A program made the position numbers and the translations under genes. Positions 1-64,000 of a stretch of 64,000 bases of DNA are shown in pieces. The first letter of the stretch is position 1; each line of letters begins with the position of its first letter. The stretch comes from a virus: the IMG/VR virus record IMGVR_UViG_3300012944_000025, positions 25,581-89,580 of that record, one strand, 5' to 3'. The notes under the pieces are model-generated. The model worked only from the letters and a program-made list of their open reading frames with translations, was not told the origin of the DNA and made no database searches.

Positions 1-405
1 GGTCGTCACGGTGAGGTCGCCTCGCCCGATGATGGGGCGGCCGTCCGCGGTCGTGCCGTTGACCGTGATCTGCGCGTCACCCAGCTTGCCGGTCGTCGCG
101 ACGTCGGCGTTGCTGCCGTCGGTGCTCACCGACACGGTGACGATCGTGTCGTCCGAGGTGGTCCACACCGGCGGGGTGGGGAAGTCGAACGGGACAGTGT
201 TGCCGGCGGCGTCCTTTTCGGCGAGGGTGACGGAGACGTGCTGGATGTCGGTGATGGTCTTGGCCATGTTCGGTGTTCCTTGCGGTAGGTTGGTGCGGGT
301 CTTCGGCAGCCCGAAGACCAGCAGGACCTCGCCGGGAACCAACGACAGCAACAACTTTACGTTGCGGTCGAGGCGCTCGAGTATGGTCCGCTTGGTCTCG
401 GTCAT
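1..405 (-). CDS. Ig-like (Big-type) domain protein, 3' end off window
   Basis: An open minus-strand frame runs from an ATG at 405 to the window edge, so the C-terminus is missing. Residues 1-46 are a short Leu-rich head (MTETKRTILERLDRN...). From Met47 the sequence is alternating beta-type (ITDIQHVSVTLAEKDAAGN...), with V-T-V and G-x-A-Q-I-T-V strands typical of bacterial Ig-like (Big_2-like) folds common in phage proteins. A second possible start is the ATG at 267, which has AAGGAA about nine bases upstream and would remove the head. Such domains usually decorate virions or bind surfaces, but this copy lies outside the tail operon. Fold assignment is by eye. Confidence 0.65.
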   Translation of the reverse strand, partial: MTETKRTILERLDRNVKLLLSLVPGEVLLVFGLPKTRTNLPQGTPNMAKTITDIQHVSVTLAEKDAAGNTVPFDFPTPPVWTTSDDTIVTVSVSTDGSNADVATTGKLGDAQITVNGTTADGRPIIGRGDLTVTT

Positions 406-439
406 CGCGGGGAACCTACCAGCACAGAGCGTCCTAGCG

Positions 440-1045
440 CTAGTCCTGGATGAACTCCTCCACGGGAATTTCATCCTCACCTTCGAACCGGCCGGGTGGG
501 TTTCGCGGATGGCTGGCAATGCTTCCTCCACCGCGAGACCAGATACCCGGATTGGGCATCCACTTTATCGACGCCGTCCATCCCATCGCCTCCAACTTCT
601 CACGGCAGTGGTGCTTCGAGTCGCTGCGTCCGGTCGCCAGGCAGCTCATGCAGTCGACATCCCGGCCGCGGGACTCCAGCCACTTTTGGTCCTTCTTGGA
701 AACGCGGTACGCCTTGCACCAGGATGGTGTCCGCTTGCCCCCGCTGTTCCGGTCCATCATGTGGGTGATGCCGTTGATCAGCAGCGGCCAGGAGGTCCGG
801 CGCAGCAGCCCTCGGTTGATGTACCCCTCACGTTCCCACGAGGTCATCCGTGCCTGGGCTAGCACGGTCTGGCCACCCTCCCACAGACGCAGCGTGAACC
901 CCGGGCGGCTCATCAGGTGTCCGATGCCCAGGTTGGCGCGCTCCATGGCGAGCGGGAACCACGCCCAGGCTTCCTCGAGCGACAAGATGTCGGGCACGTG
1001 CCCACCCTGCGCGGCGGTCAGGTACTCCTCTCCACAGAAATTCAT
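440..1045 (-). CDS. D-C-M-x-C-L family small protein, 201 aa
   Basis: No known function. Near the middle it has the signature shared by many small proteins in this window: I-N-G-I-T-H (about residue 92), a Cys (W-C-K) and then D-V-D-C-M-S-C-L. The His and three or four Cys could bind one zinc, but that is inference. It is longer than most relatives because of a roughly 90-residue N-terminal extension and a Pro/Gly/Glu-rich tail ending in acidic residues. It starts at ATG 1045, 34 bases upstream of the Ig-like gene in the same direction. Confidence 0.75.
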   Translation of the reverse strand: MNFCGEEYLTAAQGGHVPDILSLEEAWAWFPLAMERANLGIGHLMSRPGFTLRLWEGGQTVLAQARMTSWEREGYINRGLLRRTSWPLLINGITHMMDRNSGGKRTPSWCKAYRVSKKDQKWLESRGRDVDCMSCLATGRSDSKHHCREKLEAMGWTASIKWMPNPGIWSRGGGSIASHPRNPPGRFEGEDEIPVEEFIQD

Positions 1046-1052
1046 AAATCCC

Positions 1053-1478
1053 CTATCGAAGTCGCCGAATGCGCGCGACCATCGCGCGGATCGCCGGCGT
1101 CCTCGTCAGCTGTTCGAGCATTCTCGGCAACGTCTCGGGTCGCGGGATAAAGATTCCGAGGGACGACGCCGTCTCCATCCACATCGTGTTCGACCAGGCC
1201 GTCAGATCGTGCGGCACGTCGTGGGACACGCAGATCACGTGCTCGACCGCTCGGGCCTTCAGCTCGAAGCCGACCAATCGCTCGCGCTCGTGCTCCGGCT
1301 CGTTCTCGACGATATCGGTGATTGCCTGGTGGATTCGCGTCCGCGTCCATGGCGGCTCGAGGTGAACGTCCAGCGCGTGACACGCCTCGTGGGCCGCGTC
1401 TCGAAGGTCTCGAGCGTCCGAGCCCCGGGCGCGGACCGCGGCGAGCAGGCCTACGCGTCCCGCCGGCGCAGTAGCCAC
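1053..1478 (-). CDS. Uncharacterised protein with an H-E-A-C-H motif, 141 aa
   Basis: The best start is GTG 1478 (GTG GCT ACT), overlapping the end of the NUDIX gene by 28 bases. An upstream ATG in the same frame would run through the whole NUDIX gene and is unlikely. The sequence A-A-H-E-A-C-H-A-L-D (about residues 27-36) fits the HExxH zinc-peptidase pattern, and Glu-rich helices follow. No third ligand is obvious, so peptidase activity is only a possibility. It lies in the minus-strand small-gene array. Confidence 0.65.
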   Translation of the reverse strand: MATAPAGRVGLLAAVRARGSDARDLRDAAHEACHALDVHLEPPWTRTRIHQAITDIVENEPEHERERLVGFELKARAVEHVICVSHDVPHDLTAWSNTMWMETASSLGIFIPRPETLPRMLEQLTRTPAIRAMVARIRRLR

Positions 1479-1876
1479 GCTCGGATCGCCGGGTAATGGA
1501 GGTAGAACGCCGGCGAGCAGGGGAGCCGCTCGACCACGTAGGCCGGGTCCCACCACGCCACGTCGTCGTGGTCGAGCATCTCGAGCGAACCCGTGTCGAG
1601 ATTGACGTGATACAGCTCGACGACGAACTGCACCTCGAGGTCCAGGATCGGCGTCGTCGCGATCCAATCGCCGACGACGACGCCGAGGTTCAGCTCCTCC
1701 TTCCACTCCCTGGTGAGGGCATCCTGCGACGTCTCGCCCTCCTCGACCTTTCCGCCGGGAAGCTCCCAGAGACCGGGCCGCTTCCCCACGCCCCGCCGCT
1801 TCCCCATCAAGACTCGGCCATCCTTGTTGACAGCCATCCCGGAAACCACGCACATCGGTCTCGTTGCGATCTTCAT
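1451..1876 (-). CDS. NUDIX hydrolase (MutT-like), 141 aa
   Basis: NUDIX enzymes cleave nucleoside diphosphates linked to another group. Phage copies often sanitise or tune nucleotide pools. The NUDIX box is complete for catalysis: G42, E48, then R56-E57-x-x-E60-E61, followed by L-N-L where the usual Gly is Asn. It is preceded by G-L-W-E-L-P-G-G. Start ATG 1876 (M-K-I-A-T-R-P) is preferred over an in-frame GTG at 1915. Substrate cannot be read from sequence. With the MazG-like, ThyX, dNMP kinase and RNR genes it fits a nucleotide-pool set. Confidence 0.9.
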   Translation of the reverse strand: MKIATRPMCVVSGMAVNKDGRVLMGKRRGVGKRPGLWELPGGKVEEGETSQDALTREWKEELNLGVVVGDWIATTPILDLEVQFVVELYHVNLDTGSLEMLDHDDVAWWDPAYVVERLPCSPAFYLHYPAIRAWLLRRRDA

Positions 1877-1945
1877 GCCCTGCAGCCTTTCGCACGTTCG
1901 CTTTTGTTGACACACGAATCACCCACGTGTGACCGTGGGCACCTC

Positions 1946-2314
1946 ATGAATCCACAGATCCACAAGGGAAACTACGCCATCATCGGCATCGTTCTCACCG
2001 ACTACGATGGGAACGTCGACAGCACGACGGCCATCACGATGTCGGCACCTGGTTCGCTTGTCGTCGAGCCTGCCGCACCGGGTGCTGCAAACCGTATTTT
2101 CTATGTCAGTGTTCCGGTGTCGGCTACGACAAGCTCCCCCGGACAGCAGGTCGGCTTGTTGGCCACGATCCCCGCCTCGGGGTCTGGCGCCGGGGCCCCG
2201 AACGTGATCAAGTCCGTGACTTTCATTTTCGACACGGTGGTTCCGATCGACCACCGGGCAGCCGCAGCTGCGCCCGGCACCCCGGGTGCGGAGCAGCCCC
2301 TTCCGCACCCGTAG
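1946..2314 (+). CDS. Probable Ig-like beta-rich small protein, 122 aa
   Basis: A lone plus-strand gene inside the minus array, divergent from the NUDIX gene. The protein is Ala/Pro/Ser/Val-rich with alternating beta-type segments (I-I-G-I-V-L-T-D-Y-D-G-N, F-Y-V-S-V-P-V) and a disordered Pro/Ala tail. The V-x-L-x-x-x-D-x-x-G-N pattern resembles the Ig-like protein at 1-405, so the two may be distant paralogues. The opposite strand gives only Arg/Gly-rich low-complexity frames. The ribosome-binding site before ATG 1946 is weak. TTGACA at 907-912 of the second kilobase (1907-1912) could be a -35 box, but no good -10 follows. Confidence 0.55.
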   Translation: MNPQIHKGNYAIIGIVLTDYDGNVDSTTAITMSAPGSLVVEPAAPGAANRIFYVSVPVSATTSSPGQQVGLLATIPASGSGAGAPNVIKSVTFIFDTVVPIDHRAAAAAPGTPGAEQPLPHP

Positions 2315-2317
2315 GCG

Positions 2318-2527
2318 CTACCGGTCTGTGTCTTTGGCAAGCTGAGTTCTCCTGCGACGCGCCGCGTCCCCTGCACGGATAAGCGCGTCGAGGCAATCGA
2401 GGCAGTCCGTGTCGGCGACCGCGGTTCCGACCTTCAACGAGACCCGCCCGCACCAGGTCTCGTCGGACATTCGTCCAGTGTCGAGGCGCTTTCCGCGCGT
2501 CAGGTGGCGCACGCCGAGAGCGTACAC
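2318..2527 (-). CDS. Divergent D-C-x-x-C-L family protein, 69 aa
   Basis: GTG 2527 has a well-placed GGGAG about eight bases upstream and gives a 69-residue protein. It has R-H-L-T, then T-W-C-G, then T-D-C-L-D-C-L-D, matching the order His, Cys-Gly, D-C-x-x-C-L of the local family but with Leu in place of the central Met. The C-terminus is Arg-rich. It overlaps the next upstream gene by 28 bases. Function unknown; metal binding is inferred. Confidence 0.6.
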   Translation of the reverse strand: MYALGVRHLTRGKRLDTGRMSDETWCGRVSLKVGTAVADTDCLDCLDALIRAGDAARRRRTQLAKDTDR

Positions 2528-2790
2528 CGGTGGCACTCCCGCCGCACTCTGCTGTAGTATTCCTGGTCGATACAAATCACCTCGCCGGAGCCGTGACCGC
2601 ACCACGTCAACCGTGCGGCGCGTACCAGACAGCCCATGCAATCGACTTGTCGCCGCCAGCTTGCCGGCAACAGGTTCCGATAGCAAAGCCGGTCACCGTA
2701 GTCCTCGACGCCGCACAAGGTAACCAAGCTCGCGAAGCCGATTACGTTGTAGTGGACGACGCGCCTTCGGTCCGTGACCTTGTGAATCAC
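2500..2790 (-). CDS. D-C-M-x-C-L family protein, 96 aa
   Basis: Start GTG 2790 overlaps the stop of the preceding gene (GTGA) and has a GGAG upstream. Signature in order: V-I-H near the start, L-C-G, then Q-V-D-C-M-G-C-L-V-R-A-A-R. The C-terminal third adds W-C-G-H and C-H-R-C, so there may be a second Cys/His cluster. Function unknown. Confidence 0.7.
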   Translation of the reverse strand: MIHKVTDRRRVVHYNVIGFASLVTLCGVEDYGDRLCYRNLLPASWRRQVDCMGCLVRAARLTWCGHGSGEVICIDQEYYSRVRRECHRCTLSACAT

Positions 2791-3023
2791 CCGACGCGCT
2801 CCGCCGCGAGGCACGTCATGCAGTCGACAAGATTCTCGGGCTTGCGCAGATGCGACAGCGCGCCACCGTGCTTGTCGATCAGCAGCCGACGACAGTGAAA
2901 GTGGAGCACGATGTCGTCGTACGACCCGATGCGCAGCTGCGCCTTGTGCGTGACCCCGTCGTCGGTCGCCGCGTGCACCGCGTAGATGCCTGTGTTGACC
3001 GTTAGCACGAAGCCTTTACGCAT
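2787..3023 (-). CDS. D-C-M-x-C-L family protein, 78 aa
   Basis: Start ATG 3023 overlaps the stop of the upstream gene (GATGCGTAA). Signature: D-D-G-V-T-H, F-H-C, then L-V-D-C-M-T-C-L-A-A-E near the C-terminus. This is the typical family architecture: a short beta-like first half, one Cys, a spacer, then the D-C-M-T-C-L end. Function unknown. Confidence 0.75.
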   Translation of the reverse strand: MRKGFVLTVNTGIYAVHAATDDGVTHKAQLRIGSYDDIVLHFHCRRLLIDKHGGALSHLRKPENLVDCMTCLAAERVG

Positions 3024-3252
3024 CACGGTGCTTATTGAACGCGGCGACCAGCTCCTCGTTGCGCTCGGCGGCGCGCTTCTTCGCGCGCTGGAGAAGCTCG
3101 ACCATCCGGTCGACATCGGCCTCCGATGCGAACAGCAGGCTGTCGTTGGTGTCGATCCGGACCTGCCACCGGGACATCCCGAGCGCGACGTCGACCATGA
3201 ACGGCTTGCCGCCGACGAGCAGGCCGTCGATGTTCTCTTCGCCCCGGGGCAT
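3016..3252 (-). CDS. Hypothetical protein, 78 aa
   Basis: ATG 3252 overlaps the preceding stop (TGATG). The N-terminal half looks beta-rich (G-L-L-V-G-G-K-P-F-M-V-D) and the C-terminal half is a charged helix (R-M-V-E-L-L-Q-R-A-K-K-R). No family recognised. It is translationally coupled within the minus array. Confidence 0.65.
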   Translation of the reverse strand: MPRGEENIDGLLVGGKPFMVDVALGMSRWQVRIDTNDSLLFASEADVDRMVELLQRAKKRAAERNEELVAAFNKHRDA

Positions 3253-3692
3253 CAGCGGGGCTCGGCCTGGTTGCGTTGCATGATGAACGCGGTCATCGCA
3301 TCCCGTGCCTTCTCGGAGGCCTCCGCCCGGCGACGAGCGATGTCCTCGACGCGACGGATGACCTCCTCGCACAGCGACCACAATGCGGCCTCGAGGGTCT
3401 CACCCTGCGTGCTCGTCGTGTGGTCCTGACCGAGAATCTTTGTCGAGACCACGAAGCCCCATGTGCGGTCGCTCAGGTGCGAGTCGTCCTGGTCGTCGTA
3501 GATGCGCTGCCGCTTGAAGCCGACGTCCACGGACAGACTCTGATCGCCCCACCCGGTGAGCTGGCCGAGCAGGGTCAACAGCTCGGGCGTCGTCGGATGA
3601 ACTCCGCCGTGCGCGGGACAACGGCCTCTCCAGGTCGCGTTCTCCGCGCAAACCGAGGCGGGCGGAGCGCCCATCGAATGCGTGCATCTCAT
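3252..3692 (-). CDS. Hypothetical protein with N-terminal Cys cluster, 146 aa
   Basis: ATG 3692 overlaps the upstream stop (ATGA). Four Cys/His positions near the start (M-R-C-T-H, V-C-A, R-C-P-A-H) suggest a small metal site. The rest is an alpha/beta region ending in a long charged helix (R-R-V-E-D-I-A-R-R-R). No family recognised. Confidence 0.65.
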   Translation of the reverse strand: MRCTHSMGAPPASVCAENATWRGRCPAHGGVHPTTPELLTLLGQLTGWGDQSLSVDVGFKRQRIYDDQDDSHLSDRTWGFVVSTKILGQDHTTSTQGETLEAALWSLCEEVIRRVEDIARRRAEASEKARDAMTAFIMQRNQAEPR

Positions 3693-3985
3693 GGCATCAC
3701 GTGCTTTCTCTCGGCTCGACCGCGGAGCGGCTGCGTCTCCGGGACGTGCGCTCGAACCATCGCGAGCGCGTCCGCATCCCCGACGCCGGTCCGCTCCCGG
3801 ATCATGTCGATGATGGTGTCGAACTGGAGCTTCTCGCCCGAGTCCAGCCCCTTGCGGATGGTGTCCCGCCGGGTCAGCTCCTCGGACAGGGCTTTCTCGA
3901 GAGCCTGCAGTAGGTCGCCATCGAGACGCAATGCGTCCGCAACAAGTTGTCGGATTTCAGGATGATAGTAGGGGTCTTGGCTCAT
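3689..3985 (-). CDS. Hypothetical helical protein, 98 aa
   Basis: Mostly helical, acidic in the first half and basic at the end. No motif recognised. It is the first gene of the minus-strand run reading leftward from the divergent gap at 3986-4114, which separates it from the plus-strand receiver gene, so its promoter should be in that gap. Confidence 0.65.
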   Translation of the reverse strand: MSQDPYYHPEIRQLVADALRLDGDLLQALEKALSEELTRRDTIRKGLDSGEKLQFDTIIDMIRERTGVGDADALAMVRAHVPETQPLRGRAERKHVMP

Positions 3986-4114
3986 TTTCCCTTTTGCTCA
4001 TTACATAAGCGTGACGCAGGCGCCCGTCGAGCTTTCGCGGCCGTGCGGATTCGCTCGCGCTGAAAACGACGCGCCAGTCTTGTGTCAATAGCCGAGACAG
4101 GCGCAAAACAAGGC

Positions 4115-4474
4115 ATGTCCAACGTGCTTATCGTTGACGACGTCCCGGACATCACGCACACGATGTCCATTCTGCTCCAGCTTCGCGGGCATCGAACCGC
4201 CGAGGCGTTCACGGGCGCCCAGGCGATACAGCTGATGAGGACCCGCTGCTTCGACGCCTTTCTGCTCGACGTCAGCCTTCCTGACATCAGCGGGATCGAG
4301 GTCGCTCGCGCGGTCCGCCAAAGGTACGGTCAGAAGCCGAAGATACTCGCGGTTACCGGGTGGGGACACCGCGAGATGCGGACGCGCTGCCTCGGCGCGG
4401 GCTTCGACTATCATGTGACGAAGCCGGCGGACGGGCGCCGTATCATCGCGCTCATCGAGCGTGACAAGTCATAG
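4115..4474 (+). CDS. Stand-alone CheY-like response-regulator receiver, 119 aa
   Basis: A full-length receiver domain with no output domain. Key residues are present: acidic pair D8-D9 (V-D-D), phosphoacceptor D52 (L-L-D-V-S-L-P-D), T81 (A-V-T-G) and K103 (V-T-K-P-A-D). In known receivers Asp phosphorylation by a histidine kinase switches the surface used by partners. No kinase is visible in the window, so a host kinase would have to supply phosphate. ATG 4115 gives a canonical receiver start; an in-frame GTG at 4082 would add 11 residues. It is on the plus strand amid minus-strand genes and overlaps the tail of the next minus gene by 23 bases. Confidence 0.88.
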   Translation: MSNVLIVDDVPDITHTMSILLQLRGHRTAEAFTGAQAIQLMRTRCFDAFLLDVSLPDISGIEVARAVRQRYGQKPKILAVTGWGHREMRTRCLGAGFDYHVTKPADGRRIIALIERDKS

Positions 4475-4550
4475 CGACCAGGCAGGTCATGCAGTCGATC
4501 TCGCCGAACGCGAGGTCTCCATCTCGCACTTGCCAGCGCCGATCAGGCAC
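4452..4550 (-). CDS. Minimal D-C-M-T-C-L protein, 32 aa
   Basis: GTG 4550 with GAGG a few bases upstream, overlapping the stop of the preceding small gene (GTGCCTGA). The product is little more than the family signature, ending E-I-D-C-M-T-C-L-V-A-M-T-C-H-A-R. It lacks the upstream G-x-T-H segment, but a C-H pair after the signature could supply ligands. It may instead be a decayed family member. It overlaps the receiver gene's 3' end convergently. Confidence 0.5.
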   Translation of the reverse strand: MPDRRWQVRDGDLAFGEIDCMTCLVAMTCHAR

Positions 4551-4659
4551 GACGCCTCTTGTACGCGCTCACCGCAACGGCGCCCCGACGCCGTGTGTGG
4601 GCCTGCACCCCGGCACCGACGCGTAGCAGTCGGAGCAGGATCCGCAGAAGCGCCTTCAT
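4543..4659 (-). CDS. Small cationic Leu/Arg-rich peptide, 38 aa
   Basis: ATG 4659 has a strong GGAAGG five bases upstream. The first half is Leu-rich and amphipathic (A-L-L-R-I-L-L-R-L-L-R) and the second half very basic. It could be membrane-active or nucleic-acid binding; no family recognised. It overlaps the genes on both sides, which supports it as a real coupled reading frame. Confidence 0.45.
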   Translation of the reverse strand: MKALLRILLRLLRVGAGVQAHTRRRGAVAVSAYKRRRA

Positions 4660-5048
4660 CGGCGCCTTCCACGGATCCAGAACTTCCGCCTCTTGTCGTC
4701 AAAGATCGCTGTCGACTTTCCCGTTGTTCGTGGCGTGCTGATCAGAATCGTGCCGCTCGACCGCGACGACATTCGCCCGGTGCTCGTGCGGAACGGTGGT
4801 AGCGGCGCGCCCGGCGGGCGAACCAAGCACGCCATGCAGTCCACCTCCTTGCCTGGCGCCGCCGGCGTGTTCGCGGGGATGTAGCTCCCCGTGCACCACC
4901 AGCTGCTGCCCTCCTGCGTGACATAGTGGCCCCGTTTCGCGGGGTTGCGCCGACGCTTTTGCTTCGCGGTCTTGACGAACCTGACGGTGCCGCGGACGTG
5001 GTGGGTGACGCCGTGCTCGTCGGTCGCCTCGCTGATCCCCCTGGTCAC
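4656..5048 (-). CDS. D-C-M-x-C-L family protein with long basic tail, 130 aa
   Basis: GTG 5048 overlaps the upstream stop (GTGA). Signature: E-H-G-V-T-H-H, W-W-C-T-G, then E-V-D-C-M-A-C-L-V-R. A basic stretch (K-Q-K-R-R-R-N-P) lies between the His and first Cys. The last 45 residues are Ser/Thr/Arg-rich, which is unusual since the signature sits at the C-terminus in most relatives. Confidence 0.7.
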   Translation of the reverse strand: MTRGISEATDEHGVTHHVRGTVRFVKTAKQKRRRNPAKRGHYVTQEGSSWWCTGSYIPANTPAAPGKEVDCMACLVRPPGAPLPPFRTSTGRMSSRSSGTILISTPRTTGKSTAIFDDKRRKFWIRGRRR

Positions 5049-5233
5049 TTCTTGTTCTTGTAGAATATCGCGATCGTCACGCAGTGATACTCGTTGTCCG
5101 AGGACTGCGTGAGCCGCACGTCGGTGATGACGAACGTCGGGTTGCGCTTGCGCCACGCGGTCACGTCGTCACCCATCTTCTCGCGATCCACATGCTTCGA
5201 TACGCTGAACATCGCCATTCCATCGAAATCCAT
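5045..5233 (-). CDS. Hypothetical protein, 62 aa
   Basis: Well-supported start: AGGAGA precedes ATG 5233. Charged protein with a beta-like C-terminal half (Y-H-C-V-T-I-A-I-F-Y) ending K-N-K-K. No family recognised. It begins a coupled run downstream of the hairpin-containing gap at 5234-5445. Confidence 0.7.
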   Translation of the reverse strand: MDFDGMAMFSVSKHVDREKMGDDVTAWRKRNPTFVITDVRLTQSSDNEYHCVTIAIFYKNKK

Positions 5234-5312
5234 GTCTGTTCTCCTGTTGCCGTGTCCTGACGCTGCGTTGCGTCGCGCCCTCGTCCTCCGCGCGATGTCC
5301 CACCGGCCGTTG

Positions 5313-5361
5313 CCGGGCAGGGACGGAGCGACTGTGGAGGCCGCCGTTCGTCCTTGCCCGG
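5313..5361. other. Long imperfect hairpin in an intergenic gap
   Basis: The gap 5234-5445 holds a 13-bp inverted repeat: left arm 5313-5325, right arm 5349-5361, with one G-T type mismatch and a 23-base loop. There is no following T-run on either strand, so it is not a standard intrinsic terminator. It could be an RNA processing or regulatory structure. Just left-to-right of it (minus strand, 5398 to 5375) a strong AAAGGAG precedes a seven-residue reading frame (GTG...TAG), which may be a leader peptide or chance. Confidence 0.45.
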
Positions 5362-5445
5362 GGCAGCCTGTCGGCTACTTCAGGGGTTTGACGTCCACGG
5401 CGGTCTCCTTTCCGAGGTGCTCAACGGGTGCTGCTTCGCGCGGAT

Positions 5446-5568
5446 CTACGGGATGGTCTTCAGGAAGCCCTCGAGGGTGATCGTGACCTCCGCCTTGTCG
5501 TAGGCGTACTTAGCCGAGGAGCGCTCGGCCGACCGCTGGATTCCGTAGGTCACTTGCGTGGTCTTCAT
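5446..5568 (-). CDS. Small hypothetical protein, 40 aa
   Basis: ATG 5568, with GAAGG upstream inside the end of the preceding gene. Short alpha-beta protein (M-K-T-T-Q-V-T-Y-G...E-V-T-I-T-L-E-G). The preceding gene stops eight bases upstream, so the two are probably co-translated. No family recognised. Confidence 0.6.
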   Translation of the reverse strand: MKTTQVTYGIQRSAERSSAKYAYDKAEVTITLEGFLKTIP

Positions 5569-5576
5569 CGTTGTCA

Positions 5577-6014
5577 CTACCTTCTCGGCGCCGGGCGCCG
5601 GGGTGTCATCAGCGGCCCCACGATGGTATGGCCTCCGATGTCGTCGTCATCGTCGATTTCGTTGCGGATCTCGTCGGGCGTCGGCACGGGGTGCCGCGGC
5701 TTGATCGCGGGCCCCTTCAACGTGGAGGTCCGCGCGGGCTTGAGCACCGGCGCCGGCCCCCTCGGGGAGAACAGCGGCCCGATGATCGTCTTGCCGTTCG
5801 GGTCGGTGTCCTCTTCGCCGCTGAAGTCGGTCCGTGCGAGCGGAACTTCCTGCTCGAAGCCCTCACGGTCCTCGAGCGCGCCGCGCATGATGATCTCGTC
5901 GTCGGCGTCCAGGTACACGTAGGTCCCTGGCACCAGCTCGGCCACGCCCAGCGTGATCGTCAGCCGCTCGCCGCCGTTGGCGAACAGCGTCTCGTCGTCC
6001 ATATCCCAGTCCAT
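5577..6014 (-). CDS. Acidic hypothetical protein with two T-I-[IV]-G-P-L repeats, 145 aa
   Basis: AGGAGG precedes ATG 6014. The N-terminal 60 residues look like a small beta domain. The rest is low complexity: Pro-rich with K-T-I-I-G-P-L-F-S-P-R and later H-T-I-V-G-P-L-M-T-P-R, an internal repeat of about 11 residues separated by a Pro/Lys linker and a five-Asp run. The repeated segments may be short binding motifs. No family recognised. Confidence 0.7.
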   Translation of the reverse strand: MDWDMDDETLFANGGERLTITLGVAELVPGTYVYLDADDEIIMRGALEDREGFEQEVPLARTDFSGEEDTDPNGKTIIGPLFSPRGPAPVLKPARTSTLKGPAIKPRHPVPTPDEIRNEIDDDDDIGGHTIVGPLMTPRRPAPRR

Positions 6015-6099
6015 GCGTCCTCCTCTCGGGCTTGCGATACCGATTGCCCTGACGCCAGTGGCGTCATCTCCTCCTCGCCTCTCGCCGCCTGCTCGCCCG

Positions 6100-6393
6100 C
6101 TACTCGACCGCGGGGGGCCACTCTTCCGGCTTGGGCGCCGCGTGCATCGCCTGGATGGCTCCCTTGTACCCGTTGCGCTGAGCGATCACGACGTTGAACG
6201 CCGCGAACGCGTCCTTCGAGGTGCCCGACGGATCCACGCCCCGGGTTCCCGCGACGTACACGAACCGCCACATCTCGTCGGTACTCAGCTTCGCGATCTC
6301 GGGATCCATCCGGTCGGCGAGCCCCGGGTCGTTCCCCGGGGTTCCCTGCGCGAACGCCTCGAACAGCTGGTCTGCAAGCTCTTTTCCAGTCAT
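6100..6393 (-). CDS. Hypothetical protein, 97 aa
   Basis: ATG 6393 is supported by GAAGGAG upstream. Helical protein (M-T-G-K-E-L-A-D-Q-L-F) with a Pro/Glu C-terminus. No recognisable motif. It is separated from the gene on its left by an 85-base gap in which nothing is seen. Confidence 0.7.
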   Translation of the reverse strand: MTGKELADQLFEAFAQGTPGNDPGLADRMDPEIAKLSTDEMWRFVYVAGTRGVDPSGTSKDAFAAFNVVIAQRNGYKGAIQAMHAAPKPEEWPPAVE

Positions 6394-6419
6394 CGATTTC
6401 TCCTTCGTGGTTGTCTCGG

Positions 6420-6665
6420 TCACATTAGCCTGATGCAGGCCATGCACGTCACGCTGGTAATTAGCGTCGACACGCGCTTGACTTGGTTGACGTGTGGGTT
6501 TGGGCACTTCCAGCCTTCGCAGGCCAGGGAGAGCTTCGGCTTACCGGCTTTCTGCAGCTCGCGGACGATGTTGCGCCCGGAATCGTTCGCCTTGCCGTGC
6601 GTCTCGGAGTACGGCGCCCAGTGGGTGATGCCGACGCCGTCTCGGACTGCGATACCTACGGCCAT
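6420..6665 (-). CDS. D-C-M-x-C-L family variant (V-T-C-M-A-C-I), 81 aa
   Basis: ATG 6665 shares one base with the upstream stop (TAATG). Signature: G-V-G-I-T-H-W, two Cys (C-E-G-W-K-C-P), then V-T-C-M-A-C-I at the C-terminus. Thr replaces the Asp before the first terminal Cys, giving the V-T-C-x-x-C form seen in related small zinc-motif proteins of other high-GC phages. Confidence 0.75.
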   Translation of the reverse strand: MAVGIAVRDGVGITHWAPYSETHGKANDSGRNIVRELQKAGKPKLSLACEGWKCPNPHVNQVKRVSTLITSVTCMACIRLM

Positions 6666-6904
6666 TATCGGATGCCTTCCATCTCAATCTCGATGGTCAC
6701 GGCGCCGTCTGGGTGGACGGAGATGACCCTGCCGATCATGTTCTTGTTCGTGTCGAACAAACATCGACGAGCCTCGGCGACGAGGCACGACATGCAGTCC
6801 ACGACCGCGTCGTCCGCCGGGCGAGGGTCCATCGGCTCGAGGTTGATCCCGCACCAGGTCCGGCGGAGGTCGTCCATGAACTCGTCGACGCCGTGAGTGA
6901 TCAC
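6665..6904 (-). CDS. D-C-M-x-C-L family protein, 79 aa
   Basis: GTG 6904 overlaps the upstream stop (GTGA). Signature: V-I-T-H-G, T-W-C-G-I, then V-V-D-C-M-S-C-L-V-A-E-A-R. A beta-type C-terminal extension of about 30 residues follows (I-G-R-V-I-S-V-H-P-D-G-A-V-T). Function unknown; a zinc site is inferred. Confidence 0.75.
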   Translation of the reverse strand: MITHGVDEFMDDLRRTWCGINLEPMDPRPADDAVVDCMSCLVAEARRCLFDTNKNMIGRVISVHPDGAVTIEIEMEGIR

Positions 6905-7464
6905 GGCCCCCTCCCGACGAGCGTCATGCACGTCATGCAGTCGACCATCGCACTCTCATAGGTCGCGCGGGCCTTGCTGAGCCTGTCGAAGTTGACGGCG
7001 CTCGCGCCCGCGAGCGGGTGTATCCCGAGCAGGTGCGCGCCACAGACCCCGCGCAGGCGCCTGCCGGCTGGCAGCCTCGCGTGCGTGATCCCCTGGTCGT
7101 CGACCCACGGCGTGGGCGTCCCGAGGTCCAGCGACAGCAGGAGACCGCGGGGCGTGATTACGCCGTTCGTCTCGATCAGGTCGCGGGTGAGCAGCGCGCT
7201 GCGCGAATTCGGCTGCGCCATGCGCTCGTTGACCAGCACGTTCACCCACGTGTTGGGATCGAATGGCACCGCCCCCGTGGCGAACGGGTCATCGAGCTTG
7301 CGGCACCTGTCGCACGTTGCCTGGCGACCGTTCGCGGGGGTTACAGGCCTGTCGAACGGCTTGCTGCACAGCGCGATCACGGTGGTCGGACTCGACCGCG
7401 TCAGGTTCGCCACGTGAACCGCGGTGCCCTGCGAGGCCACGAAAGCCCAGCTCAGCACGGTCAC
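6901..7464 (-). CDS. Two-module Cys/His protein of the D-C-M-x-C-L family, 187 aa
   Basis: GTG 7464 overlaps the upstream stop (GTGA). Two copies of the domain appear in tandem. The N-terminal one reads V-H-V-A, A-L-C-S, then A-T-C-D-R-C. The C-terminal one reads Q-G-I-T-H-A, V-C-G-A-H, then M-V-D-C-M-T-C-M. The linker contains T-P-R-G-L-L-L-S-L-D. The first copy has the general T-C-x-x-C form and the second the local D-C-M form, which suggests that the local family arose from the general one. Confidence 0.75.
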   Translation of the reverse strand: MTVLSWAFVASQGTAVHVANLTRSSPTTVIALCSKPFDRPVTPANGRQATCDRCRKLDDPFATGAVPFDPNTWVNVLVNERMAQPNSRSALLTRDLIETNGVITPRGLLLSLDLGTPTPWVDDQGITHARLPAGRRLRGVCGAHLLGIHPLAGASAVNFDRLSKARATYESAMVDCMTCMTLVGRGP

Positions 7465-7727
7465 GATCGCCTTGCTGCTCGGACGAGGCACGCCATGCAG
7501 TCGATCGGCTTGTCGCTGACGATCGGGTAGAGGGGGATGCCAAACAGCCTACAAGGCCAGCCCCAGTCGTGCGTCACGCCGTTCTCGTCGATGGTCGTCG
7601 CGCCGTGCGGCGCGCAGAGCCCGCAAGGAATGCCGTCGCTTCTCGGTGCCGTCCGATGACAGCGCGAGCAGCGGTCTCCTGTACAGGGGCGCCGTTCACC
7701 CGGACGGGCTGGCATCGTCTCGATCAC
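7461..7727 (-). CDS. D-C-M-x-C-L family protein with extra Cys cluster, 88 aa
   Basis: GTG 7727 overlaps the upstream stop. An N-terminal cluster (P-C-T-G-D-R-C-S-R-C and P-C-G-L-C) precedes the usual order N-G-V-T-H-D, W-P-C-R, P-I-D-C-M-A-C-L-V-R-A-A-R. Two metal sites are possible. Function unknown. Confidence 0.75.
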   Translation of the reverse strand: MIETMPARPGERRPCTGDRCSRCHRTAPRSDGIPCGLCAPHGATTIDENGVTHDWGWPCRLFGIPLYPIVSDKPIDCMACLVRAARRS

Positions 7728-8041
7728 TCCGCGTCCGGCCCCGCGAGGAGCCAGTAGAGGGCAACGTCAATTTCGGTATCGCCTTGCTTGGCGAACGTTG
7801 TGACCAGGTCCCACTTTTCCACTCCTCGGGCATCCTTCCCTCGCTTCTCTATAATCATGGGGCTGCTGTTGACAAAGAACCTGTTTCCCTTCTGTGTACC
7901 ACCTGGCGCCACAACGCGGTAATCCCCCGTGCTCGATCGAATGCGATGGTCGACCGACCTCGTGAGAACGCAGTCCCCCGGCTCGGGCGCTTCGAGCATT
8001 CGTGGGACCCTGCGGTCGTTCGGGTCTTTGTTCTCAGGCAT
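7724..8041 (-). CDS. Hypothetical protein, 105 aa
   Basis: Strong AAGGAG before ATG 8041. Charged, Pro-rich N-terminus, then a beta-type stretch and an acidic helix (D-T-E-I-D-V-A-L-Y-W-L-L). No family recognised. Confidence 0.7.
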   Translation of the reverse strand: MPENKDPNDRRVPRMLEAPEPGDCVLTRSVDHRIRSSTGDYRVVAPGGTQKGNRFFVNSSPMIIEKRGKDARGVEKWDLVTTFAKQGDTEIDVALYWLLAGPDAE

Positions 8042-8050
8042 GTTGTCTCC

Positions 8051-8401
8051 TTACTTCGAGGTTTGCATCGACCCCGGTTTGGTCAGCTCCACGATCTTGG
8101 CCCAGGCGCGGAGCAGGTTCATGTCCGTGTAGTGACTATCGGCCATTCGCAGGACCTCGCCCATCGCGAAGACCTGGATATCCTCGACGGTGATGTGCGA
8201 CTTGGCTGCGCTGACCTGGTCGAGAACGATGAGCCACACGTTCTCGGTGATGATGTCGGATGCGGCGCTTGCGAACCCGTCAGACCCCGTCGCGGCCCGG
8301 GTGTGCAGCAGCGCGAGGCGCTTCTTCGCCTTCTTGGTGACGTCGGCCAGCCGCGCGTCGAGACGCTTCCGGTCGACGCAGTCGTACATCGCCTGCGGCA
8401 C
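8051..8401 (-). CDS. Hypothetical helical protein, 116 aa
   Basis: GTG 8401 lies immediately after the upstream stop; ATG 8389 is an alternative. Predominantly helical with a basic segment (K-K-A-K-K-R). No family recognised. It is the middle gene of a coupled run. Confidence 0.65.
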   Translation of the reverse strand: MPQAMYDCVDRKRLDARLADVTKKAKKRLALLHTRAATGSDGFASAASDIITENVWLIVLDQVSAAKSHITVEDIQVFAMGEVLRMADSHYTDMNLLRAWAKIVELTKPGSMQTSK

Positions 8402-8402
8402 G

Positions 8403-8750
8403 TCAGGCCGCCTTGAGGGCCTTGAGCGTCATGCGGTGCGCCTTGCGCATCGACTTGTCGAGCACCGACCAGTCGGTGACGTGCAGGCCAACGTTGCGCG
8501 CGTACTCCTTGAGTCGCAGCACGTCCCACGCTCCCCTGGTCAGCCGCATCCTGCGGCTGGTGAGGACCTTGGCCCCGTCGTCGAGCGGCGTGTAGCCGCT
8601 GACGAAGATCAGCTGGTCCTCGGTTTGGCTGAGCAACACGACGACCTCGTCGTGGCGCAACGAGAAGCGGGTGCCCTGCTTGACGATGTGATCGAACGAC
8701 GTCTGTTCCGACAGGCGGAACGAGACCTTCTCCAGCATCTTGAATTTCAT
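8403..8750 (-). CDS. Hypothetical protein, 115 aa
   Basis: GGAGG upstream of ATG 8750 (M-K-F-K-M-L-E-K) fixes the start; the longer in-frame extension is antisense or out of frame to the next gene. Beta-rich first half and a basic Lys/Arg/Ala C-terminal helix. No family recognised. Confidence 0.7.
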   Translation of the reverse strand: MKFKMLEKVSFRLSEQTSFDHIVKQGTRFSLRHDEVVVLLSQTEDQLIFVSGYTPLDDGAKVLTSRRMRLTRGAWDVLRLKEYARNVGLHVTDWSVLDKSMRKAHRMTLKALKAA

Positions 8751-9124
8751 TTGGAATCCTCCAACCATTTCATCCGACGTGTGAACAGCCTGTCCTTCGC
8801 AGCCGGCGACAGCCCCTCCATGCAGGGTCCGCCGGCCCTCATGTCCGAGAAGAAGTTCTCCTCGATCTGCGACCACAGCTCGAGGTAGGTCCAGCCCTCC
8901 TCGCAGCCGAAGTGATTCCGGATCTCGACGCACGACAAGCACGTCTTGAACTCCGACCACGACCCGTCCCACAGGCCCTTGACGTGCTCGTACTTCGTAC
9001 CCTTGGGGATCGTCTCGTTACACTCGGTACAGCGATGGTCCTTGGCCGCCTTGCGCGTGTGCACGTTGCTCACCGACGGGTGGTCGCCGTGCTCGCTGCT
9101 GAGGGGGCAGCACGTGAATGTCAC
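8747..9124 (-). CDS. Zinc-ribbon-like protein, 125 aa
   Basis: GTG 9124 overlaps the upstream stop (GTGA). C-T-E-C-N-E-T-I-P-K-G and later K-T-C-L-S-C-V-E-I form two CxxC pairs spaced like a treble-clef or zinc ribbon. W and G residues between them match a small family seen in phages. Additional Cys at the start (T-F-T-C-C-P). DNA, RNA or protein binding cannot be distinguished. Confidence 0.75.
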   Translation of the reverse strand: MTFTCCPLSSEHGDHPSVSNVHTRKAAKDHRCTECNETIPKGTKYEHVKGLWDGSWSEFKTCLSCVEIRNHFGCEEGWTYLELWSQIEENFFSDMRAGGPCMEGLSPAAKDRLFTRRMKWLEDSK

Positions 9125-9513
9125 GCGTCCTCGAGCGCGACGTCGTACTCGTCGTCGTCCCAGTGCGCGGATTCGCCGCAGCGCGGGCACGTCCAGAACC
9201 AGTCCGGACGGTTCAGCTGACGCAAGTACTGCTCCTCGGTGAGGAACTGCTGGCCGTGATCGTCGCAGAGCACCGCGAACGGCGTGCGCCGGGCCACCAG
9301 GCACGACATGCAATCGACGGGATCGTCGGTGGTCGGTCCGGTTCCGTCGGGGGCGAGTCGCGCGCGGACCACGCGGAAGCCCATCGCGGCGAGGTTCACG
9401 CCCGGCGGCTCGTCGAACACGATGACGCCGCACGCCGTGGTCGCCGTCCGCCAGACGCGGACGTCGTGCACCAGGCCGTCGACGCAGCGCACGTTCGCCC
9501 GGTGCGCCGTCAC
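9121..9513 (-). CDS. D-C-M-x-C-L family protein fused to a second Cys motif, 130 aa
   Basis: GTG 9513 overlaps the upstream stop. First module: G-L-V-H-D, T-A-C-G, then P-V-D-C-M-S-C-L-V-A-R-R. Second module: V-L-C-D-D-H-G-Q and W-T-C-P-R-C-G, ending in an acidic tail (W-D-D-D-E-Y-D). The second module probably binds its own zinc. Function unknown. Confidence 0.75.
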   Translation of the reverse strand: MTAHRANVRCVDGLVHDVRVWRTATTACGVIVFDEPPGVNLAAMGFRVVRARLAPDGTGPTTDDPVDCMSCLVARRTPFAVLCDDHGQQFLTEEQYLRQLNRPDWFWTCPRCGESAHWDDDEYDVALEDA

Positions 9514-10268
9514 TCGGTGATCCCCTTGGCAGCGAGGTAGTCCTTCTGCGGGATGTACGCGCCGGTGGCCTTGTCCCGGAACCCCCACCCACCGGTCTTG
9601 CGTCCCGCCACGAACAGCGACCAGCTGCCCACGGCGGGGTTCAGCAGGTCCACGCGGTGGAAGTCGTCCCCGCGGATGACGTTGACGGTTCCGGGCATCA
9701 CCACCCGCGTCTCCCCGCCCCGCTCCTCGCGATACCCGCCGGCCAGGACGATCGCCACGGCCAGGTCCCATGGGTGGTTGTGCTGATCGCGATCGGCGTC
9801 CCCGCGGTGGAACTTGTGTAGGAACACAGCGAACGGGAGATCGCTGCCCTCGTCGTCGACGTCGCGCGGTCCCTCGGGCCACAGGTACCATCGCGTGAGG
9901 TACGGATCTCCGTTGGTCGAGATCGTCCGGTTGGGTAGCTTCTCGGTGACCGCCTCGAGCTTGCGAACCACGGTGATCTCGTCGTGCGCGATCAGCCCGA
10001 GTAGCCCTGCGACCCGGTTCGAGGCGAGGACCAGAAGCTCGGCGGCCGAGGACGGCATGGCCTCCTCGATGGCCGCGAGGCGCTGTTGCAGCGCGGGAAC
10101 GTTGACCACGCCGTCCTCGACCGAGCCGTTGGCGATTATCGTTTCAAGGTTGTCGATTCGGCGCTCGAGGACTCGGAGGTCTCGTTCGCGGTCGCTCTTG
10201 ACGAGTTCAAACGCCAATTTCAGGCGCTCGTGGTCCCGTTTCAATGCGTCCATCTCATGCCAGCTCAC
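9510..10268 (-). CDS. Cupin-domain protein with N-terminal coiled coil, 252 aa
   Basis: GTG 10268 has AAGGA at good spacing; ATG 10253 is an alternative. Residues 1-70 are a charged coiled coil (R-D-H-E-R-L-K...R-R-I-D-N-L-E). The C-terminal half is a cupin-like beta barrel with metal-site residues D-Q-H-N-H-P-W and a later D-D-F-H-R-V. Small cupins of this H-N-H-P-W type occur in phages and bacteria, with unassigned substrates. The coiled coil implies oligomerisation or a scaffold role. Confidence 0.75.
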   Translation of the reverse strand: MSWHEMDALKRDHERLKLAFELVKSDRERDLRVLERRIDNLETIIANGSVEDGVVNVPALQQRLAAIEEAMPSSAAELLVLASNRVAGLLGLIAHDEITVVRKLEAVTEKLPNRTISTNGDPYLTRWYLWPEGPRDVDDEGSDLPFAVFLHKFHRGDADRDQHNHPWDLAVAIVLAGGYREERGGETRVVMPGTVNVIRGDDFHRVDLLNPAVGSWSLFVAGRKTGGWGFRDKATGAYIPQKDYLAAKGITE

Positions 10269-10434
10269 GTGTCCTTGCCTTTCTCGCGCGGTGCCGCGCG
10301 TATGAAATTCCTGCGATGACAGGCCAGACGGGCCACGCCGCGCAGCCGAGCGCGACACGCCACCATGGGCCGGTCTTGCGCATCAGTCCGCCGAGCGCCG
10401 CGGTGATGGCCGCCCATACGACCACGATCGTCAC
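10255..10434 (-). CDS. Small membrane protein, two TM segments, 59 aa
   Basis: GTG 10434 overlaps the upstream stop (GTGA). Two hydrophobic stretches (V-T-I-V-V-V-W-A-A-I and A-L-G-C-A-A-W-P-V-W) are separated by a short basic loop, with a highly basic C-terminal tail. By topology it could be a holin-like or membrane-anchoring protein, but no lysis neighbours are present. Confidence 0.65.
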   Translation of the reverse strand: MTIVVVWAAITAALGGLMRKTGPWWRVALGCAAWPVWPVIAGISYARHRARKARTRELA

Positions 10435-10682
10435 CGCAACCTCACGTACAACCCCATCCTGTGGGCGCCATCGTGTCCCTTCGGCAGCTCGCAATACGAG
10501 TCCTCGCAGTGAGGTGGCTTGATGGTCTCGGCCAGGCCTGACCCGCCGCAAGCCTGACACGATTGCCAGCCATGCCCCCATCCGACGAAGGTCATCCCAA
10601 CGGGATGATTCACCTCCTCAGTGTCCGGCGCGCACGATGGGCACAGCTCTCGTCCGGCGCCGTCGAGAGTGATCTTGCTCAT
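10431..10682 (-). CDS. Cys-rich zinc-knuckle protein, 83 aa
   Basis: ATG 10682 shares ATGA with the upstream gene. Two clusters: a DnaJ-like C-P-S-C ... C-Q-A-C-G-G-S-G pair, and a C-E-D-S-Y-C-E-L-P-K-G-H-D-G-A-H motif that recurs in small actinophage-type proteins. Likely two zinc sites. Function unknown. Confidence 0.7.
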   Translation of the reverse strand: MSKITLDGAGRELCPSCAPDTEEVNHPVGMTFVGWGHGWQSCQACGGSGLAETIKPPHCEDSYCELPKGHDGAHRMGLYVRLR

Positions 10683-10864
10683 GGGTCGATCTTCCAGTGC
10701 CCGACGGCAACGCCATCCTGGCCTCGAATGTCGCCCTCCTTGGTCTCGATCGAGATGAACTTGTTGTGCCCGACGGACAGCAGGTACAGGTACAGCGCGA
10801 CGAGCTTGCGCCCCTTCTCGTCGTCGACGACATCAGGGATGTCGATAACCGCGGTCAGGCGCAC
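10679..10864 (-). CDS. Hypothetical protein, 61 aa
   Basis: GTG 10864 starts ten bases inside the end of the upstream gene. Short alpha/beta protein (V-A-L-Y-L-Y-L-L-S-V-G, F-I-S-I-E-T). No family recognised. Confidence 0.65.
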   Translation of the reverse strand: MRLTAVIDIPDVVDDEKGRKLVALYLYLLSVGHNKFISIETKEGDIRGQDGVAVGHWKIDP

Positions 10865-11268
10865 GTCTTCCTCGCCTTCTTGCGCCGGGGTGTCCGGGCG
10901 AGCGTCCGGGCCGTGGCCTCGGCTCGCTCCCGTTCCTCGGTCGCGAGCCGCTCCTGGTGGAGTTTGTGGTACTTCATGAAGTCACTCCTGACGCGGTTCA
11001 GGTCCTCCACCTGGCCGGTGAAGGTGCTGAGGACGTACCAAGACCGGCCGGGCATCAGCGGGTGACTGCCGTACTGCAGGCGGCAGAACCGGATCTGAAT
11101 GGCCTTGGCCTCCTCGATGGTGTCGACGCTGAACACGGGCAGCGCCCTGCCGTTGAACACCTTCTCCTTGGTGACGGTGTCCCGATAGGTCACCGTGCCG
11201 TCCGCGCAGACGTGGATCATGTAGCGCCGCTTGAACGCGGCGTTGATTTCCTCGTTGGTTATGGTCAT
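10855..11268 (-). CDS. Hypothetical protein with basic C-terminus, 137 aa
   Basis: ATG 11268 (M-T-I-T-N-E-E-I) is preferred because the upstream in-frame extension overlaps the next gene antisense to its Cys motif. The C-terminus is strongly basic (R-R-K-K-A-R-K). Possibly nucleic-acid binding. No family recognised. Confidence 0.65.
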   Translation of the reverse strand: MTITNEEINAAFKRRYMIHVCADGTVTYRDTVTKEKVFNGRALPVFSVDTIEEAKAIQIRFCRLQYGSHPLMPGRSWYVLSTFTGQVEDLNRVRSDFMKYHKLHQERLATEERERAEATARTLARTPRRKKARKTCA

Positions 11269-11483
11269 TTGACCCCGCTGCATCGCGGGCATCGCAGCTT
11301 GTCCTTCGGGCGGGCGGTCAACGTCCAGCCGTGAGGCAGCGCGTCCTCTTCGATGGTGAAGGTTGCCAGCGTACGCCCCAGTCCTTGGGATTCGTAGCTG
11401 TTGTACCGAGCCGTCGCCGGTAGGATCACCGACTGCGTCTCCTTGCACTCGTCGCAGCGCAGCGTGCACGGTATCTCGAGCAT
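11265..11483 (-). CDS. Zinc-ribbon protein, 72 aa
   Basis: GGAGGAG precedes ATG 11483. R-C-D-E-C-K near the N-terminus and R-C-P-R-C-S-G at the C-terminus are two CxxC knuckles flanking a beta region, a classical zinc-ribbon spacing. Role unknown. Confidence 0.75.
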   Translation of the reverse strand: MLEIPCTLRCDECKETQSVILPATARYNSYESQGLGRTLATFTIEEDALPHGWTLTARPKDKLRCPRCSGVK

Positions 11484-11518
11484 CCTCGTTCTCCTCCGGT
11501 CGACAGGTTACCCGACAG

Positions 11519-11710
11519 CTAGCCGTGCAGCCCGTTGCGCACGCGCTGGATGCGAACGAGCGCGTTGCTGTACGCTTTCTTGTCCGTCTCGTCCGCCTGC
11601 TTGTTTTGACCGAGCTTGTGGATTCGCTCCTCCGCCTGTGACAGCACCTCGCTGACCTTGGTTAGGCATTCGCTAAGCTCGATGTCGATGAAACCTTCAG
11701 CCCTGCTCAT
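11519..11710 (-). CDS. Hypothetical helical protein, 63 aa
   Basis: ATG 11710 overlaps the upstream stop (ATGA). Two amphipathic helices rich in Glu/Lys. No family recognised. Followed by a 35-base gap with nothing seen. Confidence 0.65.
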   Translation of the reverse strand: MSRAEGFIDIELSECLTKVSEVLSQAEERIHKLGQNKQADETDKKAYSNALVRIQRVRNGLHG

Positions 11711-11922
11711 GTGTTGTCGCTTTCTTGCCGTACGAGGCAGGTCATGCAATCGACATCGGCGCTGCGGGGACGGTCCTTGTCGTCCCAGCAGCTCCGCAAC
11801 CGACGACTGGCCCCGCAGGGAGCCCGCGCCGTGTACCAGCCGGCGTGGCGGTTGTCGCGACGCTGGTCGGAAAGGGGTAACCAGGCATGCGTGATGCCCG
11901 TCTTGTCGCGCCACGCGCTCAC
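11707..11922 (-). CDS. D-C-M-x-C-L family protein, 71 aa
   Basis: GTG 11922 overlaps the upstream stop. One of the clearest family members: T-G-I-T-H-A-W-L-P-L near the start, A-P-C-G-A in the middle, and D-V-D-C-M-T-C-L-V-R at the C-terminus. This matches the order and spacing of the second module of the 6901-7464 protein. Function unknown. Confidence 0.78.
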   Translation of the reverse strand: MSAWRDKTGITHAWLPLSDQRRDNRHAGWYTARAPCGASRRLRSCWDDKDRPRSADVDCMTCLVRQESDNT

Positions 11923-12092
11923 GGCGGCCTCCGGCAGCTGACGACCATCGATCCGCCGATCGTGACTGGCCGCATATCACCACAAAGCGGGACGGACCTC
12001 GGTCTCGAAGGTCGCACGATCGCCGCGCCACCCGCGATCGCAACCAACAGAAGGACTACTAGACCCGCGTTAGTCGGCGGCGGGGGTCTCAT
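11919..12092 (-). CDS. Small single-TM protein, 57 aa
   Basis: ATG 12092 starts inside the end of the upstream gene with GAGG nearby. Residues 8-27 form one hydrophobic segment (A-G-L-V-V-L-L-L-V-A-I-A-G-G), followed by a basic tail with two Cys. Start choice is uncertain. Function unknown. Confidence 0.5.
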   Translation of the reverse strand: MRPPPPTNAGLVVLLLVAIAGGAAIVRPSRPRSVPLCGDMRPVTIGGSMVVSCRRPP

Positions 12093-12582
12093 TGGGCATG
12101 ACCTCGACGCCGGCAATGATCTCCGCGATGACGCCCATGATCGCCTCGAAGGCTTCACTGCCGGGCGTCTGCCACTCCTTGGCGTCCCAGACGGTGACCT
12201 CGACCCATGGCAGAGTCAGGTTCTTCCGATGAAGCAGGTTGACCTGCTCCATCAGCGGGCGCTCCTCTGTCGGCATCCAGTCGACCGACACGCGGTTTGT
12301 TTCGGTCTCGATGACAACGAACGCAGTGCCGTCCTTGAAGTTCGCTCTGGTCGGCCCCGGCACCTTGGCGAACTTCGCTGTGCACTCGGTCACCATCGTG
12401 AGCGCCCGGTTGACCGCTTTGAGCACGATCTTCGCCTCGTTCCCTGGGATCTTGGTGAGGTGGTGCTTCGCGGGCACAAGGATGTTCGGCAGACTGTGGA
12501 ACATGCCCACCGCGACCTCGTGCGCGGTCTTGGGGATCCACTCCTCGACGGTGCCGTCGGCGGGCTCTTCTTTCTTGCTCAT
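12070..12582 (-). CDS. Hypothetical protein, 170 aa
   Basis: ATG 12582 (M-S-K-K-E-E-P) overlaps the upstream stop (ATGA). The long in-frame extension further upstream is Arg-rich and antisense in character. Mixed alpha/beta composition. No family recognised. Confidence 0.7.
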   Translation of the reverse strand: MSKKEEPADGTVEEWIPKTAHEVAVGMFHSLPNILVPAKHHLTKIPGNEAKIVLKAVNRALTMVTECTAKFAKVPGPTRANFKDGTAFVVIETETNRVSVDWMPTEERPLMEQVNLLHRKNLTLPWVEVTVWDAKEWQTPGSEAFEAIMGVIAEIIAGVEVMPNETPAAD

Positions 12583-12977
12583 GATTCTCCTTTCAGCGCG
12601 GCTATCAGAGCGTCCGCGCGGGCGAGCGCGCCCTCGCGCTGTGTGATGAGATCGTCGATCTGGCTCGCTACGCTGGCGAGCAGCCGCTCGACGCTCAGCT
12701 GCGCGAACACCTCCGTGCGTCGCTCGCGTGAGCACGACGCGAGCACCACTTCGCCCGCGTCGCTCTCGACGATCAGTCGCCACTGCCCTCCGGTCTTGCC
12801 GAACACCAGCTTCTCGTTGTCGGTCAGGCCGACGGAGACGCGCACGCTGATGTGCAGGCGGAGGGCCTCCTCGATCTCGCCGATCAGCGTCGAGAGCTTC
12901 GAGTCCAACTCCTGAATTCTCCTGTTCTTCGATCCGACCGCGGCCAACACGTCGGGAAGTTTGGCGTTATCTGGCAT
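12579..12977 (-). CDS. Hypothetical coiled-coil protein, 132 aa
   Basis: AAGGA upstream of ATG 12977, within a repeated 24-base element. Residues 15-40 form a coiled coil (R-R-I-Q-E-L-D-S-K-L). A beta region and a helical C-terminus follow. No family recognised. Confidence 0.7.
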   Translation of the reverse strand: MPDNAKLPDVLAAVGSKNRRIQELDSKLSTLIGEIEEALRLHISVRVSVGLTDNEKLVFGKTGGQWRLIVESDAGEVVLASCSRERRTEVFAQLSVERLLASVASQIDDLITQREGALARADALIAALKGES

Positions 12978-12980
12978 GCT

Positions 12981-13004
12981 TATCCTTCGAGCGCCTCGCG
13001 CTCC
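12981..13004. repeat. 24-bp direct repeat, copy A
   Basis: Matches 13245-13268 at 23 of 24 positions in the same orientation. Copy A lies between the lanthipeptide-like gene and the next gene, and on the minus strand can be read as E-R-E-A-L-E-G-stop, echoing the MazG-like protein's C-terminus (E-E-R-K-A-L-E-G-stop). It also carries the AAGGA ribosome-binding site for the gene starting at 12977. Confidence 0.8.
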
Positions 13005-13009
13005 GCGCC

Positions 13010-13231
13010 TTACGGAGTCTGTCCCGTCGGTGGGACGACGGTCGCGGTGCCGCAGGTGTCCGTGTCATTGCAGGTCGCGCTGGCGCAGCCGACCGTGCAG
13101 TTGCGCCGCGTCACGCAACCGATGCTTGCCGGGCAACCAGCGACGGAACCTCCGCCGACGCGGGCGAGCTGCACGCTCCCGAGGTGAAGAATCGTCTCAC
13201 GCGCCAACACCAGACGTTTTGACTTGATCAT
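13010..13231 (-). CDS. Class I lanthipeptide-precursor-like peptide, 73 aa
   Basis: The N-terminus matches the leader pattern K-x-L-x-L-x-x-E-T-[LI]-x-x-L-x-x-x-x-L-x-x-V-x-G-G of class I lanthipeptide precursors (the leader type frequent in Myxococcota and Bacteroidota): here R6-L-V-L, E12-T-I, L17, L22, V25 and G26-G27-G28. The 45 residues after the triple Gly form a core-like region with six Cys (33, 39, 45, 49, 54, 60) among many Ser and Thr. In characterised systems LanB/LanC dehydrate Ser/Thr and cyclise with Cys, and a peptidase cuts after the Gly motif. No such enzymes are visible here. A disulfide-rich or zinc-binding protein is the main alternative. Flanked by 24-bp direct repeats. 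Confidence 0.7.
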   Translation of the reverse strand: MIKSKRLVLARETILHLGSVQLARVGGGSVAGCPASIGCVTRRNCTVGCASATCNDTDTCGTATVVPPTGQTP

Positions 13232-13243
13232 GTTGCTTCGTTC

Positions 13244-13630
13244 CTATCCTTCGAGCGCCTTGCGCTCCTCTTCCAGGTTGCGATTGAGGGCCTTGTGCGA
13301 GTCGAACTTGTCGCCGTACCGCACCTTGAGCTTCGCGATGTTCCGCTCGTGCGCCTCGGAGATGGAGCGCTTGATCGCGTGAAGCATCACGGCCTGGTAC
13401 CAGGACAGGTCCCCGTTCTCCTCGAGGATGTTGACCTCGTCGAGCGCCTTGCCGTAGATGATGTGCTTCTTCAGCGCGTCGGCCAGCTCGCCGACCTCGC
13501 TCGACATGCCGAGCACGGCGTGGATCAGACGGGCGACGACGACGTCGTGATCATGATCCCCTCCGAGCCTGACGAAGTCCGGGGTACTTTCGGTGCGCAG
13601 GGCGTCCTCTTGGTACTGGTTGTCGTTCAT
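13244..13630 (-). CDS. MazG-like nucleotide pyrophosphohydrolase, 128 aa
   Basis: All-alpha NTP-PPase type. Metal-binding pattern S-S-E-V-G-E-L-A-D, then K-K-H-I-I-Y-G-K and E-E-N-G-D-L-S-W-Y, which correspond to the E-x-x-E and E-x-x-D helices of the MazG/iMazG fold. Such enzymes hydrolyse (d)NTPs to monophosphate and pyrophosphate; in phages they are linked to house-cleaning or to lowering ppGpp. ATG 13630 is chosen (M-N-D-N-Q-Y-Q-E); a longer start at 13657 is possible. Its 3' end contains one copy of the 24-bp repeat. Confidence 0.82.
   Translation of the reverse strand: MNDNQYQEDALRTESTPDFVRLGGDHDHDVVVARLIHAVLGMSSEVGELADALKKHIIYGKALDEVNILEENGDLSWYQAVMLHAIKRSISEAHERNIAKLKVRYGDKFDSHKALNRNLEEERKALEG
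13245..13268. repeat. 24-bp direct repeat, copy B
   Basis: Overlaps the last codons and stop of the MazG-like gene (minus strand E-E-R-K-A-L-E-G-stop). Pairs with 12981-13004; one mismatch. The two copies bracket the lanthipeptide-like gene with nothing else between them. Confidence 0.8.
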
Positions 13631-13678
13631 GCGATGTTTATCCCATGAGCAAAGCACCCCGTCACATGCTTATGCCAA

Positions 13679-14077
13679 CTATTCGAGGTCGTCCTCGGGT
13701 CCGAGCGGGCCCTGGTTGTGGCGATGCGCAGCTCGCGTCGCGGCTGCCATCGCATCGTTGGTCTGCCGGGTCAGCTTGCTGACGTGCGCCTGCAGCTCGG
13801 ACATGCTGGTTCTCGCGGCGTCGAGGTTTGCCTTGGCGATCGCGTTGCGCCGATCGTCGGCGTACCTCGCGTCCGTCCAGTCCCGGATTAGCTCGAGCAT
13901 GCCGATCACCTGGACCTGATCGAGCACGTGCCCGCCGCGGACGCGCTTGACCAGTCCGTCGATGAACTGGCTCCTGCCGGTGTTCAAGGCGATCGCGACC
14001 TCCCCAGGGACCGCATAGGTCACGGGGCTGTCGGACACGGTCGGCGTCTCAGTCTTCTCCTGCTTCTTCCTGCTCAT
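13679..14077 (-). CDS. Hypothetical protein, 132 aa
   Basis: ATG 14077. Lys/Glu/Thr-rich start, a helical body (V-L-D-Q-V-Q-V-I-G-M-L-E-L-I) and a coiled-coil-like second half ending in acidic residues. No family recognised. It may be a DNA-associated or structural protein, without evidence either way. Confidence 0.7.
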   Translation of the reverse strand: MSRKKQEKTETPTVSDSPVTYAVPGEVAIALNTGRSQFIDGLVKRVRGGHVLDQVQVIGMLELIRDWTDARYADDRRNAIAKANLDAARTSMSELQAHVSKLTRQTNDAMAAATRAAHRHNQGPLGPEDDLE

Positions 14078-14114
14078 CTCTTGTCGTCGACTTTCCGCGG
14101 GGAACCCGCGTTGG

Positions 14115-14531
14115 TTATTTCGATGTCCATCGGGCGAGGATCAGCTGTTCGAACGCCTTGGCGGTCGCTGGGTCCGCGCCCGCGTCGCGCAACATGCGCT
14201 TGATCTCGGCACGCGGCACGCCGTTGGGGTTGTCGTAAAGCTGGTGGAATTTCTCGTTCCATCCGACGAGCGGCTCGTACGTCAGGCTTGCCTTCACGCG
14301 CTTCTCGCACTCGCCCTTGCACTCGTCGCAGAGCGCCATCGCGCCCTTGCGGCCGTCGGGACCGGCTTCGACCTCGCGGGCGTACCAGGTCGGCTTCTTG
14401 GTGCAGCGGCCCCACTTCCCGCCGACGTCACCGCCCATGACCCAGGGGTTGTACGCTGACTTGATGTCGGCCTGGCACCGCTCGTGGTCGACGGGCTCGA
14501 GGGGCTTGGCCTTCTTGTCGTTCTTCGTCAC
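14115..14531 (-). CDS. Cys-rich hypothetical protein, 138 aa
   Basis: GTG 14531 overlaps the upstream stop (GTGA). H-E-R-C, G-R-C-T-K-K-P, then L-C-D-E-C-K-G-E-C form a possible zinc site in the first two thirds. The C-terminal third resembles a small helical domain (A-E-I-K-R-M-L-R-D-A-G). No family recognised. Confidence 0.72.
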   Translation of the reverse strand: MTKNDKKAKPLEPVDHERCQADIKSAYNPWVMGGDVGGKWGRCTKKPTWYAREVEAGPDGRKGAMALCDECKGECEKRVKASLTYEPLVGWNEKFHQLYDNPNGVPRAEIKRMLRDAGADPATAKAFEQLILARWTSK

Positions 14532-14686
14532 TTGGTCTCCTCGTACGCGCGAAGCGCGGTCCACGCCGCAGCCTCAACGCCCTCCTGCGAGCCACCCAGC
14601 CGGCTGAGGGCTCGGAAGATCGCGAGCCATCGGCGGTTTCTCCGTGTGTTCTCCAGGCCCAGTTCCGGGACCAGCAGCTCAGGCAT
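14528..14686 (-). CDS. Small hypothetical protein, 52 aa
   Basis: ATG 14686 starts eight bases inside the upstream gene (ATGCCTGA overlap). Arg-rich helical protein. No family recognised. Confidence 0.6.
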   Translation of the reverse strand: MPELLVPELGLENTRRNRRWLAIFRALSRLGGSQEGVEAAAWTALRAYEETK

Positions 14687-15134
14687 CGTCCATGTCCGAC
14701 GCTCCGATCGTCTCCTCCATCGTCCCCTCGTGCAGCTCATCGCCCTTGCCGCACTCGCAGGTCACCTTGTAGGTGAGGCTCGCGCCGAGGCGGGGCCGCT
14801 TGCCGCCCTCCTCGACCTGCTCGGGATCGTCACAGGTCGCGGTCAGCTCGCAGCCCTCCTTCCAGGTCCAGCCGCCGCCCTTCTTCTCGACGAGGTGCGC
14901 CTCGAGCTTGTCGTGATCAAGGGTGAACTCCTCCGACATCTCGAGCGACGCTTCCTTCATGGTCTCGCCGCAGCACTCGCTGTTCCGAGTAATCTGCACG
15001 GTCGCGTGGACGTTCCCAGTGACGGTTCCATCCTCCAGCACGAGGTCGAGGTGCTCGACCTCGAACGACTCCTCCTCGGGCTCCTGGAACTCCAGCGACG
15101 CGAACTTGTTGCAGCCGGGGCACTTGTTGGCCAT
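14679..15134 (-). CDS. Zinc-binding hypothetical protein, 151 aa
   Basis: ATG 15134 overlaps the upstream stop (TGATG). Starts M-A-N-K-C-P-G-C-N-K, and later has E-C-C-G-E, E-G-C, T-C-D and V-T-C-E-C-G-K: several CxxC-type pairs alternating with acidic beta strands. Probably more than one zinc ribbon. Strongly acidic overall. No named family. Confidence 0.75.
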   Translation of the reverse strand: MANKCPGCNKFASLEFQEPEEESFEVEHLDLVLEDGTVTGNVHATVQITRNSECCGETMKEASLEMSEEFTLDHDKLEAHLVEKKGGGWTWKEGCELTATCDDPEQVEEGGKRPRLGASLTYKVTCECGKGDELHEGTMEETIGASDMDDA

Positions 15135-15412
15135 CAGGCTTCCTTGTCGGGCTCGGGGTTGACCGCCGCCTTGTACGCCTCGCGCTCCTCCTTGGTGAGC
15201 GCGCTGAATGCCGGCGCGGCGATGCCGCTTCGGGCTCCATGCTCCGCGGCGCACAACGCGAACACCAGTGCGGCCTTCTCGAGGTCGTCGACCGCGGCGT
15301 CGTGGTTGGGCTTGTTCTTCGGCGTGTTCTTGGTGTGCGCGTGCTTGTGCGACGCGGCGCGCAGGGCTCGCCGCGCTGCCTGCAGGCGGAAGTACGGATC
15401 ATCGAGCTTCAT
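15134..15412 (-). CDS. Hypothetical helical protein, 92 aa
   Basis: ATG 15412 overlaps the upstream stop (ATGT/ATGA region). Basic His/Lys-rich stretch (S-H-K-H-A-H-T-K-N-T) in the first half, Ala-rich helices after. No family recognised. Confidence 0.65.
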   Translation of the reverse strand: MKLDDPYFRLQAARRALRAASHKHAHTKNTPKNKPNHDAAVDDLEKAALVFALCAAEHGARSGIAAPAFSALTKEEREAYKAAVNPEPDKEA

Positions 15413-15594
15413 GTCTTGCCCTTTCTGTGCTTGCTTCGGGCTCGAATCGCCGCGACGCGCTCTCCGATGTAGGCCACCGCGTTGAGTGAGCCGATCTTCG
15501 ACGGGTCGCGGCCGTCGCTCCAGTCCGTGTCGAGATAGGTGTCTATCGCCTCGACGAGGTGCTTGGGCAGGCGAATGGTCACGGTGTTGGGCAT
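15409..15594 (-). CDS. Ribbon-helix-helix-like small protein, 61 aa
   Basis: ATG 15594. Begins N-T-V-T-I-R-L-P-K-H-L-V-E-A-I-D-T-Y-L, the usual strand plus first helix of MetJ/Arc-type (RHH) DNA-binding proteins; a basic second helix follows (A-A-I-R-A-R-S-K-H-R-K). Likely a small DNA-binding regulator acting as a dimer. Targets unknown. Confidence 0.7.
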   Translation of the reverse strand: MPNTVTIRLPKHLVEAIDTYLDTDWSDGRDPSKIGSLNAVAYIGERVAAIRARSKHRKGKT

Positions 15595-15595
15595 G

Positions 15596-15970
15596 TCATT
15601 CCTCCATGTCCCGAATGAACGGCCCGTGCTGCGCCTCGGTCCAGAAGCCGAGCCTTCGTCCGCCTTCGACGACGAACTCGACGCGTTGGCCCCTTCCGGA
15701 CTTCCGTGCCTTGGCGCTTACGACACGGGCCGCGAGCATCTCGGTTCTTCCGCCCACAGCGTCGATCTGGAACACGCGCAAGATGTACTCCCCGACGGTC
15801 TCCGCCCCCACCACCTCTATGGTGATTGGCGCCAGGCCATCAAGCACGAACAAGCTTTCCTTCAGTTCGACACCGACAAACCACACGCAGGTCGCGACTG
15901 TCTCCTGAATGGCGTTGATGGTCATCGGCGGGCCGCCGCTCTTCAGACGTACGGAATCGCCGGGCTTCAC
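15596..15970 (-). CDS. DUF2158 (YodC-like) domain protein with extension, 124 aa
   Basis: GTG 15970 overlaps the upstream stop. Residues 1-45 follow the DUF2158 pattern: K-P-G-D-S-V-R-L-K-S-G-G-P-P-M-T-I, then C-V-W-F and E-S-L-F. That domain is an SH3-like barrel of unknown function. A further 75 residues of beta type follow, which is longer than usual for the family. Role in the phage unknown. Confidence 0.75.
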   Translation of the reverse strand: MKPGDSVRLKSGGPPMTINAIQETVATCVWFVGVELKESLFVLDGLAPITIEVVGAETVGEYILRVFQIDAVGGRTEMLAARVVSAKARKSGRGQRVEFVVEGGRRLGFWTEAQHGPFIRDMEE

Positions 15971-16179
15971 GAGGATGCCTTGTATTCGATCGTATCAGGA
16001 GCCACGACCATCGTGTATTCACCCGGACCGAGGCTTGTCGGGCGAACACGAAGGTCGTGACCGACCTGCCCTTCGTCTTTTCGACGCGTCGGGCCGTAAA
16101 CCCAGACTTCGACCAAGTCCCTAGTGTTGCCAGGGCCGATGCTACGAATCCAGTTTGCAAGTCTAGGTTTGTTGCTCAT
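15967..16179 (-). CDS. Hypothetical protein, 70 aa
   Basis: ATG 16179 overlaps the upstream stop (ATGA). Mixed beta protein (E-V-W-V-Y-G-P). No family recognised. Confidence 0.65.
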   Translation of the reverse strand: MSNKPRLANWIRSIGPGNTRDLVEVWVYGPTRRKDEGQVGHDLRVRPTSLGPGEYTMVVAPDTIEYKASS

Positions 16180-16946
16180 TGTCGCTTTCCTTGCAGCTGA
16201 ATCAACGGAGGCCCCGCAACTCTCTTCTCTGAAGAGAAGCAGAACCTGCACGCCGCGCACGCGCCTTCGTGCTCGGCGCCGTCGCGGGCGGTGGCCGGGC
16301 AGGCGCGCGGCTCAGGATCCCACTGCGCCCGCCTGGACATCTTGTGCTCCTCGAACACGACGGACACCCAGCGCGGGACCTTGTCCTCCGGGCTCCTGCG
16401 CGCCCACGCCGCATAGAACTGCGGCCTGTTCTTCAGGACGAGCAGCCGTGTGGCCTCGGTGTTCGTCCGTGTCGTCGTGGAGTCCAAGCTGAGCATGACG
16501 TGCAGGTTCGGTAGGTTTGGTAACAAACCTGCCAGCTCGAGCTTCCGGGTCGCCACCCACACGGCCAACTCCGGGAACTCGACGGCGATGCACGTCGTGA
16601 AGAACACCGATCCCGGTTGGAGGTCGCCGACGCCGAACATCCGTACGAAGTTCTGTTTTTTCAAAACAGCTCTGGCGATGCGCCGGGCCTCGTGCCGGAG
16701 TACGGCCTTGTCGGCGGACGCGAAGAACGCCGCGTTGCGCGCCTGCGACGCGAGGGCCGCGTCGTACGTCAGGCGACCGAGGAGGCCGTAGCAGTACTCG
16801 GCGCAACCCTTGGTCGGCCTGCACGTCCGCGCGATGGCGACGTTGATCGAGCAGCCGGTCTTGGAGTTGGTGGAGAGGGACACCTCGAACGCGTCGGCGA
16901 GACCGAGCCGCGGCGTTCGACCGCGGATGACGGACAGACGGCTCAT
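16176..16946 (-). CDS. GP88-like phage protein, 256 aa
   Basis: Resembles the 'Gene product 88' family described from mycobacteriophages. N-terminal N-S-K-T-G-C-S followed by T-C-R-P-T-K-G-C-A-E-Y-C-Y, a central G-V-G-D-L-Q-P-G, and a C-terminal C-P-A-T-A ... C-A-A-C-R-F-C cluster. The conserved Cys sets suggest metal or Fe-S binding. Biochemical role of the family is not established. ATG 16946. Confidence 0.72.
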   Translation of the reverse strand: MSRLSVIRGRTPRLGLADAFEVSLSTNSKTGCSINVAIARTCRPTKGCAEYCYGLLGRLTYDAALASQARNAAFFASADKAVLRHEARRIARAVLKKQNFVRMFGVGDLQPGSVFFTTCIAVEFPELAVWVATRKLELAGLLPNLPNLHVMLSLDSTTTRTNTEATRLLVLKNRPQFYAAWARRSPEDKVPRWVSVVFEEHKMSRRAQWDPEPRACPATARDGAEHEGACAACRFCFSSEKRVAGPPLIQLQGKRQ

Positions 16947-17140
16947 TGCACCGGCTCCCGGGTCACGATGTACGCCGTGCAGCTGGACACGATGTTCACG
17001 GCGAAGATTTCCTCCTTCCCTGCCTCCTCGATGCTCGCGAGCTTCTCGGCGAGGTTGAGGTGCATGATGTTGCCACTGTCATAGCCGACGGTTCCAACGG
17101 GCTTGCCTGATACGTCGTAGGTTCGCCACTTGAATTTCAT
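16943..17140 (-). CDS. Hypothetical protein, 65 aa
   Basis: ATG 17140 shares ATGA with the upstream gene. Small alpha/beta protein (M-K-F-K-W-R-T-Y-D, E-I-F-A-V-N-I-V). No family recognised. Confidence 0.65.
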   Translation of the reverse strand: MKFKWRTYDVSGKPVGTVGYDSGNIMHLNLAEKLASIEEAGKEEIFAVNIVSSCTAYIVTREPVQ

Positions 17141-17337
17141 CGAAAGACCAATTGCCGGACCTGTCCTTTTTTGTTCTCAACCAAAACCGAACCGCCTGAT
17201 TCCTTTACTTCCTGTAGGTACATTTCTGTACCAATACCCTGACGAATTACTTCGGTCATGGTGATGCTCCGCTTGGAAGCCAATCGCTTCAGTGTCCTGA
17301 AGGTTTCAATATCGATGTTGAACGTAAGTTTGGTCAT
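17137..17337 (-). CDS. Ribbon-helix-helix-like protein, 66 aa
   Basis: ATG 17337. T-K-L-T-F-N-I-D-I-E-T-F-R-T-L-K-R-L-A, then I-T-M-T-E-V-I-R-Q-G-I, is the RHH strand-helix-helix pattern. The tail is basic. The DNA here is noticeably richer in A and T than its neighbours. Likely a dimeric DNA-binding regulator. Confidence 0.7.
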   Translation of the reverse strand: MTKLTFNIDIETFRTLKRLASKRSITMTEVIRQGIGTEMYLQEVKESGGSVLVENKKGQVRQLVFR

Positions 17338-17597
17338 AGTGGTTTTTGTCCGCGAGGCCCCCAGCGCGTGCCGGCCGCGCGAGACGCGGCCATTGAGCTG
17401 TCCAAGACGCGCCACGTCTCTTCCGGCGAGACCCCAGCAGCCTCGTTGGCTGTCAAGGCCGCCCTGCGCGCCGCCGTCCACGTACCGACGGGCTTGGCCT
17501 CGTCGATCGCATAGCCCGCCACGCCCTCCTGCACCACCGCGACGCCCCACCGGTCCTGGGTCAGCGCGACCGGGACCCACGCCGCTGCGTTAGACAT
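17334..17597 (-). CDS. Hypothetical protein, 87 aa
   Basis: ATG 17597, overlapping the end of the Cys-containing gene upstream by eight bases. Ala/Trp-rich mixed protein. No family recognised. Confidence 0.65.
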   Translation of the reverse strand: MSNAAAWVPVALTQDRWGVAVVQEGVAGYAIDEAKPVGTWTAARRAALTANEAAGVSPEETWRVLDSSMAASRAAGTRWGPRGQKPL

Positions 17598-18087
17598 TGC
17601 CGTCCCAGTACGCGTGCACGTCGTGTTTGCACGCGGCGCACTGCACCCTCGCCGTGCTCGCGACGCGCAGGTTGCTCGGCAGGCGCTGCTGGTCTCTCTC
17701 GCCCTTGATCTCGTCGCTGTCCTTGGTCAGGTGCCCGTTCCAGAAGTTGAGCAGCAGGTCCGCGCAGAGCAGCGCCTGCGGCTGCCGCAGGTCCGCCCGG
17801 CAGGACGGGCACCTTGCCGGCACGGCTATCCTCGTCTCCGTGATCGTGACGCGGGAGACGGTCACCGCGTGCTGGGGTCCTCTCAACGGCGTGATCTTCG
17901 TGTCCTCCTTGATGGCGTCGATTCGACCGGGGAACACCGACAGCCCGATGACGACGCCCTCGGCCTCGCGATACGCGGCGGCCTTCGCGGCCACGCCGTC
18001 GATCGCATGCACCTGGGTCACGTAGGCCTCCTTGGTGTCGGCGTACGCGCCCACGACGGTGAACCACTCGTGTGATTGGTCAGCCAA
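17590..18087 (-). CDS. Zinc-ribbon-containing hypothetical protein, 165 aa
   Basis: The likely start is TTG 18087, overlapping the upstream stop (TTGGCTGA). R-C-P-S-C-R at about residue 92 and Q-C-A-A-C-K-H near the C-terminus are two CxxC pairs that could form one zinc ribbon around a helical middle. N-terminal half alpha/beta. No named family. Confidence 0.7.
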   Translation of the reverse strand: MADQSHEWFTVVGAYADTKEAYVTQVHAIDGVAAKAAAYREAEGVVIGLSVFPGRIDAIKEDTKITPLRGPQHAVTVSRVTITETRIAVPARCPSCRADLRQPQALLCADLLLNFWNGHLTKDSDEIKGERDQQRLPSNLRVASTARVQCAACKHDVHAYWDGNV

Positions 18088-18844
18088 GCGCGTACGCTTT
18101 CTGCAGCATCCACCCGTTCCACGGCAGGCGGACGAGCGCGGTCATGCGGACGAGCGGGACGCAGGCGCACTCCGGGCAGGCGGCCTTCCGCATCTGTGGG
18201 ACGACCTCCGCGCCCTCGGGCGCGGCCTCCCTGATCTGCTCGAGTGCCGCGAACTGGCTGGTGTCGAGGTGATCCACGGGCAGCACGAACATCTGGACGC
18301 TGCCGGTGCAGCCCTTGTCGCAGTCGCACGCCTGGTACGCCTTGATCGTCGTGTACTCCTCCTCGGGAATGTTGAAGATTTGATCCATTGCCTCTTCGAT
18401 GATTTCCTCGTCCTTGAGGAACCCTTCTCGCCGCCGCTCGACCATGTCCGGGTCGCAAGTATCCTCGATCCACTTCGTGATGGCCTCGGCGTGTCGGGCC
18501 TTGGCCTGTCCTTCCTTGCGTCGACGGACGGCCTCTTCCTGGATGACCCGCGCGGCTGCGGCCTCGGCCTCGACGCGAGCCGCCTCCTCCGCGGCCAGCT
18601 CCACGCCTCGCCGCGCGGCTCGCGCCTCGAGACCACGGAGCACGGAGCCGAACGTCGCGTCGACCACGCCCGGACCCTCGAGGGTCTCGTCCGCCGCCAC
18701 CACCTGCGCGATCTGGTCGAGCGCGTCCTCCGGGACGTCCACGAGGTCCTCGTCCGCCACGGAGACCTTCACGACGCCGACCGTCGTCTTCCGCGCCAGG
18801 ATCGCGTCGCGTGCGGCTATCCGAAGGCGGATCTCGACGCTCAC
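18080..18844 (-). CDS. Hypothetical protein with central coiled coil and C-terminal Cys cluster, 254 aa
   Basis: GTG 18844 overlaps the upstream stop (GTGA). Beta-type N-terminus, an Ala/Glu/Arg-rich coiled coil (about residues 75-125), then C-D-C-D-K-G-C and C-P-E-C-A-C near the end. The Cys motifs could hold one or two metals. No family recognised. Confidence 0.7.
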   Translation of the reverse strand: MSVEIRLRIAARDAILARKTTVGVVKVSVADEDLVDVPEDALDQIAQVVAADETLEGPGVVDATFGSVLRGLEARAARRGVELAAEEAARVEAEAAAARVIQEEAVRRRKEGQAKARHAEAITKWIEDTCDPDMVERRREGFLKDEEIIEEAMDQIFNIPEEEYTTIKAYQACDCDKGCTGSVQMFVLPVDHLDTSQFAALEQIREAAPEGAEVVPQMRKAACPECACVPLVRMTALVRLPWNGWMLQKAYALG

Positions 18845-19074
18845 GTTCGATGCTCCGCGCACGTCACCTCGTCGGTCGGCCTGGTGTCGCCATCGACCAC
18901 GGCGGGCTTGTCGCAGTACGCACACGTGAGCGCGGCCTGCTTGACCCACGCGACGAGCTTCGCGGGCGTGGCCTTGTTGTACTCGGCAACCGCGGCCTCG
19001 ATCGCGGCCTCGCTTCCCCCGCGCTCTATGATCGCGGTCTGGTGGTCCTCGTACGCGCTGAGGTATGTGGGCAT
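18841..19074 (-). CDS. Cys-containing hypothetical protein, 77 aa
   Basis: ATG 19074 with AAGG upstream. Helical first half; T-C-A-Y-C-D and V-T-C-A-E-H at the C-terminus form a likely C-C-C-H metal site. Related in pattern to the other short Cys/His proteins but lacking the D-C-M signature. Confidence 0.68.
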   Translation of the reverse strand: MPTYLSAYEDHQTAIIERGGSEAAIEAAVAEYNKATPAKLVAWVKQAALTCAYCDKPAVVDGDTRPTDEVTCAEHRT

Positions 19075-19078
19075 TCTG

Positions 19079-19501
19079 CTAGCCTTCCTCGTTTTCGATG
19101 CTCCAAGCAAGCGCTCTCGCGTCCTGCGCTTTTTGATGTCGCTTGCGGAGGTTCATCAGACGCTCCACGAGCGGGAACTTTGCGTGCACGGTGGGCAAGT
19201 AATAGTTGATCCCGACGGCGTCGTTAGTCTTGGCCAGCTCGACTTCCATGATCGCGCTGGAGCACAGCGGACAGAGACCGAATCCGTCAGAGGGCAGCCG
19301 CTCGTCTCTGAACTCGTTGATTTGGCAGTCTACGATCACCGTGTCGTCACCGAGGCGCATGGCCGCCATGCCGCAGCAGTCGAACCGCCACCCCGTGCCC
19401 GACTTGCCCGTGAGGCACGACATATTGATCGGGCACGTCGCGCAGTCCACGGGGGTGATGTCCGTGTCGGGCGTGTCGGGGATCTGGAGGAACGGAATCA
19501 C
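19079..19501 (-). CDS. C-x-x-C-P-x-x-M-S-C motif protein, 140 aa
   Basis: GTG 19501 with GGAG seven bases upstream. V-D-C-A-T-C-P-I-N-M-S-C-L near the start; then F-D-C-C-G and L-C-P-L-C. The first motif is shared with the adjacent gene (G-R-I-C-E-G-C-P-R-S-M-S-C). It partly resembles the local D-C-M family (V-D-C at the same place) but is distinct. Iron-sulfur or zinc binding is possible. Confidence 0.7.
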   Translation of the reverse strand: MIPFLQIPDTPDTDITPVDCATCPINMSCLTGKSGTGWRFDCCGMAAMRLGDDTVIVDCQINEFRDERLPSDGFGLCPLCSSAIMEVELAKTNDAVGINYYLPTVHAKFPLVERLMNLRKRHQKAQDARALAWSIENEEG

Positions 19502-19502
19502 C

Positions 19503-20051
19503 TCAGTACTCCACGATGTCCGCGGGCACGTCGTGGTCCCCGAGGGGCTGCTGCGCCCGGACGGTCACGCGACCCGACGGCGTCACGCGGATCAGCGTGA
19601 CCGTCTGCCTCTTGTCGACCCAGCCCTTGACGGGACCCGACAGGATGTCGACGCACTGCTCCGGGCTGCTCAGGCTCTCCGCGATGCAAGACATGCTGCG
19701 CGGGCACCCCTCGCAGATTCGACCGGGCTCGTCGACGGGGACCAGCGCCCGCGTCGGAACGAGCACCTGCTTGCCCTCGAGCTGGAGTTTGCGCAGGTAG
19801 ACCCTCAGGGCCCCGGCGTTGACCTCCGTGCGGATGGCATCCCGGAGTTCCGGGTCCGGGATCAGCGCGTTCTGTTGGGCGGCCCCGAGACGCCACATCA
19901 CGGGGTGCTTGATGGCGTCGATCGCGTAGATGAGGCGGGCGACCGCCTGAATGGGCAGGTCGAACATGCGCGCCAGAACCTCGGCGAGGTCCTTCTCCAC
20001 CCCCGCGACGTTGGTCTCGCGGAGGGCTTGCTTGAGTCTCTCGGTGGGCAT
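19503..20051 (-). CDS. C-x-x-C-P-x-x-M-S-C motif protein, 182 aa
   Basis: ATG 20051 with AGGAG upstream. Helical N-terminal domain (about residues 1-80) and a C-terminal part holding I-C-E-G-C-P-R-S-M-S-C-I and a beta-rich end. The larger in-frame extension upstream is antisense to thyX. Divergent from thyX, with which it shares a 45-base promoter gap containing the 15-bp palindrome-like element. Confidence 0.7.
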   Translation of the reverse strand: MPTERLKQALRETNVAGVEKDLAEVLARMFDLPIQAVARLIYAIDAIKHPVMWRLGAAQQNALIPDPELRDAIRTEVNAGALRVYLRKLQLEGKQVLVPTRALVPVDEPGRICEGCPRSMSCIAESLSSPEQCVDILSGPVKGWVDKRQTVTLIRVTPSGRVTVRAQQPLGDHDVPADIVEY

Positions 20052-20069
20052 AGCGTCTCCTGGTCGGTT

Positions 20070-20084
20070 GATTATAAGATAAAC
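20070..20084. promoter_or_regulatory. 15-bp operator/promoter-like element, thyX copy (degenerate)
   Basis: GATTATAAGATAAAC in the divergent gap between 20051 (minus) and thyX (plus). It matches the perfect palindrome at 28920-28934 at 11 of 15 positions and keeps the TAAAC half. It ends 12 bases before the thyX start codon and just before GGAGG. Confidence 0.45.
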
Positions 20085-20096
20085 AGCGGAGGAAAC

Positions 20097-20930
20097 ATGT
20101 ACTCGACACGCGTCTTGAAGGACTCGCTCGCACCCTGCGGCAAGCGGCTGACCACCTGGGAGCTTACCTACCCTCGGTTCGTTCACGCCGAGCTGATGAC
20201 GCACCGGATGTTCAGCCGAAACAGCGCGTCCAGCCGCGCGATCCCCACCGAGAAGCTGATGGCTCGGGTCCGGGAGGACCCCGCGCTGCCCCAGTGGTGG
20301 GGCAGGAACCAGTCTGGCATGCAGGCGAACGAGGAGCTGGACGGCGCCTCGCGGGCCGAGGCCGAGCGCCTCTGGCTGGCCGCACGGGACCAGATGCTCG
20401 TGGCCGTCGAGCAGCTCGGCAAGGTCGGGCTTCACAAGCAGCTCGCGAACCGGCTCATCGAGCCGTGGATGTTCATCACGGTCCTCGTCTCCTCGACTGA
20501 GTACAGCAACTGGTTTCACCTGCGCAACCACCGCATGGCCCAGCCGGAGATTGCCTGGGTTGCCAGGGCCATGTGGCAGCACTACCAGGAGCACCGACCG
20601 ACCGAGATTCCCGAGGGTGGGTGGCATCTTCCGCTGGTCCAGCCCGAGGAGGTCACCGCCCTCGGCGAAGTGATGGCGAAGAAGGTGTCCACCGGGCGCT
20701 GCGCCCGCGTGTCGTACCTGACCCACGAGGGTGTTCGCGATCCGGACAAGGACGTCGAGCTGCACGACAGGCTGTGCTCGGGGCCGGCGACCGGCGAGCC
20801 CGGCCACTGGTCCCCGTTCGAGCACGTCGCAATGGCGCTCGTGGAACCCGTGCGCAGCGGCAACTTTTTGGGTTGGGCTCAGTACCGAAAAGCGTTCGAC
20901 ACGGAGCACTTCGGCGATCGGATGCCCTAA
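20097..20930 (+). CDS. thyX: Flavin-dependent thymidylate synthase ThyX, 277 aa
   Basis: Makes dTMP from dUMP using methylene-tetrahydrofolate, FAD and NADPH. The ThyX signature appears as T-H-R-M-F-S-R-N-S-A-S-S-R (family R-H-R-x-x-S-x-N-x-x-S-x-R; the first Arg is Thr here). A C-terminal H-W-S-P-F-E-H-V and a following Q-Y-R-K are also family features. GGAGG precedes ATG 20097. Length is in the normal range. Phage ThyX keeps dTTP synthesis going independently of host ThyA. It is a single plus-strand gene ending convergently against 20927. Confidence 0.93.
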   Translation: MYSTRVLKDSLAPCGKRLTTWELTYPRFVHAELMTHRMFSRNSASSRAIPTEKLMARVREDPALPQWWGRNQSGMQANEELDGASRAEAERLWLAARDQMLVAVEQLGKVGLHKQLANRLIEPWMFITVLVSSTEYSNWFHLRNHRMAQPEIAWVARAMWQHYQEHRPTEIPEGGWHLPLVQPEEVTALGEVMAKKVSTGRCARVSYLTHEGVRDPDKDVELHDRLCSGPATGEPGHWSPFEHVAMALVEPVRSGNFLGWAQYRKAFDTEHFGDRMP

Positions 20931-21295
20931 CGCTCGGCTAGCGTGAAGTGGAACGGCCAGTCGACCTCGACACCTAGGCCGTCCCCGCAGGTCCCCCGAT
21001 CCCCGATCCGCTCCCACTCCTCGAACGCGTGCGCCATGGTGTCGATTCGATACCGGGCGACGTTGGTCAGGTAGGCCTCGAGATCCCTGATTCGAGGCCC
21101 CGCCAGGGTCTTCACCGTGTGAACCGCGAGCACGCACGCCGCGCACGCAGGTGACCACGTCTCGATCCAGATCCTCCCGTGCGGGCACGTGCGGCATGGC
21201 AGGCAGTACGCGGACGCGCCCACCGTCTCGAGGTCCTCGACGTTGCCGCATCGGAGGCACTCAGGCTCCCTGGTCGGCCTCCGTCTTCGCGACAT
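20927..21295 (-). CDS. Zinc-motif hypothetical protein, 122 aa
   Basis: ATG 21295 overlaps the end of the GHKL gene. N-terminal C-L-R-C-G-N, Y-C-L-P-C-R-T-C-P-H-G and A-C-A-A-C form a dense Cys cluster, likely two zinc sites; the rest is helical. An ATG at 21340 is also possible. No family recognised. Confidence 0.68.
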   Translation of the reverse strand: MSRRRRPTREPECLRCGNVEDLETVGASAYCLPCRTCPHGRIWIETWSPACAACVLAVHTVKTLAGPRIRDLEAYLTNVARYRIDTMAHAFEEWERIGDRGTCGDGLGVEVDWPFHFTLAER

Positions 21296-22628
21296 TCGCC
21301 GAAGAATATCTTTCCGCGTCAGCTCGCGCCAGCGCCCCATCTTCGGTGTCGAGCAGCGCGCTGGCGAGCACCGCGGCCTCGCCGCGGGCGGTGCGCGCGG
21401 CCTCGCCCTTGGCCACGGCGAGGACCACCTGGAACGCCGCGAGGGTGAGCAGTCGACGGTCGATGCCGATCATCTTGTTGTCGTCGATAGGGCGGCACGC
21501 GGACTTTCCCGCGAACTCGACGACAACGTACTCGCGCGTGACCAGATTGACGACCTTCAGGACGCCGCGCTCGACCTCCGTGAGCTGCGAGGGCAGGAAC
21601 CGCGCTCGAACCTGACCCTCGAGCGACGCCTTGGCGTGCTCGGGCGACAATCCCGTCTTCGCCAGCAACTCCCGCAGCGTCGCGTTGACCATCGTGGGCT
21701 TGGCGCCGAGGCTGGTGATCTCGTCCGCCTCGGCCATGGTCGACACGGGCACCGCGTTGTCGCCGTGCTCGGCCACGAACTGCGCCTTCATGTGACCCAC
21801 GAGACGCTCGTCGGTGCGCCAGCGGAAGTGGCGGGACTCGTCCGCGTTGCTCTTCGCGAGGTCGTACGCGCGGCGGGCCAGCGCCTCTCCGGCGTGCTGG
21901 ACGTCCTTTCGCCCGCTCAGCACGCTGGCCCAGAGGTCGGACAGCGCGGTCCCCAGCGTCCACTCGTCGATCATCTGGCGATCTCGGTCGAGCTGGATGT
22001 CGCGCAGGTCGTACCCGCAGTCGAGCCGCTCGAACCTGCGGACGAACACCCCGCGGGCGTAGACCATTCCGCGCCGATCCTCCGAGAGGATCAGGGACCC
22101 CTGGTCCACCGCGACGACCTCGTCCGGGGGCGGCGGCGTCAGGAAGAGGAACAGCGGGCGCAGGGCGTCCCACACCTCCTTGGTGACGTTGTCGATGGTG
22201 ACGACGAAGTCCGGGGTCGGCGTGATCGCGCGCGAGTAGAACGTCAGCAGCTCCTGCCCGGACAGCGGGCCGTCCTCGACCCGGTCGAACGTGCACTTCC
22301 AGCTCGTGTCCGCGTTGCGAAACGCCACGGGATGCCCGGCCCGGGTGAGCGCCATGCACCCGATCGCGAAGCCCTCGCCGAAGCGCCCGCGGACGTCGCG
22401 TCCCCGCTTGCCGCTCTTGCCGAGCACCAGCAGGGTGGCGGGGTCCACGATCGTCTCGCGCGTCTTGATGACGAGCTGCGACCTCTCCTTCGAGTGCTTG
22501 ATCTCCATGGCGTTGCGCGGGTTCAGTTCCTCGGCGTCTTTGGCGTTGGAGATAAGCTCGCGGATCCCCTCCCACACGCCCCATGACCCGCAGTACTCGG
22601 TGTCGATCGTCAGCTGAATCTTCGACAT
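21261..22628 (-). CDS. GHKL-type (Hsp90/histidine-kinase-like) ATPase, 455 aa
   Basis: The N-terminus has the ATP-lid fold motifs: N-box R-E-L-I-S-N-A-K-D-A (residues 23-32, catalytic-type Glu24 and Asn28) and G2-like box G-R-F-G-E-G-F (81-87). The usual D-x-G-x-G of the G1 box is not obvious; V-D-P-A-T-L-L-V-L-G sits in its place. About 350 further residues have no recognised domain, and there is no phosphoacceptor His domain, so it is not a simple sensor kinase. Strong AGGAG before ATG 22628. Divergent from the plus operon at 22711 with palindromic elements between them. Confidence 0.78.
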   Translation of the reverse strand: MSKIQLTIDTEYCGSWGVWEGIRELISNAKDAEELNPRNAMEIKHSKERSQLVIKTRETIVDPATLLVLGKSGKRGRDVRGRFGEGFAIGCMALTRAGHPVAFRNADTSWKCTFDRVEDGPLSGQELLTFYSRAITPTPDFVVTIDNVTKEVWDALRPLFLFLTPPPPDEVVAVDQGSLILSEDRRGMVYARGVFVRRFERLDCGYDLRDIQLDRDRQMIDEWTLGTALSDLWASVLSGRKDVQHAGEALARRAYDLAKSNADESRHFRWRTDERLVGHMKAQFVAEHGDNAVPVSTMAEADEITSLGAKPTMVNATLRELLAKTGLSPEHAKASLEGQVRARFLPSQLTEVERGVLKVVNLVTREYVVVEFAGKSACRPIDDNKMIGIDRRLLTLAAFQVVLAVAKGEAARTARGEAAVLASALLDTEDGALARADAERYSSANVAKTEADQGA

Positions 22629-22644
22629 TTGAATCTCCTGGTTT

Positions 22645-22661
22645 GCTTGATTGACTCAAGC
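22645..22661. promoter_or_regulatory. 17-bp inverted repeat in divergent promoter region
   Basis: Perfect six-base arms (GCTTGA / TCAAGC) with a five-base centre TTGAC. It lies 17-33 bases upstream of the GHKL start codon and 50-66 bases upstream of the plus gene at 22711. Possible operator. Confidence 0.5.
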
Positions 22662-22672
22662 TTCGGACTGTT

Positions 22673-22687
22673 GTTTGCTGGGTAAAC
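22673..22687. promoter_or_regulatory. 15-bp palindromic element GTTTG-N5-TAAAC
   Basis: GTTTG CTGGG TAAAC, one mismatch from a perfect five-base-arm palindrome, 23 bases before the plus-strand ATG 22711. Same layout as the element at 28920-28934. Confidence 0.55.
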
Positions 22688-22710
22688 ACCTCCAGGACGG
22701 AGGGCACCCG

Positions 22711-22908
22711 ATGGCACGACCGATGAATGTCGACAAGAGAGTGGCCGCGATCGCTCAGATCACGCGGCGCACGCGGCTCAACGCCGCGAAGGCTCGGCGC
22801 ATGGCGGACGAGCTGACTCGGTTCCCCCGCGGCGGCAAGGCGCAGCGCGCGGCCGAGCGCGCCAGGGTCCTCGCCGACGGTCTCGAGCAGGCCATCAAGG
22901 CCGCCTGA
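22711..22908 (+). CDS. Small basic helical protein, 65 aa
   Basis: GGAGGG precedes ATG 22711. Ala/Arg/Lys-rich, two helices (T-R-L-N-A-A-K-A-R-R-M-A). Likely nucleic-acid binding or a structural helix pair. First gene of a three-gene plus operon ending in the dNMP kinase. Confidence 0.65.
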   Translation: MARPMNVDKRVAAIAQITRRTRLNAAKARRMADELTRFPRGGKAQRAAERARVLADGLEQAIKAA

Positions 22909-23303
22909 TGTTCCGACCCGTCAGCGCGCTGCCGTATCGCCTGGTGTCGCGGAACGCCCAGGCGCTGCTCATCCGGAGGCCGCCGGGCGGCCTGCTGGCC
23001 GACGACCTGTCGGCCTGGGACGGCCGCGTGGCCGCGTGCCTGGCCGACGTCGCCGCGCACGACCTTCGGGGCGTCGTGCGGGACGTCCTGAACAACCCCC
23101 AGATCCGGGCGATCGTGTTCGCCCACGCGCCCCGCTGCCGAGAGACCTACGCCGCGTTCTGGGCCGGGTCCGACGGGCTCGAGGGCATCGACGACGAGCA
23201 CGTCACGACGGTCCGGCAGTTCGTGGATTTGTACGACGACGACTTCGCGCTGCGCGGACCGCAGCAGCCGTTCTCTCCCACCAGAGTCATGTACCTCCGT
23301 TGA
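22908..23303 (+). CDS. Hypothetical protein, 131 aa
   Basis: ATG 22908 overlaps the upstream stop (TGATG). Alpha/beta protein (Y-R-L-V-S-R-N-A-Q-A-L-L-I, A-I-V-F-A-H). No family recognised. Sits directly before the dNMP kinase in the operon. Confidence 0.65.
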   Translation: MFRPVSALPYRLVSRNAQALLIRRPPGGLLADDLSAWDGRVAACLADVAAHDLRGVVRDVLNNPQIRAIVFAHAPRCRETYAAFWAGSDGLEGIDDEHVTTVRQFVDLYDDDFALRGPQQPFSPTRVMYLR

Positions 23304-23314
23304 AAGGACGTCAG

Positions 23315-24058
23315 ATGCAGCGCAACGTCATCGGCATCTTCGGCAAGTCGAAGTCCGGCAAGAACACCGTCGGGGACATGATCGCGTCGACGTGCAAGGG
23401 CACGGTGCAGATCGCGTTCGCCGACAAGCTCAAGTCGGTGTGCATGGAGCTGTTCGGGCTCACGAGCCAGGACCTCAACACCGACGAGGGCAAGGCCAAG
23501 CCGACCTCGCTGCCCTGCCCGACCTGTCCGATGTGCAGGAGCATCAACGTGGTCGCCGCGCCGACGATGCTCGCGTTCGCATCGTTCTATGACCAGCCGG
23601 TGGTGAACCACAAGGGCCCGCGCCAGGCCGAGTGCAAGGCGTGCGGCGCGGTGGGGTCTCCCGATTCGTTCGTCGGGTTCTGGACCCCGCGGATGATCCT
23701 GCAGCACGTTGGCACGGAGGGCATCCGCCGCGTGGATCCCCTGGCCTGGGCCCGATTCACAATGAAGACCGCCGTGACCGCTCTCGACCGAGGCGTCGAA
23801 CGTATCATGGTGGTTACCGATGGGCGATTCCGATCCGAGCTGGACGCGGTTCGCGCGGCCGGCGGCATCGCGTGGCGGCTCCGCAGGCCGGAGACCGATG
23901 ACGCGACGACGGGCATCGCGGGCCACGTCTCCGAGGTCGAGATCGACGGGATCCCGGACGGGGACTTCGACGAGGTGATCACGAACGACGGCTCGCTCGA
24001 CGACCTGTTGCACGCGGTCAAGGCAGCGCTGGCGCCTGCTCCCCCGCGCGCGGCCTGA
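23315..24058 (+). CDS. Deoxynucleoside monophosphate kinase-like protein with zinc ribbon, 247 aa
   Basis: Walker A G-K-S-K-S-G-K-N-T at residues 9-17 and F-A-D-K-L-K (about residue 35) follow the pattern of phage dNMP kinases of the T4 gp1 type, which convert dNMPs to dNDPs. An R-R-P-E-T segment and the C-terminal I-T-N-D-G-S-L are also typical. Between about residues 67 and 110 an insertion carries C-P-T-C-P-M-C and C-K-A-C-G, a probable zinc ribbon uncommon in this family. AAAGGA precedes ATG 23315. Confidence 0.82.
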   Translation: MQRNVIGIFGKSKSGKNTVGDMIASTCKGTVQIAFADKLKSVCMELFGLTSQDLNTDEGKAKPTSLPCPTCPMCRSINVVAAPTMLAFASFYDQPVVNHKGPRQAECKACGAVGSPDSFVGFWTPRMILQHVGTEGIRRVDPLAWARFTMKTAVTALDRGVERIMVVTDGRFRSELDAVRAAGGIAWRLRRPETDDATTGIAGHVSEVEIDGIPDGDFDEVITNDGSLDDLLHAVKAALAPAPPRAA

Positions 24059-24274
24059 CTATCTCAAGACGATCGTTACGATGCCCTTGCAGGGCTTGTT
24101 CTTGTCGTCTCGTCGCTGAACAGTCCCGCAGCAGGCGCACGAGTTGAAGTCGTCGTCGCGGAACTTGAACCAGCAGTGCTGGCCGGGATATCGCGCTACC
24201 CACTCGGTTTGCGACGCGCAATCCCCCGCCAGAAGGGCTTCGGCCATTCTGGCCTTCCAGACCTCGGAAGACAT
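24059..24274 (-). CDS. Cys-rich hypothetical protein, 71 aa
   Basis: ATG 24274 overlaps the upstream stop region. S-C-A-C-C-G plus an upstream H-C-W and downstream P-C-K-G could bind one metal. It is convergent with the dNMP kinase, the two stops touching. No family recognised. Confidence 0.65.
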   Translation of the reverse strand: MSSEVWKARMAEALLAGDCASQTEWVARYPGQHCWFKFRDDDFNSCACCGTVQRRDDKNKPCKGIVTIVLR

Positions 24275-24597
24275 TACTTGTCGCTGTCGTAGTGAGCCTG
24301 GGCCTCGCGGCAAATCTCGTCAAACCGATCCACGCCGCCGGGGAACGTTCGCCGCATGTGGATGGTGGCGACGGCGACGGCGAACACCTGCTGCTCGACG
24401 GAGAGCCCGCGGTTCGCCCCGTCGGTTCCCACGCGCTCCAGCAGAGCGCGGCTGAATTCGTCAGCGTTGTCGAGGTGATCGACGCTGTTGAACACCTTGG
24501 CGGCCACTGCGAGGCCCCGCGCGATCTGTTCGGGCGAGGCCGTTTGGCCGTCGCTGTACTTGACGTACTCGGATGGGATTGGGTCGAACTTGTTCAC
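24274..24597 (-). CDS. Hypothetical protein, 107 aa
   Basis: GTG 24597 overlaps the upstream stop (GTGA). Helical, acidic, no Cys. No family recognised. Confidence 0.65.
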   Translation of the reverse strand: MNKFDPIPSEYVKYSDGQTASPEQIARGLAVAAKVFNSVDHLDNADEFSRALLERVGTDGANRGLSVEQQVFAVAVATIHMRRTFPGGVDRFDEICREAQAHYDSDK

Positions 24598-24833
24598 GGC
24601 TTGTCCCTCCTCAGGGTGCACAGCTTGACGACGCCGGCGCCGGTCACGATGTGTGGCTTGGCCAGCTCGCCAGGCTCGGCCCGGCGGACACCGTCGGGGA
24701 ACGTCTGTCCCGGATGCTCGACGTTGGGATAGATCGACTGGGCGGCGCACCATCCGTGGCGCCCTTCCTTTCGATTTCCGCCGACGACGATGGGGTCGTA
24801 GTGCGCGCACGTCGTGCAGGGCTTGTCGCTCAT
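24594..24833 (-). CDS. Cys-containing hypothetical protein, 79 aa
   Basis: ATG 24833 shares ATG with the upstream stop. Begins K-P-C-T-T-C-A-H-Y; later G-W-C-A-A and L-C-T-L-R. The C-x-x-C ... C ... C order with His suggests a zinc site or an Fe-S cluster. No family recognised. Confidence 0.68.
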   Translation of the reverse strand: MSDKPCTTCAHYDPIVVGGNRKEGRHGWCAAQSIYPNVEHPGQTFPDGVRRAEPGELAKPHIVTGAGVVKLCTLRRDKP

Positions 24834-25300
24834 GTGGTCCTCAGCATGGGTGTGACTCCGTTGGCTCGCAGTATCGGCGCGAGCTTGGCGTCGCGTCCAG
24901 CGGTCATGAGGGCTCGAGCCAGCACCAGCGTCCCCTGGTTCAAAGTCATGCTGGCGAACGACACGGTGTACCGACCGCAGGACAGCGCGGCGGCCGGCTC
25001 GTCCTTGGGTAGCATGTCGTCCTGGGTGTACACCGCGCTGAGCAAGCGTTGTGCCCGGGGGAGCGAGGCCGTGGCCTTCTTGAGCGCGGTCACGCACCGG
25101 GCAAGGCGTCCGAGCGCGTCCTCCGGCTTGTTCACGTCGGTTCCGACGATCTCGATCGAGCACGAGCGGAACCGCAGGATGCAGGCCCGCGACGGACGCA
25201 GGTCCGCGTCCATGTCCTTGTCCGACAAGTCGATTCGACCCTTCGGGGGCTCGACGGGAACCGCCCGCAGTGGATCCACGATGCGCCACGGATCCTTCAC
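24830..25300 (-). CDS. Hypothetical protein, 156 aa
   Basis: GTG 25300 overlaps the upstream stop (GTGA); a TTG 13 codons earlier is less likely. Mixed alpha/beta protein with scattered Cys. No family recognised. Confidence 0.65.
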   Translation of the reverse strand: MKDPWRIVDPLRAVPVEPPKGRIDLSDKDMDADLRPSRACILRFRSCSIEIVGTDVNKPEDALGRLARCVTALKKATASLPRAQRLLSAVYTQDDMLPKDEPAAALSCGRYTVSFASMTLNQGTLVLARALMTAGRDAKLAPILRANGVTPMLRTT

Positions 25301-25518
25301 GTCCTGATTAGCATACCGGACAACGAGGTGTTTATGCAATCGATGTGGGCCAGCTCGAACTCATCGCCGATCAGGGCGTCGATGCTCTTGGTGCTCGGGT
25401 TGCGTCCGATGCCCTGCACGATCATCGCCATCTGCACGCGGTCCCCCGGAGAAAGCAGCTTCCTGCATCGCGCACAGGTGGTGGCGGGGACGCGTTGCTT
25501 GAGGATGTCGAGGGTCAC
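25297..25518 (-). CDS. Small Cys/His protein, 73 aa
   Basis: GTG 25518 begins two bases before the stop of the RNase HII gene ends. T-C-A-R-C-R near the start and A-H-I-D-C near the end resemble a zinc ribbon; H-I-D-C recalls the local D-C-M family but the second Cys pair is missing. Function unknown. Confidence 0.65.
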   Translation of the reverse strand: MTLDILKQRVPATTCARCRKLLSPGDRVQMAMIVQGIGRNPSTKSIDALIGDEFELAHIDCINTSLSGMLIRT

Positions 25519-25519
25519 G

Positions 25520-26206
25520 CTACTCCTCCATGCCAGGGATGGGACCACGCGAGGCTCGAACCGGCCCGAACGTCCTGCGATGAACCTGGTCGAGCAGGCC
25601 GTCGCGTTGCAGCTGGTCGAGGTGCTTCGGCGTGGGATACCCGCGATTCTTGTCGAATCCCCACCCCGGATACTCGCCCGCGATTCGCGTGACATGGCGG
25701 TCATGGCACGCCTTGGCCACGATCGACGCCGCGCCGATGCGCCAGTCGAGCGCGTCGCCGCCGGGAACCATGCGAACGGGGCAGGGGACGTCTGGCCTCG
25801 CGAGGTCCCCGTCAACCAGAACGAGAATCGCGTCCTTCTCGATATGGAACTTTCCGGGGTTGACCGTCATTACCAATTGCTCGACGCAGCGCTGGATGGC
25901 GAGTCGCAGAGCCTCGGGAAACACCTCCCGCAGAAGCCTGGCGTCGATCTCCGCCGCGGAACGCTCGATGATCGCGTGCGCCACCGCGGCAGCCCGGATC
26001 GCGAGGTCGAGCGCCCCGCGCTGCTCGGGTACCTTGATCTTTTTCGAGTCGTCGGCCGCCAGCGTCTTGACGCCGCGCACGCCGCGCCACGCCGTTGTCA
26101 CGCGGGGCGCGTCCGCGCGGAACGCGACCGCGGCGACCACGAGAGGGCCCGCGATCGCGCCGCACCCGACTTCGTCGACGCCAATTACATAGCGGGGTTC
26201 ACTCAC
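25520..26206 (-). CDS. rnhB: Ribonuclease HII, 228 aa
   Basis: Cleaves the RNA strand of RNA-DNA hybrids, including single embedded ribonucleotides. Motifs: G-V-D-E-V-G-C-G (catalytic Asp11-Glu12), A-A-D-D-S-K-K-I, D-G-D-L-A-R-P, G-A-A-S-I-V-A-K-A (with the family Lys), and N-R-G-Y-P-T-P-K-H ending H-R-R-T-F-G-P. This is a complete type 2 RNase H. In a phage it could remove primers or R-loops during replication by the family A polymerase. ATG 26206 overlaps the upstream stop. Confidence 0.93.
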   Translation of the reverse strand: MSEPRYVIGVDEVGCGAIAGPLVVAAVAFRADAPRVTTAWRGVRGVKTLAADDSKKIKVPEQRGALDLAIRAAAVAHAIIERSAAEIDARLLREVFPEALRLAIQRCVEQLVMTVNPGKFHIEKDAILVLVDGDLARPDVPCPVRMVPGGDALDWRIGAASIVAKACHDRHVTRIAGEYPGWGFDKNRGYPTPKHLDQLQRDGLLDQVHRRTFGPVRASRGPIPGMEE

Positions 26207-26427
26207 TTGCGAAGCCCAAGGTGTTGCATTATTGCTGCATCCATTCCGTGCTTGAATGCGAGATTCTCGGCCTTGAGGGGACTAATACCGACAAGACATG
26301 TCATGCAATTTATTTCAGCGTCTGTTTCCACGCCTACCTTATAGGCACTACATACGGTTCCCCAGGGCGCCGCTTCGTGAACTATGCCGTCTTGCTCAAT
26401 GTGTAAGCTACTTGTCGAGGTACCCAT
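26203..26427 (-). CDS. D-C-M-x-C-L family protein (N-C-M-T-C-L), 74 aa
   Basis: ATG 26427 with GAAGG upstream. Signature: D-G-I-V-H-E, V-C-S-A, then E-I-N-C-M-T-C-L-V-G, with Asn for Asp before the first terminal Cys. A helical tail of about 28 residues follows. The gene is clearly AT-richer than its neighbours, suggesting separate ancestry. Confidence 0.72.
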   Translation of the reverse strand: MGTSTSSLHIEQDGIVHEAAPWGTVCSAYKVGVETDAEINCMTCLVGISPLKAENLAFKHGMDAAIMQHLGLRK

Positions 26428-26587
26428 TGAACACCTTCCTCGGAGGGCTTCGTCTGCTGGTTAGCTTGACGGTTTTTCCGCACGGGCACGTTGCCGTCTT
26501 CTGGCCGCGCTTGGCCGCGACGCGGCGCCCGCAGGAGCAGGTGCGCACGCGCAGCCCCCGCGGCCGGCCCTGCCTGCGCGACGTCAC
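26408..26587 (-). CDS. Basic zinc-ribbon protein, 59 aa
   Basis: GTG 26587 overlaps the upstream stop (GTGA). R-T-C-S-C-G-R-R and A-T-C-P-C-G-K-T make two C-x-C-G knuckles about 12 residues apart, set in a very Arg/Lys-rich chain. Likely a nucleic-acid-binding zinc ribbon. Its last 20 bases overlap the next gene. Confidence 0.7.
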   Translation of the reverse strand: MTSRRQGRPRGLRVRTCSCGRRVAAKRGQKTATCPCGKTVKLTSRRSPPRKVFNGYLDK

Positions 26588-26832
26588 GTGTCTTCTCGAA
26601 CCACGCGATCCGCGCGCGGGCATCCCGGGTGGCCGATCACCCAGTGAACGTCGAGGGCGATCGCCAGGTTGTGCACGTGCCGAAAGCTTGCGGTCGACCT
26701 GCCGTGCTCGATCGCGGCGTACTGCGGTCGGGACAATCGAATTCTCTTAGCGAGCTGCTCCTGCGAGAGCCCGCGCGCCTCCCGAACGGCCTTCAGCTGC
26801 TTGATGAAAGTCTCGTACGGGTTCGCGCTCAT
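26584..26832 (-). CDS. Xre/Cro-type helix-turn-helix regulator, 82 aa
   Basis: Canonical HTH_3 pattern from about residue 10: L-K-A-V-R-E-A-R-G-L-S-Q-E-Q-L-A, then R-I-R-L-S-R-P-Q-Y-A-A-I-E-H-G-R-S. A DNA-binding repressor or activator. It is a candidate for binding the 15-bp palindromes, one of which lies at the start of the same minus transcript (28920-28934). It follows the helicase gene by one base. Confidence 0.88.
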   Translation of the reverse strand: MSANPYETFIKQLKAVREARGLSQEQLAKRIRLSRPQYAAIEHGRSTASFRHVHNLAIALDVHWVIGHPGCPRADRVVREDT

Positions 26833-26833
26833 G

Positions 26834-28897
26834 TCAGACCGCCTTGCGTGCGAAGTGCTTCGCGAAGAGAGGGAGATACCGCTCGCACATCTCGATGTCG
26901 GTAGTCACGAGCCCTCGAGACCAGGGGAGAGCTTGGAGCACCATGCCGCCGTACCGCTTGGTCCAGATCCTGTTGTCGAGGATGGCCAGGCAGCCCCTGT
27001 CGCCCTTCGACCTAATCAGCCGGCCGCTGCCCTGCCGGAGGTCGATCAGCATGTCCGTCATCTGTACTTCGACGAACGGGTTCGTCGACAGCTTCTCTCG
27101 CGCCTTGACGATTGGATCGTTGAGCTGCGGGAACGGCAACTTCGCGATGATGACCAGACGCAGCGCGCCGCCGACGACGTCGACGCCCTCCCAGAACGAC
27201 TTGCTTCCCACGAGGATCGAATTATCCACGCTCCGGAACTTGTCCAACGCCGCCGGCGGGTCCCCGTCCCACTCGTTGTTCCGATGGCCCTGCGCGAACG
27301 TTCGCCCGGGGAAGCGGGCCTTCAGTGCGCGCGCGAACGCGTCCAGCTCCTCGTTGGCCGTGGTCAGCACGAACGCGCCGCCGTCGGACAGCTCGACCAG
27401 GCGGACGGCGCGCTCAACGCGAAGTTTGAGCGCGTCGAGGTAGGGTCGATTCTCGTCGTCGGTGGCGTTGCGCGCCGCGCGGTTCACCTGCGCCGCATCC
27501 TTGGGCACGTACACGAATCCCTGCGCGTCGTAGTCGAACGGGCTGGCGAGCACGTCTACGATGTCCGGCTTGATGCCCGTCATCTCCTCGAGGTGCTCGA
27601 ACGACCCGTTGATCGCCAGGGTCGCGCTGGTCAGGATCTTGGTCTTCACGCCGCTGAAGAACGAGCCCATGATGCCCGCGAGGCTGACCGGCGAGCAGTA
27701 CAGCTGGAAGCCGAAGCGCTCCTCGTTGCTGCCGTAGATCGCCGTAGACCTCAGGATCTTCGCCTTGCGTTGCTCGTACTCCGCATCCTCCTCGGTCTTC
27801 CTCCTCGGCACCCGGCCCTGCGCGAGCTGGAGCCCCCGCGTCAGGTCGTCGAGCTTGCGACGCGAGCGGATCATCACCGACAGGTCCTTCTGCAGGTCAG
27901 GGCTGTAGTCGTCGATCTCGGCCTCGTCCTGGTCCTCCCCGAGGCCGAACCGCTCGAGAGTCCCGTCGACCTCGGTCCGCGCCTCGTCGAGCGCAACGAA
28001 CACCGCGTTGGTGGCCTCCTCGTCGTCGCCGAACACGGGGACCTCGCGGAGGTGCGGCTCGCGCCAGTGCGTGTTGGGGACCCGGTCGAACAGCTCGCCC
28101 CAGACGCGGACGAGCGCCGCGTTACGCGGGAACGTACTGAACGTTCCGTTCAGCTGCTCGCTGATCTGCTCGACCACCTTGCGGGACATTCGCGTGGTGA
28201 AGGCCCCGCGCACGCCGTCGGCGAGCTTGTGCGCCTCGTCAACGATCAGCACGTCGTAGGGTCCGCCCACGAGCCGGCCTTGGCCGAATCGCATCTCCAC
28301 GCCGAGCACGTGGTGGTTGATCACCACGATCTTCGACTGGGCCATCTCCTTCTTCATCCGCATGTAGCCGCAGTCCCCCGCCTGGGGGCACCTGCGCCCG
28401 ACGCAATCCTCCGCGGAGGCCTCCGGCCACCACGTCGGCGTCGCGCCGTCGTAATCGGCTCGATCACCGTGTCGGCTGTCGGCCAGGAACCGCATGTAGC
28501 CCGGGCCAGGGTTGCGCTCCTGCGCGAGCACGCGGCACGCGTAGTTGCCGTTGCCCTTGCGCGAGGTCGACACGATTTGCGGGCGCCCCTCGGCGTCGAT
28601 GAGCACCGTCTGAAGGTCCTGGCCGATCGCCTGGGCGAGCGCCGGGATGTCCTTGGTGACGATCTGGTCCTGCAACTGCTTCTTTGCCGTGGCGATGACG
28701 ATGCGACGGCGAGGCTCGAGCAGCGCCGGCAGCATGTACGCGAAGGTCTTTCCCGTGGCCACGCCAGCCTCGACGAAATAGGCGAGGCCCTCCTGGAGGG
28801 CGCGGGTGACGTTGTTGGCCATGTGGATCTGCGGGGGGCGGATCTCCCGCACGAGCCCCTGCGACGGATCCGACAGCAGGGCTATGGCGTCGCGCAT
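26834..28897 (-). CDS. DinG/XPD-like superfamily 2 helicase, 687 aa
   Basis: ATP-dependent DNA helicase of the Fe-S family. Walker A E-A-G-V-A-T-G-K-T (residues 43-51); four Cys at 121, 165, 170 and 176 in the place of the Fe-S cluster; DEAH box V-D-E-A-H-K-L (219-225); C-terminal motifs S-F-W-E-G-V-D-V and Q-G-S-G-R-L-I-R (motifs V and VI). Near full length for DinG. Such helicases unwind 5'-3', including R-loops and DNA-RNA hybrids, which matches the nearby RNase HII. AAAGGAG before ATG 28897; first gene of the minus transcript from the 28.9-kb divergent promoter. Confidence 0.92.
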   Translation of the reverse strand: MRDAIALLSDPSQGLVREIRPPQIHMANNVTRALQEGLAYFVEAGVATGKTFAYMLPALLEPRRRIVIATAKKQLQDQIVTKDIPALAQAIGQDLQTVLIDAEGRPQIVSTSRKGNGNYACRVLAQERNPGPGYMRFLADSRHGDRADYDGATPTWWPEASAEDCVGRRCPQAGDCGYMRMKKEMAQSKIVVINHHVLGVEMRFGQGRLVGGPYDVLIVDEAHKLADGVRGAFTTRMSRKVVEQISEQLNGTFSTFPRNAALVRVWGELFDRVPNTHWREPHLREVPVFGDDEEATNAVFVALDEARTEVDGTLERFGLGEDQDEAEIDDYSPDLQKDLSVMIRSRRKLDDLTRGLQLAQGRVPRRKTEEDAEYEQRKAKILRSTAIYGSNEERFGFQLYCSPVSLAGIMGSFFSGVKTKILTSATLAINGSFEHLEEMTGIKPDIVDVLASPFDYDAQGFVYVPKDAAQVNRAARNATDDENRPYLDALKLRVERAVRLVELSDGGAFVLTTANEELDAFARALKARFPGRTFAQGHRNNEWDGDPPAALDKFRSVDNSILVGSKSFWEGVDVVGGALRLVIIAKLPFPQLNDPIVKAREKLSTNPFVEVQMTDMLIDLRQGSGRLIRSKGDRGCLAILDNRIWTKRYGGMVLQALPWSRGLVTTDIEMCERYLPLFAKHFARKAV

Positions 28898-28919
28898 CGC
28901 TGGCTCCTTTCTAGATCAT

Positions 28920-28934
28920 GTTTATTCGGTAAAC
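28920..28934. promoter_or_regulatory. 15-bp perfect palindrome GTTTA-N5-TAAAC
   Basis: GTTTA TTCGG TAAAC in the 102-base divergent gap between the helicase (minus, start 28897) and the tail operon (plus, start 29000). Related elements occur at 22673, 20070 and 61167. It fits an operator or the core of a phage promoter controlling both directions. Confidence 0.6.
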
Positions 28935-28999
28935 AAGCTGGGCGTCGTGATAGGATCCGGCTCACCGATGCTTCTACCAAAGGGGAGCGAGGATTCACG

Positions 29000-29626
29000 A
29001 TGGATGACCTGAAGATTGGCGACTTCTCCAAGCCCGTGACTCCTCAGCCATCTTCCGCGCCGCCGAGGCCCCCGACGCGGGTCGCCACGCCCCCGAGCAC
29101 GAGGATCCCGAGCAGTCCCGACGAAGCCGCGCTCAGCGCGGAGGCCTCCGCGGTCGAGGCCGAGCTTGCGCCGATGCGCACCTATGAGGACACGCTCCGC
29201 GAGGCGAAGATCTCGCGCGAGGAGGCGGCGAAAGTCGTCGACTCCGTCATGGAGAAAGGGTTCTGGTCCGAGACGGTCCAGATCACGAAGTCGACGATCG
29301 CGAGGCTCCGGACGAGATCGTCGAGGGACCGCACGCGCGCGATGGATCGGATCGAAACCGCGCGCCCCTCGTTCGACGCCCACTACTACGACCTGATGAA
29401 CAAGCTACTACTCGCCGCGTCTCTCGAGTCGTTCGGCCGCATCAAGTTCGAGCACCCCGCGCCTGGTGCCAAGACTGAGGATGTGGAGAGGGCGTTCGAG
29501 GCCCGCTTCAACTACGTCGACGCGGTGATGGCCGAGCCCGCTTACGCGCTCCTTCTCCGCGCGTTCCTCAAGTTTGACGAAAAAATCCGGGTCGTGACGG
29601 CGGAGGGCGTCGTCGAAAATTTCTAG
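29000..29626 (+). CDS. Tail assembly chaperone-like protein, short product, 208 aa
   Basis: First gene of the tail operon. A disordered Pro-rich N-terminus (about 45 residues) is followed by helices. The position directly before an overlapping second frame and then the tape measure is the classic arrangement of lambda G/GT and P2 E/E+E' chaperones. The last codons are GAA AAT TTC TAG and hold the slippery heptamer A-AAT-TTC. Most ribosomes would stop here to make the short form. GAGG upstream of ATG 29000. Confidence 0.78.
   Translation: MDDLKIGDFSKPVTPQPSSAPPRPPTRVATPPSTRIPSSPDEAALSAEASAVEAELAPMRTYEDTLREAKISREEAAKVVDSVMEKGFWSETVQITKSTIARLRTRSSRDRTRAMDRIETARPSFDAHYYDLMNKLLLAASLESFGRIKFEHPAPGAKTEDVERAFEARFNYVDAVMAEPAYALLLRAFLKFDEKIRVVTAEGVVENF
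29617..29623 (+). other. Programmed -1 ribosomal frameshift site (A_AAT_TTC)
   Basis: The heptamer fits the X_XXY_YYZ rule exactly and in the correct zero frame, immediately before the TAG of the 29000 gene. A -1 slip continues in the next frame as L-G-H-P-G-A-N-A-R-A-V-A-F-A-R-G without a stop and enters the 29674 reading frame. That frame is closed upstream by TGA at 29575-29577, so the slip window is 29578-29626. A GC-rich hairpin (arms 29643-29652 and 29655-29666) lies about 20 bases downstream and may stimulate it. Confidence 0.75.
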
Positions 29627-29673
29627 GTCACCCGGGGGCCAACGCGCGGGCGGTCGCCTTCGCGCGCGGGCAG

Positions 29674-30078
29674 ATGCTTCCCCCGATCGGCTCGGTCGAG
29701 GATCGCGTCATGCGCGAGATGGTGTTCCGGGAGCGCTCCGAGCGCGTGGCGCACGTGCGCGCGATCGCGGCCATCGTAGCGCGGGTCGTGGGCCGGGACG
29801 CGGACAAACTCCTCGGAGACGTCGTATCCGAGTACGCGTCGGAGGTATTCCAGGAATCCTACGATCCCGTCGCGCTCGCGCGGAAGGCCCAGCGTCTGCG
29901 CGACGCGCAGGCTCAAATCCGGCGCCGGCGCGTGGAGGACGAGAACACGCTCAGGCGTCTCGACCGCATGGAGTTGCTCGGTCAGGATTTCGATCGCGTG
30001 AAGGGCCGAGAATTTGATAGCAATTCCAAGCCGATACAGCATAGCCTAAGATCTGAACGTGGCCGACGGGACCAGTAA
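29674..30078 (+). CDS. C-terminal part of frameshifted tail chaperone (GT-like)
   Basis: Probably not translated alone. The frame is open and coding-like from 29624 onward, upstream of its first ATG at 29674, and that ATG lacks a ribosome-binding site. Fusion through the slip would give a protein of about 359 residues (208 plus 151). The extension is charged and helical (R-R-R-R-V-E-D-E-N, basic end). In known phages the extension binds the tape measure while the common part recruits tail tube. It overlaps the tape-measure start by 20 bases. Confidence 0.72.
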   Translation: MLPPIGSVEDRVMREMVFRERSERVAHVRAIAAIVARVVGRDADKLLGDVVSEYASEVFQESYDPVALARKAQRLRDAQAQIRRRRVEDENTLRRLDRMELLGQDFDRVKGREFDSNSKPIQHSLRSERGRRDQ

Positions 30079-33000
30079 CGAGACCCTTCGCCAGATGCTG
30101 GCGGGGTTCAACAGCATGCAGTCGGCGCTGGGCTTGCTCCCGGTCGCGTCCGGATCACCGACGGTCGGAGTGGGCCAGCCCGTCGGCTCAGCCCCGATGC
30201 CGCCGCCTCCGCCGCACCCGTCCGAGGCCGCCATCGCGGCCATGCAGCGCCATAACGACATGACGCAGCAGACGCTGCAGGCGGCGCAGCAGACGCGCTA
30301 CCAGCCGCCACCGTCCGCGCCGACACCCTCGAGCGGCGGGCTCGGACAGTTCAACCCGTTCGTCGCCAATGCCCTCGGCGGCGGGGGCTCGGGCTACGGC
30401 CTCCCGAGCCCGGCGACGATGACGTCACCCGCTTACGGCATGTTCCGCCCGCCGCCGGCGATGGGCGGGATGCCGTTCGGCGGCCCGATGCGCCTGCCGT
30501 CCATCTTCAACCCGCTGGCCCCCGCCCTGTCGTCACCGCACTTCTCGACCCCGGGGATGCGATCGCTGCAGGTCATGCAGGGCCACGAATCGCAGGCGAT
30601 GGGCACGCTCGCCGGCGCGACAGAGTTCGGACTCGGGCTGGCGGGGTCCGTGGCGGGCGGCGCGCTGGGCTCACTGCTCGGGCCCGTCGGTGCGGTCGCG
30701 GGCTCGTGGCTGGGCGGGAAGCTCGGGCACGCCGCGAGCAACGTCATGGTGGGCACGACGGTGCAGGACGCGGCCCGCGCGAGGATGATCCAGAACACGA
30801 CCGCTCCGTTCATGGTCACCGGGTCCAGCCTCGGCCCGACGGGCCAGGGCATGAGCACCGACTCGGCGCTCCGCACGGCCCGCGGCGTCCGGCACATGGC
30901 GCACGACCTGGACTTCGAGCGGACCGGGTTCAACACCCAGGACGCCATGCGGATCATGGGTGGCGCGGCGCAGCACGGCCTGTTGACTGGCGCCCAGTCG
31001 CCCGAGGAGATCGTTCGCCGCGTAAAGGACGTCAGCAAGACCGTCAAGCTGCTGATGCAGGTGACCGGGGACCCCGACGTGCGATCGGCCCTCGCGTCCC
31101 TGGGCCAGATGCGAGACCTCGGCTTCCAGGGCCTGGGGTCTCAGTCGGCGGCGGTTGCCAACCGCGCCGCGTTTGCTCGCATGGCCGGCGTGTCGCAGGC
31201 GGCGATGCACGAGTCCTTCGGTCTGCCGGGCGCCATGATGGCCCAGCAGGTCGGCCTCGCGGGGTCCACCGGCTACGCCGCGGGCATGTCGGGCGGCGCG
31301 CTCGCGAACATCGCTGCGTCGTCCGGCTCGCTCAACGATCTCCAACTCGCTCGCGCGGGCGGTCGGTCGGGGCTCGGCCAGATCAACGCGCTCGCCCAGA
31401 TTTCCTCGATGCAGAGCGACGTGTACCTCGCCGCATCCCTTCGCAAAGGTAGCAAGGGCCTCGAGGTCGACATGGACGCCTACCGCAAGGCGCAGAGCAT
31501 GTCGGTGGGCGACGTCGCGCGCGAGGCGGCCGAGCGCATCCACAAAATGGGAGCGGAGGGCATCTTCGAGTGGCGGACGCGGCGCCAGGAGTTCAAGGAT
31601 CAGGTCGCGCAGAAGCTCTCGCCCCTCGAGATGGGGATGAACGTGGTGCGCCAGGCGCAGGGCCTCCAGCGGCAGGTGCCGGGCATGAACCTCGGCTCCG
31701 CGCTGTTCGCCACCGTGCAGTCGACCGCCGTTGGCGCCGGGATGAGCGAGGAGCAGGCCGAGCAAACCGCGCGGTCCCTCGAGCTGCAGTTCACCGACCG
31801 GAAGTACTGGGAGGGTCAGAAGCAGCAGCTGAGAGCGCAACGACGGACCGCGATCGATGAGCAGCGCAGCCGCTTTGGGCAGTTCGCGACCCAGGACTTC
31901 GGGGACCGCGTGGACCGCCTGGGGCGGATGGGCATGCTTCGCGCCTCCGACAGGATCGCCTCGCCGTTCCAGCGCCTCGCCGACGGGTTCCGCAGGGTTC
32001 GCGAGGGCGAGGAGGCCGCGGGCTACGGCGAGCACATCTCGCGGCTCTCGGGCGTGGCGGTCATCGGCGACGACGCGGATCGGCGGATGATGCACGCGGC
32101 CGGCGGGCGTGGGTTCAGCGCGGCCTACGCGTCCGGCCTGGGTGACGACCCCCTCGGACGGGATCAGGGTCCGCTGGGCGCCTCCTGGTCGCGCCAGATG
32201 AATCGGATGGGCGGGGCCCTGGGGCTCACCGGAACCAGCGGGGCGAATCGCGTCGCCGCCCTGGCCAGCGAATCGAGGGGCATGTTCGCGACGCCGTTCG
32301 GCATCCACCCGTTCAAGTCGTTCGGCAACGTCGACGACGCGTTCGCGCGCGTGCAGGACGTGGCGGCCGCGGGCTCCGCGGTCCTGGCCTCCGACAGCTT
32401 CGACCTGGGCAAGCGCAAGGCGCTCATCGCGCGGATGGGCGCTCACTCAGGCGGCGTCAGCGCGGGCGCGGTGCTGCAGTCCGCGACCAGTGCGCTCGTT
32501 ACGCGGATCGACGGCCTGGCCGCGAGCGTGGCAGGTCCCGAGACCGGCGCGGCGCTCTCACAGAGCGATCTCAAGAACGCGTTCATCAAGGGCGCCGCGG
32601 ACCGCGGGATGAACGCCCAGGAGGCCGCGAAGATGTTTGACTCCAACCCGGGCATCGCCGCCGACATGGTCAAGGCCGTGATGTCGTCCGGGACCGCGAA
32701 GCAGAAGGAGGTGCTCGGCAAGTCGGTCGAGATCGGCACCAAGCTCGGTGCGGTCAACATGACGAGGACTCGTGAGGGCCTACGGGACGCGGTGAGGAAT
32801 CGGCTGTCCGCGGCGGGGCTCAACGAGCAGTACGCCAGCTTCAACGAGCACGGATTCCGCGGCGGAGGATACGCCGCAAGCGACAAGACCCTGACGGAGC
32901 TGGGCTCGGTCGTCGCGCACCACTCGCAGGAGGAGGTGGCCGTCGCCGCGGCGCTGGCGGCGCAGGCGTCGGGGGACCCCGCGCAGCGAAAGAAGGGCGA

Positions 33001-33673
33001 CCAGGCGCTCACCGCCCTGCGCACCCAGCTCGGCGACAAGCGCGTGGACGAGCTGACCTCGACCGCGCAGGACACGATTCTCAAGGGCGCGTCGGGGGAT
33101 CTGAAGACCGCGCTGGTGCGGGTCGCCGCGGAGGGCCAAGGCGGCAACGTGACCAAGCGTGTCGGCGCCGTGTACGAGGCGATCGGCATGAAGAAGCGCG
33201 GGGCGGCCACGGACGCGCTGATGGACAGGCTGGGCTCCATCAGCTCGAACAAAGACGTCGCGGGGATGGCCGATCCGCTCGAGGCGATTCGTGCCCTGAG
33301 CGGCTCCGACCTCGACCGCCTCGAGGAGGATGACCCGGAGACGGCGAAGCTCCTCCGGGCCGCTGCGGGCGGGGACAAGAAGGCGTACGAGGCGCTGCTC
33401 GACAGGTCCGCGCCCTCGCAGCGCGAGCACCGCGCCGGCAGTCGCGTGTCGGCCATCGACAAGCAGGTCGCCAAGGTCGACGAGATGATCGCCGCAACGT
33501 CCCCCGGCGACGACACCGCGGGCCTGCAGGCCGAGACCGGCAAGCTGTTCGCAGACTCGGTCAAGACGTTCGCGGACGCGGTCAAGGACTTCAAGGGCGC
33601 CGGCCAGGCCGACAACCTGAGCAAGAGCAGCCCGTGGTTCCAGTCGATGATTCCGGGCGCGGGAGGTCGTTGA
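30059..33673 (+). CDS. Tape measure-like protein, 1204 aa
   Basis: Longest gene in the operon and directly after the frameshifting chaperone pair, the standard place of the tape measure. Pro/Gly-rich first 160 residues, a hydrophobic Gly/Ala segment near residues 190-225 (G-S-V-A-G-G-A-L-G-S-L-L-G), then long Ala-rich helices. Start is GTG 30059. If the usual 0.15 nm per residue held, the tail would be about 180 nm; that is an inference. No lytic domain recognised inside it. Confidence 0.8.
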   Translation: MADGTSNETLRQMLAGFNSMQSALGLLPVASGSPTVGVGQPVGSAPMPPPPPHPSEAAIAAMQRHNDMTQQTLQAAQQTRYQPPPSAPTPSSGGLGQFNPFVANALGGGGSGYGLPSPATMTSPAYGMFRPPPAMGGMPFGGPMRLPSIFNPLAPALSSPHFSTPGMRSLQVMQGHESQAMGTLAGATEFGLGLAGSVAGGALGSLLGPVGAVAGSWLGGKLGHAASNVMVGTTVQDAARARMIQNTTAPFMVTGSSLGPTGQGMSTDSALRTARGVRHMAHDLDFERTGFNTQDAMRIMGGAAQHGLLTGAQSPEEIVRRVKDVSKTVKLLMQVTGDPDVRSALASLGQMRDLGFQGLGSQSAAVANRAAFARMAGVSQAAMHESFGLPGAMMAQQVGLAGSTGYAAGMSGGALANIAASSGSLNDLQLARAGGRSGLGQINALAQISSMQSDVYLAASLRKGSKGLEVDMDAYRKAQSMSVGDVAREAAERIHKMGAEGIFEWRTRRQEFKDQVAQKLSPLEMGMNVVRQAQGLQRQVPGMNLGSALFATVQSTAVGAGMSEEQAEQTARSLELQFTDRKYWEGQKQQLRAQRRTAIDEQRSRFGQFATQDFGDRVDRLGRMGMLRASDRIASPFQRLADGFRRVREGEEAAGYGEHISRLSGVAVIGDDADRRMMHAAGGRGFSAAYASGLGDDPLGRDQGPLGASWSRQMNRMGGALGLTGTSGANRVAALASESRGMFATPFGIHPFKSFGNVDDAFARVQDVAAAGSAVLASDSFDLGKRKALIARMGAHSGGVSAGAVLQSATSALVTRIDGLAASVAGPETGAALSQSDLKNAFIKGAADRGMNAQEAAKMFDSNPGIAADMVKAVMSSGTAKQKEVLGKSVEIGTKLGAVNMTRTREGLRDAVRNRLSAAGLNEQYASFNEHGFRGGGYAASDKTLTELGSVVAHHSQEEVAVAAALAAQASGDPAQRKKGDQALTALRTQLGDKRVDELTSTAQDTILKGASGDLKTALVRVAAEGQGGNVTKRVGAVYEAIGMKKRGAATDALMDRLGSISSNKDVAGMADPLEAIRALSGSDLDRLEEDDPETAKLLRAAAGGDKKAYEALLDRSAPSQREHRAGSRVSAIDKQVAKVDEMIAATSPGDDTAGLQAETGKLFADSVKTFADAVKDFKGAGQADNLSKSSPWFQSMIPGAGGR

Positions 33674-34632
33674 TGGCGGGACCCTACGGAAGCTACGTCA
33701 GCCAGAACAACGCGGCCGCGGATCCGGCGATCCGACGCCAGCAGGGCATCTTCGCGGACAACCCGCTGTCCACACCGAAGTACGCCCGCAACAGGGGTCC
33801 GCGCGACGCCGAGTTCCGCGACACCATGGCGCGGATGTTCATCAGCCTGGCGGACGCGGATCCCACGACGCAGACCGCCTACCTGGCGAGCCTTCCACAG
33901 GAGGCCAAGGCGCTGGCCCAAGTTCTCCTGGGAAACAACAACCACGGCTCCTCGGGGTATGTGGACTTCATCCTGACGCAGGCGATCGAGCCCCGGCAGG
34001 AGGTCGTCCAGGTCGAGAAGACCGTCGGCGACGGCTACGTCGCGTTCTTCTTCGGCGAGGCTCCGCCGACGTTCCAGTACTCCGGGTACCTGCTCAACTC
34101 ACTGCAGGACGATCAGCGCGTCGGGTTCGCCATCGCGTACTCGCAGATCCTGCGCGGCACCCAGCTCGCGCGGCGCGGCGCCCTGGCCCGGCTCCGCTAC
34201 GACTCGGTGATCGTTGAGGGCGCACTCACCGCGAAGCAGCAGACGCTCAACGCCGACAACGAGCTTGCGGTGCCGTTCGCGTTCAGCTTCCTCGTCAAGA
34301 GCTACGTGATCGTGCAGAACCCGCTGTTCCAGCGGACCTCGGCGGCCGACTACGTCGCCCTCGCCGCCGACAGCGCCGTCTCGAACCTCGGGCCCGTGGG
34401 CCGTCCGTCGGACGTGCGCGTCAGGTCCTCGATGGTGCTGCCACCTGACCTCGCATCCGTGAGCACGGCCGGCCAGGAGGAGCCCGGCGCGGTCGATCGC
34501 ACGCAAACCGCGCTCGCGCAGCTCATGTCCCGCGCGGTTGACTCCGTCCTCGGCTCGCGAACCAGCAACGTGCGGGGCGCGATAGACGGCACGCCGGTCA
34601 GCCCTCCGCCCGCGTTCGCAGGTGCGCTGTGA
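33673..34632 (+). CDS. Tail/baseplate protein, 319 aa
   Basis: ATG 33673 overlaps the tape-measure stop (TGATG). Mixed protein with a beta-rich middle (Y-V-A-F-F-F-G-E-A-P-P) and a Pro-rich end. Its place between tape measure and hub suggests a tail-tip or baseplate component. No family recognised. Confidence 0.7.
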   Translation: MAGPYGSYVSQNNAAADPAIRRQQGIFADNPLSTPKYARNRGPRDAEFRDTMARMFISLADADPTTQTAYLASLPQEAKALAQVLLGNNNHGSSGYVDFILTQAIEPRQEVVQVEKTVGDGYVAFFFGEAPPTFQYSGYLLNSLQDDQRVGFAIAYSQILRGTQLARRGALARLRYDSVIVEGALTAKQQTLNADNELAVPFAFSFLVKSYVIVQNPLFQRTSAADYVALAADSAVSNLGPVGRPSDVRVRSSMVLPPDLASVSTAGQEEPGAVDRTQTALAQLMSRAVDSVLGSRTSNVRGAIDGTPVSPPPAFAGAL

Positions 34633-35039
34633 TCGCCCTCGAGGTCGCCCTGGCGCGGGTGCTCGGCCCATACGGCATCGAGCAGCTGCGGACCCGGTTC
34701 CTATTCTCCGTGGTGGACAGTCGCAACGTCTCCGATGGCGTGCTGGTCGCCGCGCAGATGGCTCTCGAGACGGAGATCGGCGTGATTCTGACAAAGGTGA
34801 TCGCGCCGTCGCCGAGCGTCCGAGGTACCGTGATCACGTCTCGGCGCCGGTTTCTCGACGTCGACAACGACCTCCGTGCGAACAGGTTCCTCATCGAACC
34901 GGCTCTCGACGATCTCTCGGGCCTGGGTGCGCCCGATCCCTACGTGGGCCTCCTTCGACGGCACCTCGCCGGTGACTACCCGCGATACCGGGTGTGCGCC
35001 ACGGCGGCCGTGCTCTCCCTCGCGGCGGCATTGTCATGA
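34629..35039 (+). CDS. Hypothetical tail-operon protein, 136 aa
   Basis: GTG 34629 overlaps the upstream stop (GTGA). Mostly helical and beta mixed (V-L-V-A-A-Q-M-A-L-E-T-E-I). Probably virion or assembly protein by position. No family recognised. Confidence 0.65.
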   Translation: MIALEVALARVLGPYGIEQLRTRFLFSVVDSRNVSDGVLVAAQMALETEIGVILTKVIAPSPSVRGTVITSRRRFLDVDNDLRANRFLIEPALDDLSGLGAPDPYVGLLRRHLAGDYPRYRVCATAAVLSLAAALS

Positions 35040-38000
35040 GCGAGTTCTCGTCCAGCCTCCCGCACGGCGCCGCCGCGCTCGTATATATCAACGGGATCGA
35101 AGTGCCCGTGGTCCGCGTCTCGCGGAGGTACGGTGTCTGGCAGGTGCCCGAGGTCCAGGTCTCGATGGTGCCCGACCCCGTGCTCACGCGACTCGGCGCC
35201 GAAGACCGCGTGCAGCTCGAAGTGTTCTACCTCGACGACACCGCCGTCGACCCGAGCGTCGTCCCCCAGTTCCGCCTGTGGTTCGACGGTGAGATCACCG
35301 GATGGGGATATCAGAGCCTGTCCTCCGGTCGCGTCATCACCCTGACCGCGGTCGCTCAGATCGCGATCTTCACGCAGCTGTTCGTCCAGTTCCTGACGAC
35401 GTTCGACGATCTGCTCGGACACAGCACGCTGCCCGGCGCGGACGCGACCGGCATCGGCGTCCCAACCAGCCAAATCGTGTTTCCGTTCTCGCTGTTCAAG
35501 CAGGGCTTGATCTCGGGAGGCGGGCTCGCGCAGGACGCCTCGTCCATCGTCCGCCCGTTCGACTTCCTGTACAACGTGATCCGCAACATGATCGGGGCTC
35601 AGGTCCCGCACGAGCAGCAGACGATCCCGGCGGCGAACTTCTTCTCCCGGTGGTCGCGTCTCACCAACTTCCACAACCGATTTGTTGCTTCGCCGTTCTT
35701 CGATGAGATAGTCGACAACCCCAACATCTTCCCGGTCCTTCGCGCCCTACAAAACGTCTCGGCCGTCGACACCATCGCCAGGAACCTCATTCCTAACGTG
35801 CAGAACTCCGGGTCCATATGGGACATGCTCCAGCTGGTCTTTCAGACCATGCTGTTCGAGATCGCGATGGTCCCGTCGATGCCGCTGGTCGCGACGTCTC
35901 TTGCGAGCGGCCTGGTGCAGCAGACCAACTTCTCCGATCACGTCCTCGCGTTCGACCCCGCGCGGATCCCGAACGGCGCGTTCGTCGCGGCCCTGGCCGG
36001 CGAGAGCCGGAAGGCCACGCCGCGCAGGATACCGAGTTACTTCCCCAAGCCGCAGACCCTGTTCGGCATCGCACCGAGCTGCAACGTGATCTTCCCGTCG
36101 CAGCTGGTCGCGCTCGCGTACGACGAGAACTACGCGACCCAACCGACAAGGCTCTACTTCAACGACGAGACGCTGCTCAACCTGCTCCGCATCCCGCGTG
36201 GCGGGTACAGGGAGACCGTGCACAACGCGCTGACGATCGCCTACCCGCCGGAGGCCGATGCGGCAATGCACGCGCGAGCGCGCGGGGGCGGCAAGCTCAA
36301 CGGAAAGAACCTGCTGCTGTGGCCCGAGGAATTCTTCAAGGGCCCCGTGCTCGACCGCAGGGACGTCCCACCGTGGCTGTTCTTTCTCAAGCAGAGCGAG
36401 CTGATGAGCACGCCGCCCACGGGTCGAACGGCGGACGGCGCGGTGGAGACGCCGCCGGCGCCCGCGCGCACGCCGCAGGTTCCAGCGCCGGCCGCGGTCT
36501 CCGTTCCCGCGGGCACGATGGTCACCGCGGGTCGCGTCGGCACGCAGGCACCCGACGGCACCCGCGTGTTCGGTCGCGCGGTCGAGAATCTTCGTCCCAA
36601 GGTCGCGCGGCTGAGCGTCGTGACCGGGATCCCCACCGACTTCCTGCTCGCCTGGATATCCCAGGAATCCGACGGGAGCATCCGCACCGTGACCCGCCTC
36701 AACGAGCGCGGCTTCTTCCAGATCATGGGTCCGCACGTCTCGGGCGGCACGGCGACGACGCTCAGGGAGTCCGAGGCGGGGATGATTGGGCTGGGGCTCG
36801 ACGCGACGGGCACGGGCCCCGACGACACAAACGCGCGCCTGTCGACAGATGAGGACTTCTCGCTGCAGTCCGGTGTTAAGCTCGTGCAGTTCTACCGTCG
36901 GTTCGCGAACCGGATAGCGATCGAGCAAGGCCTGTCCTGGACCGAGGCAGACATGTGGCGACTCACCAAGCTCGGCCACAACGGCGTCGGGTTCGCGAAG
37001 CAGACGGTTCAGGCCGCGAAGGCCGTGCTTGGCCGGGCCCCGATCTCGTGGGAGGAGATGTACAAAGCCGCGGTGCCGACCCTGTCGGCCGGCGTGGCCA
37101 ACGTCGTGAACGGGGCCACGGCTGTGGGCGGCGTGGTCGCGGGCGCCTCCGGAGCGATGATCACCAAGAGCGATCCCCGCCCGACGAGGGCTCCCGTCGC
37201 GACGACGGCGCCGAGAACATCGACGGACGTTGTGTCCACGCTCGTGGCGCCTCAGGTTCCCGCTGCGGCGCCGCAGGTCAGCGAATCCGTAACCGCGTCG
37301 CTCGAGAGCGCGGAGACGGTTTATCAGCTCTACGCCAAATACGAATTCTTTCGCGAGCGGTACGCCAAGCGGTCGGGCTCAGCGCAGATCGCGTGGAACC
37401 CGTACGTCGTCGCCGGCTTCCCCGCTGTTATCTTCGACCACCGATCGTCCCGCGTCGACATCGCGTGCTACGTGACGACCGTGCAGGACGTCATCGACCT
37501 CAGCGCGACCTCAGCGCGAAAGTCGACGACGATATCGTTCCTATACGGGCGCCAGCTGCAGGAGATGTTCGACCTCATGGCCCGGCAGTTCGCCGACGGC
37601 GAGGCGTCGGCGGGCTCGGCGCCGGCCGAGCCCATCCGGGACGTGCGCAAGGTCATCCAGTCATTCTCCCAGGCGGAGACCTACTACCAGCGGCTGTTCT
37701 ACGGCGGGCAGCCCTTGTTCAATAAGGACGCGGCATTCGACTTCCGCAAGATCATCGGATACGCGCCCGACGTCGCCGGCGGCTCTCCGGTCACAATATT
37801 CGTGGATGGTCCCGAAGAGGCTGATCAGGACGACCTCGCGACGGCGCAGGTCCAGCTTGCGCAGCTGACCAGCGATCGAGCGGACAAGACCGCGCAGCTG
37901 GCGAGCGTCAGCGCCGGGCTCTCCACGGCGTCCGCGCAGGCCGCCGCCCTGAACGCGACCGCGTCCAACACCGCAGCGACGCAGCTGGCCGCGCTGGGCA

Positions 38001-38614
38001 GGCTGGTGTCCGACGGCGCGACCATGGTCTCGCAGCTGCGCGCCGACCTGGTAGCCATCGACGCCAGGATCCAGAAGGCGCTCTCCGTGATTCAGTCCAC
38101 CCAGGACGTCACGCGCACCGCGCAGGTCACGCACAACCTGGTCGGCAATCGCGAGCTGGTCCCGCTGGCCTCCGCAGCGCCCCTGTTCAGCGGATACGAC
38201 GACGCGATGCGGTACGCGTGGCGACCGATATGCACACTCGACGAGTACGTCGTGTTCCACGACGCCGCGGGTGAGGGCTTGGTTTCCGCGGCCGGCGCCG
38301 CGGGTAGTCTCGGCGCGACCTACTACTCGAGGATTCGTCGGACGACCGCGCCGACGAGCGAGGAGCAAGCCTCGCTTCGCGCGCCCGGCGGCGCCGACGG
38401 CCTGACGCCGGCGCAGGCAGCGACGGATCCGCAGGTCGCGGCGCGGCTCGGAGCAACGGACGCGGTCACCGGCCAGTCAGCGCAGGTCCCGTCGATAGCG
38501 GCCACCGTTCCCGGCCTGACCAACGCGAGCTTCCCACAGGTCCGCGCGGACTGGGATCAGGCCCTCCTGGCCTACCGCGCCAACGTTCGCTCGGTAAAGG
38601 CGCCTCGCACATGA
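35036..38614 (+). CDS. Tail hub protein with lytic-transglycosylase-like domain, 1192 aa
   Basis: ATG 35036 overlaps the upstream stop (ATGA). The first 110 residues (Y-I-N-G-I-E-V-P-V-V ... W-F-D-G-E-I-T-G-W) look like the beta domain of baseplate hub proteins (gp27/VgrG-type). Around residues 520-680 a goose-type lysozyme or SLT-like domain shows I-S-Q-E-S-D-G-S-I-R (catalytic-type Glu544), then G-F-F-Q-I-M and L-G-H-N-G. A C-terminal coiled coil (about 935-1020) follows. The lytic domain would open the cell wall during injection. Confidence 0.78.
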   Translation: MSEFSSSLPHGAAALVYINGIEVPVVRVSRRYGVWQVPEVQVSMVPDPVLTRLGAEDRVQLEVFYLDDTAVDPSVVPQFRLWFDGEITGWGYQSLSSGRVITLTAVAQIAIFTQLFVQFLTTFDDLLGHSTLPGADATGIGVPTSQIVFPFSLFKQGLISGGGLAQDASSIVRPFDFLYNVIRNMIGAQVPHEQQTIPAANFFSRWSRLTNFHNRFVASPFFDEIVDNPNIFPVLRALQNVSAVDTIARNLIPNVQNSGSIWDMLQLVFQTMLFEIAMVPSMPLVATSLASGLVQQTNFSDHVLAFDPARIPNGAFVAALAGESRKATPRRIPSYFPKPQTLFGIAPSCNVIFPSQLVALAYDENYATQPTRLYFNDETLLNLLRIPRGGYRETVHNALTIAYPPEADAAMHARARGGGKLNGKNLLLWPEEFFKGPVLDRRDVPPWLFFLKQSELMSTPPTGRTADGAVETPPAPARTPQVPAPAAVSVPAGTMVTAGRVGTQAPDGTRVFGRAVENLRPKVARLSVVTGIPTDFLLAWISQESDGSIRTVTRLNERGFFQIMGPHVSGGTATTLRESEAGMIGLGLDATGTGPDDTNARLSTDEDFSLQSGVKLVQFYRRFANRIAIEQGLSWTEADMWRLTKLGHNGVGFAKQTVQAAKAVLGRAPISWEEMYKAAVPTLSAGVANVVNGATAVGGVVAGASGAMITKSDPRPTRAPVATTAPRTSTDVVSTLVAPQVPAAAPQVSESVTASLESAETVYQLYAKYEFFRERYAKRSGSAQIAWNPYVVAGFPAVIFDHRSSRVDIACYVTTVQDVIDLSATSARKSTTISFLYGRQLQEMFDLMARQFADGEASAGSAPAEPIRDVRKVIQSFSQAETYYQRLFYGGQPLFNKDAAFDFRKIIGYAPDVAGGSPVTIFVDGPEEADQDDLATAQVQLAQLTSDRADKTAQLASVSAGLSTASAQAAALNATASNTAATQLAALGRLVSDGATMVSQLRADLVAIDARIQKALSVIQSTQDVTRTAQVTHNLVGNRELVPLASAAPLFSGYDDAMRYAWRPICTLDEYVVFHDAAGEGLVSAAGAAGSLGATYYSRIRRTTAPTSEEQASLRAPGGADGLTPAQAATDPQVAARLGATDAVTGQSAQVPSIAATVPGLTNASFPQVRADWDQALLAYRANVRSVKAPRT

Positions 38615-39366
38615 CGCTCGACAGGATCGCTAGGCTGGCCAAAGCCGCCAACGAGACGAAGGCCGAGCGCGACATCGTGCTGTGGCGCGCGTGGAAGAAG
38701 AATCCCTCGGACGCCGCGGCCTCGGCGCTGCTTGCCCAAGTCTCGCCCCTGATCGCGCGCGAGGCGTCAAAGTGGGACCAGACGATGGCTCGCCCGCTGC
38801 TCGAGACCGAAGGCAAGCGCCTGGCGATGCAGGCGTTCCACGGCTACGACCCCGGAAAGGGCGCGGCCCTCGGCACCCATCTCGTTAACCAGCTTCAGCG
38901 GATGAGCCGGCTCGTGTACGCGAATCAGAACGTCGCCCGGCTGCCCGAAAACAAGATGCTGTGGTTCCACGCCTACCACAAGGCAAGCGCGCGCCTGGGG
39001 GACGAGCTTGGTCGCTCGCCGACCACCGACGAGATGGCGGACGAGCTGGGATGGTCGATCCCCCGCGTCGAGGAGTTCCGGCGATCGATCAGCCGGCGCG
39101 AGCTGCTCGAGTCCGGCGGTCACGACGACTCCGGCGCCTCCGGGCTGCACGAGGACGAGCGACAGGACCACACGTTGGACTTCGTGCACCACGGCCTGCC
39201 GCCGGTCCAGAAGGCAATCTTCGAGCATCTGACGGGGTACGCAGGATCGGAAATACTATCCAATCAAGGGATTCAAAAAAAGCTCGGCTTGACTCAAGGG
39301 ATTTACTCGTACCAGAAGGCGAAGTTGATCGAGCACGTCTCGAACGTGCAGAAGGGAAAGCGATGA
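38611..39366 (+). CDS. Sigma-70-like factor within the tail operon, 251 aa
   Basis: ATG 38611 overlaps the hub stop (ATGA). Region-2-like G-Y-D-P-G-K-G-A-A-L-G-T-H-L-V-N-Q-L, region-3-like L-G-D-E-L-G-R-S-P-T-T-D-E-M-A-D-E-L-G, and a C-terminal L-P-P-V-Q-K-A-I-F-E ... K-K-L-G-L-T-Q region resembling region 4. Such a protein would direct RNA polymerase to phage promoters; sigma-like genes inside virion operons exist in some large phages. The -10-binding residues are poorly conserved, so a structural role cannot be ruled out. Its 3' end is AT-rich. Confidence 0.72.
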   Translation: MTLDRIARLAKAANETKAERDIVLWRAWKKNPSDAAASALLAQVSPLIAREASKWDQTMARPLLETEGKRLAMQAFHGYDPGKGAALGTHLVNQLQRMSRLVYANQNVARLPENKMLWFHAYHKASARLGDELGRSPTTDEMADELGWSIPRVEEFRRSISRRELLESGGHDDSGASGLHEDERQDHTLDFVHHGLPPVQKAIFEHLTGYAGSEILSNQGIQKKLGLTQGIYSYQKAKLIEHVSNVQKGKR

Positions 39367-39581
39367 GCCTGCTTGGCCTGCTCAACTTCGTCGTGCTGCA
39401 GTGGTTCTGCGTGCGCCTCGAGGTGTCGTTCACAGGTGTATGTCCGCCGGGCGCGAAACATCGCTGGTGGGACCGTGAGATCGCCGTCGGTGACCCCAAC
39501 GTGTCGTTCTCGCTGCTCCGCTGGATCGTTCCGCTAACCGGCTGGTGGTCGTCGTACCGTCGGATCGGAGCGCGCCGATGA
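39363..39581 (+). CDS. Small Trp-rich membrane-associated protein, 72 aa
   Basis: ATG 39363 overlaps the upstream stop (ATGA). A hydrophobic start (L-L-G-L-L-N-F-V-V-L-Q-W-F) and a second segment (L-L-R-W-I-V-P-L-T-G-W-W) suggest one or two membrane passes. It could assist lysis or injection, being placed before the M23 peptidase. No family recognised. Confidence 0.62.
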   Translation: MSLLGLLNFVVLQWFCVRLEVSFTGVCPPGAKHRWWDREIAVGDPNVSFSLLRWIVPLTGWWSSYRRIGARR

Positions 39582-40675
39582 CCGCGTCACCGACCGACCG
39601 CAGCGCCGTCGCACCTGCAGAGCGCCCACAGGACGACGTCGCGCTTCGCTTGCAGCGCGCCGCCGCGACTCTGGCCGCCCGGAAGGGGACCGACCTTAAT
39701 CAGACGGTTCCCGCACTCGAGTACGATCCCACCACGGGTCGGCGATTCTTCGACACCACGCCCGTTCCCCTGCGTCGCCTGCTGGGCTCGCCGCTGGCCA
39801 AGACCGGCAAGTTCGCGCAGGGACCGGGACGCGAACGCAGGCTGTCCGGCGGCTGGGGCGACCCTCGATCGTTCTCGTACGATCCTCACGTCAGCACGAA
39901 TTCGCGACACCAGGGCCTCGACTTCATGGCACCCGCCGGCGAGGCGGTGCTCTCGTGCGGCGACGGCATCGTGTCGTTCGCTGGGTTCCAGTCGCGCAAG
40001 GGCGCGGTGGGCGTCGATGGCGCGCACGCCGACGCGAGCAACAACGTGCTCGATAAGACGGATAGCGTAATCGCTCTGATCGACCAGGTCGGGTTCGGAG
40101 GGATCGCCGTGCACGTCAAGCACAACGGCGACTTCGAGGGCTACCGCACTGAGTACTACCACCTGTCGAGCGTCACGGTTCGTGAGGGGCAGCGCGTCAG
40201 CGAGGGCCAGCAGATCGGCACGATTGGAAGCACCGGCGTGAGGGGCATCGGACCGCACCTTCACTTCCAGGTCGCGCTGGTCGCCGCGGGGACCTCGGCG
40301 CTGGTCAGGCCCACCGCGCTCGTCCCCAACTACTGGCCGGGGCACGCGGACGCGACCATCGCGGCGACGCCCGGGCAAGTCGCGCCACCGTCGCCGACCA
40401 TCGGGCTGGCGCCCGCGGGGTCGCAGATCGCCACAGGGGCCGCGACGGCGCAGACGCAGGCGTCGGACCGCGCCACCGCGATGCAGAACCAGGGCGTGGC
40501 GGATATCAAGCGCAACCAGGCGCGTCACGACGACATGATGGAGACGCGGCTGGGCGCGTACCAAGGCGGGCTGTACGCAACCGTGGCCGCCTTCCAGGGC
40601 GGCGGGGCCGTGGTGACCTCGCCGATGACGTTCAACTTCGACACCGGGACGTGGAGCGACGGGAGCCCCTTATGA
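39578..40675 (+). CDS. M23-family endopeptidase domain protein, 365 aa
   Basis: ATG 39578 overlaps the upstream stop (ATGA). Zinc-site motifs of lysostaphin-type M23 peptidases: H111-x-x-x-D115 (R-H-Q-G-L-D-F), then Y-Y-H-L-S (H195) and G-P-H-L-H-F (H227 and H229), with surrounding G-E-A-V-L and E-G-Q-Q-I-G-T-I-G family sequence. Cuts peptide cross-links in peptidoglycan. In a tail operon it most likely digests the wall at entry, complementing the hub's glycan-cutting domain. The last 100 residues are Ala/Gln-rich. Confidence 0.88.
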   Translation: MTASPTDRSAVAPAERPQDDVALRLQRAAATLAARKGTDLNQTVPALEYDPTTGRRFFDTTPVPLRRLLGSPLAKTGKFAQGPGRERRLSGGWGDPRSFSYDPHVSTNSRHQGLDFMAPAGEAVLSCGDGIVSFAGFQSRKGAVGVDGAHADASNNVLDKTDSVIALIDQVGFGGIAVHVKHNGDFEGYRTEYYHLSSVTVREGQRVSEGQQIGTIGSTGVRGIGPHLHFQVALVAAGTSALVRPTALVPNYWPGHADATIAATPGQVAPPSPTIGLAPAGSQIATGAATAQTQASDRATAMQNQGVADIKRNQARHDDMMETRLGAYQGGLYATVAAFQGGGAVVTSPMTFNFDTGTWSDGSPL

Positions 40676-40758
40676 AGCTAATTTGGCCCATCCTTATATT
40701 TATAATTGGCTTTGGCAGTATTGCTTTGAGCAGAATTATAGCTCGCCGTGGCGAATAG
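40672..40758 (+). CDS. 28-residue single-span membrane peptide
   Basis: ATG 40672 overlaps the M23 stop (ATGA), and its TAG overlaps the next start (GTG 40748) by 11 bases. The peptide is a hydrophobic span (I-W-P-I-L-I-F-I-I-G-F-G-S-I) followed by S-R-I-I-A-R-R-G-E. Its codons are strikingly AT-rich in a GC-rich operon. Size and topology recall small lysis or injection-accessory peptides. Too short to assign. Confidence 0.6.
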   Translation: MKLIWPILIFIIGFGSIALSRIIARRGE

Positions 40759-41203
40759 ATTCGACGTCAACATCCAGATCGTACCAGCCACGGCCTACCA
40801 GGGCATGGCGTTCTACTCGTTCGGCCAAAAAAGATCCCTCGGCGTTCGGGGCATCAATAAACTGGTGAACATGTTTGCGCGGTACCTCCTGACCCCGATC
40901 GGCACCGACTCGGTCGACTTGTCCTTCGGCACCGTGCTGCCAGGCCTGATCGGGTCCAACGTCGCACTCACCGACGCTCAGGAGGTCCTTCAGGCCTCCG
41001 TGACCGCCACGACCGACGCTATCCACGCGTTCCAGGCCGGACGCGGCAGCGTTCCCGACGACGAGCGGCTGGCCACCGCTGAGGTCACCCGGTTCATTTT
41101 GATCGAAGAGGCACCGGGGTTCGCCGCGCAGATCTTGATTCGCAACACGGCAAACGAGACGATGCCCCTCGTCCTACCCTCGCTATCGGTGGTGTCCCCA
41201 TGA
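40748..41203 (+). CDS. gp25/W-like baseplate wedge protein, 151 aa
   Basis: GTG 40748. Pattern around residues 30-95 (I-N-K-L-V-N-M-F-A-R-Y-L-L-T-P-I-G-T, F-G-T-V-L-P-G-L) resembles the gp25/GPW baseplate wedge family, and the next gene is J/gp6-like as usual for that pair in contractile tails. Homology is by pattern and context, not strong identity. Confidence 0.68.
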   Translation: MANRFDVNIQIVPATAYQGMAFYSFGQKRSLGVRGINKLVNMFARYLLTPIGTDSVDLSFGTVLPGLIGSNVALTDAQEVLQASVTATTDAIHAFQAGRGSVPDDERLATAEVTRFILIEEAPGFAAQILIRNTANETMPLVLPSLSVVSP

Positions 41204-43176
41204 CCCAGGTCGTAGTTGGATCAGCCGACGTCACGCTCGCGGCCAATTTTCTCGAACAGTTTCTGACTGACCAAGTGCCCGAGGGTGATTTTACACAGGG
41301 GACCGCGCTCCGGGATCTCACGGTCAAGGCCCTTGCCGCGGTTGTGGCCTTCATGCGCAAGGACGCCTCGCTCGGGCTCCAGCTCCGGTCGCTGGTCACG
41401 GTCAAGAACGCGATCGGTTCTGACGTCGACGCGGTGACCGACGCGGTGACCGCAATCCTGTCCAACTTCTTCGTCACACCCAAGGCTGGGCGGAAGTCCC
41501 GGGGTTTCGTCGTCGGGCACGCGTCGCGACAGGTCGATATCTTCGTTCCCACCACGACCCGATTCACCTACAGCCAAGGCTTGGTGTTCGTGGTCGACAG
41601 TGCCGACGTGCTCCTCGTGCCGGCGGCCCAGCTGGTGCCGATCATCGACGCCGACAATGCCGTGCTCGATTACGAGTTCCGCATCCCGCTGGTCGCCACG
41701 CAGACGGGCGCGGCGTACAACGTCGACCCGTCGTTGTTCTCGGACTTCGATCGGTTCAGCCCCTACGTCACGCGGATCGAGAGCACGGCGAAGTTCTCGG
41801 GCGGCAGCGGCCAGGAGACCGTCGACGAGATCCTGGAGCGCGCGCCCACCGCGGTGTCGGTCCGCAACCTCATCAACGACCGATCCATCGACGCGACCCT
41901 GAACGACAACTTCGACGGGATTGACAGCCTGATCGTGGTCGGGTTCGGGGACCCCGAGATGCAGCGCGACCTCATCCCGGGGATCGCGCCACACCTCCGG
42001 TTGCACGTCGGGGGAATGACCGACGTGTACCTGCGCACCGCGCTGACGGAGACCGAGTTCGTGGGCACCATCGGGGATCTGTTCGCGCGCCCTGACGGCG
42101 TGGCCTGCATGTTCCGCGACGCCTCGGCGGATTTCACCGACTCGCCGGCCGTGCAGCCCGGCGACATCGTTCGCGTCACGGCCGGGATCCCGACGACACC
42201 AAGCGAGTTTCTCATCATCGAGGTCTACGACGCGAACACGCTGATCGTTAGCGAGCGTTCGCCGTTTCCCCTGGCCACCGACGAGGCCAATCCCCCGACG
42301 ACTGTGTCGTACGTCATCGGACGCATCGGCCCGTCCTATAACGATATCCGTGCTGACGTGGGCGGCGCCCCGCTCGTCACCGGGGTGACGTCCCGTCGGA
42401 TAAATCGGCAAGGCCGAATCGTCTTGCCCGGTGGCCCTGTGATGGACGTGCTTGACGTTGCGATCACCAACCCTCCGATCGGCGAGGCGGCGTTCAAGAG
42501 CACCCTCGACGGCTTCGTTCACTTCCCGAACCAGGTGAACGTCGCGCCGTCCGACGTCGCCACTCCGGACGCCGGGCTCCAGTTCCAAACCATCGTGCAC
42601 GGACCCGCGTACGCCCAGAGCGCTCTGCAGTGGATGGACGTCGTGGTGGGCACCGATGACCAGCCGGCTCGATTCGACGGACTGCTTCTTCGGGTTCGCT
42701 ACCGGACCCTGGCGTCCTTCGCGGCGATCGACTCGTTCGTCCGCGGCCGCCGGGAGCGCGTGACCGCCGCGTTCCAGCTCCCGCGGGGACACCATCCCGT
42801 GGTCGTCCGCATGCACGTCCGCTACACGCTGAAGACCACGGCCATCGCCACCCTGAGCAACGACAACATCGCCCAGTCCATCGTTGACTTCGTCAACGGG
42901 TTCGACACCACGGCCAATCCGATCGATGTGTCCGCCGTGACGCAACTCGTGCGCAACACGTACCCCGACGTCGGCCCGATCGAGCCGATCACCATCGAGT
43001 ACGACCTTCGCGCCCCGACAGGAGACGTGATGTCCTACCAGACCACCGACGTCGTCAGGGCCGTCCCCGAGCGGCAAGTCTCGGGACCCGCGCTCGACCT
43101 AGATACGCTCGGCGTCACCAACCAGACGCTGCGCTACATCGCTAACTCCGCCGGCATCACGGTCGAGGCCCTGTGA
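41200..43176 (+). CDS. Baseplate J / gp6-like protein, 658 aa
   Basis: ATG 41200 overlaps the upstream stop (ATGA). N-terminal F-L-T-D-Q-V-P-E-G-D-F-T-Q-G-T-A-L-R-D-L and central G-G-S-G-Q-E-T-V-D-E-I-L-E-R-A-P with D-P-E-M-Q-R-D are typical of the baseplate J family that forms wedge arms in contractile tails. Longer than P2 J (about 300 residues), nearer to gp6 of larger phages. Strong evidence for a myovirus-type baseplate. Confidence 0.85.
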   Translation: MTQVVVGSADVTLAANFLEQFLTDQVPEGDFTQGTALRDLTVKALAAVVAFMRKDASLGLQLRSLVTVKNAIGSDVDAVTDAVTAILSNFFVTPKAGRKSRGFVVGHASRQVDIFVPTTTRFTYSQGLVFVVDSADVLLVPAAQLVPIIDADNAVLDYEFRIPLVATQTGAAYNVDPSLFSDFDRFSPYVTRIESTAKFSGGSGQETVDEILERAPTAVSVRNLINDRSIDATLNDNFDGIDSLIVVGFGDPEMQRDLIPGIAPHLRLHVGGMTDVYLRTALTETEFVGTIGDLFARPDGVACMFRDASADFTDSPAVQPGDIVRVTAGIPTTPSEFLIIEVYDANTLIVSERSPFPLATDEANPPTTVSYVIGRIGPSYNDIRADVGGAPLVTGVTSRRINRQGRIVLPGGPVMDVLDVAITNPPIGEAAFKSTLDGFVHFPNQVNVAPSDVATPDAGLQFQTIVHGPAYAQSALQWMDVVVGTDDQPARFDGLLLRVRYRTLASFAAIDSFVRGRRERVTAAFQLPRGHHPVVVRMHVRYTLKTTAIATLSNDNIAQSIVDFVNGFDTTANPIDVSAVTQLVRNTYPDVGPIEPITIEYDLRAPTGDVMSYQTTDVVRAVPERQVSGPALDLDTLGVTNQTLRYIANSAGITVEAL

Positions 43177-43412
43177 TGATTGACTGCATGACATGCCTTT
43201 GTGTCGAAGCCCATTGCCCCTCCTCGTGGACGCACGTCGACAACGTCGGCATCACGCATGGGTTCGTCGAAGGGACGGCGAGCGACCCGAGTTTCTCGCT
43301 GTCATCCAAGCTTTGTGAATTGAATCTATACGAGGGTGAGCCGCTCCCTGTTTGGGGATTCCGGGCAGTGGATGAGGTGTTCGTCATAAGGACGTCTGAT
43401 GCCCATCGTTGA
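43173..43412 (+). CDS. Permuted D-C-M-T-C-L family protein in the tail operon, 79 aa
   Basis: ATG 43173 overlaps the J-like stop (ATGA). Starts M-M-I-D-C-M-T-C-L-C-V-E-A-H-C, then V-G-I-T-H-G-F, then a single Cys (K-L-C-E-L): the same elements as the minus-array family but with the terminal signature moved to the front. If the four ligands bind one zinc, this is what a circular permutation would look like. It is the only clear plus-strand member. Its 3' end overlaps the next gene by 14 bases. Confidence 0.75.
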   Translation: MMIDCMTCLCVEAHCPSSWTHVDNVGITHGFVEGTASDPSFSLSSKLCELNLYEGEPLPVWGFRAVDEVFVIRTSDAHR

Positions 43413-45774
43413 CTATCCTTATTCGCTGTTGCGCGGCCTGTCCGACTTCTGGACCCGGTTCTTCGCCGACGCCGATCAGCTCGACGCCCTGTATCGGGGC
43501 ACGATCATCCAGCTCGGCCAGGCGTACCTGGACTTGCTGTCGAGCGTCCTCAGCGTGTCGTTCAAGGACGCGATCGTGCTAGACCGCGAGTACTACCAGC
43601 TGATCGCGATCCGCGAAGACGAGGTGTCGTTCTCCGCGCTCGACAACCGCTGGACGTTCAACCTGCCGGACCCCGTGGTCAGCTTCGCGTCGCTAGACAA
43701 CCGGGTCGTCGAGCCCACCGCGTCCCTCGAGCCGAACCTCGACTTCGAGGTCTCGAGCCGCGTGGTTCGCTTTCGCATTGATCCCACCGACCCAGCAGGG
43801 GACGGGTCGCCCCTGGTCGGGTTCGCGCGCCGGGCTCTCGACGTCGAGATCGGCGGCCGCTTCTTCGACCCTGGCGTATCCGACTGGCGGACGACCGGCG
43901 TGCGGAAGGGCGACACGGTCCGGATCCTTGACGTTGGCCCCGACGGAACCCAGCGGCGAAGGGCCGACTACCCAATCATCCTGGTCCGCCAAGAGGGCGT
44001 CTACGTGACGCCCGACACGCCCCTGCCGACCGGGGGGTCGCTGACGTCAATCAACTACGTGGTGCTCCGCGTCCCTCAGGCGCCGAATGTGATCGCGGAG
44101 TCGTTCACGCTGGCATCCTCCTCAGCCGAGCTGGCGCACACGCGGATCGACGTCGGATCCGTGCGCGTGTTCGCCAAGGCACCCGATGGCTCCGACGTGG
44201 TTGAGGGCGTCGACTACGTTGTCAACTACGAGCAGGGGCTGATCATCACCATCACGACGTGGATTGGAATGATCAGCGGCGCCGGAACGTTCTCGGCGGA
44301 CTACTCCTGGCGCACGGAGGTTCGTCCGGCCGGCGGACCATCTCCGCGCCTGGCGACCAACGGCTCGATCGGAGTCGTCGCAACTGCCCGCGTCCTACAG
44401 ATTGCGATGTGGGCCCCGGATGCCCGGGTGGACCGTCGAACGTTGGCCAACAACTTCGGCTCGCTGATCGGGCGCTCGCTGCCCAGCTCGGAGGCCTACC
44501 GCGCATTCCTCGCCGGCATCTTCCAGCTGTACGTGCTTGGCCCGGTGCTGGAGCGCATCGAGAGCGCGCTCAACGTCGTGCTCGGGTACCCAGTGATCCG
44601 CGACGACGGGGAGACGTTCCTGTCCGTGGACACGTCCGATCCGAAGTTCGACCGCGTGCTCACATCCCGACCGCCGGCGGGATTGGTCACGACCTACACC
44701 TTTCCCAAGGGAACCCCGTTCCGCGAGGACCTGGTCGCGGGCCTCACGCTCGAGTCGTTCGTGCCGCTTACCACCGTCGTGTCGGTCGTGGACTGGATCC
44801 AGTCCCCGAATTGGTGGCATGGGGCCGTCATCCCCGAGCAGCTTTTTGGAGCCGTCGACGGCGGCCGCCCGGCGGTCTCGAGACGCACTGCGAGCCCCTT
44901 CTACATCGAGAACATCTATGGCGCCGCAGACGGCGCGGTCTATGGTGATCCTGGCTTGATCTACGGCGGCGATGAGGACGGATTCATTCCACCGCCTGGC
45001 CATCCCGTGCTCCGTCACCGCCTGGCGTTCGTCTTGATGGATCGGTATCTGAAGTACCATACGTTCTCGATCAAGTTTAACGCCATCGAGCTGGCCTCGG
45101 CCATCGGGGTCGCGCTCCCGCAGAGCCTGAAGGACCTCAACGAGCTGGTGCTCACGGCGAGACCGTCCCACACGTTCCCGTTCACGACCCCCGAGACCTT
45201 CTTTAGCGACGAGATCCAAGTCACCGAGTCGACGCTCGCGTTCCATCGCCTGCTCGGGTCCCGCGTGTTCGGCCCTGACAAGGTCGTGTACACGGACACC
45301 AGTCCGACGTACGGTGAGGGGGTGTGGGCCTTCGGTGACTACTTCAAGTACGAGCTGTTCACCGTCAGCACCGCGTTCCCGTCGATAGGCGTCCCGGTGA
45401 CACTGGGCGGCACGCCTGTCGCTCCCCGTCACGGGCGTCTGGTTATCGTGCATTTGGCAGGAACCGCTGCGGGCCGCGCGCTCGTGGAGAACCTGGACTA
45501 CTCCGTCAACTACGCGAACAGGACCGTGACGCGTCTAACCGCGTGGGCCTCGAACACGATCAACGTCACGTACCGACAGCTCAACATCGGCAACCTCGCC
45601 GACGCCCCGAAGGGGACGGGCGACATGCAGGTCCTGTACAACGGCGTGGACCCTGCGCTCGTCACCGCTGCGTTCAACCCGTCGGCCGCCGGCTGGGACG
45701 GGACCGTCAACCCACTCACGGCCCCGCGCGACATCGGTATGGTCGAACGTGCCTTGATCGTTAATCCCCATTGA
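43399..45774 (+). CDS. Large baseplate/tail protein, 791 aa
   Basis: ATG 43399. Starts like a baseplate protein (P-Y-S-L-L-R-G-L-S-D-F-W-T-R-F-F) and continues as long beta-rich stretches, consistent with a wedge, fibre-base or gp7/gp8-type component after J. No enzymatic motif. No named family. Confidence 0.75.
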   Translation: MPIVDYPYSLLRGLSDFWTRFFADADQLDALYRGTIIQLGQAYLDLLSSVLSVSFKDAIVLDREYYQLIAIREDEVSFSALDNRWTFNLPDPVVSFASLDNRVVEPTASLEPNLDFEVSSRVVRFRIDPTDPAGDGSPLVGFARRALDVEIGGRFFDPGVSDWRTTGVRKGDTVRILDVGPDGTQRRRADYPIILVRQEGVYVTPDTPLPTGGSLTSINYVVLRVPQAPNVIAESFTLASSSAELAHTRIDVGSVRVFAKAPDGSDVVEGVDYVVNYEQGLIITITTWIGMISGAGTFSADYSWRTEVRPAGGPSPRLATNGSIGVVATARVLQIAMWAPDARVDRRTLANNFGSLIGRSLPSSEAYRAFLAGIFQLYVLGPVLERIESALNVVLGYPVIRDDGETFLSVDTSDPKFDRVLTSRPPAGLVTTYTFPKGTPFREDLVAGLTLESFVPLTTVVSVVDWIQSPNWWHGAVIPEQLFGAVDGGRPAVSRRTASPFYIENIYGAADGAVYGDPGLIYGGDEDGFIPPPGHPVLRHRLAFVLMDRYLKYHTFSIKFNAIELASAIGVALPQSLKDLNELVLTARPSHTFPFTTPETFFSDEIQVTESTLAFHRLLGSRVFGPDKVVYTDTSPTYGEGVWAFGDYFKYELFTVSTAFPSIGVPVTLGGTPVAPRHGRLVIVHLAGTAAGRALVENLDYSVNYANRTVTRLTAWASNTINVTYRQLNIGNLADAPKGTGDMQVLYNGVDPALVTAAFNPSAAGWDGTVNPLTAPRDIGMVERALIVNPH

Positions 45775-45778
45775 CCCC

Positions 45779-46339
45779 ATGCTGGAGCGAACCTTGCGCA
45801 CACAACGAACGAAGCAGGAAGGTCTCGACGGCGTACCCATGTGGGGACTCGTCGGGCTCACGATTCGAGACGCCCGCACGCGCGAGGTCCGCCGAACGTA
45901 CGAGATCCGAAACAAGATCACGTTCCTGACCGCCGACCTGCTGGTGGAGTTGATCGCGCAGCGAACGACCGACCCCGCGCCGGCCAGGAACCTTGTGTAC
46001 TCGATGCGGATGGGCAGCTCGAACACGGCCGCTCAGCGGTCCGACACGAACCTGGGGGCCTTCGTGATCGGCAAGGTGCTCGGAGACGTCGGAAAGGTCA
46101 CCGGCGCGCCGGGCGAGATCCAGTTCGTCACGACCTTGGACTCCGGCGACGCCAACGGGTCCACCATGCGGGAGGCGGGGCTATTCACTGCCGGCGCGGC
46201 CCAGTCAACCAGCGACACGCCGGGGACGACGCCTGGCGCGACGCGCCTGGTCGCGCGGCAGGTCCATCCCGACATCCTCAAGACGGTGGCGATCGTGATT
46301 GACTACTCTTGGACGATCGCGTTCACCGCGATTCCATGA
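45779..46339 (+). CDS. Tail collar/fibre-attachment-like protein, 186 aa
   Basis: ATG 45779, four bases after the upstream stop. A beta-rich protein with V-Y-S-M-R-M-G-S-S and T-M-R-E-A-G-L-F, a pattern found in small tail proteins placed just before fibres. Exact role unknown. Confidence 0.65.
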   Translation: MLERTLRTQRTKQEGLDGVPMWGLVGLTIRDARTREVRRTYEIRNKITFLTADLLVELIAQRTTDPAPARNLVYSMRMGSSNTAAQRSDTNLGAFVIGKVLGDVGKVTGAPGEIQFVTTLDSGDANGSTMREAGLFTAGAAQSTSDTPGTTPGATRLVARQVHPDILKTVAIVIDYSWTIAFTAIP

Positions 46340-46354
46340 ACGGAGGAGCGGACC

Positions 46355-48031
46355 ATGTCAGGAAGCGTGAAGCAGTTCGTCGATTTTACGGGCAACACCA
46401 ACAACGACACGGGCGCGAATACCGTGGCCTCCATCCAGCCGATCGCCAACGGGGAGGCCGTCGACGGGACCGTGTCCGGTCGACCGGGCGAGAGTCTGCG
46501 CCAGCGTACCGAGGCCATCCGCGACGTCATGGCGGATTCGCTGTACCTTCGCGATTCTGACCGCAACTTCATCGCGTTTTGTCTCGGCGGAATTACATGG
46601 CCGGGCAGCACAACGGTCTCTGCCAGTGGCATACCTGTACTTACCAACACACTCTATCTGGTGCCGATGCTCACGCCCGGAGCAATCCAATTCGGAGCCC
46701 CGCCCATCGCATCTGCATTCGGTGTCTTGCACCTCAAACGGTCAAGCGACAGCGCGAACGCGGTCTCAGTGACGAGCCGGCGCCGGAGTTACGCTGCGGG
46801 AGATCAGATCAACGTGACCGTCACGTCTGGCGGCTCGTTTTCATGCTCGCTCGACGTTGAAATTGGTTATCGCAGGACGATCAAGATCGTAGCCACCGGG
46901 TCCACTACACTGGGCGCTGTGATCACCGCGCTCAACGGGCTGATCCCTCCCGCGCCTGACAACACGCAACTTGTGACCGCAGCGCTTGAAGGCGGAGCGT
47001 CGTCAGGCGATCTTTTCCTTGCACCACAAGCCCGGCAGGTTGCCGTGGGAAATTACGACGCCGAGGGTCATCAGATCGCCGTTAGCACTCTGTCGAGCTT
47101 CTTTTCTAGTAACCCCACGCAGGCTCTCGCGGAAGGCGATTCGTTGTGTGTTCGTTACGATACGGTGACCGACCCCGCCTCTACAGGAGGACGCCGACAG
47201 TCGCTTGTCGAGAACAGCAATACCTCCGTGCCTGCGGGTTCATTGTTCAACAGCCGAGTGCACCCCGAATTCTTGGTTAACGCTCTACCCATCTGTAAGG
47301 TGTTCAACAACAGCCTAGTGTTCGGAACGGGTTGTGAAATCAGGCCAGGCTCTGTTGCCGGACGATTAGACGGGGGAGACGGGACAAATATTTCGTATGG
47401 CGGTGGCGCTGCATGGGCTGATGGGACCGCGAATCCGGCGACGACAGTTGAAGGTCAATTCGATAAAATCATCAATGACCTGGTGGGTGCAACTGGGTCT
47501 GCAAAAATTCAAGGTGTTGCCAATGCTGATTTGGCGGCAGGCACCGTTAAACAACAAATCGATCTTTTGTCGAGCGGTTGGCTTAAGGTAGGAAAGTTTG
47601 TCAATGCTACATGGCCCCTGGCCGGTTCAGCTTTCCTTTTAATATCGGGTGGCGCTGTTCCTGACGGCTCCAGCGGGTGGAATTTCCCTACCACGGGCGT
47701 CATTCAGGCGAATTTAGGTCTGCCCGCGAGCGCAGTACTTACTAAGTTGCGTGTCCGATACAATCGGAACGGCGCCAATGCTTTTCAAGTGCAAATGGGT
47801 TCGATAGATTTAACTACGGGCAGCGGCGGCTCTAGCTCCGTCTTCGACGATTTGATTAGCGTAGGAGACTCAGTGATTGACATCATTAATTTTGGAGTTA
47901 ACGGGTCAGGTGAGTTTAACGGGACGTCAGGGCCGTATACATTGTTGAGCAGTAGAATTTACTATATACAAGTATCATTCAACAGAGCTATTGGGACACC
48001 CCAATTCATTGGCGCGATAATCAACCCCTAG
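46355..48031 (+). CDS. Tail fibre-like protein, 558 aa
   Basis: GGAGG precedes ATG 46355. The first 70 residues, GC-rich in DNA, look conserved and virion-anchoring; the rest is Ser/Gly/Thr/Asn-rich beta sequence typical of fibre shafts and tips. From about 46.57 kb the DNA becomes much AT-richer than the operon, while the frame stays open, as expected when the receptor-binding part was exchanged by recombination. Its stop overlaps the convergent lipoprotein gene. Confidence 0.78.
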   Translation: MSGSVKQFVDFTGNTNNDTGANTVASIQPIANGEAVDGTVSGRPGESLRQRTEAIRDVMADSLYLRDSDRNFIAFCLGGITWPGSTTVSASGIPVLTNTLYLVPMLTPGAIQFGAPPIASAFGVLHLKRSSDSANAVSVTSRRRSYAAGDQINVTVTSGGSFSCSLDVEIGYRRTIKIVATGSTTLGAVITALNGLIPPAPDNTQLVTAALEGGASSGDLFLAPQARQVAVGNYDAEGHQIAVSTLSSFFSSNPTQALAEGDSLCVRYDTVTDPASTGGRRQSLVENSNTSVPAGSLFNSRVHPEFLVNALPICKVFNNSLVFGTGCEIRPGSVAGRLDGGDGTNISYGGGAAWADGTANPATTVEGQFDKIINDLVGATGSAKIQGVANADLAAGTVKQQIDLLSSGWLKVGKFVNATWPLAGSAFLLISGGAVPDGSSGWNFPTTGVIQANLGLPASAVLTKLRVRYNRNGANAFQVQMGSIDLTTGSGGSSSVFDDLISVGDSVIDIINFGVNGSGEFNGTSGPYTLLSSRIYYIQVSFNRAIGTPQFIGAIINP

Positions 48032-48465
48032 AGGCCACAAGTAGTACGAGGCGCCATATGGTTGTCGTTGTATGCAAACCCGAGGGTGGCCACAGCTGTT
48101 AACGTGAGCAGCCCATCAACCACAAAGGGAGGAAGAGTATTAAGATACCCTTCACTAATCGGGTTGGGTATACGGTCCTCCCCCTGAGGAAGCACCATGA
48201 GTGCCGTAATCACACCCAAGTTGACGCCCAGGCCTCCGTACAACGCCAAGGCACTGGGCTGTTTCCCAAGCGCGGCGTTGGTTTCCACCTGGGGTCCGCC
48301 CGAATGAATCGCGGCGTTGGTCTGCATGGTGGAACATGCAGCCCCAACAGTTGCCAGGCCTGCCATGGTGTATTGGTAGGCCCTATGCTGTCCAGGAGAA
48401 CAACTGACCAATATCAGGGTTGAAATCATGATAACGATGACTATCAACGTACGTACCTTATCCAT
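48028..48465 (-). CDS. Putative lipoprotein, 145 aa
   Basis: Lys/Arg-containing N-terminus, a hydrophobic span (I-V-I-V-I-M-I-S-T-L-I) and a lipobox L-V-S-C at residues 19-22, so secretion and lipidation are likely. Later segments (G-L-A-T-V-G-A-A-C, T-A-V-A-T-L-G-F-A) are hydrophobic and Gly/Ala-rich. Lipoproteins beside tail fibres in phages can act in superinfection exclusion or lysis. AT-rich, like the adjacent fibre end. Confidence 0.72.
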   Translation of the reverse strand: MDKVRTLIVIVIMISTLILVSCSPGQHRAYQYTMAGLATVGAACSTMQTNAAIHSGGPQVETNAALGKQPSALALYGGLGVNLGVITALMVLPQGEDRIPNPISEGYLNTLPPFVVDGLLTLTAVATLGFAYNDNHMAPRTTCGL

Positions 48466-48469
48466 ACAG

Positions 48470-48484
48470 TCTTATACCTTACGA
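48470..48484. promoter_or_regulatory. Degenerate copy of the 15-bp element at the lipoprotein start
   Basis: TCTTATACCTTACGA, 11 of 15 matches to the element at 61167-61181, located 5-19 bases upstream of the lipoprotein ATG (minus strand). On that strand it reads GGTATAAG, resembling a -10 box very close to the start codon. Confidence 0.35.
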
Positions 48485-48494
48485 GGTTACTCAT

Positions 48495-48704
48495 TTAAGT
48501 GATCTCCATGCTCATTGCCTCCGTAGGCAACCATTGCTCGTAGGTATAGTCGCCGCCGGCGAGCCGGCGAACCACGATTTTTCCCACGCGAACATCCACA
48601 AGGCAAGCGCCGCACACCGTTGCGACTGTTCGGGCCTTATTGGTTACAACCAACCCCTGATTGGCTTCATTGAACGACTCACTGCAATTGCTGCATGTCT
48701 GCAT
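48495..48704 (-). CDS. Zinc-ribbon small protein, 69 aa
   Basis: Q-T-C-S-N-C-S-E at the N-terminus and T-V-C-G-A-C-L-V in the middle are two CxxC knuckles about 30 residues apart, with a beta end (K-I-V-V-R-R-L-A-G-G). ATG 48704. Belongs to the same AT-rich block as the lipoprotein. Confidence 0.7.
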   Translation of the reverse strand: MQTCSNCSESFNEANQGLVVTNKARTVATVCGACLVDVRVGKIVVRRLAGGDYTYEQWLPTEAMSMEIT

Positions 48705-48743
48705 CTGCCATGATTACCACGCAATCACGGCCCTCGTCACGCG

Positions 48744-51044
48744 TCACGCGATGGAGCAGGCGCCGCCCTGGCAGGCGATCTCGCCGGCGAGGTCGGTGCC
48801 GTCCTCGACCTCGACGATCGACAGGTAGTCGATCGGCTCGTACTTGGCGACCAGCTCGTTGAAGCGGCGCTCCTGGTCGTCGGTCACCACGGCCTCGAAC
48901 GGCATGAACGGCAGGACCGGGTCCTCGGGGAGCAGCGAGACGCCCGTGAAGCTGTCGCGATGGGTCCACAGATAGTCGGCGACTTGGTCCCACTCGTGAG
49001 GCGCGACGTTGACCGTGTTGCTGACGTTGTGGTTGAGGCCCGGAGATCTTCCGGAGTCGTCGGTTCCGGGAAGCACCCAGTTCTGCTGCGTTGAGCGCAC
49101 CATCTCGAGGAACTCGATTGCGCCGATGTCCTTCTTGATGATCGCACCGTCGGGCGCTTGGACTGGGAATTCGATCACGTACTTGCCATCGGGCTTACGC
49201 ACGCACATGTGCGGGTTCGCGGCCTTGAAGGCCTGGAACACCGTCTCGTACTCGTCGGCGGTCACGCGGCGGACGTAGCGCCGAGCGTGATGCGCGTGGT
49301 GGCCGCTGCCGACGCTACCCAGCTCGAGAGACGTCGTGCCGCTGGGCTTGACGCACGTGGTGCGCGCCGCCGGGTTGATGCCGATCTGGGCCGCGTAGTC
49401 GGCGTTCCACTCCTTGATGCGCCCGGCGATCGCGCGCTGGTACTCGGGATTGCACGAGATGTGAGGCGCGTCGAGCATGCCCGTCATGCCGATGCCGAGC
49501 AGCGCGTCGCGCCGCGCGATCAGCTCGCTGGCGAAGCCCAGGTACGGGAAGCTCGTGTAGCCCGCCTGGAGCGTGCCGATCAGCGTGGCCGCGCGAGCTG
49601 CCTCGACGAAGTCCTCGAACGAGGTCAGCTTTGCGGCGTTGATCTCGCAGAGGTTGCAGAACGCCCAACCGGTGACGAACAAGTCGCGCGTGCCGCGGAA
49701 CGCGTTCGCGATGCTCGGCATGTTGGTCTCCGCCCAGGCGATGACCGAGTCGTCGATCTTCAGCCGAGGGTCGAGCCCGATCTCGGCGCACGGGTTCGTC
49801 CCGTAGTGGCTCTGCTCGAGGAACACGAAGCCCGGCTCGCCGAACTCGCGGATCATCTCGAACACGCGCTTGAACTGCGCTTCCTTCGTCTCGTGACGCA
49901 GCAGCGCCACAGAGTTGTTGGCGTAGGCGAAGTACGGCTCGCGATCCTCCTTCCACCAGTCGCCCGTCTTACACACCATCATCTCGCCGTCGTCGGGTGA
50001 GAACAGCGCAATCATGGCGCTGCGGCGAATCCCGCCGGACAGCACGGCGCCGGCTGCGTGGCACAGGATGCGGTGGCACTCGATCGGGCGGAGCTTGCGG
50101 CCCTGCGCACCGTGCAACACCCTACGGATCGCTTCGAGAGCCGCCTTGAGCTTGATGTGTCCAGGCGCGCGGCCGCCTGACGTCTTGAGCGGAGACCCCG
50201 CCGGACGGATCAGGTGGTACGAAAACTCGACGTGCGTACCTTCGACGAAACTTTCGACCAGTGCGTCAACCGCGTCGGCCCAGCCCTCGATCGTGTCCGC
50301 GATGACGTGGTGCACGACGCGCTTTTCGTCGACGTAGCCGATTCGAGGGAGCTTGCCGACGTGCTCGAACTGCACCGAGTAGCCCACGCCACAGCCCGAC
50401 AGGAGCAGAAACATCGCCTCGGCGAACGCGCGGGCCCTGTCGATGAGCGTGAACGAGCAGTTGTACATCCTGTTATGGTTGGTCTCGATCGCCGCGCCGC
50501 CGAACTGCATCGAGCGCATCGACGGCAGGACGCGCTTGTCGCGAACCAGGCCGAACGCCCACGCGATCTCCTCGCGCAGTCCCTTCACGCTCGCGTACCT
50601 GCGCTGGTGCATGTCCTCGGCGCGAGCGACGGTCTCGTCGTAGACCTCACGGCGAAGCAGGGACGGCTGATAGCGCGCGTACTTGCTCGCGTGGATGTAG
50701 TTGGCGATCGCGCTAGGGTCCAGGGCACGCCGGGCACGCCGGGCGTCCGTCCTACGCTGCCGATAGATGATGTACGCCTTGGCGACCGCGAACTCCCGAA
50801 ATGACATCAACGCGATTTCGACCGCGTCCTGGACGTCTTCCACGGTGACCTCGACGTCGCCGAGGGCTCTCGACGCCTTCATCGCCACGCTGCGAAGCGT
50901 CGCGTCCTTCGGCGGCGGGCCCTTCACCTCGATCCACGCCTTGCGCACGGCGTCCTCTATCTTGGCGACGCTGAACGGTTGCGTGGTCACGCCATCGCGC
51001 TTTCGCACCGTGGGCGGTGAGGTGAACAGGGCGAGTTCTTCCAT
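48744..51044 (-). CDS. Class II (adenosylcobalamin-dependent) ribonucleotide reductase, RTPR-like, 766 aa
   Basis: Reduces ribonucleotides to deoxyribonucleotides using a B12-derived radical. An N-terminal ATP-cone (about 12-100: V-R-K-R-D-G ... F-S-V-A-K-I) for allosteric control is followed by the catalytic barrel: Y-N-C-S-F (Cys196), S-G-G-R-A-P-G-H, and N-P-C-A-E-I with thiyl-type Cys419 and Glu421. The end carries C758-Q-G-G-A-C763, the shuttle Cys pair seen in RTPR-type monomeric class II enzymes. Needs no oxygen and no second subunit, but depends on host cobalamin. GAAGGAG before ATG 51044. Confidence 0.92.
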   Translation of the reverse strand: MEELALFTSPPTVRKRDGVTTQPFSVAKIEDAVRKAWIEVKGPPPKDATLRSVAMKASRALGDVEVTVEDVQDAVEIALMSFREFAVAKAYIIYRQRRTDARRARRALDPSAIANYIHASKYARYQPSLLRREVYDETVARAEDMHQRRYASVKGLREEIAWAFGLVRDKRVLPSMRSMQFGGAAIETNHNRMYNCSFTLIDRARAFAEAMFLLLSGCGVGYSVQFEHVGKLPRIGYVDEKRVVHHVIADTIEGWADAVDALVESFVEGTHVEFSYHLIRPAGSPLKTSGGRAPGHIKLKAALEAIRRVLHGAQGRKLRPIECHRILCHAAGAVLSGGIRRSAMIALFSPDDGEMMVCKTGDWWKEDREPYFAYANNSVALLRHETKEAQFKRVFEMIREFGEPGFVFLEQSHYGTNPCAEIGLDPRLKIDDSVIAWAETNMPSIANAFRGTRDLFVTGWAFCNLCEINAAKLTSFEDFVEAARAATLIGTLQAGYTSFPYLGFASELIARRDALLGIGMTGMLDAPHISCNPEYQRAIAGRIKEWNADYAAQIGINPAARTTCVKPSGTTSLELGSVGSGHHAHHARRYVRRVTADEYETVFQAFKAANPHMCVRKPDGKYVIEFPVQAPDGAIIKKDIGAIEFLEMVRSTQQNWVLPGTDDSGRSPGLNHNVSNTVNVAPHEWDQVADYLWTHRDSFTGVSLLPEDPVLPFMPFEAVVTDDQERRFNELVAKYEPIDYLSIVEVEDGTDLAGEIACQGGACSIA

Positions 51045-51058
51045 CGGCTCGGTCTCCT

Positions 51059-51625
51059 TCAGACGGGGTTTTCCACGAGCCGACGAGGCCGGGGCCTCGA
51101 CTTCTTGCGTGGCGGACTCGTGATGCTGCGAATCACCTCGAGCTTGGACCTCTGTCGAGGTCGTGTCTCAGGGCTATCGTCGGACAGTGCCAGCGCGATG
51201 CGCGCCAGAAAGTAAGCGTCCGCTTGGTTGTGGTCGCCGGGGCGCGCTCCGTCCGCGATCGCCGCCGCGACCATCTCATCCTTGTCGGCCTCGGTGCGCC
51301 CGGTGGCCCACTTTTTCAGGTTGACCGGCGGCACATCGACGCGGGGGACACCACACTCGTGAACGAGCAGGCGAAGCACCCCGCCGATCTCACCCAAGGA
51401 GAACGCCTGGTTGATCGCGCCAAAGGCGTAGCCCTCGACCGCGGCGTAGACAACATCCATGCCATCCACGAACGCGGCCGTAACCGTCTTGATCATGGCG
51501 AGCCGCGCCATGTCCCGGAGGCCGGCGGGAAGCACCGTCGTGGACCGCAGAACGAGTCCGACGCCGGACACCAGGCAGAGCCCGGTCCCTTCCAGCGAGG
51601 CGTCGATCCCTAGGTACGATGGCAT
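51059..51625 (-). CDS. RuvC-like Holliday junction resolvase/nuclease, 188 aa
   Basis: ATG 51625 gives M-P-S-Y-L-G-I-D-A-S-L-E-G-T-G, the first RNase H-fold strand with the first catalytic-type Asp. V-E-G-Y-A-F-G supplies the second acidic residue and D-H-N-Q-A-D-A-Y-F-L-A-R the C-terminal acidic motif; V-K/L-K-K-W-A-T-G lies between as in RuvC-like phage resolvases. It would resolve branched DNA before packaging. Arg/Lys-rich tail. Followed by the RNR gene after 14 bases. Confidence 0.82.
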   Translation of the reverse strand: MPSYLGIDASLEGTGLCLVSGVGLVLRSTTVLPAGLRDMARLAMIKTVTAAFVDGMDVVYAAVEGYAFGAINQAFSLGEIGGVLRLLVHECGVPRVDVPPVNLKKWATGRTEADKDEMVAAAIADGARPGDHNQADAYFLARIALALSDDSPETRPRQRSKLEVIRSITSPPRKKSRPRPRRLVENPV

Positions 51626-51705
51626 GGCGCCGTGATGGATTCCCACGCTACTATTGCCTTGGGATCTATGCAATTGAATCTAACGTTTTGTTTGATTGGA
51701 GGACC

Positions 51706-52089
51706 ATGTCGGCCGTGTCTCTAACGCTTCATCAGACGACCTCGGTGACGCAGAACGACAACGGGGCATCCTACCAGGCGACCAATGTCATCGAGGCTGC
51801 TCGGGGGATCGAGCGCGAGGTGTTCGTCTACCGGACGGATACCAAAGGGTTCGATCATTACGCCACGCCTGCTGACCTGGCCACCGTTCCGGTGTCCTTC
51901 GAGCTTGCCGTCGTGGACCGCCTACCCTTCTATCGACAGGACAGCCTCACTCGAAAGTGGCCGACGCTCGGCCTGATGCAGGACGATCTCGCGGTGACCG
52001 AGGCGCGTCTTCGTGGGCTGGCCCGCGAGGTGTCGCAGCGAGGCTCTGCGGCGGTGATCGACAAGACCATCGACATCGAGGTCGGCTGA
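51706..52089 (+). CDS. Probable virion/assembly protein, 127 aa
   Basis: GGAGG just upstream of ATG 51706. Beta-type first half, helical acidic second half. Overlaps the next gene (TGATG), so the two are coupled. Plus strand with the virion genes. No family recognised. Confidence 0.68.
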   Translation: MSAVSLTLHQTTSVTQNDNGASYQATNVIEAARGIEREVFVYRTDTKGFDHYATPADLATVPVSFELAVVDRLPFYRQDSLTRKWPTLGLMQDDLAVTEARLRGLAREVSQRGSAAVIDKTIDIEVG

Positions 52090-53078
52090 TGGCGACGTTT
52101 GACCAAACGCGACACGTCGAGCTAGTCGCCGGCGGTGATCAGGCCTTCGTGATCGAGAACGAGATGAAGGCGGCCGCGATCCCAGTCGAGCTTCCTCACC
52201 TCAGTGTGTTCCTGGTGAACGTCGTCGACCCCTTCGATCCCAAGCAGGACTCGCTCGCTCGCGTCGCGACCCTCGCCGATCTGACTCTCGTGCCCATCGG
52301 AAGGGACGCGGGAATCGCGACGCCCGGCGCCGATGGCGTCCAGTTCCTGTCTGCCTCGTGGATCGCCTCGTACAGCACGCTGGAGACGGGATTGAACGCG
52401 GCGCAAGCGTTTCGCGACCGTGTCAACAAGCTGGTCGTCGACTGGCAGACGTTCCGCACGCAGTTCAACGCGCCGAGCCCTACGTCGGCAGTTTATACGT
52501 TCCCCGCGACGGACACTTCGCCTCGAACGACGCTGATCAACGCGTACAAGGTAGCCAAGCAAGATCGCTACCAGAAGCAGCTCGCGAAGACCGCGGCGGA
52601 TACCGCGCTCACCGCGGCGCAAGCGGACAACACATACAAGCAGGGCCTGCTCTCAACCCTCGCGCCGGTCGTCGCCGCGGTCACGACAAACCAGTCGGAG
52701 ATGACGCAAGTCATCGGGTTCCTCACGTCGCTGCAGGCGGCGGGAACCACGTTCGCAGGCGCCAATCCGAGTGGAACGGGGATCGCGGCCTTCCAGACAG
52801 CGTTGACACTGGCTGCCTCGCAAGGCGCGCAAGCCGTGGCGTTCAGCGCTGACGCCAGCACCCTGCTGGGACTCGTCGGAACCTACCAGAACGTGAGGCA
52901 GAGCGACGCCTCGACGGCGGCAACCACCATCACGACCGCCACGATCGATCAGATCGCCAAGACGCAGGCGCTGTCCGCCGCGGTCGCGATTGAGACTGCG
53001 GCGCTGTCCGCCGTCCTCGCGGTGTGCCCGGACTTCAACAAGCACTCGATTCCGTTCGTCGACGACACCGAGCCGTAG
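52089..53078 (+). CDS. Ala/Thr-rich helical virion-like protein, 329 aa
   Basis: ATG 52089 overlaps the upstream stop. N-terminal 120 residues mixed; the rest are long Ala/Thr/Gln-rich helices (A-A-D-T-A-L-T-A-A-Q-A-D-N) and Thr-rich repeats typical of fibrous or coiled structural proteins. Ends just before the terminator at 53084-53122. Confidence 0.7.
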   Translation: MATFDQTRHVELVAGGDQAFVIENEMKAAAIPVELPHLSVFLVNVVDPFDPKQDSLARVATLADLTLVPIGRDAGIATPGADGVQFLSASWIASYSTLETGLNAAQAFRDRVNKLVVDWQTFRTQFNAPSPTSAVYTFPATDTSPRTTLINAYKVAKQDRYQKQLAKTAADTALTAAQADNTYKQGLLSTLAPVVAAVTTNQSEMTQVIGFLTSLQAAGTTFAGANPSGTGIAAFQTALTLAASQGAQAVAFSADASTLLGLVGTYQNVRQSDASTAATTITTATIDQIAKTQALSAAVAIETAALSAVLAVCPDFNKHSIPFVDDTEP

Positions 53079-53083
53079 GGGCC

Positions 53084-53122
53084 AAAAAAAGGAACCGCGT
53101 CAGTCGGTTGGCGCGGTTCCTT
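53084..53122 (-). terminator. Intrinsic terminator (strongest for minus-strand transcripts)
   Basis: Inverted repeat GGAACCGCG (53091-53099) / CGCGGTTCC (53112-53120), extended by AA/TT, with a 12-base loop. On the minus strand the stem is followed by seven T (A-run 53084-53090), making a textbook rho-independent terminator for the DUF932-like/VWA operon. On the plus strand only two T follow, so it would be weaker for the 52089 gene. It separates two convergent transcripts. Confidence 0.85.
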
Positions 53123-53170
53123 CCGAAGGAGCCCAGGGCCGCCTTCGCTTCCACGGTCAAGCCTACTGGA

Positions 53171-54361
53171 TCAAGCCGCGACGGTCTCGGGCTTCGCAAC
53201 CTTCGGTTCCATGATGATCCCGGCGGCGCGCTCCAGCTCCAGTCGCCGCTCGGGCGCCGCGGACTGGGCCAGCCACGCCACGGCCTGCGACATGCGGGCG
53301 ACGCTCGTCCCACGTGGCAGGACCGTGATGTCGCCGTTGTTAAAGGTCTCGCGGGTCGAGTCGATCTCCGCGCGGGTCAGCTTGAGCTTCTCCAGCTCGC
53401 CGCCCTTGTCGAAGAATTTCTTCGGGTCGACCGAGGTCTCCATCGCGGTCTCGAGCGTGGCGACCGCCTCGTCGATCTTCGGGGGCGACAGGATTCCGCG
53501 GACGTGGTCGCGCACCATCAGCGCCATCGCGTTGGTGTCCGCGGCGTACGTCTCCTGGGCGTACTCGATGTTCTCGGCGAGGCGCTTCCCCAGGTGAACT
53601 TTGCGCAGGCTGTCCTCGCGGGTGGCGGTGTTGCTGCACCAGATCCGCCACAGGAAGAATTGCAGGCTGAGGGCGCCGCAGCCGAAGTCGCTGTTGCTGA
53701 GGGACACGCCGAAGGCGAAGATCTCCTCGTTGCCCTGCTGCTTGCCAATCACGTAGGTCTTGGGGATCAGCGCCTTGACGCTGAAGCGAAGCTCGCCGCC
53801 GATACCCTCGATGGGCACTGCGCCGATGTCGTGGCACGTTCTGGCGAACGCGTCGAGGATCGGGCCGCTGTCCATGCGCCGGTACGTGTCCGACAGGACG
53901 CCGCGGATCTCCTCGTCGCTGGACCGGACCAGGAACTTCTCCTCGCCCCGGTGCTTGTACACGGTGTTGAGGGCGTCCGTGATCAGCTCGCCCCCGTACT
54001 CCTCACCGAGGAACCGGTTGACGAACGTGACAGGGATGTCCACGCGGGACGCAGCCTGCTCGAGAGCGTGCTTGTGCAGCGGCTCGGAGAACGCGCTCTC
54101 GCCGCGACCCTTCGTGCCCATGATCACGCGGTGAACCTTGCGGTCGCCGTCGGTCTCGGTCTTCGTCTTCGCCTTGACCACGTCGGTGCGGAACGAGAAC
54201 TGAACCTTCTTGGTCGGGACGACCCGATCGATCAGCTGCGTGTCGCGGACTCGCGTGATGACGTCGACGGCGGACGCCGACTTGAGGGCGATCTGCTGCT
54301 GAAGATGCGCCTCGGCGTCCTTGAGGGCGACGCCGTACGCGCGCTTGTCGTGGTGATACAT
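53171..54361 (-). CDS. DUF932-like phage/plasmid protein, 396 aa
   Basis: ATG 54361 (M-Y-H-H-D-K-R-A-Y-G). Resembles the DUF932 family of phage and plasmid proteins, with the feature F-L-W-R-I-W-C-S-N-T-A-T-R-E-D in the middle, where the family usually has a C-S-N-G segment. Function of the family is not established. It lies nine bases after the VWA/metallopeptidase gene and is last before the terminator, so the two are probably one operon. Confidence 0.65.
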   Translation of the reverse strand: MYHHDKRAYGVALKDAEAHLQQQIALKSASAVDVITRVRDTQLIDRVVPTKKVQFSFRTDVVKAKTKTETDGDRKVHRVIMGTKGRGESAFSEPLHKHALEQAASRVDIPVTFVNRFLGEEYGGELITDALNTVYKHRGEEKFLVRSSDEEIRGVLSDTYRRMDSGPILDAFARTCHDIGAVPIEGIGGELRFSVKALIPKTYVIGKQQGNEEIFAFGVSLSNSDFGCGALSLQFFLWRIWCSNTATREDSLRKVHLGKRLAENIEYAQETYAADTNAMALMVRDHVRGILSPPKIDEAVATLETAMETSVDPKKFFDKGGELEKLKLTRAEIDSTRETFNNGDITVLPRGTSVARMSQAVAWLAQSAAPERRLELERAAGIIMEPKVAKPETVAA

Positions 54362-54369
54362 GATTGCTC

Positions 54370-55764
54370 CTAGTTGTCGCTGAAGATCTCGGGCTCGGGA
54401 TGAAGGCTTCGGTGCGCGGGATCGCACACGATGATCTCCCCCAGGCCGTCGAAGTTCGACGCGTGCTGCGGGGTTACCAGCCAGATGACAGGGATGTGGA
54501 TGGGCGGTCGGTTCTCCTCGGATACGGGCGGCGCATACCCGTCGGTGTGGACGATGATGATGTCGGGCTCGGTGGACTCGTTGCCGTAGTACTGCAGCAA
54601 GTGCTCGAATGGCGCGTCGAAGTCTGTGCCGCCTCGCCCCACGATGTTGGTCGGGATCTTGTCCCCGGGGCGCAGCAGAAGATCGCGCTGTACGGCTGCG
54701 TCGAAGTCGATCGAGCGGACCTCCATGGCCTCGTCCACCATGAGCATGTGGTGCAGCTCGTTGATCGCGATCCGGGCCTCTTCCGACGGCACCGATCCCG
54801 AGGTGTCGCGCGCGAACACGACCTTCCAGCTGCGGTCCTTCGTGCGGCCCGGGGACGCGATGATCGCGTCGTCCTGCTCCGACAACGCCATGAGGGCCCG
54901 GTTGGGCACCGAGACCGACCTGCGCGCCTTGGCGAGCTTCGTCGCCTTGGCTCTCGACGCGAACACCTCCCACCACGGGACGACGGGCTCGGCGAGGTAG
55001 CTGATCAGGAACTCCTCGACGGACCCCGGCAGCAGGCCGCGCCCCCTGCCTCCGTCCGCCGCCAGCGCCTGGCGGAGCAGCGGCTTGATCTGATCTCGCA
55101 GGTGATGTGCTAGGCCGACCCTGGACTCGGAGAGTCGACCCTTACCGGCGCCGTCCCTGTTGCCCTTTCCGTCTTTGGCGTCCCCCTCCTCGTCTTCCGA
55201 CGGGTCGCCGTCCCACAAGCTGTGGTTGCTGAGCGGAATCTTGATGATGTCGACCATCTTCATGAGCCGCTCGACGTAGTCCTCGAAGGCCAGGTCGTTG
55301 GGCATGTCGAAGTGCTCGGGCATGTGGAGGCCCTCCTTGGCGTCCATGACCTGCCCGGGCTCGAGGTGGTCGAGAATCCACTTCCGCTGGAACGCAACCG
55401 CGTACCCCCGGTTGGGGTTGTTCCGCAGGAGCGAGTTCACGGCGAGGTCCGCGGCGATGCCCATGACGAAATCCGCCTTGTCCCGGTCGTCGTCCGAGTA
55501 CCGGGACAGCAGCTCGATGTACCGGGGCACGTGGTCCAGCGCCAGGTGCAGCAGCTCATGTTCGATCATGTACATCGCGGCGGCCATGTCGATCGCCTCG
55601 ACGTACTCGGGGTCATAGAACAGCGTGAGTCGGCCGCCGCGAACCCCGACCGCGAGCGCGCCGAGACCCGGCCGAGGCACGCGGCTCAACGAGGAGGCAA
55701 GGCGTCCGTAGAACCCCCGCTTCTTCAGCAGGTGAACGACGAACTCCGATATGTTCAGCTTCAT
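54370..55764 (-). CDS. VWA-like and metallopeptidase-like protein (DUF2201 type), 464 aa
   Basis: An N-terminal peptidase-like half has I-E-H69-E70-L-L-H73, an HExxH site in the setting seen in DUF2201 proteins. A C-terminal von Willebrand A-like half has a MIDAS D320-T-S-G-S324, G-R-G-G-T-D-F, and H-T-D-G-Y. An acidic Asp/Glu/Gly linker lies between. VWA proteins usually partner with MoxR-type AAA+ ATPases; one is encoded at 57424-58692. The pair could remodel or mature a complex. ATG 55764. Confidence 0.82.
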   Translation of the reverse strand: MKLNISEFVVHLLKKRGFYGRLASSLSRVPRPGLGALAVGVRGGRLTLFYDPEYVEAIDMAAAMYMIEHELLHLALDHVPRYIELLSRYSDDDRDKADFVMGIAADLAVNSLLRNNPNRGYAVAFQRKWILDHLEPGQVMDAKEGLHMPEHFDMPNDLAFEDYVERLMKMVDIIKIPLSNHSLWDGDPSEDEEGDAKDGKGNRDGAGKGRLSESRVGLAHHLRDQIKPLLRQALAADGGRGRGLLPGSVEEFLISYLAEPVVPWWEVFASRAKATKLAKARRSVSVPNRALMALSEQDDAIIASPGRTKDRSWKVVFARDTSGSVPSEEARIAINELHHMLMVDEAMEVRSIDFDAAVQRDLLLRPGDKIPTNIVGRGGTDFDAPFEHLLQYYGNESTEPDIIIVHTDGYAPPVSEENRPPIHIPVIWLVTPQHASNFDGLGEIIVCDPAHRSLHPEPEIFSDN

Positions 55765-55785
55765 GGTGTCCTATACTTGTGGGTG

Positions 55786-56784
55786 ATGGTGATCGACCAA
55801 TTTCACGATCCAGTCCTGGGAACGCTCGCGAAGATTGCTGCCGAGCGGCCAAAGCTGGCCGCGGCTGTGATGCGTTTCGACGTCGACGTGTCAGAGCTGG
55901 ATACCTTGCCGGACGACGCCTTCGCGTGGCCGGAGAAGCGAGCCTACCCCGTGCACTCGCGTGAGCACGCGACGCTCTCGCAGGCCTATCGGGTGGGGAT
56001 GGGCGGACGCGTGCCGGCGCACGTGGACGCGACCATCAAGGAAGCGCTCCAGGTCTACGGCGTCGACGAGGCCACCTTCGCTCGCACCAAGGTGGCCTCG
56101 TCGACGCCGACGGACGACGCCTCCGACTACCTCCTGCCTGACATCAAGCGCCTCCGCGTGACCGAGGCCGGTCATGTCAAGACGGCCGCGGATCGCCTGG
56201 TCGAGGAGGGCGGTCGACTCTCGCCGGGGCATCGAGTGCTCGCCGGGGCCCGTCTCGTGGAGAAGGCCGCGTTCTTCGGCGTACGCGTCAGCGACGAGGT
56301 GCGGAAGATGGCTGGCCTGGTGGCGACGTCCACGCCGGTCCTCGCCGACTGGCTCGAGGCGCGCAGCCAAGCGGCTTCCGGGCCCTTCCGCGAGGGCTAC
56401 GTCAAGCTCGCCGCGGAGGTCCGCCGGTTGCCTCACGAGCTTCGCGACCGCGCGGTCCAGGCCCGACTAGCCTCCGCGATCGAGGAGTTGGACGGGCTCG
56501 CTGGGCTCGACCGCCTATGGGGTCGCCGGCTGCCGGACCCCCACGCGTCGGTGTTCAACACGACCAAGGTCGCGGGCCCCGGCGTGACGCTCGCGGGCCG
56601 GTTCATCCCGATGGAACACATGGCCGCCTACCCCACCAGCTTCTACTCGGACGCGCTGGGCCCGGACATCGTCCGGGAGGCAACCGACCGCAGCGGCCAG
56701 CTCGATGTCGAGAGGCTGGCCGCGGTACTCGGAACGCTACCCGTTGACATGCAGCGGGTACTTGTGTCCTGCATGGGAGCATGA
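55786..56784 (+). CDS. Probable virion or head-assembly protein, 332 aa
   Basis: ATG 55786. A helical protein with F-A-W-P-E-K-R-A-Y-P-V-H-S-R-E-H-A at about residue 45, a segment similar to one found in many phage structural or prohead proteins (F-A-x-P-x-x-R-x-Y-P-I). It diverges from the VWA gene. Forms a two-gene plus operon with 56781. Role inferred only from this pattern and strand. Confidence 0.65.
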   Translation: MVIDQFHDPVLGTLAKIAAERPKLAAAVMRFDVDVSELDTLPDDAFAWPEKRAYPVHSREHATLSQAYRVGMGGRVPAHVDATIKEALQVYGVDEATFARTKVASSTPTDDASDYLLPDIKRLRVTEAGHVKTAADRLVEEGGRLSPGHRVLAGARLVEKAAFFGVRVSDEVRKMAGLVATSTPVLADWLEARSQAASGPFREGYVKLAAEVRRLPHELRDRAVQARLASAIEELDGLAGLDRLWGRRLPDPHASVFNTTKVAGPGVTLAGRFIPMEHMAAYPTSFYSDALGPDIVREATDRSGQLDVERLAAVLGTLPVDMQRVLVSCMGA

Positions 56785-57431
56785 CGCCTGCCAAGGACCT
56801 GCTGTCGAGCAGGGCCACCTCCGCGGTTGCCTTGTGCCGGGCGGCCGAGATCGTGCTCGGCGACCACGTCACGTGGGAACCCGAGTCGATATGGGTCGAG
56901 CTGGAGCACCAGGACGTGGTAGTTCCCGCGGGGACTCGGGATCAGCTGATGGCCGCGATAGCGCTGCGTCTGGTCCCCGCCTTCTACTGGGACGCAGTAG
57001 TGCTGGCCAACACAGCAGTGGCGTTCGACGGCCGGGTCGTTCACGTCGAGATCCTCGAGGAGGCCACACCGGCGACCTTGGCGTGGGCCATGGTCGAGGC
57101 AGCCTGGATTCGACGGCGTCACGACCTCGAGGCGCTACGGCCCGAGCACGAGCCGATCGCGTACGTCGCGGTCATCCTCGACCGCGCGGGCTTCGTGCTC
57201 GCGCCGGAGCAGCTGGCATTCGCGCAGGACGCGCTCGACGACCGACGGTCCAAGTCCGGACTGCTCGAGGACGTCCGGCAGCGCTGGTCCGGGATCGACA
57301 AGAGCAAGCTCACCGACCTCGCTTTGCAGGAGACCCCGGTCGATGTCCAGATCGCGCGCCTAGCCGCCGTTGAGCTTCACGTGCGGACACGCCTGGCCGC
57401 GGCGGAGGCGGAGCTTGCCCGGCTTACCTGA
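56781..57431 (+). CDS. Hypothetical protein paired with the previous gene, 216 aa
   Basis: ATG 56781 overlaps the upstream stop (ATGA). Helical, Ala/Glu/Arg-rich, no Cys cluster. Ends convergently inside the end of the MoxR gene (8-base overlap). No family recognised. Confidence 0.65.
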   Translation: MTPAKDLLSSRATSAVALCRAAEIVLGDHVTWEPESIWVELEHQDVVVPAGTRDQLMAAIALRLVPAFYWDAVVLANTAVAFDGRVVHVEILEEATPATLAWAMVEAAWIRRRHDLEALRPEHEPIAYVAVILDRAGFVLAPEQLAFAQDALDDRRSKSGLLEDVRQRWSGIDKSKLTDLALQETPVDVQIARLAAVELHVRTRLAAAEAELARLT

Positions 57432-58692
57432 CGCCCGCCTCCTTGGCCTCCTTCTCTGCCTTGGCGCTCGCCTGCGTGTACGCCCGGATCATCTTGGCGA
57501 AGTTCGGGTTCCCGACCAGGGCCCCGTTGATACCCTGGCGCCACCAGGTCTCCGCAGCACCGCCACTGCGCTCAGCGTTGTCGACGCCGGCGTTCATGAA
57601 CGACATCACGATGTCTGCCGGGATATCACCGAGGAACAGCGCGAGGCTATCGACGAACTCGCCGGGCACCCGACGCTCCTCGGGCAGGTTCACCACGCGA
57701 ACCGCCAGGCCTGCGACGAGGTCCGTGATCCGGTCCAGCCGCTCGTCCTTGATGAGCTTCTGCACGCGCGACCGCACCTGGCTGTAACGGTACAGGACGT
57801 CGTCCGGCGCCACCGTGGTCGTCCGGTCCTTGACGTACTCCAGGAACGTCTGCGTTGTCGCGGTGCCGATGATCCCCGCGTACGCCGCGCGTGCCACGGC
57901 TCCCGTGAGCGACTCATTGGCCGCCGCCAACGCGAAGCACACGCGGGACACCGCTTCCCACGTGGCAGGACACGCGAAGACCTTGCCAGCCTTGGCAGCG
58001 GTCTCATCGTAGAAGTGGCTGACGTGGGCCCGCAGATACCCGAGAACCTCGTCGTGAAACTCGCTGCGCTCGGCGTACGCCATGAAGTCCGCGTAGTCCG
58101 CCGCGAGGTACACCATCATGGTGCGCCGGCGCATCGCGGGGTCCTTCTCGTACTCGTTGACCGAGAAACCCTGCCCAGAGGGGTTCATCGTCGCAATGAT
58201 CTGGATACCGTCCGGGATCTTCGTGTCGCCGATCATCCGGTCCCCGATGAGCACGAAGGCGGAGCGCGTGGTGCTCTTGTCCGGCGCGCGGTTCAGCTCC
58301 TCGATCACCAGCACAGCCTTGCGGTGCGCGGGGATTCTGCGATTGGGGTGGTTGGGCGCCTCATCCTCCACGTAACGAAGAAGGTCCTCGAACGTTCGCG
58401 GGATCTTTTGGTCGAAGAACGGCGAGCCGTCCTTGGGCAGGGTGGGCAACTGGAAGCTCTCGGGCGCCGCCGTCGGCATGTGGATCTGCGCGTACGGGAC
58501 GAGACGGCGCTCGGCGATCTGCTTCGGGATGGCGGTCTTGCCGATCCCCGACTGACCCATCACGGTCAGGACCAGGTTCTGGTCGGCGATCACACCGATC
58601 ATGCGCTCCAGCACGCGCGGCGTGACGGTGTCGATTCCGAGCTGCGTGGCCGCGGTTTCTTCGACGTGGTAGCTTGCTTGAGGCTTGGACAT
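57424..58692 (-). CDS. MoxR-type AAA+ ATPase, 422 aa
   Basis: Walker A G-Q-S-G-I-G-K-T (46-53), Walker B V-L-V-I-E131-E132-L-N, sensor-1 A-T-M-N170-P-S-G, and a following helical lid with conserved R-R segments place it in the MoxR/AAA_5 group. These ATPases act with VWA-domain partners to load metal or remodel protein complexes. The likely partner is the VWA/metallopeptidase at 54370-55764, from which it is separated here by two plus-strand genes. ATG 58692; GGAGAG upstream. Confidence 0.88.
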   Translation of the reverse strand: MSKPQASYHVEETAATQLGIDTVTPRVLERMIGVIADQNLVLTVMGQSGIGKTAIPKQIAERRLVPYAQIHMPTAAPESFQLPTLPKDGSPFFDQKIPRTFEDLLRYVEDEAPNHPNRRIPAHRKAVLVIEELNRAPDKSTTRSAFVLIGDRMIGDTKIPDGIQIIATMNPSGQGFSVNEYEKDPAMRRRTMMVYLAADYADFMAYAERSEFHDEVLGYLRAHVSHFYDETAAKAGKVFACPATWEAVSRVCFALAAANESLTGAVARAAYAGIIGTATTQTFLEYVKDRTTTVAPDDVLYRYSQVRSRVQKLIKDERLDRITDLVAGLAVRVVNLPEERRVPGEFVDSLALFLGDIPADIVMSFMNAGVDNAERSGGAAETWWRQGINGALVGNPNFAKMIRAYTQASAKAEKEAKEAGVR

Positions 58693-58742
58693 GTAGACTC
58701 TCCTGTTGTGTGTTGTTTCGGTTCGACGGTCGGCGGTGCCGC

Positions 58743-60365
58743 GTGACTGCGGTCGCCGGGGAAGTGATCAGCGGATACAGGTCGGACATCGCGCAGGCGC
58801 TGTTCCATGTCGAGGGCAGTCCGTTCAGCCTCGAGGACTACCCGACGCACCTGGCGATATACGACGGCGACTACGCGAAGCTCCTGCTCAAGATGGCGAG
58901 GCAGACCGCCAAGAGCACGGCCATCGCGTGCTTCATGATCGCGGAGTGCGTCGGCACTCCGCACTTCAAGTGCTACTACATCAGCCCGAGCAAGGAGCAG
59001 ACCTGCAAATTCTCGAACTCGAGAATCGGGAAGATCCTGTCCTACAGCCCGGACCTGAAGCGCACGTTCGTGGGCCCGGAGTCCGTTGACAACGTCCTTC
59101 ATCGGATGCTGCGCAACGGCTCGGAGATGGCATTCAGCTACGCCTGGGACGACCCGGATCGGACGCGCGGAATCTCGGCCGATCGCACCGCGTTCGACGA
59201 GGTCCAAGACATCCTCTACGACGAGGTCATCCCCGTTATCGAAGAGTCGATGGGCAACTCGAAGTTCGGCCCGTTCTCGATATACGCGGGCACGCCCAAG
59301 ACGAGCGAGAACACCATCGAGCTGCTGTGGCAGTGGTCGTCGCAGACCGAGTGGTGCATGCGGTGCACGGGCTGCGCGAAGTTCACGTACATCGATAGTA
59401 CCAAGGCGCTCGGCAAGCACGGCCCAATCTGTCTCTCGTGCGGCAAGAATCTCAACCCGAGGGATGGGCGCTGGGTAGATCTCTGCTCGGGGAAGACGAT
59501 CAAGGGCTTCCACGTCAGCCAGCCGATGATGCCGCGGAACGTGCCAGCGGCCTGGCCGACGTCGAGCCCGATGCACGCCAAGGCGGTCAAGCACTGGGAC
59601 GAGATGCTCGGGAAGATGGAGCCGTACGGCGAGACCAAGTTCCTCAACGAGTGCATCGCCGTCAGCACCTCAACGGGCGTGAAGCTCCTGACCAAGGAGA
59701 TCCTCGAGGGCCTGTGCGACGAGCGGCGCACCATGACGCGCCTTCCGATGCCGCGGGCCAAGGACGGGATCGTCAGGGTCGCCGCCGGCGTGGACTGGTC
59801 GGGCGGCGGTGGCGAGGTGAAGGGCAGCGAAGGCTTGTTCAAGTCGCGAACCGTGTTTCACATCTGGGGTCAGACCGAGGACGGCCGGCTCAGGACGTTG
59901 TTTTACAAGATATTCCCCAACGCCCACGCGACGGGCTGGGTCGACGAGATCGTCGAGCTGTGCAATGCGTGGGGCGTCCAGATGATCGTCGGCGACGAGG
60001 GCGAGGGCGCTCTCGCGAACTCGATCCTGCGGCAGAAGCTCGGCGAACATCGAGTCATACAGATTCGATACATGCACCTCAGCAAGCCCGTCGACTGGCG
60101 TCCCGACAAGCAGACCTACCACGTTGACCGCACGACCATGATCGACAACTTCGCCCGCTTCCTGATGCTGAAGCAGGCGATCTACGTCTCGAAGACCCAG
60201 ATGAAGCCGGCGATCGACGACATCCTGAGTGTGTACGAGAACGTCACACGCACGGGTCACAAGGTCTGGCAGCACCCGCCCAACGTGCCCGACGACTCGC
60301 TGCACGCTCAGCTGTTCGGCTGGTTCGGGTGGCGCCTGCTGTGCAAGGACCTGACGTTCTACTGA
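58743..60365 (+). CDS. Terminase large subunit, 540 aa
   Basis: DNA-packaging motor ATPase and nuclease. A deviant Walker A K-M-A-R-Q-T-A-K-S-T (50-59), Walker B T-A-F-D152-E153-V, and a nuclease-type G-V-D351-W-S-G-G. Between the two domains, C205-M-R-C and C230-L-S-C-G form a zinc-ribbon insertion of the kind found in GpA-type terminases. A GTG at 58743 is taken as start; an in-frame ATG at 58674 would overlap the MoxR start and add 23 Cys-rich residues, less likely. No clear ribosome-binding site, so the exact start is uncertain. Confidence 0.88.
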   Translation: MTAVAGEVISGYRSDIAQALFHVEGSPFSLEDYPTHLAIYDGDYAKLLLKMARQTAKSTAIACFMIAECVGTPHFKCYYISPSKEQTCKFSNSRIGKILSYSPDLKRTFVGPESVDNVLHRMLRNGSEMAFSYAWDDPDRTRGISADRTAFDEVQDILYDEVIPVIEESMGNSKFGPFSIYAGTPKTSENTIELLWQWSSQTEWCMRCTGCAKFTYIDSTKALGKHGPICLSCGKNLNPRDGRWVDLCSGKTIKGFHVSQPMMPRNVPAAWPTSSPMHAKAVKHWDEMLGKMEPYGETKFLNECIAVSTSTGVKLLTKEILEGLCDERRTMTRLPMPRAKDGIVRVAAGVDWSGGGGEVKGSEGLFKSRTVFHIWGQTEDGRLRTLFYKIFPNAHATGWVDEIVELCNAWGVQMIVGDEGEGALANSILRQKLGEHRVIQIRYMHLSKPVDWRPDKQTYHVDRTTMIDNFARFLMLKQAIYVSKTQMKPAIDDILSVYENVTRTGHKVWQHPPNVPDDSLHAQLFGWFGWRLLCKDLTFY

Positions 60366-60547
60366 GGTTGCTCACAACACATATGCCGAGTCGCACATGT
60401 GTTGCAGATGTCCTCTGTTGCCCACGCGTGCATCGTACGGCCAGTCGTCACGGTACAGTACTGACACTTCGTGTCGTATCTTCGACGAGGAAATACGTAC
60501 CAGCGAAACCGCCAGTACAACATCCTCCACCACGAGAACGGATTCAT
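60359..60547 (-). CDS. Small Cys-rich protein, 62 aa
   Basis: ATG 60547 has AAAGGAAG upstream. An aromatic, basic N-terminus (W-W-R-M-L-Y-W-R-F-R-W-Y), then C-Q-Y-C and C-N-T-C plus a C-C pair: a probable zinc knuckle. Ends convergently, overlapping the terminase stop by seven bases. Trp/Arg richness may mean membrane or nucleic-acid contact. Confidence 0.62.
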   Translation of the reverse strand: MNPFSWWRMLYWRFRWYVFPRRRYDTKCQYCTVTTGRTMHAWATEDICNTCATRHMCCEQPQ

Positions 60548-60556
60548 ATCTTCCTT

Positions 60557-61147
60557 TCAGGAACGTGACGCGGCGTACGCGTCGATGGCAGGTTCCAGGA
60601 TGTCCTGCATCGCCAGGTAGACCGCCCGACAGGTCCTCGCGTCGGGAAGCGCCCGGTGCCCGTCGTTGTGCTCGACGCCGAAGTAGCGCGCCAGGGTCTC
60701 GAGCTTAACGTTGTCGACCAGGCCCCTGCGTAGAAACGGCTGCGCGATCGAAACCGTGCAGAGCGTGTGGTATCGACCCGTCCATCGTTGTTGGCAGGCC
60801 GCTAGCGCCGCCTCCACGAACGCCTTGTCGAACGGCGCGTTGTGGCAGCACATGACCGCCTGACGGGCCATCCCGAGCATCTTGACCATCGCGGTCGCCA
60901 ACGGCACGCCCTCGGCGGCCCACTTCTCGGCATTGTAGCCGTTGATCCGAGCCGCGTCGGGCTCCACAGGCCGCGTGGGGATGACGAGCGCCTCCCACTC
61001 CTCGATCACCTCGCGGCCCGACGGATCCGTCAGCACGCAGCCGATCTCGATGATGTCCGTCCTGGCCGCCGAGAGCCCGCCGGTCTCGGTGTCCAGGAAC
61101 AGAATGTTGGCGTCCTTCACGTGGGGAAGCGATGGTCGAGTGAACAT
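60557..61147 (-). CDS. DnaQ-like DEDDh 3'-5' exonuclease, 196 aa
   Basis: ExoI motif F-L-D19-T-E21-T-G-G, ExoII C-C-H-N-A-P-F-D, and ExoIII H-N-D-G-H-R-A-L-P-D-A show a full DEDDh set. Such enzymes proofread or degrade single-stranded DNA. The polymerase encoded upstream also has an exonuclease domain, so this may be a separate repair or host-DNA nuclease. GAAGGAG before ATG 61147; the 15-bp element lies 20 bases upstream. Confidence 0.9.
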   Translation of the reverse strand: MFTRPSLPHVKDANILFLDTETGGLSAARTDIIEIGCVLTDPSGREVIEEWEALVIPTRPVEPDAARINGYNAEKWAAEGVPLATAMVKMLGMARQAVMCCHNAPFDKAFVEAALAACQQRWTGRYHTLCTVSIAQPFLRRGLVDNVKLETLARYFGVEHNDGHRALPDARTCRAVYLAMQDILEPAIDAYAASRS

Positions 61148-61166
61148 GGATGCTCCTTCGACTATC

Positions 61167-61181
61167 GCTTATACCGTAAGC
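61167..61181. promoter_or_regulatory. 15-bp perfect palindrome GCTTA-N5-TAAGC
   Basis: GCTTA TACCG TAAGC, 20-34 bases upstream of the exonuclease ATG (minus strand), within the 50-base gap after the 61198 gene. Same arm length and spacing as 28920-28934; 10 of 15 identities. Read on the minus strand it contains GGTATAAG, a plausible -10-like box. Confidence 0.55.
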
Positions 61182-61197
61182 AATGGGTCCAGTTCGA

Positions 61198-61854
61198 CTA
61201 CGACGACGGGCTTTCGTCGTCGGTCGACTTCCCGGCGTAGATGTCTACCGCGTCGGGCTCCACCGCGGGCTCGGCGACGGGTTCGACACTGGGTGGCGCA
61301 TCCACGATCGGCGCCTCGTGCGGCATAGCCTGCTCGACGTGAGCCGTCGACCGAGCGAACGAGTAGTCACCGGCCGCGATCTTCGCGAAGTAGTCCTCGT
61401 ACGCCGGGATGAGGGCCTGCGGCACGGGGGACCGGCCGAACGGCGTCTCCGTGGAGAGGTCCAGGTACGTCTCGATCAGCGCGATCGGCTGGAACGTCAC
61501 CGAGTACTGGGCGACGAACGCGCCCGGCTGCCCGGGCTGGAATCCCATGCGAATAGCCGCGGGCGCCCACATCCGAATGTCGAACGAGCCGACGCCCGAC
61601 CCCTTGGTCTTCTCCACGCGCCCGATGATCGGGCCTATCGTGGTGTGGAACAGCATGATCGGGAGGGCCTGCGCCCGCACGTGCCACGCAGCCTCCACGG
61701 GCTTGGTCTTCGCGGTCTTCGACGCCTTCTGTGTTTGCTTCTTCATTGCGGTCCTCTTGACTCGTTGCTTGCGTGACGCCTTTTGCGCGTCGGGGTTGTA
61801 GTCGGGATCGTGTTGATCCCCTCCGAAGTTATTCGGCATGCTGGCCTCTTTCAT
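61198..61854 (-). CDS. Hypothetical protein with acidic C-terminus, 218 aa
   Basis: ATG 61854 overlaps the polymerase stop (ATGA); ATG 61839 is an alternative. A Lys/Thr-rich head (about residues 25-50), a compact beta-like core (T-I-G-P-I-I-G-R-V-E, M-G-F-Q-P-G-Q-P-G) and an acidic Pro/Glu/Asp tail. That layout recalls phage single-stranded DNA-binding proteins, and the gene is coupled to the polymerase, but no OB-fold motif is certain. Confidence 0.7.
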   Translation of the reverse strand: MKEASMPNNFGGDQHDPDYNPDAQKASRKQRVKRTAMKKQTQKASKTAKTKPVEAAWHVRAQALPIMLFHTTIGPIIGRVEKTKGSGVGSFDIRMWAPAAIRMGFQPGQPGAFVAQYSVTFQPIALIETYLDLSTETPFGRSPVPQALIPAYEDYFAKIAAGDYSFARSTAHVEQAMPHEAPIVDAPPSVEPVAEPAVEPDAVDIYAGKSTDDESPSS

Positions 61855-64000
61855 GACGCCTTGGCACCTAGGGCCTCCTCGATTTGCTCCCGCTCCCTCG
61901 CCTCGTCCTCGTCCTCGCGCAGCTCGATGAGCGCCTCCTCGTCGATCTCGGCGAAGAACTCCTGCTCCGGCGTGGCCGGGGTCGGCGCGTTCTTCGCGAT
62001 GTATTCCTGGATGGTCGACTTGGCTTCTCCGTAGCTCGAGCCCACGGTCAAGTCGCACGCGAACGCGACGGGCAACCAGGGGTACTTCTCGCTGACGCGG
62101 TCCACACAGTACTTCTGGAAGAACGCCTCGGCGAGGTGCAGGTACTTCTTCTTGATGGTGCCAACGATCGAGTCGTGCACCGTGATACATAGCCGCCCGC
62201 CCAGCTCGTGGATGTGCTCCGCGATCTCGATCAGCTGTCCGATCACGATGTCGGAGCTGGTTGACTGGATCTTCATGTTCTTGCCGCGGCGCTCGGCCTG
62301 CCCGGCGAAGAAGCGGTTGACCCGGACGAGCGGGAAGCGCCGACGCCGGCCGAAGAACGTCTCGACGAATCCGTGCTTGTGGATCGACGCAACGACCTCG
62401 TCCATGTACCCCTTGAGGCTGGGGAACCGGGCGAACAGCTTGTCGATGACCTCCTGAGCGCGCTCCTCGGAGATGCCGGCGGTCTCGGCGATCTTCTTCG
62501 CCATGGCGCCATACAGGATTCCGAACACAACGCGCTTCACGGTGGTGCGGACCTCTTTGTGGACGTCCTCCTTGCCGCGCTCAACCTCGTCATACGGGAT
62601 CCCGAAGATTTCCTGCGTGAACCAGCTGTGAACGTCGAGGCCGTCGTTGATCGCCTTCTCGAGCTGCTCGTCGCGGGCGTACGCCGTGAACACCCGGATC
62701 TCGGCGCCCTTCCAGTCGACGTTGAAGATCACCTCCTCCTCGGGGTCGTCGGGGATGAACAGCTTCTTGATGTTCAATCCCGCGATCGACTTGATCGGGA
62801 GATTCTGCATGTTGATGTTCCGGCTGGCGAGCCGGCCCGTCGACGTGCCGTGCTGAAGAAACGACGTGTGAACCCGGCCGTCGTAGTCGGAGAGCACCCG
62901 AATCTCGACGATGAAGCCGGTGAGCGCCTTGTGCGCGGCTCGGTACTCGAGCAGCGTCTTGGCGAACGGGCACTTCGTCTTCTCGGCGATCGCCTTCAGG
63001 GTCTTCTTGTCGACCTTGAACTGCTGGCTCTTCTTGTTGATCTCGCACCACGGGCCTTGGCGGGTCGCAGGTCGAGGTGCGCCGTTGACATCGGGGACCG
63101 GGTTCTCGGGGTCCATGACGCCAGCGGTGAACAGCAGCCACGCCACCTGCTGTGTCGAATTCGGGTTGAACTCCTCGTTCTTCTTGTCCGGGTAGAACCG
63201 TGCGGTCGAGGCCCACAGACTCCGCAGCGCGGACATCTTTTCGTCGACGATTCGACCAAGCTGCACCTCGAGGTGATCGAGGTAGTTCCGGTCGACCGGG
63301 AACCCGTCGAACTCCATCTTACCCAGGGCGCGGGACCCCGGGATGCAGTGCGTGCGCATCAAGGACAGCGCGCCCTTGCAACCCTCCTCGTTGACGCGAG
63401 CGGTCTGGTTTCGCAGGAGCCGCCGCGTCAGGTCGGTATCGACCGCCGCGTACGGCAGCAGGATGTCGAGCGGGACGCGCGAGTACCCATTGTCGTTCGC
63501 CTGCTTCTTGCGGTGCTTCTTGTCCCCGTAGAGGTACGCCTCGAGCTGCGATTTGCTCATCTCGATCGACATCCCCTCGTCGAAGCCAGGGGACTTGATC
63601 TTGCGCTTGCGGATGTCCTTGAGGAGCTTGGAGACACCTTCTTCCTCAACGGTCAGCTTCGCGGCCAGCTCGCCGACCTTGTCCGCGTAGTTCGCGAACT
63701 GCGGGAAGTAGCTCCGCCCGAGGATCTTGAGCGAGTACGCGCCGCTCATGTCCTCGCGCAGGAGGTGCTCACCGAGCAGCGTGTCCCACGCGACGTTCGC
63801 GACGCGCAGCCCGTGTCGAAGCTCCAGCATGCGGAGGTCGAATCCACCGTTGTGGAACACCTTGGGCTTTGGACACTCGAGGACTCGACGAACGTGGCCG
63901 ACCACCGCCTCCAGCTCCTCGGGCGTCCAGGGCGCCAACGGGTGCCACAGTGGGATGGCGGTGGCCCTCCCGTTGTCCCACGCGAACGACACGCACAGAA
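61851..64000 (-). CDS. polA: Family A DNA polymerase, 5' end off window
   Basis: Replicative or repair polymerase with 3'-5' exonuclease. Visible exonuclease motifs: F-H-N-G-G-F-D (ExoII) and Y-A-A-V-D (ExoIII). Polymerase motif A D-W-K-G-A-E-I-R, motif B R-T-T-V-K-R-V-V-F-G-I-L-Y-G, and motif C V-H-D-S. The Phe in motif B is the residue equivalent to E. coli Pol I 762. The frame stays open to the window end, and a GTG at 63992 lies inside the exonuclease domain (L-C-V-S-F-A), so the gene continues beyond 64000. Acidic C-terminal tail (E-E-A-L-I-E-L-R-E-D-E). Confidence 0.95.
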   Translation of the reverse strand, partial: LCVSFAWDNGRATAIPLWHPLAPWTPEELEAVVGHVRRVLECPKPKVFHNGGFDLRMLELRHGLRVANVAWDTLLGEHLLREDMSGAYSLKILGRSYFPQFANYADKVGELAAKLTVEEEGVSKLLKDIRKRKIKSPGFDEGMSIEMSKSQLEAYLYGDKKHRKKQANDNGYSRVPLDILLPYAAVDTDLTRRLLRNQTARVNEEGCKGALSLMRTHCIPGSRALGKMEFDGFPVDRNYLDHLEVQLGRIVDEKMSALRSLWASTARFYPDKKNEEFNPNSTQQVAWLLFTAGVMDPENPVPDVNGAPRPATRQGPWCEINKKSQQFKVDKKTLKAIAEKTKCPFAKTLLEYRAAHKALTGFIVEIRVLSDYDGRVHTSFLQHGTSTGRLASRNINMQNLPIKSIAGLNIKKLFIPDDPEEEVIFNVDWKGAEIRVFTAYARDEQLEKAINDGLDVHSWFTQEIFGIPYDEVERGKEDVHKEVRTTVKRVVFGILYGAMAKKIAETAGISEERAQEVIDKLFARFPSLKGYMDEVVASIHKHGFVETFFGRRRRFPLVRVNRFFAGQAERRGKNMKIQSTSSDIVIGQLIEIAEHIHELGGRLCITVHDSIVGTIKKKYLHLAEAFFQKYCVDRVSEKYPWLPVAFACDLTVGSSYGEAKSTIQEYIAKNAPTPATPEQEFFAEIDEEALIELREDEDEAREREQIEEALGAKAS

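What the first reader, a model, noticed from the sequence alone, without database searches (positions are those of the whole stretch)
13010..13231. Phage-encoded peptide with a class I lanthipeptide-type leader and a six-Cys, Ser/Thr-rich core
The leader pattern (K-x-L-x-L ... E-T-[LI] ... L ... L-x-x-V-x-G-G) matches residue by residue, and the region after the triple Gly has six Cys amid many Thr and Ser. RiPP precursors are rare in phage genomes. The phage might supply a precursor to host LanB/LanC enzymes, a decoy substrate, or a superinfection or competitor weapon. No modifying enzyme was seen in these 64 kb.
Basis: partly seen in the sequence, partly recalled or inferred. Interest (0 to 1): 0.85.

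Follow-up and report, generated by a model that had tools for sequence, protein, structure and literature searches.

The report
Phage orphan lanthipeptide-type precursor gene
A bacterial virus carries a small gene that looks like the raw material for a ring-bearing, often antibiotic-like peptide but none of the enzymes to finish it; several unrelated viruses carry similar enzyme-less genes, so viruses may borrow or jam the host's peptide-making machinery.

Summary
The 73-aa ORF at 13010-13231 (-) exists as described. It fills the gap between two genes of an uncultivated 89.6-kb contractile-tailed phage, and a 24-bp direct repeat flanks it like an inserted cassette. Its leader is the only match in the record to NCBI's class I lanthipeptide leader model NF038153, but below the curated cut-off (13.7 vs 22 bits); shuffled genomes do not reproduce it. 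All six Cys have Ser/Thr 3-4 residues upstream.

It is not alone. Leader-pattern scans of IMG/VR gave at least six further phages (seven records) with leader-bearing, mostly Cys-rich small ORFs; one phage has two. LanB and LanC were not found in any of these records. In bacteria the same leader sits beside LanB/LanC/C39 genes, and 14/14 tested genomes with the leader have LanB versus 0/16 without. A phage gene shared with one of these relatives occurs in 164/193 Myxococcota and 0/149 Acidobacteriota genomes, suggesting a myxococcotal host.

Best reading: an enzyme-less class I lanthipeptide-type precursor handed to host LanB/LanC. Whether the outcome is an active peptide or enzyme blockade is unknown. 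Modification is inferred, not shown. New variant of a known kind.

The parts
13010..13231 (-). 73-aa orphan precursor-like peptide gene (whole ORF)
   Evidence: ORF list and sequence; only NF038153 match in the record
13148..13231 (-). leader, residues 1-28 (MIKSKRLVLARETILHLGSVQLARVGGG), ending in a double-Gly type site
   Evidence: NF038153 residues 4-28 vs profile 8-32, 13.7 bits, below cut-off 22; own leader HMMs; alignment with phage relatives
13013..13147 (-). core, residues 29-73, six Cys and 12 Ser/Thr; all six Cys have Ser/Thr at -3 or -4
   Evidence: 6/6, shuffle mean 2.6, P = 0.005, offsets chosen after looking
12981..13004 (.). 24-bp direct repeat, copy downstream of the peptide gene (holds the ribosome-site region of the next gene)
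   Evidence: 96% identical to the second copy; only two copies in the window
13245..13268 (.). 24-bp direct repeat, copy at the 3' end of the upstream gene
   Evidence: start-to-start spacing 264 bp
13244..13657 (-). upstream gene, MazG-like protein (weak Pfam match)
   Evidence: PF03819 E = 0.00097, under its cut-off; six viral relatives lack the peptide gene beside it
12579..12977 (-). downstream gene, unknown function
   Evidence: ORF; no Pfam match
5045..5233 (-). 62-aa protein; homologue directly precedes the peptide gene of phage G151 and is near-universal in Myxococcota (host clue)
   Evidence: 43% identity to G151 20039-20236; 164/193 Myxococcota vs 0/149 Acidobacteriota genomes

Best explanation
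The gene is an enzyme-less precursor of the class I lanthipeptide type carried by the phage as a small insertable cassette. During infection the leader (K-x-L-x-L-x-x-E-T-I...L..V-x-GG) is recognised by a host LanB dehydratase; host LanB/LanC then dehydrate Ser/Thr and close thioether rings with the six Cys, and a host C39-type peptidase/transporter cuts after the Gly motif. The most likely use is a phage-specified cyclic peptide made with host enzymes (released at lysis, exported, or acting inside the cell). Shown: the gene, its leader resemblance, the linkage of that leader to LanB in bacteria, the recurrence in several phages, and no LanB/LanC found in any of those records. Inferred: recognition, modification, cleavage and benefit to the phage.
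For: Leader is the record's only NF038153 match and exceeds shuffled and viral controls. In bacteria the same leader lies beside LanB (PF04738 + PF14028), LanC (PF05147) and, in one case, a C39 ABC transporter, and tracks LanB across genomes: 14/14 with the leader have PF14028, 0/16 without. One bacterial genome (G089) has eight leader peptides, seven of them more than 800 kb from either LanB gene, so unlinked precursors look normal there. At least six other phages have leader peptides with variable, mostly Cys-rich cores; five of them were checked and carry clear phage genes. Conserved leader with variable core is the RiPP precursor signature. All six Cys have Ser/Thr at -3/-4. Host likely Myxococcota, where such systems occur.
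Against: NF038153 score is below the curated cut-off in this and every other phage peptide. The host is inferred from one small gene, and only two phyla were compared; most Myxococcota sampled lack the leader (13/146 have it). No direct evidence of expression or modification. Cores of some phage relatives are Cys-poor (one Cys in G152). No relatives of this exact peptide were found, so selection on it cannot be measured.
Confidence: 0.5

Rival explanations
1. Decoy: the peptide competes for host LanB (or the C39 transporter) and blocks the host from making its own lanthipeptide, which may be anti-phage or a competitive trait. Whether the core is modified is secondary.
For: Only the precursor is carried, never enzymes; leader conserved, core free to vary. 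Phage G004 also has a leader-like ORF that stops right after the leader (10188-10280). Lanthipeptides that act inside the cell against phages are reported in Streptomyces (reviewed in PMC12360287).
Against: A pure decoy needs no core, yet this core has six Cys each with Ser/Thr 3-4 residues upstream. The G004 leader-only ORF may be a decayed copy. No anti-phage lanthipeptide is known in Myxococcota to my knowledge.
Confidence: 0.2
2. Passenger: a host precursor gene recently picked up by recombination (24-bp repeats) with no function for the phage.
For: Flanking direct repeat and absence next to the MazG-like gene in six relatives; no homologues found.
Against: Recurrence in at least six other phages and two peptides in one phage; sister phages G005 and G153 both have one, with different cores; ORF intact.
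Confidence: 0.15
3. Precursor of another double-Gly-leader RiPP or an unmodified exported peptide, for example one modified by a radical SAM enzyme, with Cys forming thioethers of a different kind or disulfides.
For: The G152/G155 phage peptide also weakly matches the rSAM-target leader TIGR04149 (11.9 vs cut-off 25); G151 encodes a radical SAM protein.
Against: NF038153 outscores it; in sampled Myxococcota and Acidobacteriota genomes the leader coincides with LanB in 14/14. The rSAM genomic association was not tested.
Confidence: 0.1
4. Unrelated small folded zinc or disulfide protein, or a non-coding ORF; the leader match is coincidence.
For: Sub-threshold family score; modest codon signal; no homologues.
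Against: Shuffle and viral controls, snug fit between two genes, same architecture in other phages, no confident fold.
Confidence: 0.05

Closest known systems
NCBIfam NF038153 lant_leader_L1a (class I lanthipeptide leader)
   Same: Residue-by-residue leader layout over profile positions 8-32 (K-x-L-x-L-x-x-E-T-[ILV]-x2-L-x4-L-x2-V-x-GG), Cys/Ser/Thr-rich core after it
   Different: 13.7 bits against a cut-off of 22; encoded in a phage without LanB/LanC
Myxococcota and Acidobacteriota LanB/LanC clusters (e.g. Archangium lansinium L064, L065; acidobacterial MAG L062, L063)
   Same: Same leader, short Cys-rich cores; some genomes have precursors far from LanB
   Different: Bacterial loci carry the enzymes; no full-length similarity to the phage peptide
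Phage-borne biosynthetic gene clusters (Dragos et al. 2021, doi 10.1016/j.cub.2021.05.046, as summarised in PMC10452541; sublancin on SPbeta, from my own knowledge)
   Same: Phage-encoded bacteriocin/RiPP genes
   Different: Those were found as gene clusters, mostly in temperate phages; here only a precursor is carried, in phages with and without a detected integrase
In-trans substrates of promiscuous lanthipeptide synthetases (prochlorosins/ProcM; own knowledge)
   Same: Precursors unlinked to the enzyme with conserved leader and diverse core
   Different: ProcM is a class II enzyme of cyanobacteria; here the proposed enzyme is LanB and the precursor is viral

Membership tests
Class I lanthipeptide precursor (NF038153) | Leader scoring above the curated cut-off of 22 bits | tested here: not met
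   13.7 bits, E = 0.053; 14.7 bits in the whole-record search
Class I lanthipeptide precursor (NF038153) | Leader motif with double-Gly type end | tested here: met
   Sequence; alignment A6
Class I lanthipeptide precursor (NF038153) | Core with Cys and Ser/Thr able to form thioether rings | tested here: met
   6 Cys, 12 Ser/Thr, 6/6 Cys with Ser/Thr at -3/-4
Class I lanthipeptide gene cluster | LanB dehydratase in the same record | tested here: not met
   No PF04738 or PF14028 match; PF14028 rang in two positive-control genomes
Class I lanthipeptide gene cluster | LanC cyclase in the same record | tested here: not met
   No PF05147 match
Class I lanthipeptide | Lanthionine or methyllanthionine rings installed by LanB/LanC | not testable with these tools
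   Needs co-expression and mass spectrometry
Class I lanthipeptide | LanB present in the phage's own host | tested here: inconclusive
   Host only inferred as Myxococcota; 13/146 sampled genomes of that phylum carry the leader, and the 11 of these that were tested all carry LanB
rSAM-modified GG-leader RiPP (TIGR04149) | Leader match above cut-off | tested here: not met
   No match for the window peptide
Folded zinc/disulfide protein | Confident fold across the Gly motif | tested here: inconclusive
   AlphaFold2 single sequence, pLDDT 52, pTM 0.24

The most novel reading that the evidence does not exclude
Several unrelated lineages of phages, probably including phages of myxobacteria and relatives, have independently taken up stand-alone lanthipeptide precursor genes that use the host's LanB/LanC in trans, so phages specify new cyclic peptides (or jam host peptide production) with a gene of about 220 bp.
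Probability: 0.45. Interest if true: 0.82.

Novelty: new variant of a known kind. Interest (0 to 1): 0.66.

Why it matters
Searches for phage-borne natural products usually look for enzymes, so enzyme-less precursors would be missed. If phages hand substrates to host RiPP enzymes, it is a very cheap way to gain a weapon, exclude other phages, or disable host chemical defence, and it points to a testable set of peptides. Anti-phage lanthipeptides acting inside Streptomyces cells (PMC12360287) make the counter-defence version concrete.

Tried and rejected
Direct homologue searches with the 73-aa peptide in viral contigs, genome contigs and GenBank phages found nothing; tblastn of two phage relatives and one bacterial relative against GenBank phages also found nothing. 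Pattern matches L012/L016/L017, L069-L071, L073-L075, L077, L078, L081-L083 and L109 were inspected and rejected as unrelated ORFs. G003 (L013) is a weak, uncertain member: it matches the pattern but not NF038153. A broader N-terminal pattern (101 stretches, 80 retrievable) gave no further member. tRNA-based host assignment failed because the window phage has no tRNA. A structure prediction without an alignment was uninformative. PF04738 gave no positive-control signal, so PF14028 was used for the LanB conclusion. Whether the window phage has an integrase was not systematically tested.

Full report
Observation. The window is part of an 89,580-bp IMG/VR virus record, of which it forms bases 25581-89580. 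Phage genes in the window include a GpA-type terminase, a baseplate wedge protein, a DNA helicase and a ribonucleotide reductase, so it is probably a contractile-tailed phage. The ORF fills a gap between two genes on the same strand, 12 bp after one and 32 bp before the next.

Cassette signature. A 24-bp direct repeat (96% identical, only two copies in the window) brackets the gene: one copy is the 3' end of the upstream MazG-like gene, the other lies just before the downstream gene. The repeat spacing is 264 bp. Six viral relatives of the upstream gene have no such peptide beside it. This suggests insertion of a small cassette (inference).

Leader. NF038153 (class I lanthipeptide leader L1a) matches residues 4-28 with 13.7 bits, E = 0.053, below the cut-off of 22. 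Searching the whole record in six frames it is the only match, E = 0.005. A model built from bacterial leaders alone ranks it first in its record at 10.6 bits. 150 dinucleotide-preserving shuffles gave none at that score, and 247 kb of other viral DNA peaked at 6.2 bits. A model from the other phage leaders gives 16.7 bits, but those phages were found with a pattern based on this leader, so that number is partly circular.

Core. Six Cys and 12 Ser/Thr follow the Gly run. Every Cys has a Ser or Thr three or four residues upstream (S29-C33, S36-C39, T41-C45, T46-C49, S51-C54, T57-C60); shuffling the core gives 2.6 on average and 6 in 0.5% of trials. The offsets were chosen after looking, so this is suggestive only; not all phage relatives show it.

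Relatives in phages. Leader-pattern scans of IMG/VR with inspection gave: G004 (64.7 kb), G005 (53 kb) and its sister phage G153 (52 kb) with a different peptide, G151 (57.7 kb), G152 (89.9 kb) and the near-identical fragment G155, and G154 (97 kb) with two peptides. G151 has a second leader followed by a Cys-containing stretch in another frame after a run of G. Phage genes were confirmed: integrase, terminase, portal, capsid in G004; tail sheath, baseplate, terminase in G005; terminase in G151; integrase, portal, capsid, baseplate in G152; capsid, portal, terminase in G154. G153 shares much of its genome with G005 and G155 with G152. Apart from these pairs the phages share few genes, so the peptides sit in several unrelated phages. 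Most cores have 3-10 Cys; G152/G155 have one.

No enzymes. LanB (PF04738, PF14028) and LanC (PF05147) were not found in the window phage or in any of these records; PF14028 rang in both positive-control genomes. Records may be fragments.

Relatives in bacteria. In an Archangium genome and an acidobacterial MAG the leader lies next to LanB and LanC, and in the MAG also a C39-peptidase transporter. Of 146 sampled Myxococcota 13 have the leader, and of 199 Acidobacteriota 4. PF14028 is present in 14 of 14 tested genomes with the leader and 0 of 16 without. In G089 eight leader peptides lie at five places, and only one place is near a LanB gene, so precursors served from a distance are plausible in these hosts.

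Host. The window phage has a 62-aa gene (5045-5233) whose homologue in G151 overlaps the start of the G151 peptide gene by 4 bp. It occurs in 164 of 193 Myxococcota and 0 of 149 Acidobacteriota genomes. This favours a myxococcotal host for the window phage and G151, though other phyla could not be compared.

Mechanism. I think it most likely that the peptide is processed by host LanB/LanC (0.5). What the product does is open: a cyclic peptide released or acting in the cell, or competition with the host's own precursor. Reports of lanthipeptides acting inside Streptomyces cells against phages (PMC12360287) make a counter-defence decoy reasonable; the well-formed core argues for a product.

Prior work. 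Phage-borne gene clusters, mostly bacteriocins in temperate phages, are known (doi 10.1016/j.cub.2021.05.046, summarised in PMC10452541), and host RiPPs have been linked to phages by co-expression in the ocean (PMC11118758). Seven searches of the held open-access library found no description of enzyme-less class I precursors in phages; absence from that library is not proof of novelty.

Noticed in passing
G004 (IMGVR_UViG_3300005842_000004) 10188-10280 (-), L031: A 30-aa ORF that is almost only a leader (MSRKLKLTRETIRLLAVQALD, then stop) in the same phage that has a full precursor; a decayed copy or a leader-only decoy.
   Followed up: partly
G151 (IMGVR_UViG_3300042983_000003) about 5035-5190 (+), L085: A second leader peptide whose Cys/Thr-containing tail is in a different frame after a run of G; sequencing error, pseudogene or frameshift.
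   Followed up: partly
window 5045-5233 (-): 62-aa protein without a Pfam match, near-universal in Myxococcota (164/193 genomes, usually one or two copies) and absent from 149 Acidobacteriota; function unknown.
   Followed up: partly
G002:C255 (L062) about 4000-5450 (+): Acidobacterial MAG with six tandem Cys-rich leader peptides upstream of a LanB gene; cores (CTTTDTCTDTC...) resemble the core of phage G004 (CTTTDWCTETC...).
   Followed up: partly
G154 (IMGVR_UViG_3300020581_000008), L096-L100: Phage with two precursor-like peptides also matches phrog_1211 (listed as 2-aminooxy adenylosuccinate synthetase), a gene type I associate with phages with modified adenine in their DNA, and has a Band 7/SPFH protein just after one peptide.
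   Followed up: no
window 16176-16946 (-): Protein 47% identical to one in L005 with a Cys-rich motif, possibly related to mycobacteriophage GP88 (name from memory).
   Followed up: no
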